Positions 1-64,000 of a DNA stretch of 64,000 nucleotides are shown piece after piece (positions within the stretch are counted from its first letter, which is position 1; the number at the start of each line of letters is the position of its first letter). The notes under the pieces are model-generated. The model searched no databases. It was not told the origin of the DNA and saw nothing but the letters and a program-made list of their open reading frames with translations. The stretch comes from Flavobacterium xanthum. Its GTDB lineage: Bacteria > Bacteroidota > Bacteroidia > Flavobacteriales > Flavobacteriaceae. The stretch spans positions 62,001 to 126,000 of the forward strand of contig NZ_FRBU01000003.1 of the NCBI RefSeq assembly GCF_900142695.1. The letters are read 5' to 3'. The position numbers and the translations under genes were made by a program.

Positions 1-3
1 GTG

Positions 4-35
4 CAAATGTATAACTTATTTACACACAAACCAAA
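4..35 (-). promoter_or_regulatory. Predicted promoter after rpsJ, reading out of the window
   Basis: On the minus strand a -7 box TACATTTG (4-11) lies 20 nt downstream of a TTTG -33 box (32-35). This matches the Bacteroidota housekeeping promoter. It sits in the 83-nt gap after rpsJ and points out of the window, where rplC would be expected by analogy with other Bacteroidota. I infer a start site for the S10/spc ribosomal operon that is separate from the str promoter. Confidence 0.55.
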
Positions 36-83
36 AAAATATTTTTCGCTTAAAAACAGCGCTCCTTTTTACTCTTAAACTAC

Positions 84-389
84 TTAAACTTTGATTTCAA
101 CTTCAACTCCACTTGGCAATTCAAGTTTCATTAAAGCATCAATAGTTTTTGATGAAGATGAATAAATGTCAATTAATCTCTTATATGACATTACTTCAAA
201 TTGCTCTCTCGCTTTTTTGTTAACGTGTGGAGAACGTAGTACAGTGAAAAGTTTTTTGTGAGTTGGTAATGGAATTGGTCCTGTTACTACTGCACCTGTA
301 CTTTTTACAGTTTTTACAATCTTTTCAGCAGACTTATCTACTAACATGTGATCGTAAGATTTTAGTTTTATTCTGATTTTTTGACTCAT
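84..389 (-). CDS. rpsJ: 30S ribosomal protein S10
   Basis: This is the small-subunit protein S10 (101 residues, normal length), a component of the 30S head that in other bacteria also pairs with NusB in antitermination. The N-terminus ([20 protein letters not shown]) and the central segment [20 protein letters not shown] are hallmark S10 sequence. It is the fourth gene of rpsL-rpsG-fusA-rpsJ, 11 nt after fusA, the arrangement usual in Bacteroidota, which lack tufA at this position. Nothing about the gene is odd. Confidence 0.98.
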
Positions 390-400
390 TTTCTTAAAGA

Positions 401-2557
401 TTAAGCGTTTCCTTTTGCTTTTTTGATAACTGCTTCCGAAATATTCGAAGGAGTTTCAGCGTAATGTGAAAATTCCATTGTTGATGTTGCACGACCTGAA
501 GATAAAGTTCTTAAAGTAGTTACATAACCAAACATTTCTGACAATGGCACATCAGCCTTGATAGTTTTTGCACCATTTCTGTCACCCATGTCATTTACCT
601 GACCTCTACGACGGTTGATATCACCTACGATATCTCCCATGTTTTCTTCTGGCGTAATAACTTCCATTTTCATGATAGGCTCCAAAATAACAGCACCTGC
701 AGCACGACCTGACTCTCTGTAACCCATTCTAGCAGCTAACTCAAAAGAAAGTGCGTCTGAATCGACAGGATGAAAAGATCCGTCTAATAAAGTCACTTTC
801 AAACTATCCACTTGGTATCCAGCTAATGGACCCGTTTTCATAGCTTCTCTGAAACCTTTTTCAACAGATGGAATATATTCTTTAGGAACGTTACCACCTT
901 TTACTGCATTAATAAACTGCAATCCCACTGGAGCTTTACCGTCAACTAAATCTGCTGGTTCGATTCTAAATACGATATCACCGAATTTTCCACGACCACC
1001 TGATTGTTTCTTGTAAGTTTCTCTATGTTGAGCAGATTTAGTAAATGCTTCTTTATATTCAACTTGAGGTTCTCCTTGATTTACTTCGACTTTGAACTCG
1101 CGTTTCATACGATCTACCAAGATATCCAAGTGAAGCTCACCCATACCAGAAATAATCGTTTGTCCCGAAGCCTCATCTGTTCTAACCGTAAACGTTGGAT
1201 CTTCTTCAGCTAATTTAGCCAAAGCCATACCCATTTTATCAACGTCAGCTTTAGTTTTAGGCTCAATAGCGATACCAATTACTGGCGCAGGGAATTTCAT
1301 TGACTCCAAAATAATTGGGTGTTTTTCATCACACAATGTATCTCCAGTTTTAATATCTTTAAATCCTACTGCTGCTCCAATATCACCTGCCTCAATGTAT
1401 TCGATTGGGTTTTGTTTATTGGCATGCATTTGATAGATACGTGAAATTCTTTCTTTGTTTCCTGAACGTGTGTTTAAAACATAAGAACCTGCATCCAAAC
1501 GTCCTGAGTAAGCACGGAAGAAAGCTAAACGACCAACGAATGGATCAGTAGCAATTTTAAAAGCTAAAGCAGCAAAAGGCTCTTTAACATCTGGCTTACG
1601 CAAAATTTTAGTTTGATCTTCCTCTAATAAATCAGCATCATCAGGATGAATCCCTTCGATACCTTCTTTATCCATCGGAGAAGGTAAATATTTACACACT
1701 GCATCTAACATGAATTGAACTCCTTTATTTTTAAAAGAAGAACCAGCAATCATTGGAATAATCGCCATATCCATAGTAGCAGCTCTTAACGCTGTATTGA
1801 TTTCTTCCTCTGTAATAGAGTCTTCATCTTCCATGAATTTTTCCAACAAATTTTCATCATAATCAGCTACTGCCTCAATAAGAATCGATCTGTATTCTTT
1901 CACTTCAGCAACCATGTCTTCAGGAATAGGCACAATATCATATGTAGCACCAAGACCTTCTTCATGCCATACAATAGCTTGATTTTTTACCAAATCTACT
2001 ACACCCTTGAAGTCATTCTCTTCACCAATTGGCAAAGTGATAGCAACTGCATTAGACTTCAACATGTCTCTAACTTGTTGACAAACCATCAAAAAATTAG
2101 ATCCTTGACGGTCCATTTTGTTAACAAATCCAATACGTGGCACTCTGTATTGATCTGCTAGTCTCCAGTTCGTTTCTGATTGTGGCTCAACACCATCAAC
2201 AGCACTAAACAAGAAAACCAACCCGTCAAGTACACGCAATGAACGATTTACTTCTACAGTAAAATCAACGTGCCCTGGGGTATCAATAATATTAAAGTGA
2301 TACGGTAAGGTATCAGGTAAAACTTTACCTTGTTCAGTTGGGAAATTCCATTCACAAGTTGTAGCAGCAGAAGTAATTGTAATTCCTCTTTCTTGCTCTT
2401 GTGCCATCCAGTCCATAGTTGCAGCACCATCATGCACTTCACCTATCTTGTGTGACTTTCCAGTATAGAATAATATACGCTCTGTTGTTGTTGTTTTACC
2501 AGCATCAATATGAGCAGCAATTCCTATGTTTCTTGTATATTTTAAATCTCTAGCCAT
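401..2557 (-). CDS. fusA: Elongation factor G
   Basis: This is the translational GTPase that moves tRNA and mRNA after peptide transfer and, with RRF, recycles ribosomes. It has 718 residues. The G1 motif [13 protein letters not shown] lies near residue 15, DTPGH near 92 and NKMD near 146. Domains II to V follow, including the domain IV segment [10 protein letters not shown] and the C-terminal [14 protein letters not shown]. It lies 10 nt after rpsG and 11 nt before rpsJ, so it is surely co-transcribed with them. The full domain set and its place in the str operon indicate the canonical EF-G and not a paralogue. Confidence 0.98.
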
Positions 2558-2567
2558 TTCTTATGAA

Positions 2568-3044
2568 TTAAAATCTAAAGTGAGAGAATGCTTTGTTAGC
2601 TTCTGCCATTTTGTGAGTATCCATTCTCTTTTTAACAGCAGCACCTTCCTCTTTAGCCGCAGCTAAACATTCTGAAGCTAGTCTTTGAGCCATAGATTTT
2701 TCATTTCTTCTTCTAGAATAAAGTATCAACCACTTCATCGCCATAGATATTTTTCTATCTGGACGAATTTGCATTGGAATTTGAAATGTTGCCCCACCTA
2801 CTCTACGACTACGTACTTCTACGTGCGGCATAACATTGGTTAATGCATCTTTCCAAATTTCTAATGACGGTTTTTCCGCATCTTGTTTTTTAGACTCAAT
2901 GATGTCAATTGCATCATAAAATACTTTAAACGCTGTCGATTTTTTTCCATCCCACATTAAGTTGTTCACAAAACGTGTTACCAGTTGATCATTAAACCTT
3001 GGATCTGGTAAAAGTGGTCTCTTCTTTGCCGCTCTTTTTCTCAT
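2568..3044 (-). CDS. rpsG: 30S ribosomal protein S7
   Basis: S7 is a primary 16S rRNA-binding protein that organises the 30S head and lines the E site. The protein has 158 residues, the usual length. Recognisable stretches are MRKRAAKKRPLLPDPRFND at the N-terminus, VEVRSRRVGGATFQIP (the 16S-binding beta-hairpin) and ending HKMAEANKAFSHFRF. It follows rpsL after a 71-nt spacer, much longer than the 10-11 nt gaps elsewhere in this operon. That spacer contains a small hairpin. Confidence 0.98.
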   Translation of the reverse strand: MRKRAAKKRPLLPDPRFNDQLVTRFVNNLMWDGKKSTAFKVFYDAIDIIESKKQDAEKPSLEIWKDALTNVMPHVEVRSRRVGGATFQIPMQIRPDRKISMAMKWLILYSRRRNEKSMAQRLASECLAAAKEEGAAVKKRMDTHKMAEANKAFSHFRF

Positions 3045-3078
3045 GTCTTTTTTTTAATAAAATTCCACACCTACACAG

Positions 3079-3093
3079 TCGCAATAAATTGCG
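3079..3093. other. Small hairpin in the rpsL-rpsG spacer
   Basis: CGCAATAAATTGCG (3080-3093) is an inverted repeat with a 5-6 bp stem in the 71-nt gap between rpsL and rpsG. In E. coli the same spacer holds the S7 autoregulatory site. A similar role here is only inference from position. Confidence 0.3.
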
Positions 3094-3115
3094 CCTCTAT
3101 GATGCAAACTTTAAA

Positions 3116-3499
3116 TTACTTTTTTGCTTCTTTTGGGCGTTTTGCTCCGTACTTAGATCTTCTTTGCGTTCTTCCTGCTACTCCTGACGTATCAAGTGCA
3201 CCACGAACGATGTGATATCTAACTCCTGGTAAATCTTTTACCCTTCCACCCCTAACTAATACTATCGAGTGCTCTTGTAAATTGTGTCCTTCACCAGGGA
3301 TGTAGGCATTTACTTCATTACCATTTGTCAAACGTACACGCGCTACTTTACGCATTGCAGAGTTTGGTTTTTTTGGTGTTGTAGTGTAAACACGCGTACA
3401 AACCCCTCTTCTTTGAGGACAAGAATCTAAAGCAACCGATTTACTCTTCTTAGTTATCTGAGTTCTTCCTGTTCTTACTAATTGTTGAATTGTTGGCAT
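3116..3499 (-). CDS. rpsL: 30S ribosomal protein S12
   Basis: S12 sits at the decoding centre and affects accuracy and streptomycin response. The protein has 127 residues. The diagnostic segments are [20 protein letters not shown] and [19 protein letters not shown], and the C-terminal tail is lysine/arginine rich. The conserved lysine of KKPNSA, where resistance changes arise in other bacteria, is present as lysine, so the sequence looks wild type there. It is the first gene of the str operon and has a strong promoter about 50 nt upstream. Confidence 0.98.
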
Positions 3500-3552
3500 A
3501 ATTAATACTAAAAATTTCTTATTATATTAAATTCCCGCTTTTTACGGGGTTG

Positions 3553-3583
3553 CAAATGTAGAAAATATTTTTTACTCTACAAA
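3553..3583 (-). promoter_or_regulatory. str operon promoter
   Basis: Read on the minus strand, TTTG (3580-3583) is followed after exactly 19 nt by TACATTTG (3553-3560), a full match to the Bacteroidota -33/-7 consensus. It lies about 54 nt upstream of rpsL and should drive rpsL-rpsG-fusA-rpsJ. Confidence 0.75.
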
Positions 3584-3709
3584 CGTTAATCTATTAATTT
3601 TTTTATGAACTAATAATTTGTTCTCTAAAGGAATAAAGAATTCCGAAGTGAAAAACGGTTTAGAATTCAATACTAATTAAGCAACAAATTCAATACCGTT
3701 GTTTTACAC

Positions 3710-3740
3710 TTTGATTTTTATTACAAACCATAGATATTTG
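3710..3740 (+). promoter_or_regulatory. Promoter for the outer-membrane protein at 3769
   Basis: TTTG (3710-3713), a 19-nt spacer, then GATATTTG (3733-3740), one mismatch from TAnnTTTG. It lies 28 nt before the TTG start at 3769 and is divergent from the str promoter. Confidence 0.5.
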
Positions 3741-3768
3741 CATTATATTTATTAAAACAAATACACAT

Positions 3769-5475
3769 TTGAAACCTTTCGTCACTATTCTTGTATTATT
3801 ATTCTTTGGGTGGCACTCATCCGCCCAAAATTTTCAGCTACAAATAATTGGACAATCCGACTTCGAAACCAAAACCATCGATTCTTTGGGATACAACTCC
3901 AAACACCAAAACACAAAAGCACTTCAAGATGAAATCAATACGTTTTCAGTAAAATTAACCCAGGTAGGTTACATCGATAATAACATGCTTGAATTTACGA
4001 AATCAAAAGATTCCTGCTATATCGCAAAAATCGCTTTAGGAAAAAAAGTAAAATCCATCTACCTATATATAGGTGATGACAAACAATTAAATAATTTAAT
4101 CACACTAAACAAAAAAAATGGTAGTGTTGAAGTACCTTACTCAGCAATAGATTCCTTCCTAGAGCAAACCGTCCAAAAATTAGAGCAAAATGGATTTTCA
4201 TTAGCAAAATTAAAACTAGTAAACATTAGAAGAGACAAAAGTGCTCTTTCAGCGACCCTACAAATGGAAACAGAACAAAAAAGAGTCTTAAATTCAATTA
4301 CAATTCGGTATAACGAAAACGGACGTGTAAATAAATTTCCGAAGGGTCACTTGAAACAAATTAATAAAAAATACCAAAAAATAATTTTCAATCAAAAAGT
4401 GGTTGAACAAATTAATAGTGATTTCGAAAAATATAATTTTGTAAATCAAGTAAAATACCCGGAAATTTTATTTACAAAAGACAGTACTAAAGTTTATGTG
4501 TACCTAGAAAAAAGAAATTCAAATACTTTTGATGGCTTCTTGGGTTTTTCAAATAATGAAAACGAAAAGATCGCACTAGCAGGATATCTTGACATTAAAC
4601 TCGAAAACATCTTGGGCTCTGGCGAGCAAGTTGCTATCTATTGGAAAAGCGACGGAAACGATCAAAAAACTTTTAACGCAAGTCTTGAACTACCTTATCT
4701 ACTACAAACACCAATAGGACTTAAAGCACAATTACAGGTTTTCAGGCAAGATACTACTTTTCAAAACACAAAAACTGCAATTGCTTTAAGCTATTTCATA
4801 AACTATAATTCTCGCGTGTACTTGGGATATCATACTACAGAGTCTAGCGATATTCAAAATTTAAATAGCACTTCAATCAGTGATTTTAATAATTCATTTT
4901 TAACTTCGAGTTTTGAATATTTAAAATCAGACACAAACAACCTTCTATTTCCCATAAAATCAAAATTCCAAACCGCAATAGGAATCGGTAAAAGAGAAAT
5001 CTCCAATCCAACTGAGAATTCGAAAAATAACCAATTGACGCTTACTTTTCAAGCAATGCACAACATCTATTTGAACAGAAAGAATTCGATTCATCTAAAT
5101 AGTCAAAATTTTTACCTTAACAGTGGCCGATACGTTGTTAATGAATTGTTCCGTTTTGGAGGTTTTAATAGCATAAGAGGCTTTGCAGAAAACAGCCTAC
5201 AAGCCTATTTAACAACATCATTACTAACAGAATACCGCTACATTCTGTCTCCAAATCTTTACTTACATTCCATTCTGGATTATGGCTTAATTAAAAATAA
5301 TTCTGATTCAGGAAATTCAGATATTACGGAAAACCTTATTGGCATTGGGTTAGGAATGGGAATACAAACAAAAAACGGATTACTCAAATTAGCACTAGCC
5401 AATGGCAAAACGAAAAAGCAACAATTTGAAATTTATAACACCATAATCCATATTAGTTATAATGTTAAATTTTAG
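3769..5475 (+). CDS. Outer-membrane beta-barrel protein, BamA/TamA-like
   Basis: This is a predicted outer-membrane protein of 568 residues with a signal peptide (MKPFVTILVLLFFGWHSSAQ). Residues about 90-220 look like one or two POTRA-type modules, and a surface-antigen beta-barrel follows from about 240 to the end, with alternating strands and a terminal phenylalanine (ISYNVKF). The segment FRFGGFNSIRGFAENS contains the RGF-type motif of Omp85-family barrels. It is shorter than BamA, so it may be an accessory Omp85 member, and its substrate is unknown. The start used is TTG; a Bacteroidota promoter lies just upstream. It is followed after 84 nt by the SusC-like gene, but nothing ties them functionally. 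Confidence 0.75.
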   Translation: MKPFVTILVLLFFGWHSSAQNFQLQIIGQSDFETKTIDSLGYNSKHQNTKALQDEINTFSVKLTQVGYIDNNMLEFTKSKDSCYIAKIALGKKVKSIYLYIGDDKQLNNLITLNKKNGSVEVPYSAIDSFLEQTVQKLEQNGFSLAKLKLVNIRRDKSALSATLQMETEQKRVLNSITIRYNENGRVNKFPKGHLKQINKKYQKIIFNQKVVEQINSDFEKYNFVNQVKYPEILFTKDSTKVYVYLEKRNSNTFDGFLGFSNNENEKIALAGYLDIKLENILGSGEQVAIYWKSDGNDQKTFNASLELPYLLQTPIGLKAQLQVFRQDTTFQNTKTAIALSYFINYNSRVYLGYHTTESSDIQNLNSTSISDFNNSFLTSSFEYLKSDTNNLLFPIKSKFQTAIGIGKREISNPTENSKNNQLTLTFQAMHNIYLNRKNSIHLNSQNFYLNSGRYVVNELFRFGGFNSIRGFAENSLQAYLTTSLLTEYRYILSPNLYLHSILDYGLIKNNSDSGNSDITENLIGIGLGMGIQTKNGLLKLALANGKTKKQQFEIYNTIIHISYNVKF

Positions 5476-5559
5476 TTTAAGGTAAAATTAGCATTTCATA
5501 TATTAGGAAAGTTAACAAATTATTAAGAGGTTTGCGAGACTAATTCAAAATATTAAAAA

Positions 5560-8500
5560 ATGAAACTAAAGTTTAATGGATTCTTAGTGCTCTTAGTAGT
5601 ACTTGTGGCGCAAATAACTTTTGCGCAAGAAAGAACTGTTTCTGGTGTTGTTTCTGATAATGCAGGATTGCCTTTACCAGGCGTGAGTGTGTTAGTGAAA
5701 GGAACACAATCTGGAACACAAACTGATTTTGATGGAAAATATTCTATCAGAGCAACACCTAGTCAAGTCTTGGTTTTCAGCTACATTGGGATGAAAACTC
5801 AAGAAGCAACTGCCACTTCGGCAAATGTTAACGTTAAACTTCTAGATGATTCCATCCAATTGGAAGGAGTTATAGTAGGAGCTTTAGGGATTAAAAGAAG
5901 TAAAAATTCGCTAACATCCTCTACGCAAGTGGTAGCAAGTCAAGAGCTAACTCAAGCTGCCAACCCTAACGTGGTGCAGTCTTTAGTTGGTAAAGTATCT
6001 GGTCTTCAAATAAACAAATCTTCAAGTGGAGTTAATGGAACAAACAGAATCGTATTAAGAGGTTCAAGATCTATTACTGGTAACAATGAAGCTTTGGTAG
6101 TTATTGATAACTCAATCTCTTCATCAGCTGTTTTGCAACAATTACCACCTGAATTAATTGAAAGCGTAAACGTTATTAAAGGTATGCAAGGTGCTGCACT
6201 ATATGGTGAGCAAGGAGTTAACGGAGTAATTATAGTTACTACAGTAAAAGGAAAAGAAAAAGGAAAAATCACGGTGAATGTAAATTCAGCTATCGATTTT
6301 GAGACAGTATCTTTTATGCCTGAAACACAACAAAAATATGGTCAAGGTTGGGACGGAGTTCACTATCCTGAAGAAAACGGATCATGGGGACTTCCTTTTG
6401 ATGGCGTGTTGAGACCAACAGGTTTACCACAAGCGGATGGACTTGAATTACAAAGACCTTACTCTTTCATCAAAGACAATGTTAAGGATTTCTACCAAAC
6501 AGGTACTACCTTCCAAAATGGATTTTCTATAAACGCTGGAACTTCAGACTCCTACGCTTTATTTTCTGCTAACAAAGTAAAGACAGAATTTATTGTAAAC
6601 GGAGATCAACTTGAAAGAAATAGTTTTTTATTCAAGGCAGGTAAAAAAATTGGAAAACTAAGCATTGATGGTAACGTTAACTACAACTATCAAAAATCTA
6701 CCGAAACTTCTAATGACTTACTTGACGATTTAATTCAGACAGCAGGAAATGTTGATTTATCGTTGTTTAAAAATTCTGGAAATGAAGGTAATTACACGAT
6801 ATATTTCAAAAATCCATATTGGACAATAGATAATAACCGTAATGACTCTAGAAGAACATTTATAAATACTATCGCAGCTTTGAAGTACGATATTAATAAA
6901 AACATAAATGTTACTTATACAGGTAACTTACAATTTACGAATAGAGATGCACAGTCTCACATCAATCAGTATAGAGAAACTCCAGATTTAGCAGGAGCAG
7001 GAGCAAATAGAAATCAAACTTCTGAATATTTTGCTAGTCAATCCTCTTTAAGAACTTATTATGGTGATTTATTAGTGAATTTTGACTACGATTTGACAGA
7101 TGATTTGAGTTTAAAAGCGAACGTCGGAAGTAACATGCAAGATCGTAACTACAGAATTACTTCACAAGGAGGACAAAATCTAGACATACCAGGATGGTAC
7201 CACATTAATAATGTATTGAGTCCAGCAAATCCATCTAATTTAGATAATAGATCTCAAAAATCAAATCGTGCTTCTGTTTTAGCTAACGTTGATTTAGGAT
7301 ACAAAAACTACTTGTTTTTAAATGTTACAGGTAGAAATGATTAGACTTCAGTTTTATCAAAAGAGAACAACAACTTCTTCTATCCAAGTGCTGGTGTATC
7401 TTTTGTACCAACTTTAGCTTTTGAAGGACTAAAAAGCGAAACTTTGAATTATTTGAAAGTATCTGCTAACATCGTAAAAGTGGGTAACTCCTCTTCTATC
7501 CAGCCTTATGCTACCTCTGAAATTGGTGTATTCCCAACAGGATTCCCTTACGGACAACTAGGATCGTACATCATCAACCAGAGACCAACTGATAAAAATA
7601 TCAAACCTGAATTTGTGACCACAAAAGAGGTAAATATTAATATTGGACTTTTCAACAATAGGATTACAATTGACGGGTCAGCTTACATATCTGACACAAA
7701 AGATTTGATTACAGCTGCTACTGCTTCTTCTGCATCAGGATTAGCCACTTCTCAAAGTAACATTGGAGATATGACTACAAAAGGTCTAGAAATTGACTTA
7801 GGATTCGTACCGGTTAAAACGGAAGATTTCAAATGGGACTTAAGAGCAAGTTATTCTACGAATAAATCAGTTATCAATTCACTTGCTGCTGGAGCAAATG
7901 AAATCAACCTTTTATCTGACGCTGCAACAGGAACTGGAATTTTTGCTCAAGTAGGAGAAGAATTTCCTTTGATTAAAGGAACAACCTTTTTAAGAGATGA
8001 TAATGGAAGCATTATTGTGAACCAGTTTGGACTTCCAACAAGATCTTCTTCAAACTCGATTTTAGGTAAATCAACTCCAGATTATATTTTAGGATTATCT
8101 AACTCATTTGAGTACAAAGGAATTAGATTATCTGCTGTTATGGATTACAGAACAGGTCACCAAATCATTTCTGGAACTAAATACGACTTAACTTGGCCAG
8201 GACGTTTAGTAGAATCAGCTGATTTTGATAGAGAGGTTGGTTTCATTTTACCAAACTCAGTAGTTGAAACTGCTCCAGGATCAGGAATCTACACTCCTAA
8301 TACTTCTGTTTACTCTGCAGCTGGTTATAATCCAAACGGAATTATTGATTATTACGGAACTTTGAGTAGAGCTGGAGAGCATAACGTTATTAACGCTACT
8401 GCTTTCAAAGTGAGAGAACTTGCTTTAAGTTATTCAATACCAACTACTGTAATTGAAAGAATTGGATTAACTTCACTTAGATTTGGTATAAATGCAAGAA

Positions 8501-8655
8501 ACCCATTTACTGTTTTGGCAAAAAGCAATAAAGGTTATACTGATCCAGAAGCATCTGACAGTACTGCAAACAATGGTAATGGTCTAGGATATTCAGGAAC
8601 AGGACAGTATCCAAATACAAGAACTTTTGGTGGAAGCATCAATTTAACATTCTAA
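5560..8655 (+). pseudogene. SusC/RagA-type TonB-dependent receptor interrupted by an amber codon
   Basis: A SusC-family outer-membrane receptor would import a ligand captured by its SusD partner, using TonB energy. The reading frame has a signal peptide (about 1-22), a carboxypeptidase-regulatory-like domain (about 25-100, with PGVSVLVKGTQSGTQTDFDG), a plug (about 110-225, ending NGVIIVTTVKG) and a barrel ending SINLTF. Codon 595 is TAG at 7342-7344. Translation on both sides stays in the same frame (VTGRND, stop, TSVLSKENN), and family members usually have tryptophan there (RNDWTS). One G-to-A change of TGG explains the break. Read through, the protein would be 1031 residues, normal for SusC. 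The 594-residue product alone would lack most of the barrel. A sequencing error is also possible. The intact susD begins 10 nt after the end. Confidence 0.85.
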
Positions 8656-8665
8656 ATTAAAAAGC

Positions 8666-10213
8666 ATGAAAAAAATATTTTTATTAATAGCAGTAGCAGC
8701 GGTATCACTTACATCTTGTAGTGACTACTTAGCAGACAACACCAATGTAAATAGTCCGCTAGAAGAAGCTCTTCCGCCAAGACTTATTTTACCTGGTGCG
8801 CAATCACAAGCATTCAGAACACAAGCTATAAACATGAACCGTTTAGGTAGTGTAATGACAAATGCATGGGGAGGTAACATATACCAATTTACAAATCCAT
8901 TGCAAGTAGAATATTCTTATAACTTTGACAACAACACCTATGCAGCAGTATGGGATGGATTATACAGAAGTGTAAACAACTTTCAAAAGATAATCGAGAC
9001 TCCTTTAGAGAATCAAGGCAATTTTGTTGCTATATCCAAGATCATGAAAGCACATTACATGCAATATATTGTCGATTTATATGGTGATTCACCTTACTTC
9101 GAAGCGTTTAAAGGACAAGCTAACCTAACACCAGCTTATACAGATGACGCAATAATTTATAAAGAATTAGTTAAAGAATTAGAAGAAGCACGTGCTCTTA
9201 TTCAAAACCCGTCTTCTACAGCAGAAGGTGTTGCTACTGACGTTGTTTTCAACGGAGATATGAGTAAATGGCTTAAACTAGCCAATACTATCGAGTTAAG
9301 AATTTTATTGAGACAAAGCAAACTGACTGATGCAGCGACTGTAACTTATGTAAATAGCAAATACGCAGACTTACAAGCTTTAAATAATTTTGTTGACGCT
9401 GATGTATTGATCAATCCAGGATACTCTTCTGCAAATGATGCTAAACAAAGTCCGTTCTTTAGTTCGTTCGTTAGAGATGCAGCAGGTGCTACAACAAATA
9501 CTACTTATACTTTATTTACTTCATCTAAACATTTTGCTGATGTATTAAATGGAGAAACTGGTGGTCCAACAGCTGGAGTTATTGACCCTAGAAGATCTAG
9601 ACTATGGCTACTTGTAGGAGGAAAAGTTGTAGGAACTGATCAAGGTCAAAAACCAGTTCCTGGTCAAAACAACACAACAAATCCAACTTCTAGATTTGGT
9701 TTAGGCTTAACTAATTATGTAGGTGCAAATACAGCAGCTAGAACTGCAGCAGGGTCTTCAAAAGCTGGAGCGCTAATGTTGCTTTCTGAAAGTAAATTTC
9801 TTCAAGCAGAGGCAGTTCAAAGAGGTTTTTTAACAACTGGAATAGCTCAAACTTTATTTAATGAAGGAGTTCAAGCTTCATTTACTTACTTAGGTGCTAC
9901 TATTGGAACTTATGCAGTTCAAATCGAAGCAGTTCCTGGATTTGGATGGACAGCATCTACTAATAAAATTCAAGCAATTTTAACACAAAAATGGATTGCA
10001 CTAAGCGGAATTCATGGTGTAGAAAATTACATCAATTACACTAGAACTGGATTCCCAGTAATCCCTGGTTCAATTAATGGTTTCAACTTGCAACCTACTA
10101 GACCAAAAAGACTGATTTATCCATTGTCAGAGTACAATGCAAATTCAGGTAATGTGCCTGTTTTAACATCTGCTCAAGTTACAACACAAGGTCCTTTCTG
10201 GTATGTACCGTAA
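8666..10213 (+). CDS. SusD/RagB-family outer-membrane lipoprotein
   Basis: SusD-type proteins are surface lipoproteins that lid their SusC partner and bind the nutrient. The protein has 515 residues. The lipobox SLTSC places the lipidated cysteine at residue 18. The N-terminal SusD-like region contains the helical repeats (for example MKAHYMQYIVDLYGDSPYFEAF), and the C-terminal part holds QAILTQKWIALSGIHGVENY, a typical SusD-family segment. It is 10 nt downstream of the susC frame and is followed by a terminator, so the two genes form an operon. No glycosidase or regulator is adjacent. The substrate cannot be named and may be a peptide or glycan. This gene is intact although its partner is interrupted. 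Confidence 0.9.
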   Translation: MKKIFLLIAVAAVSLTSCSDYLADNTNVNSPLEEALPPRLILPGAQSQAFRTQAINMNRLGSVMTNAWGGNIYQFTNPLQVEYSYNFDNNTYAAVWDGLYRSVNNFQKIIETPLENQGNFVAISKIMKAHYMQYIVDLYGDSPYFEAFKGQANLTPAYTDDAIIYKELVKELEEARALIQNPSSTAEGVATDVVFNGDMSKWLKLANTIELRILLRQSKLTDAATVTYVNSKYADLQALNNFVDADVLINPGYSSANDAKQSPFFSSFVRDAAGATTNTTYTLFTSSKHFADVLNGETGGPTAGVIDPRRSRLWLLVGGKVVGTDQGQKPVPGQNNTTNPTSRFGLGLTNYVGANTAARTAAGSSKAGALMLLSESKFLQAEAVQRGFLTTGIAQTLFNEGVQASFTYLGATIGTYAVQIEAVPGFGWTASTNKIQAILTQKWIALSGIHGVENYINYTRTGFPVIPGSINGFNLQPTRPKRLIYPLSEYNANSGNVPVLTSAQVTTQGPFWYVP

Positions 10214-10236
10214 TTAATCTTATGATTTAGTTAATA

Positions 10237-10268
10237 AGAGGCTGTTCCTATTTGGACAGCCTCTTTTT
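10237..10268 (+). terminator. Intrinsic terminator after susD
   Basis: The stem AGAGGCTGT / ACAGCCTCT with a 10-nt loop is followed by six T. It lies 24 nt after the susD stop. Confidence 0.85.
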
Positions 10269-10418
10269 TATTTAACTACCCTTTTAGGAGGAAAATTAAA
10301 ACCTAAAGAATTCTTTGAAAATAATACCCTCTGAAGATCCTTACCTCCTATTTTTATAATTTTTACAAAATTAAAAGATCACTTTACACTAATGTACAGT
10401 ATGAAACTAAATCTTTAA

Positions 10419-10449
10419 AACCATCAGCAAATGCTGATGGTTTTTTTTT
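10419..10449 (+). terminator. Second terminator-like hairpin, just before rlmB
   Basis: CCATCAGC / GCTGATGG (10421-10440) is followed by nine T, a textbook intrinsic terminator on the plus strand. It lies 150 nt beyond the susD terminator with no gene in between, and its T tract runs into the rlmB -7 box. It may end an unrecognised short transcript. Confidence 0.7.
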
Positions 10450-10450
10450 A

Positions 10451-10458
10451 TATATTTG
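10451..10458 (+). promoter_or_regulatory. -7 box for rlmB
   Basis: TATATTTG matches TAnnTTTG exactly and lies only 4 nt before the ATG at 10463, so the transcript would have almost no leader. No -33 box is visible, because that position falls in the terminator hairpin. Confidence 0.45.
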
Positions 10459-10462
10459 CACC

Positions 10463-11197
10463 ATGGAAAAAGAACATCAAATATTTGGGATTAGAGCGAT
10501 CATTGAAGCCATCCAAGCAGGCGCAACAGTAGATAAAGTCTATATTCAAAAGGAAGCTAGCAGCGAACTTATGAGAGACTTAATGAAAGTAATGAAGCGT
10601 GGAAACATCAATTTTTCCTATGTACCGGTTGAAAAACTTAACAGACTTACACCTAATAATCATCAAGGTGCAGTGGCAACGGTATCTCCGATCTCCTTTT
10701 TTGATTTAGAATCTTTAATTGAATCTGTTGTTGAAAACGGAAAGAAACCATTATTTTTAATATTAGATCAAATCTCTGACGCTCGCAATTTTGGTGCAAT
10801 TATCAGAACCGCAGAATGTACCGGAGTAAATGGAATTATTGTTCAAAAAGCAGGTTCAGCACCCGTAAATGGCGATACCGTTAAAACATCGGCTGGTGCC
10901 GTATTTAATATTCCGATTTGTAAAGTAGAACACATTAAAGATGCCATTTTTCTATTACAAGCAAGTGGTATTAAAACTGTCGCTGCAACTGAAAAAACAG
11001 ACACAACTATTTATAACATCTCTTTAAACGAGCCTGTTGCAATTATCATGGGATCAGAAGATCGTGGTGTAAACCCATCGGTTCTTAAAATTGTAGATGA
11101 AAAAGCAAAACTACCTATGTTTGGAACAATAGGATCTTTGAATGTTTCAGTAGCTTGCGGTGCTTTCTTGTATGAAGCCGTAAGACAAAGAAGTTAA
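10463..11197 (+). CDS. rlmB: 23S rRNA (guanosine-2'-O-)-methyltransferase RlmB, SpoU/TrmH family
   Basis: Predicted to 2'-O-methylate G2251 (E. coli numbering) of 23S rRNA using S-adenosylmethionine. The protein has 244 residues. An N-terminal substrate-binding domain (about 1-75) with GIRAIIEAI and NNHQGAVA precedes the knotted SPOUT domain. Its three motifs are visible: ARNFGAIIRTAE (about 107-118), IIMGSEDRGV (about 194-203) and SLNVSVACGAFLYE near the end. Length and the N-terminal domain favour RlmB over TrmH, though a tRNA or other rRNA target cannot be excluded. The gene stands alone between a terminator and a convergent rhomboid gene. Confidence 0.88.
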   Translation: MEKEHQIFGIRAIIEAIQAGATVDKVYIQKEASSELMRDLMKVMKRGNINFSYVPVEKLNRLTPNNHQGAVATVSPISFFDLESLIESVVENGKKPLFLILDQISDARNFGAIIRTAECTGVNGIIVQKAGSAPVNGDTVKTSAGAVFNIPICKVEHIKDAIFLLQASGIKTVAATEKTDTTIYNISLNEPVAIIMGSEDRGVNPSVLKIVDEKAKLPMFGTIGSLNVSVACGAFLYEAVRQRS

Positions 11198-11246
11198 TCC
11201 CATCCCCGACTCTTCCCAAAGGGAAGTGAGCCAATACTGCTAAATA

Positions 11247-11285
11247 AAAAAAAGAATCAAGACTGCGGTTTTGATTCTTTTTTTT
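11247..11285. terminator. Bidirectional terminator between rlmB and the rhomboid gene
   Basis: AAAAAAAGAATCAA and TTGATTCTTTTTTTT flank a 10-nt loop, giving T tracts on both strands. The rhomboid stop codon (11257-11259) lies inside the stem. Confidence 0.8.
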
Positions 11286-12033
11286 GATCTGGTACAACGC
11301 TATAATTTATGGGAATATCGGCTGTATAATAGGTAAAAATGGCTTCTTCATTTTCTTGAGGTAAATTTACAAAGTTTCCGTTTTCATCAAAACGCTGCAT
11401 AAATTTATCTGCTGTAGCATCAAAATCAGGGTGTTCCCAATCGTATTTAATCACTTTCTTGTACTCAGGAGTTTTATAAACTAAAGAAAGAACAAATCCC
11501 GCGAGCAATCCTCCCAGATGTCCTTCCCAAGAAATAGATTTGTTTCCAGTAATCTCAGGACTTGGAAAAACATACCAAACCAAGCCTCCATAAACAACTA
11601 TCACAGCTAGCGATAAAGCGACAAGCCGATTGTACTTCGTTTGTAGGCCTTTAAAAAAGACAAAACTAAACAACACATATATTAAACCGCTTGCTCCTAT
11701 ATGGTAATTATCTCTACCAATACTCCAAGTGATACAACCCGAAATTAAAATCCCATACCCAATCACCTTCATTGCTTGCTCTGTATAAAAAAATTGTAAA
11801 GCAGTTAATAAAATCAATAGCGGAATGGAATTGTTATAAAGATGTTCTATATCGGCATGAATGAATGGACTAAAAAAAACTCCTTGTAAACCTGAAAAAG
11901 TTCTAGGGTAAATCCCATTTTCGACAAAGTCAAAATCATATCGGATTTGGAGCCAAAAAACAAACCACAACAACACCACAAAAAAAAGGGGCAGTCCAAT
12001 AACTGAATTCGTAAATTTAAAATGCTTTTCCAT
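11257..12033 (-). CDS. Rhomboid-family intramembrane serine protease
   Basis: Rhomboids cut transmembrane substrates within the inner membrane. The protein has 258 residues with about six hydrophobic segments. The catalytic serine is S115 in HIGASGLIYV, and its histidine partner is H172 in WEGHLGGLLAG. The oxyanion-side residues H64 and N68 lie in HADIEHLYNNS. So all catalytic positions are present. After the last membrane segment comes a soluble tail of about 60 residues. The substrate is unknown. The gene is monocistronic. Confidence 0.9.
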   Translation of the reverse strand: MEKHFKFTNSVIGLPLFFVVLLWFVFWLQIRYDFDFVENGIYPRTFSGLQGVFFSPFIHADIEHLYNNSIPLLILLTALQFFYTEQAMKVIGYGILISGCITWSIGRDNYHIGASGLIYVLFSFVFFKGLQTKYNRLVALSLAVIVVYGGLVWYVFPSPEITGNKSISWEGHLGGLLAGFVLSLVYKTPEYKKVIKYDWEHPDFDATADKFMQRFDENGNFVNLPQENEEAIFTYYTADIPINYSVVPDQKKESKPQS

Positions 12034-12143
12034 GAATAGGGTGAGATTTTACATTTTAGTAGTATTTCAAAAACTTATCCAAAAGCAATTTAATGCTATT
12101 TTGTCATATTTAAATTAAAAAGGCTTTCTAAAGTATAAGTCCC

Positions 12144-12226
12144 TAGCCCGGATGGAAGCGGCATCCTTTTCTATCTCGTTTTTTAACGAGATAGAAAAGA
12201 TATAGTGTACAGCCGGAAATAGCTCC
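12144..12226 (+). repeat. Flavobacterial palindromic intergenic repeat, copy 1 (short form)
   Basis: Conserved ends (TAGCCCGGATGGAAGCGG at the left, AGCCGGAAATAGCTCC at the right) flank a 15-bp hairpin, CTTTTCTATCTCGTT / AACGAGATAGAAAAG (12166-12199). Related copies lie at 27525-27668 and, inverted, at 44107-44247. The element fills much of the 298-nt gap between the rhomboid gene and rarA. Nothing else was seen there. Confidence 0.75.
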
Positions 12227-12331
12227 GAATAAAAATAGTAATTTTACCAAAGTCATATTTTCGATTGAATAGTAACGAATTTAGACCCGAGCGCCAGCGA
12301 ACTGGCGAAGCATTTTAGATTTAAAGAAAAA

Positions 12332-13609
12332 ATGGAAGCACCACTTGCAGAACGCATACGCCCTCAAAAATTAGAAGACTACATCAGTCAATCCCATCTC
12401 GTGGGACCCAATGGATCGTTGACGCAACAAATAATAAAAGGAATTATCCCATCATTAATTTTATGGGGGCCACCAGGAACTGGAAAAACTACACTGGCAC
12501 AAATAATCGCACAAGAATCCAAACGTCCCTTTTATATTTTGAGTGCGATTAATTCAGGAGTTAAGGATATTAGGGAAGTGATTGAAAAAGCAAAGCAAAG
12601 TGGCGGTTTATTCACTGCAAAAAATCCAATTCTTTTCATTGATGAGATTCACCGTTTTAGCAAATCCCAACAGGATTCATTATTGGCAGCTGTCGAAAAA
12701 GGTTGGATTACGCTGATAGGCGCTACAACTGAAAATCCAAGCTTTGAAGTGATTCCCGCATTACTTTCCCGCTGTCAGGTCTACATTTTGAATGCTTTTA
12801 CTAAAAAAGATCTAGAGTCTCTGTTAGACCGTGCCATGAAAACGGATCCGTATTTATCTACTAAAAACATTAAACTAAACGAGACCGAAGCCCTATTGCG
12901 ACTTTCCGGCGGAGATGGACGTAAACTGTTAAATATTTTTGAACTTGTTGTAAACGCTTCCAATGATGACGAAGTAATAATCACTAATGATCGTGTTTTT
13001 GCTTTGGTACAACAAAATACTGTTTTGTATGACAAAACTGGAGAACAACATTATGACATTGTTTCTGCTTTTATAAAATCGATTCGAGGCAGCGATCCTA
13101 ATGGCGCTGTTTACTGGCTAGCACGGATGATCGAAGGTGGTGAAGATGTGAAATTCATAGCCCGAAGAATGCTTATTCTCAGCAGTGAAGATATAGGAAA
13201 TGCAAATCCTACTGCCTTTATTATGGCCAATAATACTTTTCAGGCTGTGACTACGATTGGCTATCCGGAAAGCCGAATCATATTAAGCCAATGTGCGGTT
13301 TACCTTGCGACTTCTCCCAAAAGTAATGCTTCCTATTTAGCAATTGGAACAGCACAACAGTTAGTAAAACAAACTGGAGATCTGCCGGTTCCTATTCACC
13401 TGCGCAATGCACCTACAAAATTAATGAAAGAGCTAGGATATGGTGAAGAGTACAAATACGCCCATGATTACACTAATAATTTTGCAGAGCAGGAATTTTT
13501 ACCTGATGCTATAAGTAAAAAACCTATTTATATTCCTGGAAACAATTCAAGGGAAAACAGCATACGAGAATTTCTGAAAAACCGTTGGAAAAATAAATAC
13601 GGATATTAA
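12332..13609 (+). CDS. rarA: Replication-associated recombination protein A, AAA+ ATPase
   Basis: RarA (MgsA/WRNIP1 family) is a clamp-loader-like ATPase that acts at stalled replication forks. The protein has 425 residues. Walker A is GPPGTGKT (46-53), Walker B is LFIDEIHRF (D104, E105) and sensor 1 lies in [13 protein letters not shown]. The sequence LLSRCQVY supplies the arginine finger region. The C-terminal tetramerisation domain includes [23 protein letters not shown] and is the signature that separates RarA from RuvB and DnaX. The order of domains and the length are normal. It is a single gene, with a bidirectional terminator behind it. Confidence 0.95.
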
Positions 13610-13616
13610 ATTCCAT

Positions 13617-13648
13617 AAAAAAAGTCTTGATTACGCAAGACTTTTTTT
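13617..13648. terminator. Bidirectional terminator after rarA
   Basis: AAAAAAAGTCTTG / CAAGACTTTTTTT with a 6-nt loop lies between the convergent rarA and the gene at 13680. Confidence 0.85.
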
Positions 13649-13679
13649 ATGAACTATTTTCAAAATAGCTTTGTAACCG

Positions 13680-14426
13680 CTAAAACTTAACCGCTACTTT
13701 TTCAGAAATTAATTTATCATTTTGATAATATTCAAAATACCATTCGTTGTCTTTCAAAATTAAAGACCCTTGAACTGCATCTCTTATTGCAATAAATGAA
13801 TTGGCTTGGGATGTTTTAAACAACTTCATAACTACTTTTGGAGTATTGTCAATAAGCTGAAAACCAGTTTCGGTGGCCTGAGCGTAAAGCATAGTACTTT
13901 CTTCAATTGTAAGACTGGGCTTTAATTCTGTTACGGCTACCATTTCCTTTATTACAGGAGTAGCAGCAGCTGCGACAACTGCCGGCTGCGCCTTAGCACG
14001 AGTTCCGCTATATTTATATTGCAACTCATACACGGATTCGAAGGCTTCAGCAAGCGCTTCATTATAAGCATTTTTATAGTCTTTTTCTTTACTTTTACCA
14101 GCAGCCGATTGAAAAATGATTTTACCATAGCAATCCTTCAAAGTGATGATCAATCTTGTTGTCAAAAAACCACTATCATTAACTACATCAGCATACAATA
14201 AATCGCAACGATCACTGTATTCACCGGGAATTGTCTCGTTACTATAAAAAGAAACGAAGCCTGCCTTATTTAAATTAAACTTAGTTATAGTATTCAAACG
14301 GTATTGATTCTCTCCCTTTAGAAATTCATATTTCAAAGGAACGATTACTGCCTTATACTCATTTACGGATTGAGCGTACGAATAATTAATTGCTAGTACT
14401 AGTACGAATAGAAATAACTTTTTCAT
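13680..14426 (-). CDS. Exported protein of unknown function
   Basis: I do not recognise this 248-residue protein. A signal peptide is clear (MKKLFLFVLVLAINYSYAQ), so it is probably periplasmic or outer-membrane associated. A central region resembles the AEAFESVYELQYKYSG type helix, followed by an alanine-rich linker (AQPAVVAAAATPV) and a compact C-terminal beta-rich part ending EKVAVKF. It is 4 nt downstream of the HAD phosphatase gene and closes a five- or six-gene operon. No function is suggested. Confidence 0.7.
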   Translation of the reverse strand: MKKLFLFVLVLAINYSYAQSVNEYKAVIVPLKYEFLKGENQYRLNTITKFNLNKAGFVSFYSNETIPGEYSDRCDLLYADVVNDSGFLTTRLIITLKDCYGKIIFQSAAGKSKEKDYKNAYNEALAEAFESVYELQYKYSGTRAKAQPAVVAAAATPVIKEMVAVTELKPSLTIEESTMLYAQATETGFQLIDNTPKVVMKLFKTSQANSFIAIRDAVQGSLILKDNEWYFEYYQNDKLISEKVAVKF

Positions 14427-14429
14427 AGT

Positions 14430-15119
14430 TTATAAATATTTTTTGATTTCTAATAAATGGTTAATTTGTTTAATGTGAGTTCCAACTTCAATTTTTGCTT
14501 CGTTGAAAAATACAGCATCTAATCCTGCGTCAATCGCTCCTTGAACGTCAGCATCTAAGCTATCTCCAATCATAATGCTACTTTCTTTTTTGGCTTTAGC
14601 CAAATCTAAAGCAAAATCAAAAATTAGTGGATTTGGTTTCTTAACTCCAGCCATTTCAGAATTAGTAACGGTTCGAAAATAAGACTCAATCTTAGAATTA
14701 CTTATCTTTTTATATTGAACCTCCGCAAATCCATTTGTAATTATGTGAAGTGTATACCTTTGATTTAAATACTCTAAAACTTCAATTGTTCCATCAAAAA
14801 GGTGATTGTTATCGGGCAAAAAACGAAGATAATCCTCGGCAATAGCATCTATTTCTTCATCGGAAATTGTATAATTTATAGCATCAAAAGAGTGTTTCAG
14901 TCGATTGTATCGCAGTTCTTGATGAGTAATTTTATCATATTGATACAACTTCCAACATTCTTGATTTATGGGTACGTATTTTTCAATAAATTGTTTGGTT
15001 TCAATTTCGGGATGATTTCTATTAAAAATCCCCTCGAAAGTCAACTCTGAATTTTTATCAAAATCCCAAAGTGTATGGTCTAAATCGAAAAATACATCTT
15101 TTATGTGTGTTTGTTTCAT
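14430..15119 (-). CDS. HAD-superfamily hydrolase, YjjG-like nucleotidase
   Basis: This 229-residue HAD phosphatase resembles the YjjG family, which removes phosphate from non-canonical pyrimidine nucleotides. Motif I is FFDLDHTLWDF (nucleophile D and acid D), motif II is IITNGF, the lysine lies in AGVKKPNP and motif III is MIGDSLDADVQGA. The DHTLWDF form of motif I is typical of YjjG-type proteins. The alpha-helical cap lies between motifs I and II. It is 9 nt after radC and 4 nt before the exported protein. The exact substrate is inferred from family only. Confidence 0.8.
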   Translation of the reverse strand: MKQTHIKDVFFDLDHTLWDFDKNSELTFEGIFNRNHPEIETKQFIEKYVPINQECWKLYQYDKITHQELRYNRLKHSFDAINYTISDEEIDAIAEDYLRFLPDNNHLFDGTIEVLEYLNQRYTLHIITNGFAEVQYKKISNSKIESYFRTVTNSEMAGVKKPNPLIFDFALDLAKAKKESSIMIGDSLDADVQGAIDAGLDAVFFNEAKIEVGTHIKQINHLLEIKKYL

Positions 15120-15128
15120 TTTTAAATT

Positions 15129-15824
15129 TTAAAATATTCCTTCATCTGCAAAGCTGAAATAACTGTTTTCAGTTACAATGAGATGATCCAAGACTTTTAT
15201 TTCTAAACTATCTCCAGCTAATTTCAATTTCCTTGTAATTTGCTTGTCTGCATCACTAGGAATCAAAGTACCAGAAGGATGATTGTGGCATAGTATTAAG
15301 GCTGTAGCTCCCATTTCTAGCGCCGTTTTAAAGACAATACGAACATCCACTAGCGTTCCCGTAATACCGCCTTTACTTAACTGCGATTTAGCAATCACCT
15401 TATTTGAATTATTCATGTAAATGATCCAAAATTCTTCATGGGGTAATTCACCAATAATAGGTTGCATAATCTCAAAAATAATTTTGCTAGAGGTGATTTT
15501 TTTTAACTCTATTGCATCCTCAGAACGCCTGCGCCTTCCTAATTCCAAAGCTGCTATAATTGAAATTGCCTTTGCCTCTCCTATTCCTTTGAACTGAATA
15601 AGCTGAGACAATGATAATTTTCCCAACGCATTCAAATTATTGTCCACACTTGCTAGAATCCGTTTACTTAAATCCACCGCCGATTCATTTCTACTTCCAG
15701 AACCAATCAAAATAGCAATTAATTCCGCGTCACTTAAGACACTTTTGCCTTTGAGCATCAGTTTTTCGCGTGGCTTATCATCTTCAGACCAATTCGTTAT
15801 AGGGAAAAAGGAATTTTCAGCCAT
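15129..15824 (-). CDS. radC: RadC-family JAMM protein (UPF0758)
   Basis: RadC was named as a DNA-repair protein, but its biochemical role is still unsettled. The protein has 231 residues. An N-terminal helical domain contains a helix-hairpin-helix (LIQFKGIGEAKA, about 75-86), and the C-terminal JAB/JAMM domain carries the metal site CHNHPSG with H180, H182 and D191. It is 9 nt upstream of the HAD gene and 12 nt after the GNAT gene. Length and motifs indicate a housekeeping copy and not a shorter phage-borne one. Confidence 0.92.
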   Translation of the reverse strand: MAENSFFPITNWSEDDKPREKLMLKGKSVLSDAELIAILIGSGSRNESAVDLSKRILASVDNNLNALGKLSLSQLIQFKGIGEAKAISIIAALELGRRRRSEDAIELKKITSSKIIFEIMQPIIGELPHEEFWIIYMNNSNKVIAKSQLSKGGITGTLVDVRIVFKTALEMGATALILCHNHPSGTLIPSDADKQITRKLKLAGDSLEIKVLDHLIVTENSYFSFADEGIF

Positions 15825-15836
15825 TTAGTTTGTTGT

Positions 15837-16295
15837 TTAAATTGGTTTCCGCATGCAAATACTATTTTCTAAACCTACATAAGGCTCATAATTATCAACT
15901 ATGACATATCCAGCTTTTTGATATAAAGCAATCGCTTCTTTTTGTTTATATAAAGTTTCCAAAACAGAAAATGAATATCCTAAGCCCTTTGCCCAACGTT
16001 CTAATTCCATTAAAATAGTTTGCGCTAAACCCATTCCTCTCGCTTCAATAGAAACAAACATACGCTTTATTTCAATTTTATTTGTATCGTATTTTTTAAA
16101 GCAACCACAACCAACGGCTTTGTCTTCTAGATAAAGAATAACGACATTTGGATTTAATTCCAAAATATTATTACCCCAATAATCCGATTTTAATTCCGGA
16201 TAACGCTCCCATAAACTCTTATCCAAAGCAGCAATCAAATTGACAAAATCTAGGTTTTCACTGGTAGTCTTAACAATTCTAATATTTTCTTTCAT
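15837..16295 (-). CDS. GNAT-family N-acetyltransferase
   Basis: Predicted acetyl-CoA-dependent acyltransferase of 152 residues. The acetyl-CoA-binding motif A appears as IKRMFVSIEARGMGLAQTIL (about 76-95), where R/Q-x-x-G-x-G/A is partly relaxed to RGMGLA. Motif B lies in YSFSVLETLYKQKEAIALYQKAGY. It sits between mpl and radC with gaps of 7 and 12 nt, so it belongs to the operon. The substrate is unknown. Confidence 0.85.
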   Translation of the reverse strand: MKENIRIVKTTSENLDFVNLIAALDKSLWERYPELKSDYWGNNILELNPNVVILYLEDKAVGCGCFKKYDTNKIEIKRMFVSIEARGMGLAQTILMELERWAKGLGYSFSVLETLYKQKEAIALYQKAGYVIVDNYEPYVGLENSICMRKPI

Positions 16296-16302
16296 ACCAC
16301 TT

Positions 16303-17658
16303 TTACTTTACCAATTCTTTTACCTCATCAAAGTTTAATCCACCGTAATTACCGGAACTCATCAATAGTAAAGCAGAATTTTCAAGATTCAAGTTGAAAA
16401 GATAGTCTTTGAAATCTTTTGGATTAGTATAAATAATTAAATCTTCACGATTAAACGCTTTAGCAATTTGTTCGTAAGTAACTTCTTCAAGCTGTTTGAT
16501 TTTCACGGCATCTGGCGAATAAAAAACGACTGCTTTATCGGCATATTCCAATGCACCTTCGTATTCTTTCAGGAATTCAGCATTCAAGCTACTATACGTA
16601 TGCAATTCTAAACAAGCTACTAACGTTCGGTTTGGATATTGCTCTTTCACCGCTTTTGTAGTTGCTGAAACCTTACTTGGTGAATGGGCAAAATCTTTAT
16701 AGGCAACTTTCGTTTTGCTTTCGGCAATTTTTTCTAATCTTTTTGATGCGCCTTTGAAACTGGCAATGGCTTCATAAAAATCAGCTTCATCAACGCCCAT
16801 ATTTTGACAGATCCATTTGGCTCCAGCCAAATTATTCAAATTATGCGCTCCAAAAACTTCAATTGGCATGTCGCCCTCTGGAGTTTCCAGTAATGTTACG
16901 CCATCATTGACAGCATATTTTGGCGTATGATAGGCTAGTTTTCGAATTGGATTTGTCGCGGCTTCAGCAACCCGTTTTACTTCAGCATCATCTTCATTAT
17001 ACACCAGAATTCCGCCATTAGTGATTTTACCAATAAAACTTTCGAACTGTTCTACGTAGTTTTCATAGGTTGGAAAAACATTAATATGATCCCATGCAAT
17101 CCCTGAAATCAAAGCGATATTGGGTTGGTATAAATGAAATTTTGGTCTGCGGTCAATTGGAGAAGACAAATATTCATCTCCTTCCAAAACTATAAAATCA
17201 TTCTCCTCCGTAAGATGAACCATCGTATCGAAGCCTTCCAACTGTGCACCAACCATGTAATCTACCGCTATGTCATGGTAATGCATAACATGCAAAATCA
17301 TTGAAGTAATTGTTGTTTTCCCATGAGATCCGCCAATAACTACTCGTGTTTTATTTTTGGATTGCTCGTAAAGAAATTCAGGATAAGAATATATTTTTAG
17401 CCCTAATTCTTGTGCTTTTAATAATTCTGGATTATCTGCTTTGGCGTGCATCCCAAGAATAACTGCTTCAATAGCTGAAGTTATTTTCTCAGGAAACCAG
17501 CCTAATTCTGGAGGCAAAATCCCCTTTTTATCTAATCTTGATTTTGATGGTTCAAAAATTGCATCGTCACTTCCAGTAACTTGATATCCTTTGTTATGTA
17601 GTGCTAATGCCAGATTGTGCATCGCGCTTCCGCCGATAGCTATAAAATGTGTACGCAT
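16303..17658 (-). CDS. mpl: UDP-N-acetylmuramate:L-Ala-gamma-D-Glu-mesoDAP ligase
   Basis: Mpl attaches the recycled murein tripeptide to UDP-MurNAc in the cytoplasm. The protein has 451 residues, the Mpl length. The N-terminus FIAIGGSAMHNLALALHNKG and GSDDAIFEPS are Mpl signatures, since MurC has GIGGxGMSG. The ATP loop is GGSHGKTT (109-116), and the central domain contains EGDEYLSSPIDRRPKF. The C-terminal domain contains DFAHSPSKV. Together with anmK at 54908 it points to active wall recycling. It lies 43 nt after the TPR gene and 7 nt before the GNAT gene. Confidence 0.9.
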   Translation of the reverse strand: MRTHFIAIGGSAMHNLALALHNKGYQVTGSDDAIFEPSKSRLDKKGILPPELGWFPEKITSAIEAVILGMHAKADNPELLKAQELGLKIYSYPEFLYEQSKNKTRVVIGGSHGKTTITSMILHVMHYHDIAVDYMVGAQLEGFDTMVHLTEENDFIVLEGDEYLSSPIDRRPKFHLYQPNIALISGIAWDHINVFPTYENYVEQFESFIGKITNGGILVYNEDDAEVKRVAEAATNPIRKLAYHTPKYAVNDGVTLLETPEGDMPIEVFGAHNLNNLAGAKWICQNMGVDEADFYEAIASFKGASKRLEKIAESKTKVAYKDFAHSPSKVSATTKAVKEQYPNRTLVACLELHTYSSLNAEFLKEYEGALEYADKAVVFYSPDAVKIKQLEEVTYEQIAKAFNREDLIIYTNPKDFKDYLFNLNLENSALLLMSSGNYGGLNFDEVKELVK

Positions 17659-17701
17659 TCTAATTTTGGTTTATTAATTTTGGATTCAGAAGAAATTATA
17701 A

Positions 17702-18400
17702 TTAGTCCTGATTTTTTTTATTATATGTTTCTAATACTGTTTTTGCCTTTTCAGGATCCCGCATTTTGTTTTTGTACAAGCTAGCTAATTTTTGATAACT
17801 TGTTTTGGAACCTCCAGCCATTATCGCTTTTTTGTATTGTTGTTCTGCTGTTTTATATCTTTTAAAATATTCTTCGATGTGTCCTCGTGACAAATAACCG
17901 TCAACAGGCGACAATCGTAATAATTCATTGGAATATTTGATAGCTTTCGATTCGCTTCCACCTACAATTCCCGGCAACTGAATATACAGCTCAATTAATG
18001 CCCAACGCGCTTCAAGGTGCTTAGGATTTAGGGTGATTGCTTTTTCGAAGGAGGTCTTCACTTCGTCAATCATTCCAAGGGCTTTAAACTTGTTTGAATC
18101 TTTGGCTTTCATTCCTAAAGCGCCACCATATTTATAATAATAATTAGCTTCAGAAGGTTTGAGTTGCTTGAGTTTTTTATAATAGCCAATCGCCTTATCC
18201 CACAATTTATCATGACCAGCAATATCTCCAAGATATTCAATGGTTTTTAAATCCGATGGATTAGACCTCAAAACAGATTCAAAAGCCACCTCAGCTTGAT
18301 CCATTTTATCTGCCTTATACAGTTTTTCTGCTTTTTCGAAATCTGATTGTCCCCACATCATAACCGGTAGAAATACAAATAAATAAATAATATGTTTCAT
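17702..18400 (-). CDS. Exported tetratricopeptide-repeat protein
   Basis: This 232-residue protein has a signal peptide (MKHIIYLFVFLPVMMWGQ) followed by TPR helices along its whole length. Examples are EKLYKADKMDQAEVAFESVL, AIGYYKKLKQLKPSEANYYY and QYKKAIMAGGSKTSYQKLASL. TPR proteins act as protein-binding scaffolds, and the partner here is unknown. It lies 43 nt upstream of mpl and could head that operon. It is divergent from the alpha-2-macroglobulin gene. Confidence 0.85.
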   Translation of the reverse strand: MKHIIYLFVFLPVMMWGQSDFEKAEKLYKADKMDQAEVAFESVLRSNPSDLKTIEYLGDIAGHDKLWDKAIGYYKKLKQLKPSEANYYYKYGGALGMKAKDSNKFKALGMIDEVKTSFEKAITLNPKHLEARWALIELYIQLPGIVGGSESKAIKYSNELLRLSPVDGYLSRGHIEEYFKRYKTAEQQYKKAIMAGGSKTSYQKLASLYKNKMRDPEKAKTVLETYNKKNQD

Positions 18401-18404
18401 TCTT

Positions 18405-18412
18405 CAAAAATA
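18405..18412 (-). promoter_or_regulatory. Possible -7 box before the TPR gene
   Basis: On the minus strand TATTTTTG fits TAnnTTTG, but it is only 4 nt from the start codon, which implies a leaderless message. No clear -33 box was seen. Confidence 0.3.
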
Positions 18413-18529
18413 GGGAAATATGATAAGTTAGATTTGATTTTAAGTAAATATTAGTAATTTAGTAAGAAATATTTCTAATATTAATTCTCCATAATTGAAA
18501 AATATTTACAACTTATTTTAAATCAACTT

Positions 18530-21500
18530 ATGAAAAAAATTTTCTTACTCCTTATTTTAGTATCTACTTCAATTTTTGGACAAAACTATGACAAAAACTG
18601 GCTTAAAGTAATTGAATTTGAAAACGAAGGGAAAATAAAATCAGCCAATGAAATAGTTTCTAAAATCCGTCAAAAAGCTGCTCGAGATAAAGATGAAGTT
18701 CAAATCATAAAATGTTTTTTCTATGAATCCAAATATTTACAAGTTTTGGATGAAGATGCTCAAACCAAAATTATCAACAATTTAAAAACTGAAATCAACA
18801 AAGTCTCCATTCCATCTAAAGCAATTTTGAATTTGGTTTATGCGAAATGTTTAATTGATTATCGAAATCAAAACTCATATTTATTGTACAACAGAACCAA
18901 TACGGTGAGTTTTGACGATCAATTTTTAACTTGGACTCCAAAAGACTTTTCGGAACAAATAGATGGTGCTTTAGAAAAAACACTTCTTAATGAAACAATA
19001 TTAAAACAAACTTCCTTGAGCACGTATCTTCAAATATTTGATTATAGTGACGAAGAAAAAACTAAAAAAGACAATCTATTTAACTATTTAGTAAAAGAAA
19101 ACATTGCGCTATATACGCCACAGATTAGGCAATGGGAAATTCAAAAAAAAGAATTCTTGCCTTATGAAAAAGGATTTTTAGAGAATTCAGCATCTTTTGC
19201 ACAACTCAATTTTGATTTTGTAAAAAATGAAAAACTAAAAAAAGTGCTTGAATTGTACCAAAAACAGGAGAAAAACGCTCCTACTTTAGAAAACCAATTC
19301 GACCGAATTCAATTTTGCAACAACGTTTTGTTAGATTCAAACGAAGGATTTATGAAATCCTTACGATCCATGCAAAAAGAATCCAAGGACACCATTTTGA
19401 TTCAAAAAATACAATTAGAAAAGGCAATTATTCTCAACAATCTGGCTTCAAAAGAAGCACATCCTGATTATAACATTCAAGCCATCGCAACACTTGACAG
19501 CATTTTAAAAATTAATAATCGTTCAAATGCTCACAAAATAGCTTTACAAAAAATACAAAATATTCAAGCTAAATCCTTGAACATTCAGCTTCAAAAATTC
19601 AGCTATACTGATGAAAATACCAGAGCATTTATTCGGTATAAAAATTTAAATCGCCTGTCAGTTTCTTTCTTTAAAATTGATCAAAACATGACAAAAAATT
19701 TCCGAAATTCTCCTCACAACAAAGACAGTTTAGTAGCTGCAATCATCAAAAACAAAAAAGCAATTGCCAGTAAAAACTATGTACTTGAAGAAAAAAATAA
19801 TTATTTTGAATACAGCACGGAAGTCCTTTTACCGCCATTAAAAACAGGCAGTTATTTGGTGTATTTTGAAAGCAATTCAGATATCAAGAATACAAAAGCA
19901 TTTGCTTACGAAACTATTACAGTTTCTAATATCACCGTACTAACTTCGGAAAACGATAAGAAAGAAAACTATCAAGTTTTAGACAGAAAAACGGGAAAAC
20001 CTTTAGAAAATGTTTCTATTACACTACTAAATCAAACACTTATAACTGACAAAAGTGGTAATGCAACGTTTACCAAAGAAAATAACAACCGCAATTACAG
20101 TCTTATTGAATTTACAACTGAAAACGATTCACTGTTACTGAACAGTCGCTACTCCTATTATAATAATGACTACGATTACGAGACTTTAGAAAACCAAAAA
20201 GCAAAAGGTAAAGTCGAATTCTATTTGGACCGCGCTATTTACCGTCCGGGACAAACGGTTTATTACAAAGGAATTGCTTTTAGAAAAGACCAAGACAAAA
20301 CGAGCGTGGTTGCAAAAACAGCATTCAAAATTACAATTCAAGACCCTAACGGTACTGCCTTCAAAGAATTTGAAGCCGTTACAAATGAATACGGCTCTTT
20401 TTCTGGAGAATTTTTATTACCAAAAAGTGGAATGACAGGAAATTTCAGAATCATTGCTGATGAACCTGATGATTATGAAAAAGATGTTTTTTACGATAAA
20501 ATAAAAGACGAGCACCCGTTTTGGGACAATGTAAATTATGAGAATTCTCAAATATCATTTCAAGTGGAAGAATACAAACGTCCTAAATTTGAAGTTACTT
20601 TTGAGGCAGTAAAAAAAACATATAAAGTCAATCAAAAAGTAAGTGTAACTGGAATTGCCAAAGCTTTTTCGGGAAGCAACATCTCCGATGCAAAAGTAAG
20701 TTATAAGATTACACTAATCCCTTACACCTTAAGCAACGGTTACTATTACCAACAAAACGGCAAATCAGAAAATCTTTTAGTTGGTGAGACTACAACAGAT
20801 GCTTCGGGGAAATTCGATATAAATTTTATCGCTAAACCATTTGAAAACAGCTCTAAAGAACAGTTACCCATTTTTGAATATTCTATCTCAGCATCCGTGA
20901 CTGATAGTAATGGGGAGACCCAACAAGCTCAAACAAATGTTAGGGTTGGCTATCATTCTTTGACACTTACTGCAACTATACCAAATCGAATTGAAACCAA
21001 AAATGAAAATGAAATTGAACTAAAAAGCACCAATCTCAATGGAGAATTTTTAGCTGTAAAAGGCGAGATTAACCTTTATTATGTGAGTCCTTTTTTGGAT
21101 AAATTTAAATCCCGAGTTTTTCCACAACCAGAAATCGAATCGATTTCAAAAGAAGAGTTTGAGCGATTATTTCCATACGAACAAAATGAAAAAGCAACTG
21201 TTGAAAAACCAAGTCCAACTTTAGTCTTTTCTAAAAAAATTGACACAGAAAAAGACAAGAAATTAGTTTTAGATTTTATTTCCAATTACAAATCCGGGAA
21301 TTATAAAGTGGTGTTTTCCGCTAAAGATGCTTTTGAAAATCCAATAGAAACCAGTACTAATTTCCAATTGCTACAAAGCAAAGACAAAATTGATTCGAGT
21401 AAATTATTTGTTGCGAAACAAATCAATATTGATGCTAAAAAAGATGGTTTTGTTTTAGTCAAATTAACGTCGGTTATTCCTGAACTTTACATCAACACAA

Positions 21501-24500
21501 CTGGCAATTATCAAAGTTTCCTTTATTTTGAGAATACTTTTCAATTGCAAAACAATCAAATCATTGTCAAAATTCCTTTGAAAAAAGAATTTGAAAAAAG
21601 TATGAAAATTGCTTTTGAAAGTGTTTTTGAAAATCAAACTTTTTACGACCAAATAGACGTAATTCTTAGAGAGGAGGAATCCAAATTGCAATTCACAGTT
21701 GAAAGTTTAAGAAACAAATTACAACCCGGAACCAATGAAAATTGGTCGTTTCAAATAAAATCAATTAATACTGCAAAAGAAGCTGAAGTCTTAGCCTCAA
21801 TGTATGACAGTTCTTTAGATCAGTTTGCTAAAAGAGACTGGAATCCCCTGAAATTCAATAATTATAATTACAACTCTGCTAATTTTAAAACTAGTATCGG
21901 ATTCGATAAAACCTCAATTTACATTCGGAATCTAAATCCTATTCCAAATCGCATGGAACTTATTGATGAAACTACAAAACTAATATGGTTTGGCTTTAAC
22001 ATCAACGATTCTTTCACTGAACAGCAACAAAAAGCGTATCGAAAAGAACTAAATAGTAAAAGCAGAAAACCGCTTACTGCCAAAATGATTTCTGGAATTG
22101 TTACTGATGGTCAGTTACCATTGCCTGGTGTGAATATCATTATTGATGGACTTCAACGAAGCACGCAAACTGACTTTGATGGTTATTACCAAATAGAGGC
22201 TGCAATAGGAGAAGAGTTGACTATTAACTATATTGGTTTTGAACAAAAAATAATCAAAATTGATTCAAACGTTGTCGATATTGTCTTAACCGAGTCACAA
22301 AACAGCCTTCAAGAGGTTGTCGTTATGGCGTATGAAAGTGTTAAGAAGAAATCTCTAGCTAGCAATACGGGTGTTGCTGCAGTCGTTGAAGAAGCTGACA
22401 ATCAAATTTATAATTCTGCTGGAATAGCTATAAAATTAGAAGGAAAAGCTAGTGGAATAACAATTAGAGGAAACTTAAGTATTTCAGGCAACTACAAAAA
22501 TGCCTTGTATATCGTTGATGGCGAAGTAATAACAGAAGAACAATTCAGATTAATTTCTCCGACCGATATTATTGCTATTGATGTTCTAAAAGAAGAGAAA
22601 GCCATCGCATTATATGGAAGTAAAGCAGCTAACGGAGCAATTATCATCACAACCAAAAAAGCTTTGGAAGCCTTAACTCAAGTAAAAGCCAGAAAAAATC
22701 TCTCAGAAACTGCTTTCTTTTATCCGAATCTAAAAACAGATACAACAGGAAAAGTAAGTTTCAATTTCACTTCGCCTGAAGCTTTAACCGCTTGGAAACT
22801 TCGGCTATTAGCGCACAATAAAGAGGCAACAAGCGGCTATTTAGAAAAAAGTGTCATTACTCAAAAAGAGTTAATGGTTACCCCAAATTTTCCACGTTTT
22901 TTCAGGGAAAAAGACAGTATTTTAATCACTGCAAAAGTGGCGAATATTACCAATGAGGCCAAAACTGGAATTGCTATTTTACAACTTTTTGATGCAACAA
23001 CAATGCAACCAATAGATGCTAAAATGGAAAATGCGAATTCAGTAAAAAACTTTAAAATCGCTCCTTTTGGAAATACAACCGTGAGTTGGAAAATTTATGT
23101 TCCAGAAGGTCTGCAAGGCGTTCAGTATAAAGTTTTAGCTAAGGCAGGTAACTTTTCGGATGGGGAAGAAAACCTACTTCCTGTTTTAACAAATTCTATG
23201 TTGGTTACCGAGAGCATTCCGATTTGGGTTCGAAAAAATTCAAAGAAAGAATATACCTTCGAAAACCTAAAAAACAACAATTCGACCAGTCTACAAAACC
23301 ATCAATTTACGTTAGAATACACCTCAAATCCATCTTGGTTAGCCATTCAGTCTTTGCCCTATTTGATGGAATACGAACACGAAAGCGCGGAACATACCTT
23401 TGCCAGATTTTATGCGAATGCTTTAGCGTCTGAAATTATTTCTAGCAATCCAAAAATTGCTAATCTATTCGAAACTTGGAGAAAAAATGAAAAGTTGAAT
23501 TCGAAACTAGAAGAAAACGAAGAACTAAAATCGATTATTCTTGCAGAAACACCGTGGTTGAATGATGCTCAAACCGAAGAAGAGAAAAAGAAAAATCTTG
23601 CTTTACTTTTTGATTTAGAAAAAATGAAAAACGCACAAGAAGTAACTTTTGATAAGCTGAAACAAAAGCAAACAACGTCCGGAGGTTTCGCATGGTTTGA
23701 AGGAAGTACTGAAAACGAATACATAACCCGACATATTTTGGCCGGTTTAGGACATCTTTCAAAATTAAGTAATAATGAAAACATCACTTCCAAAATCAAG
23801 CAAATTACAGCAATCGGAATTCCATTTTTAGATAAAAAGTTTTTAGAAAATCATAAAACCAGAACAGAAAAATTAAAAACAAAAGAAAAATTGATTTGGT
23901 TCAATCCGTATTCTGATTTACATTATTTATACACCCGAAGCTATTATCTGAAAACGTATCCGCTTTCGGATACGTTACAAAAAGCCTCTAAATTGTACCT
24001 TGAAATTGCGAAAAAAGAGTGGTTAACCTATTCCTTATACGAAAAAGGATTAGCGGCATTGACTCTAGAGCGCTTTGGCGAAAAAGAAGCTGCCAAAATA
24101 ATTCTGGCAAGCTTGAAAGAAACCGCTTCGAATAATGAAGATTGGGGAATGTATTGGATAGCTAATAAATCTGGCTATTTCTGGTACCAAGCCCCTATTG
24201 AAACGCAAGCACTATTGATTGAGGCTTTCGCAGAAATTAGCAACGACACTAAATCTGTAGATGCTATGAAGGTTTGGTTATTAAAAAACAAACAAAGCAA
24301 AAACTGGCCCACCACAAAATCCACCACCGAAGCAATTTATGCTTTATTGATGCAAGGAACCGATTGGTTGAGCGTCAAAGACAACACAATTTTCAAAATT
24401 GGAACCGAAAAAATATTAACCAAAAAATTAGTTGAAAACGAAAAAGAAGCCGAAACAGGTTATGTAAAACTAAACTGGAACGCAGAAGAAATCAAAAAAG

Positions 24501-25030
24501 ACATGGCAACTATTTCCATCGAAAACAAATCTAAAGTTCCAGGTTTTGGAGGTATTTATTGGCAATATTTTGAAGAATTAGATAAAATAAAAACCAATTC
24601 TGGAACTGCATTATCAGTTTCCAAAGAATTATATGTAAAGAAAGATACTGACAAAGGCGAAATATTGGAACGAATCAATTCAAATAATCTATTGAAAATC
24701 GGTGATTTAGTCACCGTTAGATTAGTAATTTCTGCAAAGGAAGACATGGAATTTGTACATTTAAAAGACATGCGTGCTTCTTGTTTTGAACCCATAGATG
24801 TACTTTCTGCATACCAATACAAAGGTGGGTTGAGTTTTTATCAAAGTACTAAAGATGCTGCAACACATTTCTTTTTTGACCAAATAAACAAAGGGACCTA
24901 CGTATTAGAATATGACATTCGAGTGAACAACAAAGGTGATTTCTCTAATGGTATTTCAACCATTCAAAGTATGTACGCTCCTGAATATTCCAGTCATACT
25001 AAAGGAATTCGGGTACAAGTCAAGGAATAA
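18530..25030 (+). CDS. Alpha-2-macroglobulin-like protein with internal carboxypeptidase-regulatory and TonB-plug-like domains
   Basis: This very large exported protein (2166 residues) has a signal peptide (MKKIFLLLILVSTSIFGQ). An N-terminal helical region is followed by a macroglobulin MG2-type domain (about 555-660, with LDRAIYRPGQTVYYKG), further MG domains, and the core A2M region from about 1392 (TDTTGKVSFNFTSPEALTAW). Between them lie a carboxypeptidase-regulatory-like domain (about 1188-1262, with LPGVNIIIDGLQRSTQTDFD) and a SusC-plug-like stretch (about 1260-1370, ending GSKAANGAIIITTKK). No barrel follows the plug. Where thioester A2M proteins have GCxEQ, this one has E1618-S-A-E-H1622, so no thioester can form. 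The C-terminal alpha/alpha barrel and receptor-binding-like domain are present. Bacterial relatives trap proteases at the envelope, but with the thioester lost the role here is open. The gene is monocistronic, with a terminator behind it. Confidence 0.85.
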   Translation: MKKIFLLLILVSTSIFGQNYDKNWLKVIEFENEGKIKSANEIVSKIRQKAARDKDEVQIIKCFFYESKYLQVLDEDAQTKIINNLKTEINKVSIPSKAILNLVYAKCLIDYRNQNSYLLYNRTNTVSFDDQFLTWTPKDFSEQIDGALEKTLLNETILKQTSLSTYLQIFDYSDEEKTKKDNLFNYLVKENIALYTPQIRQWEIQKKEFLPYEKGFLENSASFAQLNFDFVKNEKLKKVLELYQKQEKNAPTLENQFDRIQFCNNVLLDSNEGFMKSLRSMQKESKDTILIQKIQLEKAIILNNLASKEAHPDYNIQAIATLDSILKINNRSNAHKIALQKIQNIQAKSLNIQLQKFSYTDENTRAFIRYKNLNRLSVSFFKIDQNMTKNFRNSPHNKDSLVAAIIKNKKAIASKNYVLEEKNNYFEYSTEVLLPPLKTGSYLVYFESNSDIKNTKAFAYETITVSNITVLTSENDKKENYQVLDRKTGKPLENVSITLLNQTLITDKSGNATFTKENNNRNYSLIEFTTENDSLLLNSRYSYYNNDYDYETLENQKAKGKVEFYLDRAIYRPGQTVYYKGIAFRKDQDKTSVVAKTAFKITIQDPNGTAFKEFEAVTNEYGSFSGEFLLPKSGMTGNFRIIADEPDDYEKDVFYDKIKDEHPFWDNVNYENSQISFQVEEYKRPKFEVTFEAVKKTYKVNQKVSVTGIAKAFSGSNISDAKVSYKITLIPYTLSNGYYYQQNGKSENLLVGETTTDASGKFDINFIAKPFENSSKEQLPIFEYSISASVTDSNGETQQAQTNVRVGYHSLTLTATIPNRIETKNENEIELKSTNLNGEFLAVKGEINLYYVSPFLDKFKSRVFPQPEIESISKEEFERLFPYEQNEKATVEKPSPTLVFSKKIDTEKDKKLVLDFISNYKSGNYKVVFSAKDAFENPIETSTNFQLLQSKDKIDSSKLFVAKQINIDAKKDGFVLVKLTSVIPELYINTTGNYQSFLYFENTFQLQNNQIIVKIPLKKEFEKSMKIAFESVFENQTFYDQIDVILREEESKLQFTVESLRNKLQPGTNENWSFQIKSINTAKEAEVLASMYDSSLDQFAKRDWNPLKFNNYNYNSANFKTSIGFDKTSIYIRNLNPIPNRMELIDETTKLIWFGFNINDSFTEQQQKAYRKELNSKSRKPLTAKMISGIVTDGQLPLPGVNIIIDGLQRSTQTDFDGYYQIEAAIGEELTINYIGFEQKIIKIDSNVVDIVLTESQNSLQEVVVMAYESVKKKSLASNTGVAAVVEEADNQIYNSAGIAIKLEGKASGITIRGNLSISGNYKNALYIVDGEVITEEQFRLISPTDIIAIDVLKEEKAIALYGSKAANGAIIITTKKALEALTQVKARKNLSETAFFYPNLKTDTTGKVSFNFTSPEALTAWKLRLLAHNKEATSGYLEKSVITQKELMVTPNFPRFFREKDSILITAKVANITNEAKTGIAILQLFDATTMQPIDAKMENANSVKNFKIAPFGNTTVSWKIYVPEGLQGVQYKVLAKAGNFSDGEENLLPVLTNSMLVTESIPIWVRKNSKKEYTFENLKNNNSTSLQNHQFTLEYTSNPSWLAIQSLPYLMEYEHESAEHTFARFYANALASEIISSNPKIANLFETWRKNEKLNSKLEENEELKSIILAETPWLNDAQTEEEKKKNLALLFDLEKMKNAQEVTFDKLKQKQTTSGGFAWFEGSTENEYITRHILAGLGHLSKLSNNENITSKIKQITAIGIPFLDKKFLENHKTRTEKLKTKEKLIWFNPYSDLHYLYTRSYYLKTYPLSDTLQKASKLYLEIAKKEWLTYSLYEKGLAALTLERFGEKEAAKIILASLKETASNNEDWGMYWIANKSGYFWYQAPIETQALLIEAFAEISNDTKSVDAMKVWLLKNKQSKNWPTTKSTTEAIYALLMQGTDWLSVKDNTIFKIGTEKILTKKLVENEKEAETGYVKLNWNAEEIKKDMATISIENKSKVPGFGGIYWQYFEELDKIKTNSGTALSVSKELYVKKDTDKGEILERINSNNLLKIGDLVTVRLVISAKEDMEFVHLKDMRASCFEPIDVLSAYQYKGGLSFYQSTKDAATHFFFDQINKGTYVLEYDIRVNNKGDFSNGISTIQSMYAPEYSSHTKGIRVQVKE

Positions 25031-25045
25031 AATCACTACAATAGC

Positions 25046-25081
25046 AAAAAAATCCGCTTCAAGTTATTTGAAGCGGATTTA
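25046..25081. terminator. Terminator between the A2M gene and obg
   Basis: The stem AAATCCGCTTCAA / TTGAAGCGGATTT with a 5-nt loop has an A tract at its left, so it works best for the minus-strand obg and could also end the A2M transcript. Confidence 0.8.
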
Positions 25082-25102
25082 CTATTTTAAAGAAAACTTA
25101 AA

Positions 25103-26104
25103 TTAGTCATTCAACATTTTCCACAACTTGTCTTTCAACTCTGTCAATCCTTGTTGAGCCACAGAAGAAATAAACATATATGGCACATCCTTAAAAGCGA
25201 CATCTAGTTCTGTTTTCAATTCTGCTTTTAATTCGTCATCCAGCATATCACATTTTGAAATTACAAGCAAACGCTCTTTGTCTAGCATTTCTGGATTGTA
25301 TTTGGTCAACTCATTCACTAGAATATCATATTCCCCTTTAATATCTGGTGTATCAACCGGGACTAAAAACAGCAATGTTGAATTACGCTCGATATGTCTT
25401 AAAAAATAATGTCCAAGCCCTTTTCCTTCTGCCGCTCCTTCAATAATTCCCGGAATATCGGCAATTACAAACGATTGAAAATCTCTGTATGCTACAATTC
25501 CAAGATTTGGTTTTAAAGTAGTAAACGGATAATCTGCAATTTTAGGCTTAGCTGAAGTCAACACTGACAACAAAGTTGATTTTCCTGCATTAGGAAAACC
25601 TACCAAACCTACATCGGCTAGTACTTTCAACTCTAGAATCACGTCCATCTCTGCTCCTGGTAATCCAGGTTGAGAATACCGCGGTGTTTGATTTGTTGAA
25701 CTTCTAAAATGCCAGTTCCCTAAACCACCTTTACCTCCTCTTGAAAGTACTTGTTTCTCACCATCTTCAGTAATTTCAAATAATATTTCTCCAGTTTCTT
25801 TGTCTTTTACCACAGTTCCCAAAGGGACTTCGATAAATTTATCATCACCGTCGGCACCTGTACTTCTATCACCACTACCATCTCCACCATTACCCGCTTT
25901 GATGTGTCTTGCAAATTTTAAGTGAAATAAAGTCCAAAGACCTTTGTTTCCAACCAAATATACATGGCCACCACGACCACCGTCGCCACCATCTGGACCC
26001 CCTTTTTCAATAAATTTTTCTCTGTGTAAGTGCGTAGATCCTTTTCCTCCCTTTCCGGAAGAAACATATATTTTAACGTAATCTACAAAATTCCCTTCTG
26101 TCAT
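25103..26104 (-). CDS. obg: GTPase Obg/CgtA
   Basis: Obg is an essential GTPase that binds the 50S subunit late in assembly and links it to growth and stress. The protein has 333 residues. The glycine-rich Obg fold spans about 1-160 (for example [14 protein letters not shown]). The GTPase domain has G1 GFPNAGKST (169-177), the switch [17 protein letters not shown] and SKCDM. No C-terminal OCT extension is present, which is usual in Bacteroidota. It is 72 nt downstream of the CorC-type gene and near adk and hpt, the neighbours typical of Flavobacterium. Confidence 0.96.
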
Positions 26105-26176
26105 TTTTTCTACTATTCAATTTTCAACTACACCATTGAAATTCCATTTTGAAATTCCCCATGATGTTCACTATTT

Positions 26177-27451
26177 TTATACTTGTAATGCCTTTACCAT
26201 TACTTTATCTATTTTCACACCATCCATATCAATGACTTCTAACTCAAATTTTTGCCAAATCAATTTTTCCCCTTGTTTGGGTATGTGAGAGAGCTCTGTC
26301 ATTATTAATCCGCTTACCGTTGTGACTTCATAATCATTGATTAATTCATCTAACTCAAAGTAAGTCAAGAAATCGTGTAATGAATAATGCCCGTCTACTA
26401 ACCACGTTCCGTCTTCTCTTTCTACTAACTGAAAATCATCTTTATAAAAATCTGATGCATCACCTACCAACGCTTCTAGTATATCATTCAAAGTAATTAC
26501 TCCTTGAAAAACGCCATATTCATCAGATACAAATGCGTAATGAATGCCCGATTTTTTAAATATTTCTAAAGCGATATATGCAGTCGTTTGCTCCATCATA
26601 AATGGAGCTTCGGTCATGATGTCAACCAAATTGAAATTTTCATTTTCAAAATGAGCAAAAATATTTTTCAGATTTACAACGCCAACAATATCATCATAAT
26701 TTTCTCCATAAACTGGATAAATTGAATGCAGCTCCTTCAACATAAACTCCCTAACTTGTTCTTTATTAGAGTGCAAAGGCAAAAACATAACTGATTTTCT
26801 ATGAGTCATCAAAGAGTTTATTTTGCGGTCTCCAATATGAAATACACGCTCCACAATATCTTGTTCTATTTCCTGCACTTCGCCACCTTCAGTTCCTTCT
26901 TTGATAATCGCTTTTATTTCTTCCTCGGTCACTCGACCATCTGCTGTGGGCTTTATTTGTAAAATGTTAAGTAAAAACTCGGTAGAATGTGTTAATAACC
27001 AAATAAAAGGTGCCGTAACGATTGAGACTATTTTCATAGGCAATGCTACTGCTTTTGCTATCGCTTCTGGATGATTTAAACCAATTCTCTTTGGCAATAA
27101 TTCCCCTAGAACTAAAGAGAAAAAGGTCAAAATAACAACAACTAAACCTACCGCAACAGGGTGTGCATACGGTGTTAATAGTTCAATGCCTTTGATGAAT
27201 ACCTCAACATCTTTCGTGATTTTATCGCCACTGTAAATACCAGTAAGGATCCCTATCAAAGTGATTCCTATTTGTACCGTAGACAAAAATTTATTGGGTG
27301 AATTTGCTAAATCCAAAGCGATTTTAGCACTTTTATTCCCCTTTTTTGCTGCCGTTTCAAGCCTATTTTTTCGTGCTGAAATCAATGCGATTTCTGACAT
27401 GGAGAAAACCCCATTTAGTAATATTAGAAAAAATATTATAAGTATTTCCAA
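26177..27451 (-). CDS. CNNM/CBS-domain membrane protein, CorC/HlyC family
   Basis: This family is linked to magnesium/cobalt efflux or resistance in other bacteria. The protein has about 424 residues: an N-terminal CNNM membrane domain (LILLNGVFSMSEIALISARK at the start, then GELLPKRIGLNHPE), a CBS pair (about 200-320, DIVGVVNLKNIFAH and HYAFVSDEYGVFQG) and a C-terminal CorC_HlyC domain. I chose the TTG at 27451, giving MEILIIFFLILLNG, because family members begin there. The frame stays open to another TTG at 27517 that adds 22 unlike residues. It lies between adk and obg, genes often adjacent elsewhere, with a repeat element between it and adk. Confidence 0.85.
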   Translation of the reverse strand: MEILIIFFLILLNGVFSMSEIALISARKNRLETAAKKGNKSAKIALDLANSPNKFLSTVQIGITLIGILTGIYSGDKITKDVEVFIKGIELLTPYAHPVAVGLVVVILTFFSLVLGELLPKRIGLNHPEAIAKAVALPMKIVSIVTAPFIWLLTHSTEFLLNILQIKPTADGRVTEEEIKAIIKEGTEGGEVQEIEQDIVERVFHIGDRKINSLMTHRKSVMFLPLHSNKEQVREFMLKELHSIYPVYGENYDDIVGVVNLKNIFAHFENENFNLVDIMTEAPFMMEQTTAYIALEIFKKSGIHYAFVSDEYGVFQGVITLNDILEALVGDASDFYKDDFQLVEREDGTWLVDGHYSLHDFLTYFELDELINDYEVTTVSGLIMTELSHIPKQGEKLIWQKFELEVIDMDGVKIDKVMVKALQV

Positions 27452-27524
27452 TGTATTAGTGGATTCGTTTTTAAATAAAAATCTAATTTCTGAATTTTTC
27501 GTTCTTGAAATTGTCAATCCGGTT

Positions 27525-27668
27525 TTTAGCCCAGATCAAAGTGAAAAGCCCGGAGATAAAAAAACTATTTTTTCTTGTCAAAAAAGAGCGACCAAAGGAA
27601 GCTCCTTTTAGGACTTAGAAAAATGTTTTTTTATCGAGGACTTGTAACATAGAGCTGGAATAGCTCCT
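27525..27668 (+). repeat. Flavobacterial palindromic intergenic repeat, copy 2 (long form)
   Basis: It begins TTTTTAGCCCAGATCAAAGTG and ends AGCTGGAATAGCTCC. It aligns along its whole length with the inverted copy at 44107-44247, including a shared core AGCGACYAAARGAAGCT. The last bases overlap the adk stop codon (27667-27669), so the element abuts the end of adk exactly. Confidence 0.75.
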
Positions 27669-28239
27669 ATAAATTATCAATAACCGCACTTACTCGTTGC
27701 GTAATTTCGGCAATAGTACCTATACCATTCACTGCAAAAAACTTACCCTGAGCTTGATAATAATCCATTAAAGGCGCTGTTTTTTCATTGTATTCCTGGT
27801 AGCGATTTCTGATCTTTTCTTCATCTTGATCGTCAATTCGGCCACTTGTTTTTCCTCTTTCTAACAAGCGCTGTACTAAAAGCTCATCATCTGCTTCTAG
27901 TGCTATTGTTGCAGCAACTTTGGAACCTATTGAAGTAAGAAAACCATCTAAAGCTTCGGCTTGTGATAGTGTTCTTGGGTAACCGTCAAACAATATTCCG
28001 TTAGCCTCTGGATGCTTATTTACTTCATCAATCAGCATTTTTGTAGTCAGTTCATCTGGCACTAAATCACCGGCATCCATAAATACTCTTGCTTGTTTGC
28101 CAAGTTCGGTATCATTTTTTAAATTAAACCGAAATACATCACCGGTGGATATATGCGTTAATTTGTATTTTTCCTTCAAAAACTCTGCTTGAGTTCCTTT
28201 ACCTGCTCCTGGTTTTCCAAATAAAACAATGTTAGTCAT
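27667..28239 (-). CDS. adk: Adenylate kinase
   Basis: Interconverts AMP + ATP and two ADP in the cytoplasm. The protein has 190 residues, a short-form kinase. The P-loop is FGKPGAGKGTQA (about 6-17), the AMP site has THISTGDVFR and FDGYPRTLSQAEA, and the lid is short (GKTSGRIDDQDE) without the zinc-type long insert. The catalytic arginines are in RTLSQ and GRIDDQ. It follows hpt after 15 nt and belongs to the same transcript. A repeat starts at its stop codon. Confidence 0.95.
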   Translation of the reverse strand: MTNIVLFGKPGAGKGTQAEFLKEKYKLTHISTGDVFRFNLKNDTELGKQARVFMDAGDLVPDELTTKMLIDEVNKHPEANGILFDGYPRTLSQAEALDGFLTSIGSKVAATIALEADDELLVQRLLERGKTSGRIDDQDEEKIRNRYQEYNEKTAPLMDYYQAQGKFFAVNGIGTIAEITQRVSAVIDNL

Positions 28240-28254
28240 GTTGTTGTTGTGTAG

Positions 28255-28785
28255 TTATTCTTTTAGTTTATATACTTCTGGTAAATTTCTTCCTAATCCA
28301 TCGTAATCTAAGCCATAACCAACAATAAATTTATTAGGAATTCGGATTCCTATATAATCTATCTTGATGTCCTTCGTGTAGGCTTCTGGTTTAAAAAAAA
28401 GAGTTGCAATTTTAAAATGCTTGACATTTTGTTTTTTGAACAATTCTTTTAGTTCCACCAATGTGTTTCCAGTATCCACGATATCTTCGATAATGATTAC
28501 AGAACGACCCGTTAAATCCTGATTTAAACCAATCAACTGTTTCACTTCGTTTGTAGAAGAAGTTCCCTCGTACGATGCCATTTTTATAAAAGAAACTTCA
28601 CATGGCTTTTTATATAACTTCATAAAATCAGAAACTACCATAAAAGCACCGTTCAATACACCTACAAATACGGGTGTTTCATCAGCAAAATCGTCTTCTA
28701 TTTGGGCAATCATTTTTGTTAAAGCAAATTCTATTTCTTTAGCAGAAATAAACGGAACAAATTGTTTATCGTGAAGTTGTATCAT
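28255..28785 (-). CDS. hpt: Hypoxanthine phosphoribosyltransferase
   Basis: Salvages hypoxanthine and possibly guanine to nucleotides with PRPP. The protein has 176 residues. The PRPP motif is VIIIEDIVDTGNTL (96-109), the flexible-loop region lies around FIKMASYEGTSSTNEV, and the C-terminal base-binding region includes YIGIRIPNKFIVGYGLDYDG. It is the first gene of hpt-adk and has a -7 box 24 nt upstream. Confidence 0.94.
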   Translation of the reverse strand: MIQLHDKQFVPFISAKEIEFALTKMIAQIEDDFADETPVFVGVLNGAFMVVSDFMKLYKKPCEVSFIKMASYEGTSSTNEVKQLIGLNQDLTGRSVIIIEDIVDTGNTLVELKELFKKQNVKHFKIATLFFKPEAYTKDIKIDYIGIRIPNKFIVGYGLDYDGLGRNLPEVYKLKE

Positions 28786-28808
28786 TTTTTGATGTTTAAA
28801 ATAATGGG

Positions 28809-28816
28809 CAAAGATA
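28809..28816 (-). promoter_or_regulatory. -7 box for hpt-adk
   Basis: On the minus strand TATCTTTG matches TAnnTTTG, 23 nt before the hpt start. A matching -33 box is not clear. Confidence 0.5.
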
Positions 28817-28972
28817 CAGAATTCGGAATTGTGAATTGATAAATGGTCATTAATTTGTATTTTTAAGTAAATTCCATAAAAAACAACCTAAAAATCGATC
28901 GAAAGTCATAAAAGTTACAACATAAATTCCGAAGAAAATAAAATAGCATTTCCCAATTCAATCATTATAAAG

Positions 28973-28980
28973 TATCTTTG
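28973..28980 (+). promoter_or_regulatory. -7 box for purK-purE
   Basis: TATCTTTG matches TAnnTTTG, 20 nt before the purK ATG. The -33 position holds TTTC/TTCC, a weak match. No purine riboswitch-like structure was noticed in the 215-nt hpt-purK gap. Confidence 0.5.
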
Positions 28981-29000
28981 CTTAAACATACAACGACACC

Positions 29001-30152
29001 ATGAATTATTTTTCTTCTGATTTTAAATTGGGGATTCTCGGCGGCGGACAATTAGGCAAAATGCTATTGTTTGACACTCGGAAATTTGACATCCAAACTT
29101 ATGTGCTGGATCCTAGTGATGAAGCGCCCTGCAAAATTGCCTGCAATCAATTTTTTAAAGGCGACTTAATGGACTTTGAAACGGTTTATAATTTTGGGAA
29201 ATTAGTCGATGTTTTGACTTTTGAAATTGAACTAGTCAATCTAGACGCTTTGGTAAAACTGGAAGACGAAGGCTTAAAAGTATATCCTTCGCCAAAAACT
29301 TTAAAATTGATTCAGAACAAAGGAATTCAAAAAGATTTCTACCTGCACCATGCAATTCCAACTGCAAATTACCAACGATTTGACGATTTGAAAAGTTTAG
29401 TGGTATCGATTTTGGATTCAAAAACAAAAGTCCCTTTCGTTTGGAAGTGTACCGAATTTGGATATGATGGAAATGGCGTAAAAGTCATTCGACAAATTTC
29501 AGATTTGGACAATCTAGCCAATGTAGAATGCATTGCTGAAGAAATGATTCCTTTTAAAAACGAATTGGCAGTTATTGTTTGCCGCAATCCTTCGGGCGAA
29601 ATAAAAACCTATCCCGTGGTAGAAATGGAATTTCATCCAGAAGCAAACCAGGTAGAATATGTGATTTGTCCTGCTCGAATTGAAGATACAGTAGCAAAAA
29701 AAGCAAGAGCAATCGCGCTTCATGTTTCTGAAAAATTCAATCATGTTGGTTTACTAGCTGTTGAAATGTTTCAGACCGAAAATGATGAAATTCTCGTGAA
29801 CGAGGTAGCGCCACGTCCTCACAATTCCGGTCATTATTCTATTGAGGCCAGCTTTACCTCCCAATTCGAAAATCATTTACGCGCCATCCTAGATTTACCT
29901 TTAGGAAATACAGACAGCAAAGTGGCTGGTATTATGGTGAATCTAGTTGGTTCAGCAGGATTTTCTGGAGACGTAGTTTATCAAAATATTGAAAAAATAT
30001 TAGGTTGGAATGGTGTTACTCCACACATTTATGGAAAGAAACAAACGCGTCCATTTAGAAAAATGGGACACGTGACCATCGTAAATGAAAATGTCAATGA
30101 AGCAAGACGAATTGCCGAAGAGGTAAAAAATACCATAAGAGTAATTAGTTAA
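29001..30152 (+). CDS. purK: 5-(carboxyamino)imidazole ribonucleotide synthase
   Basis: PurK uses ATP and bicarbonate to make N5-CAIR from AIR in purine synthesis. The protein has 383 residues. The N-terminal domain begins LGILGGGQLGKMLLFD, the ATP-grasp domain contains KCTEFGYDGNGVKVI, and NEVAPRPHNSGHYSIEAS is the PurK signature. PurE, which uses its product, lies 109 nt downstream on the same strand, so the two form a two-step unit. Confidence 0.96.
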   Translation: MNYFSSDFKLGILGGGQLGKMLLFDTRKFDIQTYVLDPSDEAPCKIACNQFFKGDLMDFETVYNFGKLVDVLTFEIELVNLDALVKLEDEGLKVYPSPKTLKLIQNKGIQKDFYLHHAIPTANYQRFDDLKSLVVSILDSKTKVPFVWKCTEFGYDGNGVKVIRQISDLDNLANVECIAEEMIPFKNELAVIVCRNPSGEIKTYPVVEMEFHPEANQVEYVICPARIEDTVAKKARAIALHVSEKFNHVGLLAVEMFQTENDEILVNEVAPRPHNSGHYSIEASFTSQFENHLRAILDLPLGNTDSKVAGIMVNLVGSAGFSGDVVYQNIEKILGWNGVTPHIYGKKQTRPFRKMGHVTIVNENVNEARRIAEEVKNTIRVIS

Positions 30153-30155
30153 TAG

Positions 30156-30186
30156 AAAGATTCAAAAATTAAAAGATTCAAAAATT
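30156..30186 (+). repeat. Tandem 15-nt direct repeat between purK and purE
   Basis: AAAGATTCAAAAATT occurs twice, at 30156-30170 and 30172-30186, one base apart and 3 nt after the purK stop. Confidence 0.7.
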
Positions 30187-30261
30187 CAGAACAACAAGTA
30201 TATGTCAGTTCTCAAACAAATCTTTAAATGCTTAAATCATAAAATCTTTAAATAAAAAACA

Positions 30262-30744
30262 ATGAAAGTAGCCGTAATAATGGGAAGCATTTCAGACATG
30301 CCGATCATGCAAGAAGCAATAGATATTTTAAAAGCATTCGAAATAGAAATAGAAGTCGATATTGTCTCGGCACACCGAACTCCTGAAAAACTATTTGATT
30401 TCAGCAAAAATGCACACACCCGTGGAATTTCGGTTGTTATTGCTGGTGCTGGTGGCGCGGCGCATTTGCCAGGAATGGTTGCCTCTATGTCTCCACTTCC
30501 AGTTATTGGCGTTCCTATCAAATCAAGTAATTCTATAGATGGTTGGGACAGTGTTTTATCCATTCTACAAATGCCCGGTGGTGTACCTGTCGCAACGGTT
30601 GCTTTGAATGGTGCCAAAAACGCAGGGATTTTGGCAGTTCAAATCTTAGGAAGCCATGATCAAAGTATATTAGAAAAAATAATCAAGTATAAAACAGGAT
30701 TAAAAGAAGCGGTTATTATCGCCTCTGAAAGTCTACAAAAATAA
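30262..30744 (+). CDS. purE: N5-carboxyaminoimidazole ribonucleotide mutase
   Basis: PurE moves the carboxylate of N5-CAIR to give CAIR. The protein has 160 residues. It begins VAVIMGSISDMPIM with the conserved serine and aspartate, followed by VSAHRTPEKL with the catalytic histidine, GAGGAAHLPGMVAS and QMPGGVPVATVALNGAKNAG. This is a bacterial class I PurE, in keeping with the adjacent purK. It is followed by a terminator. Confidence 0.96.
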   Translation: MKVAVIMGSISDMPIMQEAIDILKAFEIEIEVDIVSAHRTPEKLFDFSKNAHTRGISVVIAGAGGAAHLPGMVASMSPLPVIGVPIKSSNSIDGWDSVLSILQMPGGVPVATVALNGAKNAGILAVQILGSHDQSILEKIIKYKTGLKEAVIIASESLQK

Positions 30745-30770
30745 AAAAAGCTCCAGATGGAGCTTTTTTT
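30743..30770. terminator. Bidirectional terminator after purE
   Basis: AAAAAAAGCTCC / GGAGCTTTTTTT with a 4-nt loop lies between convergent purE and the gene at 30795. Confidence 0.85.
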
Positions 30771-30794
30771 ATGGCATAAAAGTGTTGACATAAT

Positions 30795-31466
30795 TTATTC
30801 AACGTCAAGTGGAATTTCTAGAATTCCTTCAAATTCCGATGCTATAATATCTTCTTTACTCAACCAATATTCAGAAGTTATGATCGTAAAATTACTATTA
30901 TCCGTTGATCGCACTTCCCATAAAATATCTTCGGCTTCTGGAAAAGGTAGGTTTTCAGTCATAGGCAGGTCGAACAATCTTTTGATCAAATTACTACCTG
31001 ACAAACCGTTGTTTAACAATTTCAAAATATTCTCTTTAGTCAATTCAATTTCGCTTTCCTCTTCCAAAGGCACAAAACTACATTCGATAATAGTCGCTTT
31101 TGCATTAGGAAAAGTACCGTTGTACGCTTTGAAGAGTAATTGATTCACATGGAACAAGGTTGCGTGTAGTCCAATTTCAGGATATTCTTCACATACTTTA
31201 TCTAATAACATATCATTCGAAACTTGTTGAATCTGACCTTCATTCAAATTTTCAGACAACTTATATTCCAATGCAATTACGGCAGCATCTTTAGGTTCAA
31301 AATCAGATATAGCCATGAATAACAACTCCTTCAAAGTGGCAGGATCCGAATCACCAGCATCTGGGTAATCGAATTTTTCTAACAACTTTATATAATCATC
31401 ACTTGTCCAATAATCTTCAATTTCATCAACGGTGTAGGCTTTCTTTATTGTAATTTGATAGTTCAT
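30795..31466 (-). CDS. Conserved-looking protein of unknown function
   Basis: I do not recognise this 223-residue protein. It has no signal peptide or membrane segment and is acidic (many E and D, for example PLEEESEIELTKEN). A helical N-terminal half (DEIEDYWTSDDYIKLLEKFDY) is followed by an alpha/beta C-terminal half with ILWEVRSTDNSNFTIITSEYWL. It is likely cytoplasmic. It stands alone, convergent with purE and divergent from the M3 peptidase gene. The codon pattern looks like a real gene. Confidence 0.7.
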   Translation of the reverse strand: MNYQITIKKAYTVDEIEDYWTSDDYIKLLEKFDYPDAGDSDPATLKELLFMAISDFEPKDAAVIALEYKLSENLNEGQIQQVSNDMLLDKVCEEYPEIGLHATLFHVNQLLFKAYNGTFPNAKATIIECSFVPLEEESEIELTKENILKLLNNGLSGSNLIKRLFDLPMTENLPFPEAEDILWEVRSTDNSNFTIITSEYWLSKEDIIASEFEGILEIPLDVE

Positions 31467-31642
31467 CTTTTCTTTAAAATTTATTGTTTTTTAAATTCGT
31501 TTCGTTAAAAACCAATCTTTTTTCACAATTTAAGGCTTTATTACTCACAAACGAAATAAATAACATTTAAATAACACAATCTACTCTAGCATTTTAGGGC
31601 AAATCAATTCCTTTAACATCCTCGTTTTTTTCAATAAATCCC

Positions 31643-31650
31643 TACCTTTG
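31643..31650 (+). promoter_or_regulatory. -7 box for the M3 peptidase gene
   Basis: TACCTTTG fits TAnnTTTG, 39 nt before the ATG at 31690. This box argues against a TTG start at 31648, which would overlap it. Confidence 0.5.
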
Positions 31651-31689
31651 TTCTGTTTAAAACATCAAATTATTTTTATTAAAAAACAA

Positions 31690-33717
31690 ATGAGCATCTT
31701 AACCCATCACTTCAATACAAAATACAATACGGCCCCTTTTTCGAAAATAAAAAACGAGGATTTTCTTCCTGCTTTTCAAAAAGGAATCGAACTCGCAAAA
31801 GCCGAAATCGATGCCATTATCAGAAACCCTATACAACCTACTTTTGAAAATACGATAGAAGCATTGGACTTTAGCGGTGCTATTCTAGATCGAATTTTTA
31901 GTATTTTTTTCAACTTAAATTCTGCAGAAACCAACGATGAGATTCAAAAAATTGCACAAGAAGTTTCTCCTTTATTATCAGAGTTTGGAAATGATATTCG
32001 ACTGAACCCTGATTTATTTGCACGAGTAAAAACAGTGTACGACCAAAGAGAAAAATTAAATCTGACGGCAGAACAAACTACGCTTTTAGACAAAAAATAC
32101 AAGGGTTTTTCTAGAAATGGTGCTAATTTACCCGAGGATAAAAAAAATCAATTAAGAGAAATAGACAAAGAATTATCAAAATTAAGTTTGCAGTTTGGCG
32201 AAAATGTTTTAGCCGAAACCCAAGCCTATCAGTTGCATATTACAGATGCATCTGACCTAGCTGGTTTACCGGAAGGAACGATCGAAGCCGCTCGATCATT
32301 GGCCAAAAGCCAAGAAAAAGAAGGTTGGATTTTTACTTTGGATTACCCAAGCTATGTTCCATTTGTGACCTATGCTGATAATCGTGAATTGCGTAAAAAG
32401 ATGGCAATTGCTTTTGGCGCCAAAGGTTTTCAAAATAACGAATTTGACAACCAAGAAATTGTCCTTAAAATTGCCAAATTACGTTTTGATCGAGCACAAG
32501 TTTTAGGATATGCAAGCCACGCCCATTTTGTACTGGAAGAACGAATGTCCGAAAGTCCGGAGAAAGTAAAAAAATTCTCCAATGACTTACTAGAAAAAGC
32601 AAAACCGGCTGCTTTAAAAGAATTTGCACAATTATCAGCTTTCGCCAAAGAATTAGACGGCGTTACATTGCTGGAAAAGTGGGATGGCGCTTATTACTCA
32701 GAGAAATTAAAACAGCAATTATTCCATTTAGACGATGAAATACTAAAACCCTATTTTCAATTAGAAAAAGTGTTGGAAGGTGCTTTTGCCGTAGCGCAAA
32801 AATTATACGGAATCACATTCGAAGAAACTTTTGAAGTAGACAAATACCATGAAGAGGTAAAAACATACGTAGTAAAAGATGAGGAAGACCAATTTGTCGC
32901 CATTTTTTACGCTGATTTCTTTCCAAGAAAAGGGAAACGCAACGGTGCCTGGATGACTTCTTTTAAATCGCAATACATAAAAAAGGGAATTAATGAAAGA
33001 CCGCACATTTCCATTGTATGCAATTTTACCAAACCTACAGAAACAAAGCCATCCTTATTAACTTTTAATGAAGTTACCACTTTATTTCATGAATTTGGTC
33101 ATGCTTTGCACGGCATGTTGGCTAATACTACGTATCCCAGTTTATCAGGAACAAGTGTTTATTGGGATTTTGTGGAATTACCAAGTCAGATTTTAGAAAA
33201 CTGGTGCTACGAGCCGGAGGCATTAGCCTTATTCGCCTACCATTATGAAACTGGCGAAATGATTCCGCTAGAATTAGTGAACAATATTAAAGAAAGTGCT
33301 AGTTTTCAAGAAGGAATTGCAACGATGCGTCAATTGAGTTTTGGGCTCTTGGATATGGGTTGGCATGCAGAAGATCCTTCGAATATTAAAAATATTAAAG
33401 CTTTTGAAGCCAAACAATTTTCTGCTACACAATTATATCCCGATGTAAAGGAAAACGCTATGAGTACTTCTTTTTCGCATATTTTTCAAGGCGGATATTC
33501 CTCTGGCTATTACAGCTACAAATGGGCAGAAGTGCTGGACGCTGACGCTTTTGAATATTTTCAAGAAAAAGGTATTTTCAATAAGGAGGTCGCCACTAAA
33601 TTTAAAGAGCACGTACTTTCTAAAGGTGGAACAGAACATCCTATGATTTTATACAAACGCTTTAGAGGTCAGGAACCAAGACCACAAGCTTTGCTAAAAA
33701 GAGCTGGATTGCTTTAA
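31690..33717 (+). CDS. M3-family zinc oligopeptidase, Dcp-like
   Basis: A thimet-oligopeptidase-family metallopeptidase that breaks down short peptides. The protein has 675 residues from the ATG at 31690. The zinc site is HEFGH at H467-H471 (TLFHEFGHALHGM), and the usual downstream conserved region WDFVELPSQILENW follows. The C-terminus contains GGYSSGYYSYKWAEVLDADAF, close to peptidyl-dipeptidase Dcp. No signal peptide is seen with this start. I rejected the in-frame TTG at 31648 because the promoter box overlaps it. It is followed after 24 nt by the SNF2 helicase gene, possibly co-transcribed. Confidence 0.92.
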   Translation: MSILTHHFNTKYNTAPFSKIKNEDFLPAFQKGIELAKAEIDAIIRNPIQPTFENTIEALDFSGAILDRIFSIFFNLNSAETNDEIQKIAQEVSPLLSEFGNDIRLNPDLFARVKTVYDQREKLNLTAEQTTLLDKKYKGFSRNGANLPEDKKNQLREIDKELSKLSLQFGENVLAETQAYQLHITDASDLAGLPEGTIEAARSLAKSQEKEGWIFTLDYPSYVPFVTYADNRELRKKMAIAFGAKGFQNNEFDNQEIVLKIAKLRFDRAQVLGYASHAHFVLEERMSESPEKVKKFSNDLLEKAKPAALKEFAQLSAFAKELDGVTLLEKWDGAYYSEKLKQQLFHLDDEILKPYFQLEKVLEGAFAVAQKLYGITFEETFEVDKYHEEVKTYVVKDEEDQFVAIFYADFFPRKGKRNGAWMTSFKSQYIKKGINERPHISIVCNFTKPTETKPSLLTFNEVTTLFHEFGHALHGMLANTTYPSLSGTSVYWDFVELPSQILENWCYEPEALALFAYHYETGEMIPLELVNNIKESASFQEGIATMRQLSFGLLDMGWHAEDPSNIKNIKAFEAKQFSATQLYPDVKENAMSTSFSHIFQGGYSSGYYSYKWAEVLDADAFEYFQEKGIFNKEVATKFKEHVLSKGGTEHPMILYKRFRGQEPRPQALLKRAGLL

Positions 33718-33741
33718 ATTACTGATTTATAAAGTTTAAAA

Positions 33742-36700
33742 ATGGAGCTTACCGACCTAAAATTAATACAAGATTATTTAAAAGAAAATAGTATTGCAAG
33801 TTCTACGGCTAATGCAAAAAACATTAGCCCTACGCTTATTAACGTATACTTTGGGCAATATGAATTTGAATATCTTGGCGGCGCAACTAAACCGTATCAA
33901 ATAGAAATTAATATTGCTAATCCTAAAAAAATTGAGTCTTATTGCAGTTGTCCTTACGATCACGGAGGTGTTTGCAAGCATATAATTGCAGCTCTTACTG
34001 ATATTAGTAAAGTCATTATTAAAAAAACAAATAGTATTTTGCACGATTTAAATGATTTTACAGCAACCCAGAAATTACCTTTAAATCAGACACATTTAGA
34101 AAACGAACTCCTTTCGGATGCCGTTCTCTCGCAATTTCCCTCGCGTTATACTAGTTACTATGACCATCAGCTACAAATTAGCAATGCGTCACAATCAGAG
34201 GTAAAAACAATGTTTTTAGATTGGGGAAACCATGAACAAACCATAAGCTATGATAGCGAAACTAAAATTTTAAAAACGCGTTGTACTTGTTCTAAAGCAG
34301 AAAAACCATGCGATCACATTGGTATTAGTTTGCGGATTATAAAAAAGAAATTGGGCGAAAATTTCTTTAATACAAATTATTTACCGCAAAAAATTGAAGC
34401 ATTTTTAAAACCATATCAGATAACCGATAACGCGGAAATTGGAAAAATATTCGATTTTCAAATTACAAAAAAAGGATTTGAAGCAACTTCAAAATATAAA
34501 AATATCCAACAAGGATTTCAAGATCTTTCTAATATTTACGCGAATGAAGCGGTTGAGCTAAGCGCTAAATTACCCATGTCAGATCATTTTGATCATGATT
34601 TTGGACTGGGAATATATTTTGGATTTAGAGCAAAAAAATTAAAGGGTATCTTTCCTTTTCAGGCAAAGTACAACAAGGCTAAAACCGATTTTGCATCGAG
34701 CATTTCCGACCTTAACTATTACAGTATCGGAGAATCTATGCACTTATTTCTTAATGAAAATAATGATGCGGTAATCATAAAATCGCTACAGCTAAACGAC
34801 CTAATTTCCAGCTATGAATCAAAAAGAGAAATTGGTTACTTAACAAAAGCATTTGAACATTTAGAACTTTTATTACCATTATGGAAAACGCTCTTGATAT
34901 ATAAACATGAAGACAAAGCCAGTCTGACAAGGAAAAATCTGGTGTCCACAAAAATAGAGGATATCAAAATAAGATTGTTTTTTACTCTTAGCGAAAATGA
35001 ATATTTTTACACACTAAAAGCAAAAATAGCAATTGGAGATAAAGATTTTAACCTCAACAGTACAGCAATAATTGTGAGTTCGTTGTTTGTATTTTTTCAG
35101 GGTAATGCTTATCCCATTCCAAATGCCAATGTTTCTGCACATTTAAATAGTTTCGCTAATCACTCTGAAATTAATTACTTCAAAAAAGATGTGCCCAATT
35201 TTATTGAAAAAGTAATTTTACCGTTATCTAAAAAATTTGAAATTCAAACTACCATTTTCAAGAAATCTAAAGCCAAAATAGAAAATGAAAGTATTGAAAA
35301 ACAAATCTACATGTCGGATTTAGAAGGACATTATATTGTTTTTAAGCCTGTAATTCAGTATGGCAAAACGCTCGTACCAGTATTTTCAAACGAACTGTTA
35401 TTAGAAGCCACCGAAGATTCAAAAATCACATATCAAGACCGTAATCAGTCTTTTGAGGATAATTTTATAGAAGAATTCAGAAGCCTCCATCCAAAGTTTG
35501 AAACTCAAGAAAGTATGTTTTTCCTCACACCCGAAGAACTTTTCGAGAATTACTGGATGTTACACGCCACGGAAAGAATGAAGCAATTAGGCATCACTGT
35601 TTTTGGAGCCAATGAATTGAAATCATTCAAATTTAATTTGAACAAACCCGTAATCCGAGTCAATTTAAAATCGGATATTGATTGGTTTGATATTGAAATC
35701 GACATTAGTTTTGGCAATCAAAAAGTAAACATTAAGGAGTTACAGAAGGCCTTTTTGAAAAAATCAAATTATGTTGCGCTTGGTGATGGAACACTGGGAA
35801 TTCTTCCAGAGGAATGGATGAAAAAATTTGCTAACTATTTCAAGACTGGTGAAGTCAAGAAAAACGGCATACAAATGTCGAATTATCAGTTCGGAATCAT
35901 TGAAGAACTTTATGAGGAAATGGATACCAAACCTGCATTTCTGGAAGAGCTGTACAACAAGAAAATGCGTTTACAAAACATTTCTGAAATTGAAACTATT
36001 CCAATTCCAAAAGGGATAAAAGCAAAACTCCGAGATTACCAACACCACGGACTAAACTGGCTCGCTTTTTTAGATAAAAACCAATTGGGCGGTTGTTTGG
36101 CAGACGATATGGGATTAGGGAAGACCTTGCAAACTATTGCATTTTTACAACATTTGAAAGTGACAAATCCTAAGAATCAACCTTCACTAATTATTGCTCC
36201 AACCTCATTAATTTTTAACTGGAGAAATGAAATAGAAAAGTTTTGTCCAACCCTGAAGATGCTTACTTTTACGGGTGGAAACAGACTTGAAAATAAAGAT
36301 AATTTCAACAAGTACGATTTAATTATTTCCACTTATGGCTCTTTGCTGAACGACATTGCGTTTTTGAAAGATTTTAAATTTAATTATATTGTTTTAGACG
36401 AAAGTCAAGCGATAAAAAACCCAAATTCGAAGAGATACAAAGCCGTCAGATTGTTGAATTCGTATAACAGAATTGCACTTACGGGAACACCAATAGAAAA
36501 TAACACTTTTGATTTGTATGCACAACTTAACTTTTTAAATCCTGGATTACTGGGTAATATGACGCATTTTAAAAATAATTTTTCGGATGCCATAGACAAA
36601 GAAAAAGATGTTGACGCTTCGCAAATTTTAAGTAAAATTATCACGCCTTTTATGTTGCGAAGAACCAAAGAACAAGTAGCCACCGAATTGCCAGAAAAAA

Positions 36701-37410
36701 CAGAAAGCATCATTTTTTGTGAAATGGAAAAAGAGCAGCGTGCGGTTTACAACACCTTCAAAAATAAATACCGTGATTATTTAATGAATAAAATTGATGA
36801 AAATGGCGTCGAGAAATCACAAATGTACATCTTAGAAGGTTTAACTAAACTCCGGCAAATTTGCAATTCGACCGCGCTAATTCCGACTGATGAAGACTTT
36901 GGGAATTATTCGGTAAAGCTCGAGGCATTAATGGAAAACATCAAAGAAAAAACGGGAAATCATAAAATTTTAGTTTTTTCACAGTTTGTCAAAATGCTTC
37001 AAATCGTAAAAACGAGACTAGAAGAAGAACACATTCATTATGAATATTTAGACGGAAAAACGACCAACAGACAAGAGCGAGTCGAGAATTTTCAAAATAA
37101 TGCCGATGTTCGGGTCTTTCTGATTAGTCTTAAAGCTGGTGGAACCGGACTAAATCTAACCGAAGCAGATTATGTTTTCATTATTGATCCTTGGTGGAAT
37201 CCTGCTGTCGAAAACCAAGCCATTGATCGCTGTTATCGCATTGGACAAACCAAAAAAGTAATGGCATACCGCATGATTTGTAAAGATACAATCGAAGAAA
37301 AAATTGTTTCATTGCAACAAAAAAAGAAAAATGTAGCTTCGAGTATTATTTCGATCGACGACGAGAAAAAATCGTTTGATATTAATGAGGTAAAGGAATT
37401 GTTTCGGTAG
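33742..37410 (+). CDS. SNF2-family DEAD/DEAH helicase with two SWIM zinc fingers
   Basis: A large Swi2/Snf2 ATPase of 1222 residues that probably moves along double-stranded DNA or remodels protein-DNA complexes. Two SWIM-like CxC...CxH sites lie at the N-terminus: C68, C70, C78, H80 and C181, C183, C190, H192. The helicase core starts near 760. It has the Walker A segment DDMGLGKTLQT, the DExx box as LDESQAIKNP, motif III TGTPIEN, then motif V GGTGLNLTEAD and motif VI QAIDRCYRIGQ. The middle 550 residues are an uncharacterised linker region. It lies 24 nt after the M3 peptidase. No defence genes are near, so a housekeeping role in repair or transcription is more likely. Confidence 0.9.
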   Translation: MELTDLKLIQDYLKENSIASSTANAKNISPTLINVYFGQYEFEYLGGATKPYQIEINIANPKKIESYCSCPYDHGGVCKHIIAALTDISKVIIKKTNSILHDLNDFTATQKLPLNQTHLENELLSDAVLSQFPSRYTSYYDHQLQISNASQSEVKTMFLDWGNHEQTISYDSETKILKTRCTCSKAEKPCDHIGISLRIIKKKLGENFFNTNYLPQKIEAFLKPYQITDNAEIGKIFDFQITKKGFEATSKYKNIQQGFQDLSNIYANEAVELSAKLPMSDHFDHDFGLGIYFGFRAKKLKGIFPFQAKYNKAKTDFASSISDLNYYSIGESMHLFLNENNDAVIIKSLQLNDLISSYESKREIGYLTKAFEHLELLLPLWKTLLIYKHEDKASLTRKNLVSTKIEDIKIRLFFTLSENEYFYTLKAKIAIGDKDFNLNSTAIIVSSLFVFFQGNAYPIPNANVSAHLNSFANHSEINYFKKDVPNFIEKVILPLSKKFEIQTTIFKKSKAKIENESIEKQIYMSDLEGHYIVFKPVIQYGKTLVPVFSNELLLEATEDSKITYQDRNQSFEDNFIEEFRSLHPKFETQESMFFLTPEELFENYWMLHATERMKQLGITVFGANELKSFKFNLNKPVIRVNLKSDIDWFDIEIDISFGNQKVNIKELQKAFLKKSNYVALGDGTLGILPEEWMKKFANYFKTGEVKKNGIQMSNYQFGIIEELYEEMDTKPAFLEELYNKKMRLQNISEIETIPIPKGIKAKLRDYQHHGLNWLAFLDKNQLGGCLADDMGLGKTLQTIAFLQHLKVTNPKNQPSLIIAPTSLIFNWRNEIEKFCPTLKMLTFTGGNRLENKDNFNKYDLIISTYGSLLNDIAFLKDFKFNYIVLDESQAIKNPNSKRYKAVRLLNSYNRIALTGTPIENNTFDLYAQLNFLNPGLLGNMTHFKNNFSDAIDKEKDVDASQILSKIITPFMLRRTKEQVATELPEKTESIIFCEMEKEQRAVYNTFKNKYRDYLMNKIDENGVEKSQMYILEGLTKLRQICNSTALIPTDEDFGNYSVKLEALMENIKEKTGNHKILVFSQFVKMLQIVKTRLEEEHIHYEYLDGKTTNRQERVENFQNNADVRVFLISLKAGGTGLNLTEADYVFIIDPWWNPAVENQAIDRCYRIGQTKKVMAYRMICKDTIEEKIVSLQQKKKNVASSIISIDDEKKSFDINEVKELFR

Positions 37411-37513
37411 TTCCGATTCCTAAAATACTTTACTTATTTTTCGAAAAAAGATACTTATAATAAAAAAGTAACACTAAAAGTAACGAAATGTACTTTTCGA
37501 AGCGAAAATAAAA

Positions 37514-37648
37514 TTGACGATAGCACTTTACGAACGCTTTAAAGAACAAGATCCAAAACTGGAAGCTTTAATGAAAAAAGTGAAATTGTTTAATCATAAA
37601 TTTCTGAAAACCAAAGTACAATGGTTCGGATTCTTTGATAAATTTTAG
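37514..37648 (+). pseudogene. Possible C-terminal gene fragment of unknown family
   Basis: An open frame of 44 codons (TTG 37514 to TAG 37646-37648) reads MTIALYERFKEQDPKLEALM and ends KTKVQWFGFFDKF. It looks like the end of a helical protein, but there is no ATG, no upstream open frame beyond about 37478 and no promoter. It may be the stub of a deleted gene or chance coding. It fills most of the 268-nt gap between the helicase and the DUF2071 gene. Confidence 0.3.
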
Positions 37649-37678
37649 AATAATTAAAAAAATAAAACCTACAATAAA

Positions 37679-38386
37679 ATGAGTTTTTTAAAAGCAGAGT
37701 GGAATAATTTAGCCATGATTAATTATGAGGTTGATCCTCAAATTTTACAAAAATATGTCCCAAAAGGAACCGAACTCGATTTTTGGAACGGCAAATGCTA
37801 CGTCAGTTTTATTGGGTTTCTTTTTGAAAAGGTGCGTGTTCTAGGAATCAAAATTCCCTTCCATAGTGATTTTGAGGAAGTCAATCTTCGGTTTTATGTG
37901 AGGCGTTTTGAAAATGGAGTATGGAAAAGAGGGGCCGTTTTTATAAGCGAAATTGTTCCGAAATACGCCATTTCATTTATTGCCAATACGTTTTATAATG
38001 AGCACTACAGCACGTTACCCATGAAACACACTTTAACAGTCAATGAAAAGTCAAGAGAATTTATATACCAATGGAAAGTCCGTAACAATTGGAATACCAT
38101 TCATGTAACAACGGACAAGACGCCCATTGCAATTGAACCGGATTCAGAAGCTGAATTTATTACAGAACACTACTTTGGGTATACCAAAATAAATGAAAAT
38201 GAAACTTTTGAGTACCAAGTCACACATCCCAGATGGCAACAATTTGAAGTAACGAAGAATAACTCTAAAATAGATTTTGAAGGTGTATACGGGAAGGAAT
38301 TTGCATTTATTGCTAATTTAGAACCAACTTCCGTATTTCTAGCTATTGGCTCCAAAATAACTATTGAAGACAAACGAAAATTATAA
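37679..38386 (+). CDS. YqjF-type DUF2071 protein
   Basis: A 235-residue cytoplasmic protein of the DUF2071/YqjF family, whose fold resembles acetoacetate decarboxylase and whose function is unknown. Supporting segments are FLKAEWNNLAMINYEVDPQIL at the start, then GKCYVSFIGFLFEKVRVLG, NLRFYVRR and RGAVFISEIVPKYAISFIAN. It is followed 5 nt later by an SRPBCC gene, so the two are co-transcribed. Confidence 0.8.
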   Translation: MSFLKAEWNNLAMINYEVDPQILQKYVPKGTELDFWNGKCYVSFIGFLFEKVRVLGIKIPFHSDFEEVNLRFYVRRFENGVWKRGAVFISEIVPKYAISFIANTFYNEHYSTLPMKHTLTVNEKSREFIYQWKVRNNWNTIHVTTDKTPIAIEPDSEAEFITEHYFGYTKINENETFEYQVTHPRWQQFEVTKNNSKIDFEGVYGKEFAFIANLEPTSVFLAIGSKITIEDKRKL

Positions 38387-38391
38387 TTTTA

Positions 38392-38844
38392 ATGACCCGA
38401 ATAAAAATTAGGACTAAAATAAATGCCCCAATACAAACTGTTTTTGATATTTCCAGAGACATCGATGTACACCAAAAATCAGCTAGTCCTACAAAAGAAA
38501 CGGCTATCGACGGCATCACTTCCGGCTTGATCAACTATAATGAAACAGTGACTTGGCGCGGAAAACATTTTGGTTTTTACCTGACTCACAAAAGCCGAAT
38601 AACCGCCATGAACTTATACGATTATTTTGTAGATGAGATGGAGGACGGGAAATTCAAATCATTCCGACATGAACATCTTTTCATAGAAAAGAATGGCCTG
38701 ACAGTAATGAAAGACAAAATACATTATGAAGTTCCTTACGGTGTTTTTGGCGAATTATTTGATTTTTTGTTTCTAAAAAATCACATGATAAATTTCGTTT
38801 TGGCAAGAAACAAGGTGTTGAAAGAATTAGCTGAAAGCAAGTAA
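38392..38844 (+). CDS. SRPBCC-family (START-like) protein
   Basis: A 150-residue protein with the helix-grip fold pattern: IRTKINAPIQTVFDISRDID at the N-terminus, a central beta sheet (INYNETVTWRGKHFGFYLTH), and a long C-terminal helix with LFLKNHMINFVLARNKVLKE. Such proteins bind hydrophobic ligands, and in several bacteria this subtype is annotated as polyketide cyclase or cell-division inhibitor without proof. It is 5 nt after the DUF2071 gene and convergent with the UbiA-like gene. Confidence 0.8.
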   Translation: MTRIKIRTKINAPIQTVFDISRDIDVHQKSASPTKETAIDGITSGLINYNETVTWRGKHFGFYLTHKSRITAMNLYDYFVDEMEDGKFKSFRHEHLFIEKNGLTVMKDKIHYEVPYGVFGELFDFLFLKNHMINFVLARNKVLKELAESK

Positions 38845-38948
38845 TTTACAAAAAGTGGACAATAGAAGTAACGTATTGAACCACTAAAATGACCCTCTTC
38901 ACCACTCTTTCAGTGCTATTGACGAACGCACGCACCACTATTTACTTT

Positions 38949-39761
38949 TTACCCTAAAACCAGCAACATCCACCAGACGATTGGAATACTTTCTACCCAA
39001 AAAGAGGTGTAATATTTCGATCGTTTATCATTGGCAAAAATTAGAAATAATGAAATCATAATCACTAGCAGCAAGTTGACTACTAATTGGTTTTTATCAA
39101 AATTACTTTTTAAAAATTCCAAAAAATAAAAAGGAAGCAAAAGCAACAGTCCTAATAGTTTGGTTCGCCTCACCCCTATTTGTTGTGGAACGGTTTTTAA
39201 ATGCGGATCATCGTTTGCCAAATCAATGATTTCAAAAACAAGCACCAAAACAAAAATAAGAATAAACCGTTGTAAACATTTTAGATAAAAATCTGCTGTT
39301 ATAGGTATCTCCGCATTTAATATGGGCAAACCCAAAGTCACTCCTACCCAACACAGAGCCACAATATAAATTTTTACCCCAGCCCAATTTCTAGCATTCC
39401 TTTTAGTAGGAAAAAAAGGAAGTGTATATAATAATGTGATACTTAAAAAAATAACAGCTGCAATTTGAGTAACTCGTTGCAATTGAAAAAAATAATAACC
39501 TACTAAAATAAAACAACAAAAACTAAACAGCGCAATTGCTTTTAGTTCGTTCCGCATTTGAATTTTTTTTGCTCGGGCTAATGCATCGTATTTAACAAAA
39601 TTGTATCCAACGACAATTCCAAAAAAAGCAAAGTGTGCAATGGAGTCCTCATAAGAAATGTGGAACATGTGTTGGGTCATTCTAACTAAGGCATAGCACG
39701 ATAAACCCACGTGAATACTGCCTTTAATATAAAAATCGATTATTAGTTTAAAAACCCTCAT
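38949..39761 (-). CDS. UbiA-like integral membrane protein
   Basis: A 270-residue membrane protein with about eight hydrophobic helices. The second Asp-rich motif of UbiA prenyltransferases appears as IDLANDDPHLKTVPQQIGVR (about 183-202). At the first motif position, where active enzymes have NDxxDxxxD, it has YNFVKYDALARAKK, so the first metal site is not conserved. Either it is a divergent UbiA homologue with another use or it is inactive. It is divergent from gcvP and alone in its transcript. Confidence 0.65.
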   Translation of the reverse strand: MRVFKLIIDFYIKGSIHVGLSCYALVRMTQHMFHISYEDSIAHFAFFGIVVGYNFVKYDALARAKKIQMRNELKAIALFSFCCFILVGYYFFQLQRVTQIAAVIFLSITLLYTLPFFPTKRNARNWAGVKIYIVALCWVGVTLGLPILNAEIPITADFYLKCLQRFILIFVLVLVFEIIDLANDDPHLKTVPQQIGVRRTKLLGLLLLLPFYFLEFLKSNFDKNQLVVNLLLVIMISLFLIFANDKRSKYYTSFWVESIPIVWWMLLVLG

Positions 39762-39830
39762 TAGACAAAATTAATCAAAGTGTTAATAAGAACGGCTTTT
39801 AGTTGAAAAATTCACAGAAAATCACGTTAA

Positions 39831-39875
39831 AAAAGGCTATTAATAGCATATTAATATTTAATTTTACAGCCTTTT
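39831..39875 (+). promoter_or_regulatory. Inverted repeats in the gcvP leader region
   Basis: AAAAGGCT (39831-39838) pairs with AGCCTTTT (39868-39875), and inside it TATTAATA occurs twice around GCA (39838-39856), a perfect AT-rich palindrome. It lies 34 nt before the gcvP start. It may be an operator or an RNA hairpin. It does not look like a glycine riboswitch. Confidence 0.4.
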
Positions 39876-39908
39876 AAAACAAGAAACACACAACCCATTT
39901 TATATACA

Positions 39909-42758
39909 ATGAAAACAGACGCTTTTGCATTAAGACACATTGGCCCAAGAGAAAATGATTTAGAACACATGTTGAAGACAATTGGCGCAGCAACTCTGAA
40001 TCAATTGATTGATGAAACTATTCCAAGTGACATTCGTTTAAAATCGGATTTAGATTTAGAACCGGCAATGACCGAATATGAGTTTGCAAATCACATTCAA
40101 AAATTAGGAAATAAAAATAAAGTTTTTCAATCTTATATAGGCTTAGGATACAACGCTGCAATTATTCCTGCAGTAATCCAAAGAAATGTTTTTGAAAACC
40201 CAGGTTGGTACACTGCTTACACACCGTATCAAGCAGAAATAGCCCAAGGTCGTCTCGAAGCGATTTTGAATTTTCAAACCATGGTTATCGAATTAACTGG
40301 GATGGAAATTGCTAACGCTTCCTTATTAGATGAAGGAACTGCTGCTGCTGAAGCTATGGCGCTCCTTTTTGATGTTCGTTCGCGTGATCAAAAGAAAAAC
40401 AAAACAAATAAATTCTTCGTTTCCGAAGAAATATTACCCCAAACTTTATCGGTTTTACAAACGCGTTCCACTCCAATTGGCGTTGAATTAGTAATTGGAA
40501 ACCATGAAGAATTTGATTTTTCATCGGAATATTTTGGAGCAATCCTTCAATATCCTGGAAAATTTGGACAAGTTAACGACTACACTGATTTTATCGCAAA
40601 AGCTGCTGAAAACGAAATTAAAGTAGCGGTTGCTGCTGATATTTTGAGTTTAGTAAAATTAACTCCTCCAGGAGAAATGGGCGCTGCAGTGGTACTTGGA
40701 ACTACACAACGTTTTGGAATTCCGTTAGGTTATGGCGGACCACATGCAGCTTATTTTGCTACAAAAGACGAATACAAAAGAAGCATGCCAGGCAGAATCA
40801 TCGGTGTAACAGTAGATACAGATGGAAATCGTGCACTACGTATGGCACTGCAAACGCGCGAGCAACACATTAAAAGAGACAAAGCAACCTCAAACATTTG
40901 TACTGCTCAAGTTTTATTATCCGTTATGGCTGGAATGTATTCTGTGTATCACGGACCAAAAGGCTTACAGTATATTGCTGATAAAGTACATGCATCTGCA
41001 GCAACTTTAGCAAATGCATTAGAACAATCAGGGTATCAACAAACGAATACCGCTTTCTTCGACACCATTGTTGTTAAGGCTGATGCCAAAAAAGTAAAAG
41101 CGATTGCCGAAGAAAACGAAATTAATTTCTACTATGTAGACGACAATACGATTTCAATTTCTTTAAATGAAACGACAAGCATCACTGATTTAAATAAAAT
41201 TGTTGCTGTATTCGCTTCTGCAAATGGGACTGCACTGACTCTGATTGAAACACTATCTGAAACCAATCATTTTCCAGAAAATGTAAACAGAACATCTACT
41301 TTTTTAACGCACGATGTTTTCAACAAATACCATTCTGAAACCGCTTTGATGCGCTACATCAAAATGCTAGAAAGAAAAGATTTAGCCTTGAATCATTCCA
41401 TGATTTCTTTAGGTTCATGCACCATGAAACTGAATGCAGCTTCAGAAATGTTGCCTTTAAGTATGCCACAATGGAATAACATTCATCCTTTTGCACCATT
41501 GGATCAAGTACAAGGATACCAAGAAATGTTAGCTAAACTAGAACAACAGTTAAATGTAATAACTGGTTTTGCTGGAACAACATTACAACCTAACTCAGGT
41601 GCGCAAGGAGAATATGCCGGATTAATGGTGATTCGTGCTTACCACCTTTCAAGAGGAGACCATCATAGAAACATTGCTTTAATCCCATCATCGGCGCACG
41701 GAACAAATCCAGCATCGGCAGCTATGGCAGGAATGAAAGTTGTTGTTACTAAAACATTAGAAAACGGAAACATTGATGTAGACGATTTACGAGAGAAAGC
41801 TATTTTACACAAGGACAACCTCGCTTGTTTGATGGTAACCTATCCTTCCACTCACGGTGTATTTGAAAGTGCAATCAAAGAAATTACACAATTGATTCAC
41901 GATAATGGTGGACAAGTTTATATGGATGGTGCTAATATGAATGCTCAAGTTGGATTGACAAATCCCGCAACTATTGGCGCTGACGTATGTCACTTGAATT
42001 TGCATAAAACATTTGCTATTCCTCATGGCGGTGGCGGACCAGGTGTAGGACCTATCTGTGTGGCACCACAATTAGTTCCCTTCTTACCTACAAATCCAGT
42101 GATACCAACAGGCGGAGAAAATGCAATTACTGCAATATCTGCTGCTCCTTGGGGTTCTGCATTAGTTTGTCTGATATCTTATGGTTACATCTGTATGTTA
42201 GGTGCCGAAGGTTTGAGACAATCTACGGAATATGCGATTTTAAATGCAAACTATATCAAGGAAAAATTAAACGGTCACTACGACACGTTATATTCAGGAG
42301 AAATGGGTCGCGCAGCACATGAAATGATTATTGAATGCCGTCCATTTAAAGAAAAAGGAATTGAAGTAACTGATATTGCTAAACGATTGATGGATTATGG
42401 TTTCCATGCACCTACAGTTTCCTTCCCAGTTGCTGGAACAATGATGATTGAACCAACAGAGAGTGAAAACTTAGAAGAATTAGATCGTTTTTGTGACGCG
42501 ATGATTGCCATAAGAAAAGAAATTGAAACGGCTACTTTAGACAATCCAAACAATATCTTAAAAAACGCACCCCACACTTTAATGATGGCCACCACAGACA
42601 ACTGGAATTTTCCTTACAGTCGTGAAGCCGCAGCCTTCCCATTAGAATACATTGCCGAAAATAAATTCTGGCCTACCGTACGTAGAGTCGACGAAGCGTA
42701 TGGAGATAGAAATTTAAATTGTTCCTGTGCGCCAATTGAAGCGTATATAGAAAGTTAG
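39909..42758 (+). CDS. gcvP: Glycine dehydrogenase (decarboxylating), P protein
   Basis: The P protein of the glycine cleavage system decarboxylates glycine with pyridoxal phosphate and passes the aminomethyl group to GcvH. It is a single 949-residue chain, the fused form. The N-terminus RHIGPRENDLEHMLKTIG is typical. The PLP lysine is K700 in LNLHKTFAIPHGGGGPGVGP, and the glycine-rich SSAHGTNPASAAMAG precedes it. The C-terminus carries NFPYSREAAAFP and DRNLNCSC. GcvT and GcvH are not in this window. A terminator follows closely. Confidence 0.98.
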   Translation: MKTDAFALRHIGPRENDLEHMLKTIGAATLNQLIDETIPSDIRLKSDLDLEPAMTEYEFANHIQKLGNKNKVFQSYIGLGYNAAIIPAVIQRNVFENPGWYTAYTPYQAEIAQGRLEAILNFQTMVIELTGMEIANASLLDEGTAAAEAMALLFDVRSRDQKKNKTNKFFVSEEILPQTLSVLQTRSTPIGVELVIGNHEEFDFSSEYFGAILQYPGKFGQVNDYTDFIAKAAENEIKVAVAADILSLVKLTPPGEMGAAVVLGTTQRFGIPLGYGGPHAAYFATKDEYKRSMPGRIIGVTVDTDGNRALRMALQTREQHIKRDKATSNICTAQVLLSVMAGMYSVYHGPKGLQYIADKVHASAATLANALEQSGYQQTNTAFFDTIVVKADAKKVKAIAEENEINFYYVDDNTISISLNETTSITDLNKIVAVFASANGTALTLIETLSETNHFPENVNRTSTFLTHDVFNKYHSETALMRYIKMLERKDLALNHSMISLGSCTMKLNAASEMLPLSMPQWNNIHPFAPLDQVQGYQEMLAKLEQQLNVITGFAGTTLQPNSGAQGEYAGLMVIRAYHLSRGDHHRNIALIPSSAHGTNPASAAMAGMKVVVTKTLENGNIDVDDLREKAILHKDNLACLMVTYPSTHGVFESAIKEITQLIHDNGGQVYMDGANMNAQVGLTNPATIGADVCHLNLHKTFAIPHGGGGPGVGPICVAPQLVPFLPTNPVIPTGGENAITAISAAPWGSALVCLISYGYICMLGAEGLRQSTEYAILNANYIKEKLNGHYDTLYSGEMGRAAHEMIIECRPFKEKGIEVTDIAKRLMDYGFHAPTVSFPVAGTMMIEPTESENLEELDRFCDAMIAIRKEIETATLDNPNNILKNAPHTLMMATTDNWNFPYSREAAAFPLEYIAENKFWPTVRRVDEAYGDRNLNCSCAPIEAYIES

Positions 42759-42768
42759 ATTGCAACTT

Positions 42769-42801
42769 AAAATGTCTCGAGAAATCGGGACATTTTTTTT
42801 T
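42769..42801 (+). terminator. Terminator after gcvP
   Basis: AAAATGTC / GGACATTTT, with extra CG pairing at the loop, is followed by a run of T, 11 nt after the gcvP stop. Confidence 0.8.
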
Positions 42802-43039
42802 GACTTCAAAAATAAAAGTGAATTAAAATACTTTTAATTCAAAATTTAAAAAAATCACTTTTTTTCGCTTAAAAGATTTAAGAAATAAATATCACACAAA
42901 AACTTCAATTTCGTAATAAAATAATCAAAAATTTTGCCAATAAGTTATTATTTCGTAATTATATGCATGCATAGTAAATTTTGTAGCTGTAATTATTTTT
43001 TAATGATTAAATTAGCCTAAAATTTGGAAAATTAACGCA

Positions 43040-44098
43040 ATGAAAATAAAAATAGCTGGAATAGGAAGCTATATTCCTGAGAAAAAAGTAAGTAATACAG
43101 ATTTTAGCGAACATGTTTTTTTAAACGAGGATGGAACAGCTTTTGGCTATCCAAATGAAATAGTCATCAATAAATTTAAAGGCATAACTGGAATTGAGCA
43201 TAGGCGCTATGCTGAAGATCATTTAAACTCCTCCGATCTAGCTTTTTTAGCTTCTCAAAAAGCCATTAAAAATGCTGGAATTGACCCCGAAACAATCGAT
43301 TACATCATCTTCGCTCATAACTTTGGCGATGTAAAATACGGCACAACCCAATCCGACATGCTTCCAAGTTTGGCTACCCGTGTTAAACATAAATTACAAA
43401 TAAAAAATCCAAAATGCGTCGCGTATGACATTCTTTTTGGATGCCCAGGATGGATTGAAGGCGTACTTCAAGCCAATGCATTCATCAAATCTGGAATGGC
43501 AAAGCGCTGTTTGGTTATAGGTTCAGAAACGTTATCCAGAGTAGTTGATGCTCATGATAGAGACTCCATGATCTATTCTGATGGCGCAGGAGCTTCTATT
43601 ATTGAGGCTTCAGATGATGAAACGGGATTATTGGCCTATGAAAGTGCCACTTATGCAAATGACGAAGCAGGCTATTTGTTTTTTGGCAAATCCTACAATC
43701 CTGATTTAGACCCAGACACCCGCTATATAAAAATGTACGGGCGCAAAATATATGAATTCGCTCTTAATCACGTTCCAGCAGCCATGAAAAGTTGTTTAGA
43801 CAAAAGTGGATTAGGTATTGACGATGTGAAAAAAATACTCATTCACCAAGCCAATGAAAAAATGGATGAAGCCATAATCCACCGTTTTTACAAACTTTAC
43901 GACAAGACGGTTCCTAAAGACATTATGCCTATGAGCATTCATGAACTCGGAAATAGCAGTGTGGCCACCGTCCCTACTCTTTTTGATTTGCTTATTCGCG
44001 GCGAAATCCAGAATCAAGAAATACACAAAGGGGATGTTATGATTTTTGCCTCTGTTGGCGCAGGAATGAACATCAACGCATTTGTTTATAGATATTAA
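43040..44098 (+). CDS. 3-oxoacyl-ACP synthase III (FabH-type ketosynthase)
   Basis: A KAS III-family condensing enzyme that joins an acyl-CoA to malonyl-ACP. The protein has 352 residues. The triad is C135 (LFGCPGW), H269 (ILIHQANEKM) and N305 (LGNSSVATVP). The N-terminus KIAGIGSYIPEKKVSNTDF is typical, but two insertions make it longer than the usual 320-330-residue FabH, so it may be a second KAS III with its own substrate. The gene stands alone with a 281-nt upstream gap, and it is not beside fab genes. Downstream lies an inverted repeat element. Confidence 0.85.
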   Translation: MKIKIAGIGSYIPEKKVSNTDFSEHVFLNEDGTAFGYPNEIVINKFKGITGIEHRRYAEDHLNSSDLAFLASQKAIKNAGIDPETIDYIIFAHNFGDVKYGTTQSDMLPSLATRVKHKLQIKNPKCVAYDILFGCPGWIEGVLQANAFIKSGMAKRCLVIGSETLSRVVDAHDRDSMIYSDGAGASIIEASDDETGLLAYESATYANDEAGYLFFGKSYNPDLDPDTRYIKMYGRKIYEFALNHVPAAMKSCLDKSGLGIDDVKKILIHQANEKMDEAIIHRFYKLYDKTVPKDIMPMSIHELGNSSVATVPTLFDLLIRGEIQNQEIHKGDVMIFASVGAGMNINAFVYRY

Positions 44099-44106
44099 TT
44101 TGTAGT

Positions 44107-44247
44107 AGGAGCTATTCCTGCTGTACATTACAATTCCTCACTACAAAACTTGTTTTTCTAGGGTGCAAGAAAGCTTCTTTTAGTCGCTTTTTGCACCCTG
44201 AAAAACTACCTTTTGCCGCTCCGGGATTTTCATTTCCATCAGGGCTA
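44107..44247 (-). repeat. Flavobacterial palindromic intergenic repeat, copy 3 (long form, inverted)
   Basis: It begins AGGAGCTATTCCTGCTGTAC and ends CATTTCCATCAGGGCTA, the reverse of copies 1 and 2. Its centre is a hairpin AGGGTGCAA / TTGCACCCT (44160-44199), whose loop, read on the minus strand, holds the shared AGCGACTAAAAGAAGCT core. It begins 9 nt after the FabH-type gene and ends 83 nt before the methyltransferase gene. Confidence 0.8.
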
Positions 44248-44277
44248 AAAAACAATACCAAAAAACACTTTTATTAC

Positions 44278-44285
44278 TATATTTG
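44278..44285 (+). promoter_or_regulatory. -7 box for the methyltransferase-glycosyltransferase operon
   Basis: TATATTTG matches TAnnTTTG, 45 nt before the ATG at 44330. No clear -33 box. Confidence 0.45.
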
Positions 44286-44329
44286 TGGCTTCATTCCCGA
44301 AGCTTGAGGATTGCGCAAAATAAATAAAC

Positions 44330-44854
44330 ATGTACGAGAAAACGTTTCCCAATAAAAGATTCAAACATACTTTAGAATTTCTAAAAAAACACGTGTCAAA
44401 TTCAGAGACCATATTAGATTTAGGTGTTGAAAACCCTTTTTCTAAAATCATGAAGGAAGAAGGTTTCAATGTTAAAAACACAACTGGTGAAGATTTAGAC
44501 CTAGATCAATCAGTATTTCAATCTGAAAAAACGACTGTTGTAACAGCTTTCGAGATCTTTGAACACCTTTTAAATCCTTTCACTATTTTAAAAGAAATAA
44601 AATCCGAGAAACTATTTATATCCATTCCCATGCGTCTTTGGTTTTCCCCAGCCTATAGAAGCAAAACAGATTTATGGGACAGACATTACCATGAATTTGA
44701 AGATTGGCAACTCGATTGGCTTTTGGAAAAAACCGGTTGGAAAATAATAGACCGAGAAAAGTGGACCAATCCGGTAAAGAAACTTGGAATTCGACCATTA
44801 CTTCGAAAATTCACACCAAGATATTATATCGTTTATGCCGAAAAAATAAAATAA
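44330..44854 (+). CDS. Small class I SAM-dependent methyltransferase-like protein
   Basis: A 174-residue protein shaped like a class I methyltransferase: LDLGVENPFSKIMKEEGF stands where DxGxGxG is expected, followed by an acidic VVTAFEIFEHLLNPFTIL (motif post I) and a C-terminal beta strand. The glycine-rich loop is degenerate (DLGVENP), so SAM binding needs proof. The next gene, a family 2 glycosyltransferase, overlaps its stop by one base (TAATG), so they are translationally coupled. Modification of a sugar or lipid carrier is a reasonable guess. Confidence 0.7.
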   Translation: MYEKTFPNKRFKHTLEFLKKHVSNSETILDLGVENPFSKIMKEEGFNVKNTTGEDLDLDQSVFQSEKTTVVTAFEIFEHLLNPFTILKEIKSEKLFISIPMRLWFSPAYRSKTDLWDRHYHEFEDWQLDWLLEKTGWKIIDREKWTNPVKKLGIRPLLRKFTPRYYIVYAEKIK

Positions 44855-45702
44855 TGAATTACTACATTGTCATTCCGGCGCATAACGAAGAAGATTTTAT
44901 TGCTTTAACGTTAGATTCTTTGATTTCGCAAAGCGTTTTGCCTAAAAAAGTAGTTGTTGTCAATGACAATTCAACAGATAAAACGGCCCAAATTGTAACT
45001 TCTTTCGCTAAAGAAAATCCGTTCATTACTTTAGTTAATAAGAGTTCTGAAGCGATACATTTGCCAGGGAGCAAAGTCATTCAAGCTTTTCAAAAAGGCT
45101 TTGAAACATTGGACGAAAATTACGATGTCATTGTAAAGCTAGATGCAGATTTAATTCTACCCAACAATTATTTTGAAACTATTTTAAATACTTTCGAAAA
45201 AGATGCCACCATAGGAATGGTTGGTGGATTTGCGTATATCGAGAAAAATGGCTCTTGGATTCTAGAAAATCTAACTGACAAAGACCATATTAGGGGCGCC
45301 TTCAAAGCCTACAGAAAAGAATGTTTTCTACAAATAGGCAATTTGAAGCCAGCAATGGGTTGGGATACCGTCGATGAATTACTCTCGAAATTTTACGGAT
45401 GGAAAGTCGTTACGGATGCTTCATTAATTGTAAAACATCTGAAACCAACCGGAGCAAACTACAACAAAACAGCCCGATACAAACAAGGAGAAGCATTTTA
45501 TACTTTAGGCTACGGATTCCTTATCACTTCCATAGCTTCGGCAAAACTGGCGATAATGAAGAAAAAACCGCTGCTTTTTATAGATTACATCAAAGGTTTC
45601 TGGAAAGCTAAAGCGGCCCAAACGCCTTTATTAGTAACAACCGAACAAGCAAAATTCATTCGAAAATACCGTTTGAAGAAAATGAAACAAAAGCTTTTTT
45701 AG
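44854..45702 (+). CDS. Family 2 glycosyltransferase
   Basis: A GT-A-fold inverting glycosyltransferase of 282 residues. The N-terminus is YYIVIPAHNEEDFIALTLDS, followed by VVVVNDNSTDKTAQIV, and the metal-binding DxD is KLDADLILP. DTVDELLSKFYGWKV supplies the acceptor-side region. I start it at the ATG 44854, which overlaps the methyltransferase stop, because a longer frame from 44704 would run through the previous gene. A C-terminal hydrophobic and basic tail suggests membrane contact. Donor and acceptor sugars are unknown. Confidence 0.88.
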   Translation: MNYYIVIPAHNEEDFIALTLDSLISQSVLPKKVVVVNDNSTDKTAQIVTSFAKENPFITLVNKSSEAIHLPGSKVIQAFQKGFETLDENYDVIVKLDADLILPNNYFETILNTFEKDATIGMVGGFAYIEKNGSWILENLTDKDHIRGAFKAYRKECFLQIGNLKPAMGWDTVDELLSKFYGWKVVTDASLIVKHLKPTGANYNKTARYKQGEAFYTLGYGFLITSIASAKLAIMKKKPLLFIDYIKGFWKAKAAQTPLLVTTEQAKFIRKYRLKKMKQKLF

Positions 45703-45782
45703 CCAACAAAATCAAAAAACTGCTGAACCAAAAGAGATAACTCCTAACATTTTTTGTAATTTAGCCCATATTCGCAAAACTT

Positions 45783-46532
45783 ATGATGCTCATTCGCTAT
45801 ATAACGCAAATAGGAAGATACTTCTTAATGCTGAAAGAAATTTTCAATAAACAAACCAAATGGTCTGTAATGAAAAATCTTATTTTCAAGGAAATTGATG
45901 ACTTAATTATCGATTCTCTTGGTATTGTTGCTTTCATTTCTTTCTTCGTAGGAGGAGTTGTTGCCATTCAAACAGCATTAAATTTAACGAATCCTTTGAT
46001 TCCTAAATACCTTATTGGCTTTGCAACCCGACAATCCGTAATATTAGAGTTTGCTCCCACTTTTATTTCCGTTATTATGGCTGGGAAAATGGGTTCCTTT
46101 ATCACTTCAAGCATAGGAACGATGAGGGTTACGGAACAAATTGATGCCTTAGAAGTAATGGGGGTAAATTCCTTAAATTATCTTGTATTCCCAAAAATAA
46201 TAGCCTTATTGTTATATCCATTTCTTATTGGAATCGCTATGTTTCTAGGCGTTCTCGGTGGATGGATGGCGGGTGTTTATGGCGGCTTTATCTCAAGCGC
46301 TGAATTTATAAATGGAACTCAAATGGACTTTATTCCGTTTCATATTGTTTATGCCTTCATAAAAACATTAATTTTTGCCATGCTATTAGCAACCATACCT
46401 TCATTTCACGGCTATTACATGAAAGGTGGCGCACTTGAAGTAGGGAAAGCGAGCACCGTTTCCTTTGTTTGGACATCCGTTTCCATTATACTTTTTAATT
46501 ACATATTAACACAACTGTTACTAGGCTCATGA
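45783..46532 (+). CDS. mlaE: MlaE-family lipid transport permease
   Basis: Inner-membrane permease of an Mla-type ABC system that moves phospholipids between membranes. The protein has 249 residues with five or six hydrophobic segments. The MlaE signatures ISFFVGGVVAIQTALNL, FAPTFISVIMAGKMGS and GTMRVTEQIDALEVMGVN are present. Its stop overlaps the next start by four bases (ATGA), coupling it to the ATPase. The MCE substrate-binding subunit (MlaD) is not next to it and may be elsewhere. It lies 80 nt after the glycosyltransferase. Confidence 0.92.
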   Translation: MMLIRYITQIGRYFLMLKEIFNKQTKWSVMKNLIFKEIDDLIIDSLGIVAFISFFVGGVVAIQTALNLTNPLIPKYLIGFATRQSVILEFAPTFISVIMAGKMGSFITSSIGTMRVTEQIDALEVMGVNSLNYLVFPKIIALLLYPFLIGIAMFLGVLGGWMAGVYGGFISSAEFINGTQMDFIPFHIVYAFIKTLIFAMLLATIPSFHGYYMKGGALEVGKASTVSFVWTSVSIILFNYILTQLLLGS

Positions 46533-47290
46533 TAGAAATTAAAAATATAGAAAAATCATTTAACGGAAACAAAATTCTTAAAGGCATTTCGACCGTATTT
46601 GAAACTGGAAAAACCAATTTAATTATTGGACAAAGTGGCTCTGGAAAAACAGTTTTATTAAAAAGTCTTTTGGGTATTCACACACCTGAATCAGGTCAAA
46701 TATGTTTTGATGGAAGAATTTACTCCGAATTAGATCCTAATGAAAAGAGAGAGCTTAGAACGGAAATTGGAATGGTATTTCAAGGAAGTGCTCTGTTTGA
46801 CTCGATGACTGTAGCTGAAAATGTTGGATTCCCATTACGAATGTTTACCAAAGACAACAAAGCTAAAATAAAAGAACGTGTTGATTTTGTGCTAGAAAGA
46901 GTAGCATTAACAGACGCACATGGAAAATTACCTTCTCAAATTTCTGGAGGGATGCAAAAACGTGTTGCTATTGCTCGTGCCATCGTAAACAAACCTAAAT
47001 ACTTATTTTGCGACGAACCTAACTCTGGTTTAGATCCCAATACAGCAATTTTGATTGATAATTTGATCAAAGAAATCACGGAAGAGTACAACATCACAAC
47101 AGTCATAAACACCCATGATATGAACTCTGTGATGGAAATTGGAGAGCGAATCTTATTCCTTAAAGACGGTTTAAAAGCTTGGGAAGGAACTAAAGAAGAA
47201 ATCTTTAAAACAGATAATCAATCGGTTGTTGATTTTGTTTATTCTTCTAATTTATTCAAAAAAGTAAGAGAAGCGTATTTGAAAGAGTAA
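46529..47290 (+). CDS. mlaF: MlaF-family ABC transporter ATPase
   Basis: The ATP-binding subunit paired with MlaE. The protein has 253 residues. Walker A is GQSGSGKTVLL (about 34-44), the Q loop VFQGSALFDSMTV is typical of MlaF, the signature is ISGGMQKRVAIARAIV, and Walker B is YLFCDEPNSGLDP. It starts four bases inside mlaE. Its stop is 4 nt from the stop of the convergent SprT-like gene, so no terminator fits between them. Confidence 0.93.
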   Translation: MIEIKNIEKSFNGNKILKGISTVFETGKTNLIIGQSGSGKTVLLKSLLGIHTPESGQICFDGRIYSELDPNEKRELRTEIGMVFQGSALFDSMTVAENVGFPLRMFTKDNKAKIKERVDFVLERVALTDAHGKLPSQISGGMQKRVAIARAIVNKPKYLFCDEPNSGLDPNTAILIDNLIKEITEEYNITTVINTHDMNSVMEIGERILFLKDGLKAWEGTKEEIFKTDNQSVVDFVYSSNLFKKVREAYLKE

Positions 47291-47294
47291 AAAC

Positions 47295-47897
47295 CTAGCT
47301 TGATTTCAACAACTCCACCTCAGCATTGGGATTGAATAAATACGTTTTTCCAGAATTCATTTCAAGGCATTCAAAACGTTTGGTTCTAACGGCTATTTTC
47401 TTGAAAATCTTTCCATTTTGGATTCGGAAAACACTGCCGTAAGGAATTTCAAAAACGTAATTTTTATCATTTTGCTGATCAAATTGCTTCAGTGCCAAAG
47501 CCAAATTAGCATCTGTATCGCTGCTGGCTGTTGGATTTTTGAAATGTCTCGCCAGTAAAGGCAATAAATGATTAGGAAAAATCTCCGGACGAATGTATGG
47601 AATCATTAACCTTTGGAAAGAATATTTCCATTCATTTCCATGCGGCTTAATGTTTCGCCCAAATTTCTCAAAGGCCACCAAATGCGCAATCTCATGAATC
47701 AAGGTGATCAAAAACTTGTATTTATTCAGGTTTGAGTTTACCGTAATTTCATGCTTTCCATTCAGTCCTTTTCGATAATCTCCATGACGCGTCTGGCGCT
47801 CGTTGACAATCTTAAGATGCACTTGATTGGCAACAATAAGTTCGAAAACGGGTTTTACCGCATGCTCGGGAATGTATCTGGCTAAGGTTTCGCTCAA
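47295..47897 (-). CDS. SprT-like zinc metalloprotein
   Basis: A SprT/Spartan-family domain protein (200 residues) that may be a metallopeptidase. The zinc motif HEIAH sits in LITLIHEIAHLVAFEKFGRN (about 65-84), and a second histidine follows in KPHGNEWKYSF. The rest is a short C-terminal region with NPNAEVELL at the end. The cellular target is unknown. It lies 12 nt after the SDR gene in the same orientation, so the two are co-transcribed. Confidence 0.85.
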   Translation of the reverse strand: MSETLARYIPEHAVKPVFELIVANQVHLKIVNERQTRHGDYRKGLNGKHEITVNSNLNKYKFLITLIHEIAHLVAFEKFGRNIKPHGNEWKYSFQRLMIPYIRPEIFPNHLLPLLARHFKNPTASSDTDANLALALKQFDQQNDKNYVFEIPYGSVFRIQNGKIFKKIAVRTKRFECLEMNSGKTYLFNPNAEVELLKSS

Positions 47898-47909
47898 AAC
47901 AAATAGGAG

Positions 47910-48587
47910 TTACGGATTAGTTGAAGAAACTTGCAACACTTTTCCATTGAAATATTTATTACCGTTCAACGTAAAATCATAAATATAATTTGCCATTTCA
48001 CTTGCTGATATAGGTGCTTGATAGCCTGGAAAAGCTTCAGCTAGCATTTCAGTTTGCACTGATCCTAACGCTAAAACGTTGAATGAAATTCCACGATCTT
48101 TGTATTCTTCTGCCAGTAATTCTGATAATGTAATCACGGCTCCTTTACTCGAACTATAAGCCGCCAATCCAGCAAACTTCAAACTTCCCTGAATTCCGCC
48201 CATAGAACTAATCGTTACTACATGGCTTCCTTTATGTAGGTACGGCAAACAAATACGTGTCAAATTAGCGACTCCAAAGACATTTACTTTATAGATATTT
48301 TCGAAATCCTCTTGGGTTGTTTCTAGAAAAGGTTTCAACAATAAACTTCCTGCGTTATGAATGACGGCATCTACTTGTTTCCACGACTTAGAAAGAAAAC
48401 TACTTACTCTATCTAATTCCAATTCATTGGATAAATCAACCGAAAGACAAGTAATATTTTCGTTCCCCAATAACGCCTGAGGAATTTTTCTAGAAATAGC
48501 AAGCACCTGATGACCGGCAGCTGCAAATAGCAAGGCCAATTCAAATCCTATCCCCCTACTTGTTCCTGTGATAATAATATTTTTCAT
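47910..48587 (-). CDS. Short-chain dehydrogenase/reductase
   Basis: A 225-residue classical SDR. The NAD(P)-binding motif is TGTSRGIGFELAL, the NAG motif is IHNAGSL, the catalytic serine is in TISSMGG and the Y-x-x-x-K is YSSSKGA. The dinucleotide preference is likely NADPH, judging by the SRK following the first beta strand, but this is a guess. The substrate is unknown. It precedes the SprT-like gene by 12 nt. Confidence 0.87.
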   Translation of the reverse strand: MKNIIITGTSRGIGFELALLFAAAGHQVLAISRKIPQALLGNENITCLSVDLSNELELDRVSSFLSKSWKQVDAVIHNAGSLLLKPFLETTQEDFENIYKVNVFGVANLTRICLPYLHKGSHVVTISSMGGIQGSLKFAGLAAYSSSKGAVITLSELLAEEYKDRGISFNVLALGSVQTEMLAEAFPGYQAPISASEMANYIYDFTLNGNKYFNGKVLQVSSTNP

Positions 48588-48591
48588 GAAA

Positions 48592-48599
48592 CAAAAATA
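48592..48599 (-). promoter_or_regulatory. Possible -7 box for the SDR-SprT operon
   Basis: On the minus strand TATTTTTG fits TAnnTTTG, 4 nt before the SDR start. No clear -33 box. Confidence 0.3.
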
Positions 48600-48717
48600 A
48601 ACAAAACCAACAAAAAAGTACTGCTTTACGCCAAGATTATTACGGCAATGAAATTAAAATTTTATTATAAAATTCATTATTTTTGATTCAAAATCCTAAC
48701 CATCGAATTATCAGAAA

Positions 48718-49296
48718 ATGAGAGAAATTATCACATTCCAAATCGCAAAAATAAGTGATATTGAAGGCGTTTTGGCACTACAAGATTTATACCTTGTCAC
48801 TAATTTATCCGAAGAAGAAAAAGCTTTTGGATTTGTTACCACGCCATTTACAGTACAACAACTTACCGAAGTTATCCAAAAAGAAGAATTGTTCCTAGCA
48901 AAAGATAACAACAAAATCATTGGGTATATTTTTGCCGGTAGTTGGGAATTCTTCAATCAATGGCCCATTTTTAACTATATGAATTCCCTTTTTCCCAAAC
49001 TAACTTTTTTAGATTTTAAGATCACTACCACCAATAGTTTCCAATATGGACCCGTTTGTATTCATAAGGACTACCGTGGAAAGGGATTAATAACTTCCCT
49101 TTTTGAGTTAATGAGAATAAACCTGTCGCAAAAATACCCTTTGAGTTTGACCTTCATTAACAAAATTAATATCCCCTCCACCAAAGCGCATACCAAAAAG
49201 CTAAAATGGACTATTATAGGCGATTTTCAATTCAACACTAATGACTATTATATTTTGGCTTATGACATGAAGCAATCCGTTTCTTATCTTATTTAA
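48718..49296 (+). CDS. GNAT-family acetyltransferase
   Basis: A 192-residue GNAT protein. The acetyl-CoA-binding loop is VCIHKDYRGKGLITSLFELM (about 113-132), with the R-G-K-G core intact. Motif B lies at FINKINIPSTKAHTKKLKW. The substrate is unknown. Its last 8 bases overlap the end of the convergent M28 peptidase gene. Confidence 0.85.
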   Translation: MREIITFQIAKISDIEGVLALQDLYLVTNLSEEEKAFGFVTTPFTVQQLTEVIQKEELFLAKDNNKIIGYIFAGSWEFFNQWPIFNYMNSLFPKLTFLDFKITTTNSFQYGPVCIHKDYRGKGLITSLFELMRINLSQKYPLSLTFINKINIPSTKAHTKKLKWTIIGDFQFNTNDYYILAYDMKQSVSYLI

Positions 49297-50260
49297 GCAT
49301 TATTATTTCTTGAGTAGGTGTGTTTGCCATTTGTGCTACAGCAGGCAATAATTCTTGTATAAAGGACGTCATGTGGGGAATATCCATTGCATTAAAATCA
49401 TCTGAAACATGATGATAGAATTCAAAATTCTCAAAATCGAAAGTACTAACCGATTGGCAAGGAACTTTGAAAACATCATAAAAAGAGAAGTTATCTGATC
49501 TGTAAAAGAGTTGAAATTCGGTTTCCTTTGGAAGAAAACCAATCGTGTTTTTCCCAGTATATTGATTTATTTTCCCAGCCATATTCGACTTATCAAAACC
49601 CGTAATATAAGCTAAATAATCTCTTTTCATTGGGACACCAATCATCTCAATATTGAACTGCGCATAGAGTTTAAAATCCTGTGCTTTCAATTTCTTGGCT
49701 AAATGTTTAGACCCTAATAATCCCTTTTCTTCTCCTGCAAAAAACACAAAAAGAATGCTTCGTTTGTTATTTTTGGCACTGCTGAAATACTTTGCCATTT
49801 CGGCAACTGCGGTTGTTCCTGAGGCATCATCATTGGCACCATTATTAATAAAATCCCCATTCACCCCTTTTTTATCTATTCCGATATGATCATAATGCGC
49901 GCTTAGAATTATAAATTCATTTTTTAGAACAGCATCAGTACCTTCAACATAACCAACTACATTAAACGCAGTACCCTTGAAAGTTGAAAGTGTATCCCGA
50001 TACGATATGAAATAGGGCTTTACCCTATTATCTTTAAAAAATTGCTCTAAATAATCCGCAGCTTTTACCATCCCTGCTTGTCCAGTTTCCCTTCCTTCCA
50101 ATTCATCTGAAGCTAAATATTGTAACGTTTTAGCAACATCCTTTTGCTGCACCGTATACGCGAGATGCGATGGAACACTATTTGCAGCATCCTTTACAAC
50201 TACAGAAGAAGGTTTGCAACATAAGAAAAGAAATGGGAGTAAAAGAAAAAGTTTTTTCAT
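49289..50260 (-). CDS. M28-family metallopeptidase lipoprotein
   Basis: A secreted zinc aminopeptidase of 323 residues. It begins with a lipoprotein signal (MKKLFLLLPFLFLCCKPSS, cysteine near 14-15). The di-zinc site uses AHYDH, NDDASGTTA and GEEKGLLGS, with a further acidic residue in FNIEMIG, and a histidine near the C-terminus in YHHVSDDFNAMD. It is 52 nt downstream of the LysE-type gene and may be the last gene of that run. Confidence 0.9.
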   Translation of the reverse strand: MKKLFLLLPFLFLCCKPSSVVVKDAANSVPSHLAYTVQQKDVAKTLQYLASDELEGRETGQAGMVKAADYLEQFFKDNRVKPYFISYRDTLSTFKGTAFNVVGYVEGTDAVLKNEFIILSAHYDHIGIDKKGVNGDFINNGANDDASGTTAVAEMAKYFSSAKNNKRSILFVFFAGEEKGLLGSKHLAKKLKAQDFKLYAQFNIEMIGVPMKRDYLAYITGFDKSNMAGKINQYTGKNTIGFLPKETEFQLFYRSDNFSFYDVFKVPCQSVSTFDFENFEFYHHVSDDFNAMDIPHMTSFIQELLPAVAQMANTPTQEIIMLK

Positions 50261-50312
50261 AATTGAAAAGAATTAGTATTAATAAAGACAGCTGTGAATT
50301 AGAATTACACTT

Positions 50313-50966
50313 TTATAATTCCGTTTTATTTCGATAATGTTTTCTATAAACTTTGACTATTTGAACAACAGCCAAAACCACAAAAAAGAACGGAATTACG
50401 ACTGGGATTACATACATAGAAAAGCTACTTGTATTTTGAGCTAATGTGTTTAAAATCAAAATTAAACCAAGCATCCCCATAAATGTACCTACCAAAGTTC
50501 CTGCAATATAATACACTTTGTCTTTATTTACAATTGAAATATAATTCCCATTCATCAAATAGAGATTCCATCCGGTCCAAAATGGTACTTGAAGAAAATT
50601 AATAGCGCTCAAAAAAACACCAATTAAAAAAGGAGAATACGTCGCATATTTTTCTACTATTCCTTGTTGTTCTATTGGTTGATTAGCGCTAGCAAAAAAC
50701 GAATACGCTAAAATTAAGAGAAAGAAAATAGCACAAAAATCAATGATCTTCATTAATTTCTTATTACTAACCAATTGCTTTGCAAATAGTAATGATAAAT
50801 AAATCACGAACAGCTCTACGAAAATGACTCCGGCTAAAAACAAAAACAAGCTATTAAACCCAAGTTTGACATATATTTCGAAACCGATCAAATTCAAATA
50901 TCCTAACGGTATGGAACCAATAAAGCTCACTAAAAAACCAATAAAAATGTTCTTTAATGCCTTCAT
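50313..50966 (-). CDS. LysE-type membrane transporter
   Basis: A 217-residue integral membrane protein with about six hydrophobic segments. LSFIGSIPLGYLNLIG-like sequence at the N-terminus (FLVSFIGSIPLGYLN) fits the LysE/RhtB exporter family, which exports amino acids and related small molecules. Its start is 4 nt after the ATP-grasp gene, so it is coupled to it. Export of an amino-acid-like product made by that ligase is an attractive inference. The substrate is unknown. Confidence 0.7.
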   Translation of the reverse strand: MKALKNIFIGFLVSFIGSIPLGYLNLIGFEIYVKLGFNSLFLFLAGVIFVELFVIYLSLLFAKQLVSNKKLMKIIDFCAIFFLLILAYSFFASANQPIEQQGIVEKYATYSPFLIGVFLSAINFLQVPFWTGWNLYLMNGNYISIVNKDKVYYIAGTLVGTFMGMLGLILILNTLAQNTSSFSMYVIPVVIPFFFVVLAVVQIVKVYRKHYRNKTEL

Positions 50967-50970
50967 TACT

Positions 50971-52005
50971 TTAAAAATTTACAATTTTATTGCTTTGTTC
51001 TAAGTGCATTTTATATTCTTTCATGCCTTCCTTATGCAGTAAATAGCAAGCACCCTTTTTATGGTTCGCTGCGCTTATTTCATACATATACGTAATATGC
51101 CGTGCGAGTTCTTTCCAAGCAAAAAACAAAGAATGCTTTGGGTCGTATATGTGAGTGGGTTCACTCCCAGCGCCATTTAGTTCTACAACTGAAAAATTAA
51201 GTCCTTGCTCCAGTTCTACGATAGTATGGTACATTACATCCAATCTACCAAAATAGAAACCTGGAATTTGCAAACACATTTCGTTTATAGTCTGTGTTAA
51301 TTTTGGAGTTATCCAATGATTTCCATCAATGAATTTTGCGCCTCGAGCATGATTCCCATAAGGCACCAAATTCAATTTCTCCCCTTTAGGTAAAATATCG
51401 AGTAGTTTTCGACCGTATTCCTGCTTTAAAACGGGCAATTGTAATTCATATCGTGGATTTTCTTTAATCAATTCCTCTACAGTTGAAAAGCCGTTACCAG
51501 TGACAATCAAAAATTCCTTTGATACGATTCCTGTAATTCTACCCGCTTTTTCATGAGGATAACGTACATAGAAAATGCCAACTTCATTATCAAATGGAAT
51601 TAAATCCTGAACCACATAATCGAAATTTGCTTTCTGTGTATATTCTTCTAAATCGGCTATTGAATTGATTTTTTTTACTGCAGAACCACGCAGACCTATA
51701 TCGGGTTTTGCAATCAAAGGGTATTTTATTTTTGCTTTTGTGATAACATTCAAAACGTTTTGAAGATCAGTTCCCTCTTTTATTAATTCCGTTTTCGGGA
51801 AATACTGTTGTGGAATCAAATCGTAAATTTCTTTCTTCGATTCCATCATAAAACCTCCATTCTTGATGGTTGGATTACAGGCATTGAAGAAAAAAATTGA
51901 CTTTGCCTTGAGGGAATAATAGGACCATAAAAAATAAATAGGAATATATACAATCTGGAAAGGCCAGTATTCCCAATGCGTAATTTTATGAAAAAATAGT
52001 TTCAT
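50971..52005 (-). CDS. ATP-grasp ligase, D-Ala-D-Ala-ligase-like
   Basis: A 344-residue ATP-grasp protein that should join a carboxylate to an amine with ATP. I use the ATG at 52005, because the longer frame to 52056 overlaps the NRDE gene and looks unlike the family. Residues about 1-60 form a hydrophobic helical region (FQIVYIPIYFLWSYYSL). The ATP-grasp region includes KYPLIAKPDIGLRGSAV, GRLDVMYHT and VVELNGAGSEP, holding the metal-binding acidic residues. It lacks other MurA-F context, so it is not Ddl itself. Substrates are unknown. It is 10 nt after the NRDE gene and 4 nt before the LysE gene. Confidence 0.8.
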   Translation of the reverse strand: MKLFFHKITHWEYWPFQIVYIPIYFLWSYYSLKAKSIFFFNACNPTIKNGGFMMESKKEIYDLIPQQYFPKTELIKEGTDLQNVLNVITKAKIKYPLIAKPDIGLRGSAVKKINSIADLEEYTQKANFDYVVQDLIPFDNEVGIFYVRYPHEKAGRITGIVSKEFLIVTGNGFSTVEELIKENPRYELQLPVLKQEYGRKLLDILPKGEKLNLVPYGNHARGAKFIDGNHWITPKLTQTINEMCLQIPGFYFGRLDVMYHTIVELEQGLNFSVVELNGAGSEPTHIYDPKHSLFFAWKELARHITYMYEISAANHKKGACYLLHKEGMKEYKMHLEQSNKIVNF

Positions 52006-52015
52006 ACTATAGTTA

Positions 52016-52726
52016 TTAAACGGTGATAAATGACGAAGAATACTCCTGTTGGGCAATCAAATCATAGTGAAAGATACTGACTTTATTATTTTCCAACACG
52101 GATTGCGTGATACTTAAGGTCTTCAACTTGTCATTCCTATTAATCACAAGGCCGTTTTCATTATTTCCGGACTCCGTGTGGCGATGAAAACCATACATTG
52201 TTGATACTGAAATCTCCGAATTCTGATCCACAAAAGTATGAAACCAATTCGAGCGTTTTTCTCGAATGGCCAACGGATATAAAGTAGATGATGACCAAAT
52301 GTGATTTTTTTTAATATCCAAAGGCGTGGTTTCTTTCTCCTTTCCGTTCCATCGCAATTGAAAAAGCATCTTATTTTGAAATAAAACTAAAGTAAACGGT
52401 TCTATATTTTCTAAATCAATGTCGTTCCAGAAATCCTTTGGCGAAAAGCTGCTGATCACATCTAAAACAACCAAACCCCTACTTTTTCGATACGGCAGTT
52501 GTACTTTATGCTTTTCATCAGCGCCATTTAACAGCACTAAAATCGTTCCATCTGCTCTAGTAACAAACCAAGTTCCACCTGCTAACGGATCCTTTGGAAA
52601 AATAAGATCATTCCCATTTATTGTATAGAGTCTAGGTGGAATAGCGCTAGGTCGCACTATTTTTTCATCCCGATTAGAGGTAATGATAATTTTATCCTTT
52701 GTGGTTACAAAACTTACTGTGCACAT
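52016..52726 (-). CDS. NRDE (TANGO2-like) family protein
   Basis: A 236-residue protein with the N-terminal signature MCTVSFVTTKDKIIITSNRDE, containing the NRDE motif and a cysteine right after the start that could act as an N-terminal nucleophile. GGTWFVTRADGTILVLLNG follows. Eukaryotic TANGO2 is linked to lipid and secretion phenotypes, but the bacterial function is unknown. It overlaps the end of the DinB gene by 13 nt, so it is co-transcribed with it. Confidence 0.85.
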   Translation of the reverse strand: MCTVSFVTTKDKIIITSNRDEKIVRPSAIPPRLYTINGNDLIFPKDPLAGGTWFVTRADGTILVLLNGADEKHKVQLPYRKSRGLVVLDVISSFSPKDFWNDIDLENIEPFTLVLFQNKMLFQLRWNGKEKETTPLDIKKNHIWSSSTLYPLAIREKRSNWFHTFVDQNSEISVSTMYGFHRHTESGNNENGLVINRNDKLKTLSITQSVLENNKVSIFHYDLIAQQEYSSSFITV

Positions 52727-53202
52727 TGCTTCCTATATTCTATTGTAGAGCGAGCAACACCAAAATCAGGATTAACAGTAACGGTTTCACATTGTAAAAT
52801 AGCTACTTTTATCAATGCTTGATGATGAATACAATGTTCCAAATTATAAAGTAACTCTCTAAAATAATTACTTTCAATCCAAATTTCTTCGTCATCAATA
52901 ACTTGTAACAGCTCAATTTTCTTATTTTTTTTATCCACATTTTGTTGAATCATGACAATATTTTCGATAGCAAAAGCAGTATCCGTTTGAATGCGACTAT
53001 TTCGTTCTCTAGTATCATAATTAACAACACCACAATCATATCGATTTTCTAAGCACTGAAACATCTCAATAATATGTCTGGTGTGTTCTCCAATAGTTGC
53101 ATTACTTAATTCCGCACAAGAATTTGAATATTCTTTTTGGGACAATTGATTCAGCAAATCAATTAGTTCATTTAAGCTATTTTTAATAGAGGGTATTAGC
53201 AT
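52714..53202 (-). CDS. DinB-like four-helix protein
   Basis: A 162-residue DinB-superfamily protein, a fold used by several thiol-dependent transferases and hydrolases. The metal-binding histidines are in TIGEHTRHIIEMFQ and LEHCIHHQALI. It overlaps the NRDE start by 13 nt and begins a four-gene run DinB, NRDE, ATP-grasp, LysE, with M28 after it. Substrate unknown. Confidence 0.8.
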   Translation of the reverse strand: MLIPSIKNSLNELIDLLNQLSQKEYSNSCAELSNATIGEHTRHIIEMFQCLENRYDCGVVNYDTRERNSRIQTDTAFAIENIVMIQQNVDKKNKKIELLQVIDDEEIWIESNYFRELLYNLEHCIHHQALIKVAILQCETVTVNPDFGVARSTIEYRKQCAQ

Positions 53203-53682
53203 ATTTATATTTTAAATCAACAAATTTGAGCCGACAGTTTTATCTTATAAACCACGGTATTGCAACAAAGAAAGGGAATTAGTACCAAAATAAAAAGTAC
53301 ACTATCCCCATTTTAACTTCATTTTAAGCATGTGCAGCAGAACAAAAATCACACCAATACTAAATCCGTAGTCATTTTAGTTTCTCACCGTGCTACTTTA
53401 AGTACTAAAAGCCAATTCCTAAAAATCTAAAAAGTAGTACTAGTACTCCTATAAAATTCAATTTTTAAACTTTTGACGAATACCAAAAAGGCTCATCACA
53501 TGATTTAGTTTTAAACTTTAAAGTCGATTAAAACCGCTCTTCTTAGACAATCGTACCATTACTCAAAGCAAAGCTATTTTCCAATTTAAGACTAATCCCA
53601 ATATTTAAAACTTGATTTAATGAACAAAACCCTTCCCAACCGAAATTGAAAAGGGTTTTTAATAATTATAATTTGTTTCTTA
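53203..53682. other. 480-nt stretch without a gene
   Basis: No convincing coding frame is seen. It holds a palindrome GTACTAGTAC near 53437-53446 and a hairpin AAAACCCTT / AAGGGTTTT at 53626-53660, probably the terminator of the minus-strand acyl-CoA dehydrogenase gene. The DinB promoter should also lie at its left end, though no clear -7/-33 pair was found. Confidence 0.5.
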
Positions 53683-54819
53683 CTATACCAATCCTCTTGA
53701 AATTACGATTCGCTGTATTTCAGAAGTTCCTTCGTAAATTTGTGTAATTTTAGAATCCCGCATCATACGTTCTACATGATATTCAGCAACATAACCATTC
53801 CCACCATGAATTTGAACCGCTTCGTTTGCCACTTCTAAAGCTATTTCTGACGCATATAATTTTGCCATAGCACCAGAATGTGCAATATCTTTACCTTCAT
53901 CTTTTTCACAAGCTGCTTTCATCACTAATAATCTTGCAGCAGTTACTTTCACATACATATCAGCCAATTTAAAAGCAATCGCTTGATGATTGAAAATTTC
54001 TTTACCAAATGCTTTTCTTTCATGCGAATATTTTAAAGCAATTTCATACGCTCCAGTTGCAATTCCCAAAGCTTGAGATGCAATACCTATTCTACCACCA
54101 TTTAAAACATTCATTGCAAAGGCAAATCCAAATCCATCATCACCAATTCTATTTTCTTTAGGAATCTTTACGTCAGAAAAAAGCAGTGAATGCGTATCAC
54201 TTCCACGAATTCCCATTTTTCTTTCTTTTGGTCCAATATCAAATCCAGCCCAACCTTTCTCGACAATAAAAGCATTAATTCCTTTGTGTCCTTTTTCGAT
54301 ATCTGTTTGAGCAATAACGATATATGTAGAAGCAGATGAACCATTTGTGATCCAGTTTTTTGTTCCATTTAACAAATAATGGTCTCCTTTATCAATTGCG
54401 GTTGTTTTTTGTGAAGTCGCATCACTTCCTGCCTCAGGCTCTGATAAACAAAAAGCACCGATAACCTCTCCTTTTGCCAAAGGAACTAAATATTTTATTT
54501 TTTGTTCTTCATTGCAATATTTCTCTATACCCGCACAAACTAGTGAATTATTTACGGACATAATCACAGCAGCGGATGCATCAACTTTCGCAATTTCTGT
54601 CATTGCCAAAACATAAGAAATACTATCTAAACCCGACCCTCCGTATTTAGGATCAACCATCATTCCCATAAAACCTAAATCAGCCATCATCTTCACCTGC
54701 TCTGTTGGAAATTTTGAATGTTCATCCCGTTCAATAACGCCCGGTAATAATTCTGCAATAGCAAAATCTTTAGCAGCTTGTTGAATCATTAAATGCTCTT
54801 CGGTTAGATTAAAATCCAT
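53683..54819 (-). CDS. Acyl-CoA dehydrogenase
   Basis: An FAD-dependent enzyme that makes trans-2-enoyl-CoA in fatty-acid or branched-chain catabolism. The protein has 378 residues. FAD and substrate motifs include AFCLSEPEAGSDATSQKTTA and KNWITNGSSAS. The catalytic glutamate lies in QIYEGTSEIQRIVISR at the C-terminus, and RKAFGKEIFNHQAIAFKLA is the second FAD contact. It resembles short-chain or branched acyl-CoA dehydrogenases in length, but chain preference cannot be told. It is monocistronic and divergent from anmK. Confidence 0.93.
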   Translation of the reverse strand: MDFNLTEEHLMIQQAAKDFAIAELLPGVIERDEHSKFPTEQVKMMADLGFMGMMVDPKYGGSGLDSISYVLAMTEIAKVDASAAVIMSVNNSLVCAGIEKYCNEEQKIKYLVPLAKGEVIGAFCLSEPEAGSDATSQKTTAIDKGDHYLLNGTKNWITNGSSASTYIVIAQTDIEKGHKGINAFIVEKGWAGFDIGPKERKMGIRGSDTHSLLFSDVKIPKENRIGDDGFGFAFAMNVLNGGRIGIASQALGIATGAYEIALKYSHERKAFGKEIFNHQAIAFKLADMYVKVTAARLLVMKAACEKDEGKDIAHSGAMAKLYASEIALEVANEAVQIHGGNGYVAEYHVERMMRDSKITQIYEGTSEIQRIVISRGLV

Positions 54820-54907
54820 ATTTTTATTATAAATTAAATGTTCTTAAATTTGTGGACAAAAGTAATTATTAAATATCAGATTTCAAACGTTTTCGTAAAT
54901 TTAGCCA

Positions 54908-55975
54908 ATGTTTAAAGAAAAATATACTGTAGTAGGAGTCATGTCCGGAACTTCGCTGGACGGAGTAGATTTGGCACACATTGTCTTTACTGCGAAAAAT
55001 AATAATTGGAAATTTAAAATAGTAGATTCTGAAACTGTTTCTTATACAAGCGATTGGTTAAACAAATTAAAAATTGCCGTAGCCTTCTCTACGTCGGCTC
55101 TCGAAACACTGAATCAAGAATACACCTTGCTACTGGCAACTATTATTAGTGATTTTATCAAAAGGAAGCATCTCACGAATCTTGATGCCGTTTGTTCCCA
55201 TGGCCATACAATAGTGCATCAACCACAAAACGGAATTACACTTCAAATAGGTAATTTGCCCCAGATTGCATCTTTGATCCACCAAACTGTAGTTTGTGAT
55301 TTTAGAGTTCAAGATGTGCAACTTGGAGGCCAAGGCGCTCCTCTGGTTCCTATTGGCGATCAAATACTATTTCCTGAATATGATTATTGCATGAATTTAG
55401 GTGGTTTTTCGAATGTTTCCTTTGAACAAAATAAACAAAGAATCGCATTTGATATTTCGCCTGTAAATACCGTTTTGAATTTTTATGCCAATCAATTAGG
55501 GCTAGATTATGATGACAAAGGCAGTATTTCCAGAACTGGAATTTGCAACCAAAATCTATTGAATGAATTAAATGCAGTGAATTTCTATCAAAAAACACCT
55601 CCCAAATCGTTGGGTTTCGAATTTGTAAAAGAAACTATCTTACCTATTATCAATAGTTATTCCATTGCTGTTGAGGACAAATTACGCACTTTCACGGAGC
55701 ATGCGGCCTTGCAAATTGCTTTGGCTTTGCCAAATAAAAACGGCAGTATTTTTATAACTGGTGGCGGTGCATACAATGATTTTCTTCTTGAGAGAATTCA
55801 ATTCCATTTACCAAAAATGAAACTAATAATTCCAACAGCTAAAATTTTAGAATTCAAAGAGGCATTGATTTTTGCATTGCTCGGCGTTTTAAAATTACGA
55901 GGAGAAATCAATGTCCTAAGTAGCGTAACAGGAGCAAAAAAAGACCATAGTTCCGGTGTCATTTTTAGAGCATGA
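54908..55975 (+). CDS. anmK: Anhydro-N-acetylmuramic acid kinase
   Basis: AnmK hydrolyses and phosphorylates anhydro-MurNAc from wall turnover to MurNAc-6-phosphate. The protein has 355 residues. The signature VVGVMSGTSLDGVDLAHI (about 8-25) holds the ATP loop, and the active-site region CSHGHTIVHQP follows, then VCDFRVQDVQLGGQGAPLVP. FITGGGAYNDFLLERI is the C-terminal ATP site. It fits with Mpl at 16303 as part of murein recycling. It overlaps the next gene by four bases (ATGA). Confidence 0.95.
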   Translation: MFKEKYTVVGVMSGTSLDGVDLAHIVFTAKNNNWKFKIVDSETVSYTSDWLNKLKIAVAFSTSALETLNQEYTLLLATIISDFIKRKHLTNLDAVCSHGHTIVHQPQNGITLQIGNLPQIASLIHQTVVCDFRVQDVQLGGQGAPLVPIGDQILFPEYDYCMNLGGFSNVSFEQNKQRIAFDISPVNTVLNFYANQLGLDYDDKGSISRTGICNQNLLNELNAVNFYQKTPPKSLGFEFVKETILPIINSYSIAVEDKLRTFTEHAALQIALALPNKNGSIFITGGGAYNDFLLERIQFHLPKMKLIIPTAKILEFKEALIFALLGVLKLRGEINVLSSVTGAKKDHSSGVIFRA

Positions 55976-56328
55976 AAAACCAACGAGTCACTTACCTGAT
56001 ACTAATTTTAACAATTATTTTGCTAGGGCTATTTTCTAGAACATTTACTTTTATCCCATTGTGTATTGGAGACATTTTATATGCCGCAATGATTTACTTC
56101 ATGGTCCGATTCCTACTTTTAAAAACGTCTAAACTAAAAATTGCGTGGATTGCTATTGCTATTTGTTTTGCAATTGAATTTTCACAGCTGTATCAATCAG
56201 AATGGATTATTGCAGTTCGAAAAACAGTCCCAGGACATTACATTTTGGGCCAAGGGTTTCTATTTAGTGATTTGATTGCCTCTATTTTTGGCGTTTTAAC
56301 CGCTTTTATTTTAGACCGAACCAGATGA
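55972..56328 (+). CDS. DUF2809 membrane protein
   Basis: A 118-residue integral membrane protein with about four hydrophobic helices. The motif LYAAMIYFMVRFL, then AIEFSQLYQSEWI, GHYILGQGFLFSDLIAS and the overall length match the DUF2809 family, of unknown function. It overlaps the anmK stop by four bases and is translated with it, so a link to cell-wall recycling is possible but unproven. Confidence 0.75.
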   Translation: MKNQRVTYLILILTIILLGLFSRTFTFIPLCIGDILYAAMIYFMVRFLLLKTSKLKIAWIAIAICFAIEFSQLYQSEWIIAVRKTVPGHYILGQGFLFSDLIASIFGVLTAFILDRTR

Positions 56329-56402
56329 TAATTCCCATTTATTTAAATTTTAAACACTTCAAAATAAAATTAAAAATACATAATTCACATTATTCTATTT
56401 TT

Positions 56403-56410
56403 TATATTTG
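56403..56410 (+). promoter_or_regulatory. -7 box for the glutamate dehydrogenase gene
   Basis: TATATTTG fits TAnnTTTG, 24 nt before the ATG at 56435. It overlaps the longer TTG start at 56408, which is a reason to reject that start. Confidence 0.5.
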
Positions 56411-56434
56411 CCAAAATTAAACATATCGCAAAAA

Positions 56435-57661
56435 ATGAAAGATTTATTAAAGAAATTCGAAAATAAAGAACCTGAGATAGTTTTCCATTGGAAAGATGCG
56501 GAAACAGAAGCTGAAGGATGGACAGTTATCAATTCTCTACGAGGTGGTGCTGCCGGTGGTGGAACTCGCATGAGAAAAGGATTAGATATGAATGAAGTTT
56601 TGTCTTTGGCAAAAACTATGGAAGTAAAATTTTCAGTTTCCGGGCCAGCTATAGGTGGTGCCAAATCTGGAATTAATTTTGACCCAAACGATCCAAGAAA
56701 AAAAGGCGTTTTACAGCGCTGGTATAAAGCCGTATCCCCATTATTAAAAAGTTATTACGGAACAGGCGGCGATTTAAATGTTGATGAAATTCACGAAGTA
56801 ATTCCAATGACTGAAGAATGTGGCGTTTGGCATCCGCAAGAAGGGGTGTTTAACGGGCACTTTAAACCAACTGAAGCAGACAAAATCAACAGAATTGGAC
56901 AATTGCGCCAAGGTGTGGTGAAAGTCATAGAAAATCCAAGATTTTCCCCAGATGTTTCCAAGAAATACACTGTGGCTGATATGATAACCGGTTTTGGAGT
57001 GGCTGAAGCCGTTCGTAATTATTACGCTATTTATGGCGGTGAAGTAAAAGGAAAAAAAGCGATCGTACAAGGTTTTGGAAATGTAGGTTCAGCTGCCGCT
57101 TTTTACCTTGCTGAAATGGGCGTTAAAGTGATTGGTATTATCGATAGAGATGGTGGACTAATCAATGAAGAAGGGTTTTCATTCGAAGAAATAAGAGCCT
57201 TATTTATTGCCAAAGACGGAAACAAACTAGTTGCTGAAAACATGATTCCTTTTGATGAAATCAATCAAAAAATATGGACAATTGGAGCCGAAATATTCAC
57301 TCCATGTGCCGCTTCCAGATTAGTTACTCAATCTCAAATTGATAGTTTGATTGGCAATGGCCTAGAAGTAATTTCCTGTGGTGCCAATGTTCCTTTCGCA
57401 GACGCGGCAATCTTTTTTGGCCCAATAATGGAAGATGTCGATCACAAAGTAAGTTTGATTCCAGACTTTATTTCTAACTGTGGTATGGCTCGTGTTTTTG
57501 CTTATTTCATGGAAAAGAAAGTACAAATGACGGACGAGGCTATTTTTCAAGACACTTCAGAAACCATTAGAAAAGCAATCGAAAAAGCACATGCTTTAAA
57601 CAGTTCAAAAACTAACATTAGCGCTACAGCTTTTGAAATAGCTTTAAAGCAACTTGTGTAA
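56435..57661 (+). CDS. Glu/Leu/Phe/Val-family dehydrogenase (glutamate dehydrogenase-like)
   Basis: An NAD(P)-dependent amino-acid dehydrogenase of 408 residues. The N-terminal dimer domain includes GPAIGGAKSGINFDPND with the catalytic lysine, and the Rossmann part is VQGFGNVGSAAAFYLAEMG (about 209-227). The CxSC-like NCGMARVFAYFME lies near the C-terminus. Family length and SINSLRGGAAGGGTRM favour glutamate, but leucine or valine cannot be excluded. The start at 56435 is chosen because the promoter box overlaps the longer frame. A terminator follows. Confidence 0.85.
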   Translation: MKDLLKKFENKEPEIVFHWKDAETEAEGWTVINSLRGGAAGGGTRMRKGLDMNEVLSLAKTMEVKFSVSGPAIGGAKSGINFDPNDPRKKGVLQRWYKAVSPLLKSYYGTGGDLNVDEIHEVIPMTEECGVWHPQEGVFNGHFKPTEADKINRIGQLRQGVVKVIENPRFSPDVSKKYTVADMITGFGVAEAVRNYYAIYGGEVKGKKAIVQGFGNVGSAAAFYLAEMGVKVIGIIDRDGGLINEEGFSFEEIRALFIAKDGNKLVAENMIPFDEINQKIWTIGAEIFTPCAASRLVTQSQIDSLIGNGLEVISCGANVPFADAAIFFGPIMEDVDHKVSLIPDFISNCGMARVFAYFMEKKVQMTDEAIFQDTSETIRKAIEKAHALNSSKTNISATAFEIALKQLV

Positions 57662-57723
57662 ATTATAGCGCTGTTCTTTTTTGAGCAGACGAATTCTAAG
57701 ACTTATTACGATTTCCCTTAAAT

Positions 57724-57771
57724 CAGTTTGATAAAAATACATCCCTGTAAATTTATCAAACTGTTTTTTTT
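57724..57771 (+). terminator. Terminator after the glutamate dehydrogenase gene
   Basis: CAGTTTGATAAA / TTTATCAAACTG (12 bp) with a 16-nt loop is followed by eight T. Confidence 0.75.
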
Positions 57772-57890
57772 ATATCCGCTCCAGAATTTGAAAGAATGTG
57801 CGATCTAAAATCCCGTTTCTTTCCAATTTAAATCTTAAAAAGTAACAATTTTTATAATATATTAGCGTTTCAATAACAAAGAAAAATTAT

Positions 57891-58595
57891 ATGAGCATAT
57901 TGTTACAAGCAGACACCCTATCTGTTGCAAGTGAAAGTTTAGCGGAGGCGGTCCCAGTTGAAAAAACGTTATCTATCATTGAATTATTAACTAGCGGAGG
58001 ATTAGCGGGTCAAATAATAATGACTGCCTTATTCATTATGTTTTTTATAGCGCTATATCTTTATTTTGAGCGCCTAATGGCTATCAATGCAGCGTCACAA
58101 ATCGACGTGAATTTCATGGGACAAATAAGAGAAAACATTAGAAATGGCCGCATTGATAACGCAAAAATCTCCTGCGCTCACTCTAAATCTCCTGTTGCAA
58201 GATTGATTGAGAAAGGAATTTCAAGAATTGGAAAGCCTCTAGACGATATTAATACCGCAATTGAAAATGCTGGTAAATTAGAAATATACAAACTTGAAAA
58301 AAATGTAAGCATGTTAGCCACTATTTCAGGAGCTGGTCCTATGACTGGTTTTTTAGGAACGGTAGTAGGAATGATTCAAGCATTTCACAAGATGGCAAGT
58401 TCTGGCGGACAAATCGAAGTTGGAGCGCTATCTGAAGGCATCTATACCGCAATGACAACAACCGTTGTTGGTTTAGTGGTTGGAATTATAGCCTATGTTG
58501 GATACAATCATTTGGTGGTGAAAACAGATAAAATTGTGCACCAAATGGAGGCCAATGCAGTTGACTTTTTAGACTTATTAAACGACCCCGCATAA
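57891..58595 (+). CDS. exbB: MotA/TolQ/ExbB-family proton channel protein
   Basis: Inner-membrane proton-channel subunit that energises TonB. The protein has 234 residues, with about three hydrophobic helices (near 38-58, 140-160 and 180-205). The family signature MLATISGAGPMTGFLGTVVG lies in the middle. The C-terminal helix VDFLDLLNDPA ends 2 nt before exbD. Together with exbD and tonB it forms the energy unit for TonB-dependent receptors such as the SusC-type one at 5560. TolQ function is a possible alternative, but the adjacent TonB favours ExbB. Confidence 0.9.
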   Translation: MSILLQADTLSVASESLAEAVPVEKTLSIIELLTSGGLAGQIIMTALFIMFFIALYLYFERLMAINAASQIDVNFMGQIRENIRNGRIDNAKISCAHSKSPVARLIEKGISRIGKPLDDINTAIENAGKLEIYKLEKNVSMLATISGAGPMTGFLGTVVGMIQAFHKMASSGGQIEVGALSEGIYTAMTTTVVGLVVGIIAYVGYNHLVVKTDKIVHQMEANAVDFLDLLNDPA

Positions 58596-58597
58596 TT

Positions 58598-58990
58598 ATG
58601 AATTTAAGAGGAAGAAATAAAGTTAGTGCAGAATTCAATATGTCGTCTATGACTGATATTGTATTCCTATTGCTAATATTTTTTATGCTAACATCAACTA
58701 TGGTAACCACTAATGCTTTAGACCTGGTGCTACCAAAAGCAAAAGGAAAAACGGACAGTAATAAAAACATTGCAGTCAGTATTAATAAAAAACTGGAGTT
58801 TTTCATCGACAAACAACCAGTTTTGGAAAATGAGTTAGAAGCAAAATTACTATCGCTTTTTACTGCCGATCAAACTAAGGCGATTATTTTGAGAGCTGAA
58901 GAAGGGGTACCAATTGAAAAAGCGGTCAACGTTTTGGATATTGCAAACCGAAACCAAATTAAAGTTGTTTTAGCGGTAAGACCCAAATAA
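58598..58990 (+). CDS. exbD: ExbD/TolR-family protein
   Basis: Single-span subunit that partners ExbB and TonB. The protein has 130 residues. The transmembrane segment DIVFLLLIFFMLTSTMV carries the key aspartate (MSSMTDIVFLL) that responds to the proton gradient, followed by a periplasmic domain. It starts 2 nt after exbB and ends 33 nt before tonB. Confidence 0.92.
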   Translation: MNLRGRNKVSAEFNMSSMTDIVFLLLIFFMLTSTMVTTNALDLVLPKAKGKTDSNKNIAVSINKKLEFFIDKQPVLENELEAKLLSLFTADQTKAIILRAEEGVPIEKAVNVLDIANRNQIKVVLAVRPK

Positions 58991-59023
58991 CGATACTAGT
59001 CCTTCAAAAAAGAGTTAATCTAC

Positions 59024-59821
59024 ATGAAATATTTAGAAACAGAAGAAGAAAAAAAATCATTTGCTATCACATCAATCCTATTTGTGATTCTATTTGTTTT
59101 GTTCTTTTATTTAGGATTAACTTCTTTAGATCCACCTCCAGAAAATGGTATTGCTATAAACTTTGGAACCACTGAATATGGTTCCGGAGAGATTCAGCCA
59201 ACAGAGCCCATTCAATCTGCACCGAAAGCAACTGCAGCCAAGCAAGCAGCATCTAGCGATGACGATATTCTTTCACAAGATATAGAAGAGGCTGTAGTTA
59301 TGAAGCAAACTAAAAAAATACAACCTTCAAAAGAAACAGCAAAAGAAGAGGTTAAACCAAAACCGAAAGAAAACCCAAAACCTTCAAAAAGTACTTCTGA
59401 CGCATTGTCAAGTATACTAAACGGGCCCAAGTCAGATGGAAAAGCAAAAGGCGGACAAGGAGATGATAACGTTGCTGGAGACAAAGGAAGTCTAAATGGA
59501 GATCCCTATGCCAATAGTTATTACGGCTCTGGAGGCGGCAGTGGAAATGGAAGCGGATGGGGATTAAATGGGCGAAATATCAGCTCAAGAGGAAAAGAAG
59601 TACAAAAATGTAATGAGTTTGGTACTGTAGTGGTCCAAATAACTGTTAATAGAAGCGGAAATGTTATTGCTGCCAAATATACCAAAGGGACAACAAATAC
59701 GAATCCCTGCCTAGTAGAACCAGCACTGGCAACAGCTAGGAAATACAGATGGCAACCAGATGCCAATGCACCTGCGACACAAATTGGATTTATTACCGTT
59801 AACTTCAAATTAGGGGAATAA
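59024..59821 (+). CDS. TonB-family energy transducer
   Basis: A 265-residue TonB-like protein that carries proton-motive energy from ExbB-ExbD to outer-membrane receptors. It has an N-terminal membrane helix (ITSILFVILFVLFFYLGLTS), a proline/lysine-rich periplasmic linker (KPKPKENPKPSKS), a glycine/serine-rich stretch (GSGGGSGNGSGWG), and a C-terminal domain ending FITVNFKLGE with FGTVVVQITVNRSG. It lies directly after exbBD and before folC. Confidence 0.88.
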   Translation: MKYLETEEEKKSFAITSILFVILFVLFFYLGLTSLDPPPENGIAINFGTTEYGSGEIQPTEPIQSAPKATAAKQAASSDDDILSQDIEEAVVMKQTKKIQPSKETAKEEVKPKPKENPKPSKSTSDALSSILNGPKSDGKAKGGQGDDNVAGDKGSLNGDPYANSYYGSGGGSGNGSGWGLNGRNISSRGKEVQKCNEFGTVVVQITVNRSGNVIAAKYTKGTTNTNPCLVEPALATARKYRWQPDANAPATQIGFITVNFKLGE

Positions 59822-59880
59822 TAACTTTTGATGAATTTCCAAAGACTTAGGAAACGTAAAATCAATTTTCAATAAACAAC

Positions 59881-61101
59881 ATGAATTATAAAGAAACTAC
59901 GGACTGGATGTTTAACCAACTCCCTATGTATCAACTTCAGGGCGCTTCAGCCTATAAGAAGGACTTAACCAACGCCTATTTACTTATAGATCATCTACAG
60001 AACCCCCAAGAAAAATTAAAATGCATTCATGTTGCAGGGACTAACGGCAAAGGTTCTACCTCTCACATGCTAGCATCTGTACTTCAAGAAGCTGGGTACA
60101 AAGTTGGATTATACACCTCTCCCCATTTAAAAGATTTCCGAGAGCGCATTAAAATAAACGGAATTGATATTCCAGAAGCATTCGTTACAGATTTCATTAA
60201 CAAGCACAAACATTTTTTCGAGGCAAATGACCTGAGCTTCTTCGAAATGACTGTAGGCTTGGCTTTCGATTATTTTGCAAAAGAAAAAGTTGATATTGCC
60301 GTAATTGAAGTAGGAATGGGTGGTCGACTGGACGCAACGAATATCATTACTCCCTTAGTATCGGTGATTACAAATATTGGATTGGATCACACTTCGTTTT
60401 TAGGCAACACCCTTGACGCAATCGCTTTTGAAAAAGCAGGGATCATAAAATCAAATATTCCCGTAATCATTGGAGAATATACCCCAGAAACACAGCCTGT
60501 ATTTGCAGCTAAATCTAAAGAATGCAATTCAGAACTCTTTTTTGCTGCTGATTTGATATTTGAAAACTACACTTCTGATTTAATTGGAGATTATCAAATA
60601 CACAATAAAAAAACCGTTTTACAAACCATTGCAGTTTTAAATACTCAAACAGCCTTTAAAATTACTCCCGACAATACCAAATCTGGTTTATTAAACGTAG
60701 TCAAAAATACAGGTCTTCAAGGAAGATGGCAACAACTAAGTGAATTTCCCAAGGTCATTTGTGATACTGCACATAACAAGAATGGACTAGAAATTGTATT
60801 GAATCAAATAAAAAAAGAAGATTTTGACAGTTTACATTTCGTTTTAGGAGTTGTAAATGACAAAGATTTAGAGGAGATTTTACCTTTATTCCCTAAAGAG
60901 GCAAATTATTATTTCTGCAAACCTAATATTCCACGGGGATTAGATCCTCAAATTTTAAAACAAAAAGCAGCTCATTTTGACTTAAGAGGCGAAGTATACA
61001 TTTCTGTTTCAGAAGCTTATCAAAAAGCGATTGAAAACGCAACAAAATCTGATTTTATATATATTGGTGGAAGCACATTTGTGGTAGCAGAAATTTTATA
61101 A
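59881..61101 (+). CDS. folC: Bifunctional folylpolyglutamate synthase/dihydrofolate synthase
   Basis: FolC adds glutamate to dihydropteroate and folates. The protein has 406 residues. The ATP loop is VAGTNGKGSTSHML (about 51-64), followed by LYTSPHLKDFRERIKING and EVGMGGRLDATNII, both typical. The C-terminal domain contains CDTAHNKNG. It is 59 nt after tonB and the last gene of the exbB-exbD-tonB-folC run. Confidence 0.93.
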   Translation: MNYKETTDWMFNQLPMYQLQGASAYKKDLTNAYLLIDHLQNPQEKLKCIHVAGTNGKGSTSHMLASVLQEAGYKVGLYTSPHLKDFRERIKINGIDIPEAFVTDFINKHKHFFEANDLSFFEMTVGLAFDYFAKEKVDIAVIEVGMGGRLDATNIITPLVSVITNIGLDHTSFLGNTLDAIAFEKAGIIKSNIPVIIGEYTPETQPVFAAKSKECNSELFFAADLIFENYTSDLIGDYQIHNKKTVLQTIAVLNTQTAFKITPDNTKSGLLNVVKNTGLQGRWQQLSEFPKVICDTAHNKNGLEIVLNQIKKEDFDSLHFVLGVVNDKDLEEILPLFPKEANYYFCKPNIPRGLDPQILKQKAAHFDLRGEVYISVSEAYQKAIENATKSDFIYIGGSTFVVAEIL

Positions 61102-61117
61102 TTTTTTTATTTTTTAC

Positions 61118-61147
61118 TTGCACATCTAGAAAAGTGGCGTATATTTG
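61118..61147 (+). promoter_or_regulatory. Promoter of the tRNA-Val gene
   Basis: TTG (61118-61120), a 19-nt spacer, then TATATTTG (61140-61147), a full match to the Bacteroidota consensus, 40 nt before the tRNA. Confidence 0.7.
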
Positions 61148-61186
61148 CACACACAAGAACGGTAACGAAAGAAACCAAATTGTTTA

Positions 61187-61261
61187 GGGCGATTAGCTCA
61201 GCTGGTTCAGAGCACCTCGTTTACACCGAGGGGGTCGGGGGTTCGAGCCCCTCATCGCCCA
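61187..61261 (+). tRNA. tRNA-Val (UAC)
   Basis: A 75-nt cloverleaf. The acceptor stem GGGCGAT pairs with ATCGCCC (61254-61260), and the discriminator base is A. The anticodon stem CCTCG / CGAGG encloses TTTACAC, so the anticodon is TAC (61222-61224), which reads valine GUN codons. The T arm contains GGTTCGAGCCC. The CCA end is not encoded, since the next bases are CAA. It has its own promoter and terminator and is a single-gene unit. Confidence 0.97.
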
Positions 61262-61262
61262 C

Positions 61263-61295
61263 AAAAACTCCATTAGAAATAATGGAGTTTTTTTT
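61263..61295 (+). terminator. Terminator of tRNA-Val
   Basis: AACTCCATT / AATGGAGTT with a 6-nt loop is followed by eight T, right after the tRNA. Confidence 0.85.
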
Positions 61296-61525
61296 ATGCT
61301 ATTTTTTTTTAAATAGAATTTTGTAAATGGCAACATCAAAAACAGCACGGATCTAGCAATAGCGATATCCTTAACTACAACTGCTCTAATTCCGAACCCA
61401 TTTAATCTTCCTTGTAGTTGTGCTGTAACCGGGTCCTACTAAAACCTTTCAATTTGAATATCAGAAATTCTGGTAAAATCTCAAGCTTCATTGTTCCTGC
61501 CTAAAGAATTGCATCGGCTTTGAGA

Positions 61526-62281
61526 CTACCATCCTTGTGTTAATCCATTCTTCACTACCTCTTCATACTTTTCTTTATCAAAACTATATAGGTTAGGTGC
61601 TTTATGGGCTACATTACTTTTCTTTTCGTTCAATTTTGTTAGAATCCCAATAGCTGTAATTTTACGTAAAAAGTTTCTACGGTCCAGCTTTCTACCCAAT
61701 ATGGTTTCATATAATTTTTGTAATTCGGGAATTGTAAATTTCTCTGGCAGTAGATTATATCCTACCGGCATCAAATTCAGTTCCATACGCAAGGTCTGTA
61801 AAGCAGTATTTAAAATTTCTTTATGGTCTAAAATTAATTCAGGCACGTCATTATGATCAATCCATTCTATAATGTCATTTTTACCATCCTCTGGCGGAAT
61901 TGCTTGCAAAAAATCGACCAATGCGTAATATCCAACAGTGACAAAACGGCTTGCAAACCATTTGCCTTCCTTTATAGGAATCCCGTAAAAGTCTAAAACA
62001 CTATTGCTAAAGTCAACATTACACCTCCTAGCACTACCAAAAGTGGAAAACTGCCTTAGAAAGATCCCTTTCAATCCTGTTCTACCATACAAAACCGTGA
62101 CCGCAGCCTCATCAATACCTTCATCAATTGACACAAAACCTCCTGGCAAAGCCCATAAATCACTATACCTAGTTTTTATCAGTAATACTTTAAGCTGATT
62201 GTTATGAAATCCAAAAATCACACAATCTATTGACAAACCCGGCTGATAAGACTCCTGATTAGCTAAAACATCTTTTAACAT
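61526..62281 (-). CDS. Nudix-type transcriptional regulator (NrtR family)
   Basis: A 251-residue protein with an N-terminal Nudix domain (about 20-150) and a C-terminal winged helix (FTIPELQKLYETILGRKLDR, about 185-204). The Nudix box is degenerate: GGFVSIDEGIDEAAVTVLYG lacks the REUxEE core needed for hydrolysis. This pattern marks NrtR-type repressors, which in Bacteroidota include regulators of arabinose or NAD genes. No target operon is adjacent: the neighbours are tRNA-Val and murF, with 467 nt of non-coding DNA upstream. The effector is unknown. Confidence 0.85.
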   Translation of the reverse strand: MLKDVLANQESYQPGLSIDCVIFGFHNNQLKVLLIKTRYSDLWALPGGFVSIDEGIDEAAVTVLYGRTGLKGIFLRQFSTFGSARRCNVDFSNSVLDFYGIPIKEGKWFASRFVTVGYYALVDFLQAIPPEDGKNDIIEWIDHNDVPELILDHKEILNTALQTLRMELNLMPVGYNLLPEKFTIPELQKLYETILGRKLDRRNFLRKITAIGILTKLNEKKSNVAHKAPNLYSFDKEKYEEVVKNGLTQGW

Positions 62282-62748
62282 GTACTTTTACTTGTAATTA
62301 ATACGCTCTTTAAAAGGTGCAATTTAGCTTATTTTTGATAAGAAAATAAATGAATGACCTATTTTGAAAAATCATCACTCTTGTTTTCGGTTTATAATAA
62401 AGAATTCATTTAGGCAAACGAAAAAACCCCTTCCCAAAGAAGCAGCATTTATACAAAAAAAACAACTACACAAAACCAAGTAAAAAAAATCAACTTACAA
62501 AACAACTGCCCTATGCATCACTATTAATCATGATGTGAAGACAATAGTTCATTATTACAACAACTTTAGTTTACGAACGCTCAATTATAAGAATAAATCC
62601 AATTCAACTGTAATTTTTAACCATTCGAATACCAACTAAAAAATCTTTAACAACAAAAATGATTGTGATTTATAACTTAACGGTATTAACCTAAAAATGC
62701 CATCCTTTTTAGGTGATGGCATTAAAACTAAATAATAATCATGTAACG
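62282..62748. other. 467-nt stretch without a gene
   Basis: No coding frame is seen. Near its right end is a hairpin, AATGCCATC / GATGGCATT (62696-62723), with a T tract on the minus strand, which is the murF terminator. The Nudix regulator promoter should lie at the left end. No operator palindrome of NrtR type was recognised. Confidence 0.6.
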
Positions 62749-64000
62749 TTATAGGAGTTCCAGGGTCCGCTCTAATGCCATACCGCGAGAGCCTTTTATT
62801 AAAATCGCACTATTGACAAATCCTGCACGAGGTAAATCATTTGAAAATTTTTCAAATGATTCATAGAAATAAAAATTACTCTGTTGTGTTCTATTTTCAT
62901 AAAAGGCTGAACCAATGAAATAGCATTTCACTTTTTTTTCATTTTCCAATAGCATCACAATCGCTTTATGTTCTTGTACACTTTCCTGTCCCAACTCAAA
63001 CATATCGCCTAAAACCATAATTTTATTTGGGTTTTCTAATTGTAAAAAGTTCTCTATTGCGACCGCCATGCTACTTGGGTTTGCATTGTAAGCATCCAGA
63101 ATGATTTGATTCGTCCCCTTTGACACTAATTGAGATCTATTATTCTCAGGAATGTAACCCTCCAAGGCCTCCTTAATATCGCTGTCAGGAACTCCAAAAT
63201 ATTTTCCTATAGCCAAAGCTGCATTGATGTTATTTGCATTGTACAAACCTATCAAATGAGATTTAATCACTAGATCCGAATAACTAATTTCAACAAAAGG
63301 ATTGGCTTTTACATCCGTAATATTTACAGCTGCCTCTACTTTATTAATCCCAAACGTATACGTGTTTAAACTTTTTGACTTTTCAACTTGAATGGCGTCT
63401 TCCAAATTTATAAAAACAGTCTTGTCTTTACCTGAAAGATAATGATACATTTCACTTTTTCCTTGAATAACTCCTTCCACGCCACCAAATCCCTCTAAAT
63501 GCGCTTTACCAAAATTAGTAATATACCCATAATCAGGGGTTGCTAATTCGCATAGAAATTCAATTTCTTTTTTGTGATTTGCGCCCATTTCAACAATCCC
63601 TATTTCCGTTTCTGAAGTAAACGAAAGCAATGTCAAAGGGACTCCAATGTGATTATTTAGATTTCCTACAGTTGCTTTTGCTTTCATCTTTTTTGAAAGA
63701 ACAACAAGAATAAGTTCTTTGGTGGTTGTTTTTCCATTGCTTCCCGTAAGCGCAATTATAGGTAGATTTAAATACTCCCGATGAAATTTTGCTAATTCCT
63801 GCAGGGCAATCAAACAGTCCTCCACTAAGATAGTTCTCTCATCAATAAAATAAGAATCGTCATCAATTACTACATAAGACGCTCCTTTTTCCAATGCTGA
63901 CTCGGCAAATGTGTTGGCGTCAAAGCGATCCCCTTTTATAGCAACAAACAAGGAATTGGACTTAATATTACGTGTGTCTATTGAAACTGAGTTGCATTTT
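62749..64000 (-). CDS. murF: UDP-MurNAc-tripeptide-D-Ala-D-Ala ligase (3' part)
   Basis: MurF adds D-Ala-D-Ala to UDP-MurNAc-tripeptide in the cytoplasm. The ATP loop ALTGSNGKTTTKELI and the segments TVGNLNNHIGVP and IVEMGANHKKEIEFL are typical. The C-terminal domain includes LDAYNANPSSMAVAI and VLGDMFELG. The first in-frame start in the window is TTG near 63951, but the open frame runs on to the edge and encodes SIDTRNIKSNSLFVAIKGD, which is MurF N-terminal sequence. So the gene is cut by the window, and its start lies outside. Confidence 0.95.
   Translation of the reverse strand, partial: KCNSVSIDTRNIKSNSLFVAIKGDRFDANTFAESALEKGASYVVIDDDSYFIDERTILVEDCLIALQELAKFHREYLNLPIIALTGSNGKTTTKELILVVLSKKMKAKATVGNLNNHIGVPLTLLSFTSETEIGIVEMGANHKKEIEFLCELATPDYGYITNFGKAHLEGFGGVEGVIQGKSEMYHYLSGKDKTVFINLEDAIQVEKSKSLNTYTFGINKVEAAVNITDVKANPFVEISYSDLVIKSHLIGLYNANNINAALAIGKYFGVPDSDIKEALEGYIPENNRSQLVSKGTNQIILDAYNANPSSMAVAIENFLQLENPNKIMVLGDMFELGQESVQEHKAIVMLLENEKKVKCYFIGSAFYENRTQQSNFYFYESFEKFSNDLPRAGFVNSAILIKGSRGMALERTLELL

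Follow-up and report, generated by a model that had tools for sequence, protein, structure and literature searches.

The window analysed here, a stretch of 64,000 nucleotides from Flavobacterium xanthum, encodes on its forward strand a 2166-residue member of the alpha-2-macroglobulin (A2M) superfamily (Table 1). MG2, PF00207 and bMG10 all score above their Pfam cut-offs and flank an insert on both sides, and the window model matches A2M and complement structures with Z scores of about 19-23. Superfamily membership stands notwithstanding the loss of the CxEQ thioester residues, which are absent from some accepted A2M members. The protein is the only one in its genome to match PF00207, and its closest named relative among the matches listed belongs to Flavobacterium sandaracinum (96% over the part that follows the bait). 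No pbpC was recognised by eye among the neighbouring genes. The start of the reading frame resembles a signal peptide and, by eye, holds no lipobox cysteine; therefore, the protein is probably soluble and periplasmic.

Table 1 Features of the A2M gene in the window; residue numbers refer to the 2166-residue protein.
Feature	Residues	Position in window	Strand	Basis
A2M open reading frame, 2166 aa		18530..25030	+	ORF translation, Pfam, structural match
MG2 domain	564-647	20219..20470	+	Pfam
Upstream anchor SMYDSSLD, paired with YfhM AVDSGVLN at 898	1090-1097	21797..21820	+	pairing by eye
Bait region holding the SusC-type insert	1153-1384	21986..22681	+	anchors, structural alignment, profile scans
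NTE / carboxypeptidase regulatory-like domain	1185-1265	22082..22324	+	Pfam, model, TM 0.91 to 9hfj
Predicted disordered stretch (Ton box and condensed plug N-half)	1259-1322	22304..22495	+	pLDDT about 28-38
Ton-box-like QEVVVMA	1261-1267	22310..22330	+	block score, sequence
LEGKASGITIRG, SusC LQGRVAGV and IRG fused, intervening piece absent	1303-1314	22436..22471	+	sequence
C-terminal half plug, predicted beta-alpha-beta, overlapping TIGR04057 (1346-1376)	1326-1375	22505..22654	+	NCBIfam, both models
PF00207 A2M family domain; macroglobulin fold restarts here	1394-1478	22709..22963	+	Pfam, model, structural alignment
Dead thioester ESAEH; thioester domain otherwise predicted to fold	1618-1622	23381..23395	+	sequence, model
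bMG10 C-terminal domain	2028-2152	24611..24985	+	Pfam

As the first-pass annotation had proposed, the middle of the protein holds a SusC-type N-terminal module without a barrel (positions 22085-22670, residues 1186-1380). The NCBIfam SusC/RagA profile TIGR04056 matches residues 1186-1392 with an E value of 1.3e-43, which falls under the cut-off set for whole proteins, as it should in a protein lacking the barrel: only profile positions 2-220 of 981 are covered, the outer-membrane barrel is absent, and A2M domains come next. Pfam places CarbopepD_reg_2 at residues 1187-1265 (E = 6.7e-14) and, when the bait is scanned alone, Plug above its cut-off (E = 1.1e-6), covering only positions 41-107 of 107 of that profile; NCBIfam places the SusC signature TIGR04057 at residues 1346-1376. 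By sequence, the best solved relatives of the insert are SusC homologues (e.g., 5t3r over residues 1191-1399), and the insert is a true homologue of the SusC NTE and plug. Its Ton-box block scores 31.8 against a threshold of 8.3, and binding of TonB by this motif is putative.

The first model (residues 1003-1517, 39 sequences, mean pLDDT 61, pTM 0.29) is of low confidence in its flanking macroglobulin parts. It folds the regulatory domain confidently over residues 1185-1252 (block means 82-94), and this domain superposes on the NTE of SusC 9hfj with an rmsd of 1.0 over 78 columns and a TM score of 0.91 by target length. The C-terminal half plug reaches pLDDT 66-83, and the stretch 1259-1322 is of low confidence in the second model as well as the first. 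Of the insert, the regulatory domain and the half plug alone are predicted to fold, and the Ton-box stretch is predicted to be disordered. The check by structure prediction that accompanied the first-pass annotation thus came out in its favour, as these segments are not ordinary macroglobulin domains. Its description of the insert as a regulatory domain followed by a plug has to be split: the regulatory domain is whole, and the plug is incomplete, its N-terminal half being condensed and disordered while the C-terminal half folds in the model. NTE block and signature are spaced by 131 residues in the window protein and by 135 in the median A2M (n = 32), against a median of 143 in SusC proteins (n = 23, p = 0.0001).

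The insert sits where an A2M carries its bait. In E. coli YfhM, according to PMC4498604, the bait lies within MG8 (residues 947-963 disordered before cleavage, 923-942 without density after it), and cutting of the bait springs A2M traps. The bait anchors of YfhM, residues 898 and 965 (numbering checked on the K-12 protein), were paired by eye with residues 1090 and 1393 of the window protein. The second model (residues 990-2166, mean pLDDT 72, pTM 0.52) aligns to 5a42 (Z 21.4, 649 aligned, rmsd 7.1) and to 4u48 (Z 21.4, 673 aligned, rmsd 7.8), and its alignment to 5a42 starts at model residue 401, that is, residue 1390, paired with YfhM 963. Direct profile comparison of the bait segment with YfhM was weak (hhalign probability 28), so the position relies on the anchors and the structural alignment. 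Together, the anchors and the restart of the fold show that a bait region is present at the usual A2M place and that the SusC-type insert occupies it. The insert had previously been read as pointing away from classic protease trapping, a reading not supported by its location at the very segment where cuts spring the trap.

Relatives were gathered with a profile of the part that follows the bait, which located at least 503 encoding stretches across named genomes (80 of them retained), and with a phylum sample in which 61 of 198 genomes gave A2M matches, roughly 24 of these being weak hits on distant A2Ms. The 115 scored A2Ms comprise the window protein, 12 from a genome set, 74 of the 80 named loci and 28 of 40 phylum loci. 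Outside this set are L045-L047 (G040, G053, G048); the fragments L019, L048, L050, L064 and L073; L082, L093 and L107, whose sequences departed from the anchor pattern (L093 showed none of the six SusC-type blocks); the duplicates L040 and L176; L165, L172 and L174, in which the anchor was not found; the distant A2Ms L185-L192, whose baits are unscored; and the strong phylum matches in G188 and G215. A first bait set drew on the window protein and 75 of the 80 named loci, 76 proteins in all; 73 of these gave a bait, the exceptions being L061, L091 and L127.

Scoring used six blocks built from 20 SusC proteins. At least one block occurred in 91 of the 115 A2Ms, a count that covers the 270 residues ahead of the fold restart, so that a few hits may precede the bait by a short distance and chance may account for a few percent; the other 24 had none of the six, and 32 carried both the regulatory domain and the plug signature. 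We show that these SusC-type pieces are localised to the A2M bait: across the 115 proteins, the numbers with a block in the bait and elsewhere, the rest of the protein being nine times longer, were 57 and 2 for the Ton box, 45 and 0 for LQGRVAGV, 52 and 0 for the TIGR04057-type signature, 41 and 2 for IRG, 47 and 3 for PLYVVDG, and 43 and 6 for the NTE block. A scan with the whole NCBIfam library, which was not chosen by hand, found TIGR04056 in 70 of the 115 baits, and TonB receptors form the majority of the 25 families listed; Pfam found Plug in 46 baits and CarbopepD_reg_2 in 42. BamP was the most frequent match other than TonB receptors (29/115 baits) and lies on the NTE in the window protein. 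Among 2609 BLAST matches between baits and SusC proteins, none lies beyond the plug signature, that is, in the SusC barrel, the furthest ending at most 22 residues past that signature. Six weak baits outside Flavobacteriaceae were scanned with NCBIfam: L170 reached SusC at E = 0.0054, the match in L156 was limited to something like a regulatory domain (SusC E = 0.083), and L153, L160, L169 and L171 had no relevant NCBIfam match.

The contents of the bait are a mosaic. Thirty-two of the 115 baits hold the NTE and the signature, 20 a half plug, 11 the NTE without the signature, and 52 are short. Even in the 34 short baits of the first set, the Ton box occurs in 16 and LQGRVAGV in 9, where about 0.2 would be expected for each; in all six short baits with both motifs, LQGRVAGV stands ahead of the Ton box, the reverse of the order in SusC. 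L163, which belongs to the same class but to a different family, reads LQGRVAGV, Ton box, IRG, PLYVVDG and signature. By eye, L045 and L046 keep GVVVRG- and EEVVV-like pieces despite having lost the NTE and plug. A tree of 33 A2M and 23 SusC N-terminal modules (56 in all, including the fragment L019) does not group the A2M inserts as one clade (AU p = 0.00043), and its well-supported branches force at least five changes. On the backbone tree, the four-state bait class requires 25 changes, an approximate figure given that the tree was quick and its long branches were flagged by the tool. We show, therefore, that SusC-type pieces were captured more than once and that bait contents switched frequently.

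Some inserts resemble receptors of their own genome. The L016 insert groups with the SusC protein L144 of the same genome (G024, support 100/97) and matches its own-genome SusC at 64% identity, the next values being 49% among eight genomes and 51% for L028. The half plug of Winogradskyella L097 is 57% to an own-genome SusC and 54% to a plug-bearing YfbK/vWA protein there, and a half plug is missing from the A2Ms of its relatives L111 and L112. At the DNA level, the bait of L016 matches its candidate donor L214 at 71% (371 bases), that of L097 matches L210 at 68% (291 bases), and that of L062 matches L029, from another genome, at 67%; recent copying of a donor into the bait was not seen, these best identities being only 67-71%. 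Divergence at four-fold sites set the bait apart from the rest of the protein in L088/L122 (0.13 v 0.35, p = 2.6e-5) and marginally in the window protein/L057 pair (p = 0.027, uncorrected); of eight close pairs, one thus clearly gives the bait a synonymous history of its own, six being non-significant.

Across 13 pairs, which are not independent as some share a protein, the dN/dS ratio of the bait was 0.11-0.48, against 0.05-0.11 for the C-terminal half. It exceeded that of the C-terminal half in 13/13 pairs and that of the N-terminal half in 10/13, and the bait is under purifying constraint overall, looser than that on the body of the protein. Positive selection on the bait was not found, the ratio being below 1 in every pair.

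The thioester site of the window protein reads YEHESAEHTFA, with both the C and the Q of CxEQ gone, and the earlier reading of ESAEH at residues 1618-1622 was accurate. The helical thioester domain is itself predicted, its helices (model residues 612-951) aligning to the thioester domains of C5 (9y6c, Z 21.0) and C4 (1hzf, Z 19.5). CxEQ is kept in 107 of the 115 A2Ms (104 by script and L164, L171 and L180 by eye), including 26 of the 32 full-insert members, which indicates that insert and thioester loss are largely independent. The family comparison that the first-pass annotation had called for thus divides, since the insertion is widespread and the thioester loss is not, and its coupling of the two was not borne out; the idea that losing the thioester goes along with having the insert is rejected on the same counts. 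Among the eight proteins without CxEQ, six have Cys changed to Ser (the window protein, L057, L010, L011, L182 and L060), the others being L041 and L169. A single origin of those six losses was not rejected (AU p = 0.61), although two changes had been counted on a first tree; they can be accounted for by one Cys-to-Ser replacement within a small group of Flavobacterium. L045-L047, outside the 115, have lost both the thioester and the NTE/plug. Judged from these residues, the window protein keeps its place in the superfamily, and covalent trapping would not stand.

Known systems share parts of this architecture. With YfhM and the Salmonella A2M, the window protein shares the A2M fold downstream of the bait as far as the C-terminus, a bait, a thioester domain and bMG10; in contrast to YfhM, it has about 300 residues between the anchors rather than 67, and these are filled with SusC pieces. 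YfhM is, moreover, a lipoprotein, whereas the window protein has no visible lipobox and has lost the thioester C and Q. The NTE, Ton box and C-terminal half plug of SusC/RagA proteins (BT1763, RagA) recur in the window protein in SusC order, although without the barrel, with the plug N-half condensed and disordered, and housed inside an A2M. Complement C3 and C5 belong to the same superfamily, and the model-to-C3 alignments start at model residues 403-404 and C3 residues 744-766, a start that presumably adjoins the anaphylatoxin domain on its downstream side. Unlike in C3/C5, the inserted domain of the window protein is a transporter module rather than an anaphylatoxin, and a single cut in the disordered stretch, flanked as it is by two small domains, would free neither of them. 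An NTE and/or plug without a barrel also occurs in unrelated Bacteroidota envelope proteins, namely DUF4139, YfbK/vWA and, weakly, M56 proteins, which, unlike the A2Ms, are not macroglobulins and do not carry the module at a known protease bait.

Building on the position of the insert at the bait, its SusC origin and the disorder in the window's model, we propose that the insert is a mimic bait that would draw proteases attacking the N-termini of TonB transporters, a function we regard as evenly balanced between true and false. The bait of Bacteroidota A2Ms has been filled repeatedly with N-terminal pieces of TonB transporters, mostly of SusC/RagA type: the NTE domain, the Ton box, the LQGRVAGV and IRG segments, and the half plug. 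With parts of the plug lost, the Ton-box stretch would stay unfolded and cleavable between two small folded pieces. A periplasmic protease targeting transporter N-termini, from an intruder or from the cell's own quality control, might then take the A2M bait instead, and we infer that the cut would trigger the A2M conformational change and cage the protease, covalently where the thioester is intact and only sterically in the thioester-less group of the window protein. With somewhat more doubt than belief, we extend this to a self-mimic trap, in which likeness to the cell's own parts would be what targets an inhibitor. Its look-alike bait would be renewed by copying transporter genes of the same genome and so be matched, lineage by lineage, to the transporters guarded, or else to a quality-control protease acting on transporters that fail to assemble.

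Several observations count against a mimic bait. The Ton box is in only 57 of the 115 baits, and 24 hold no block of any kind; the barrel-less modules of DUF4139, YfbK/vWA and M56 proteins mean that their spread is not peculiar to baits; and L097 is nearly as close to a YfbK/vWA plug (54%) as to SusC (57%). The nearest donors, at 67-71% in DNA, give no case of a recent copy, and a separate synonymous history is clear in only one of eight pairs. Proteases cut a folded NTE poorly, dN/dS below 1 carries no sign of an arms race, and in the window protein any caging of a protease would have to proceed without a thioester.

The strongest rival, although in our judgement an unlikely one, is neutral landing, whereby an insertion-tolerant loop would catch abundant SusC N-termini in frame, to be followed by decay and replacement with no selection for likeness. 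High turnover (25 changes), the barrel-less modules in other envelope proteins, the commonness of truncated and degenerate pieces, and the roughly 14 SusC-like or related receptor reading frames in the window's genome would all be consistent with it. However, no bait matches the SusC barrel, which makes up most of the gene, and short baits keep two SusC motifs even though their order has changed. The dN/dS of 0.11-0.48 likewise argues for constraint, L153 has a bait modelled on a different type of receptor encoded in its own genome, and the same position is used in a second A2M subfamily.

Coupling to TonB, in which the Ton box of the bait would bind the TonB C-terminal domain, putting the opening, resetting or localisation of the trap under TonB force or docking and leaving the choice of TonB paralogue to the NTE, seems to us more doubtful still. 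The motif is there in 57 baits, 16 of the 34 short ones included, and lies in a stretch disordered in the model, yet half of the baits, such as most Flavobacterium half-plug forms, have no Ton box and still retain LQGRVAGV and half-plug pieces. Those pieces are not known to contribute to TonB binding. QEVVVMA does fit the Ton box of Bt1763, VDEVVV; mutants show that growth on levan depends on this Ton box, and the same authors raise the possibility that the NTE selects among TonB orthologues (PMC7782687). That the barrel-less plug docks to SusD, or to a TonB receptor whose barrel stands empty, in a non-trapping role, as the first-pass annotation had envisaged, we consider very improbable. It could draw on the true homology to NTE and plug; against it, the plug N-half is shortened and disordered, the recurring short and reordered motifs are unlikely to form a plug, the insert lies at the bait, and the thioester is kept in 107 of 115. 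A barrel-fitting plug is therefore not the conserved feature.

If the mimic-bait reading is true, it would account for a fusion present in many Bacteroidota genomes and would predict, as the target of Bacteroidota A2Ms, proteases acting on TonB-transporter N-termini. It would describe an inhibitor bait that evolves by repeated capture from the proteins it possibly guards, and it would become testable what the A2Ms of bacteria protect, as the protease could be predicted from the bait. The A2M and SusC parts are of known kinds, and some plug-bearing A2Ms are already so named in protein annotation; what is new here is an A2M with a repeatedly captured, candidate self-mimic bait. Literature searches on the combination of A2M with SusC or a plug found no description of it among the papers listed, and the word macroglobulin is absent from the main text of PMC12611786.

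Capture at this position may extend beyond SusC. The bait of L153, from another class, matches two receptors of its own genome that carry NTE and Plug domains (L220 and L221, BLAST E = 1.3e-6 and 6.8e-5), are not SusC-like by eye and which we take to be Oar-type; this bait was apparently filled from a non-SusC type of TonB receptor. In a second A2M subfamily, whose members are about 1500 residues long, a Ton box and plug stand shortly ahead of PF00207, with GCFEQ intact; the plug lies at the bait place in L205 and L217 (Pfam) and in L212 (by eye). Of 148 phylum genomes, 3 matched the C-terminal part of this subfamily at E 1e-20. L216 has regulatory domains at the corresponding place, and in L218 a regulatory-like domain is weakly matched in the interval from A2M_BRD to PF00207.

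Within one genome, two A2M copies (L043 and L044) carry unlike baits, half-plug class versus NTE-plus-signature class. Three A2Ms from the same order (L045-L047) have lost the thioester and the NTE/plug, and by eye the short pieces 'GVVVRG' and 'EEVVV' are still present in the baits of L045 and L046.

N-terminal SusC parts were also observed in barrel-less proteins of other kinds. In a YfbK/vWA protein, the NTE, Ton box and Plug stand at the N-terminus with no barrel behind them; in a DUF4140/DUF4139 protein the NTE and Plug sit within the DUF4139 domain. The window's own genome encodes a stand-alone protein of 255 residues with one NTE-like domain (Pfam), similar in length to the NCBIfam BamP model. 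It also encodes two adjacent M56 peptidases: the first shows by eye several half-plug-like repeats C-terminal to its peptidase part, with one Plug match below the Pfam cut-off (E = 0.00028), and the second has, by eye only, at least one such repeat.

In the window itself, a SusC gene followed by a SusD-like gene (by eye) is interrupted within its barrel part by a single in-frame stop, reflecting either a pseudogene or a sequencing error.

Coordinates of the SusC-related features
Locus	Positions	Strand	Feature
Window	5560-8655		SusC gene
Window	7342-7344		in-frame stop
Window	8666-10213		SusD-like gene
L206	1028-3106	-	DUF4140/DUF4139 protein
L211	644-2737	+	YfbK/vWA protein
L223 (own genome)	1841-3820	-	first M56 BlaR1-like peptidase
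L223 (own genome)	1-1428	-	second M56 BlaR1-like peptidase
L224 (own genome)	619-1383	-	stand-alone NTE-like protein
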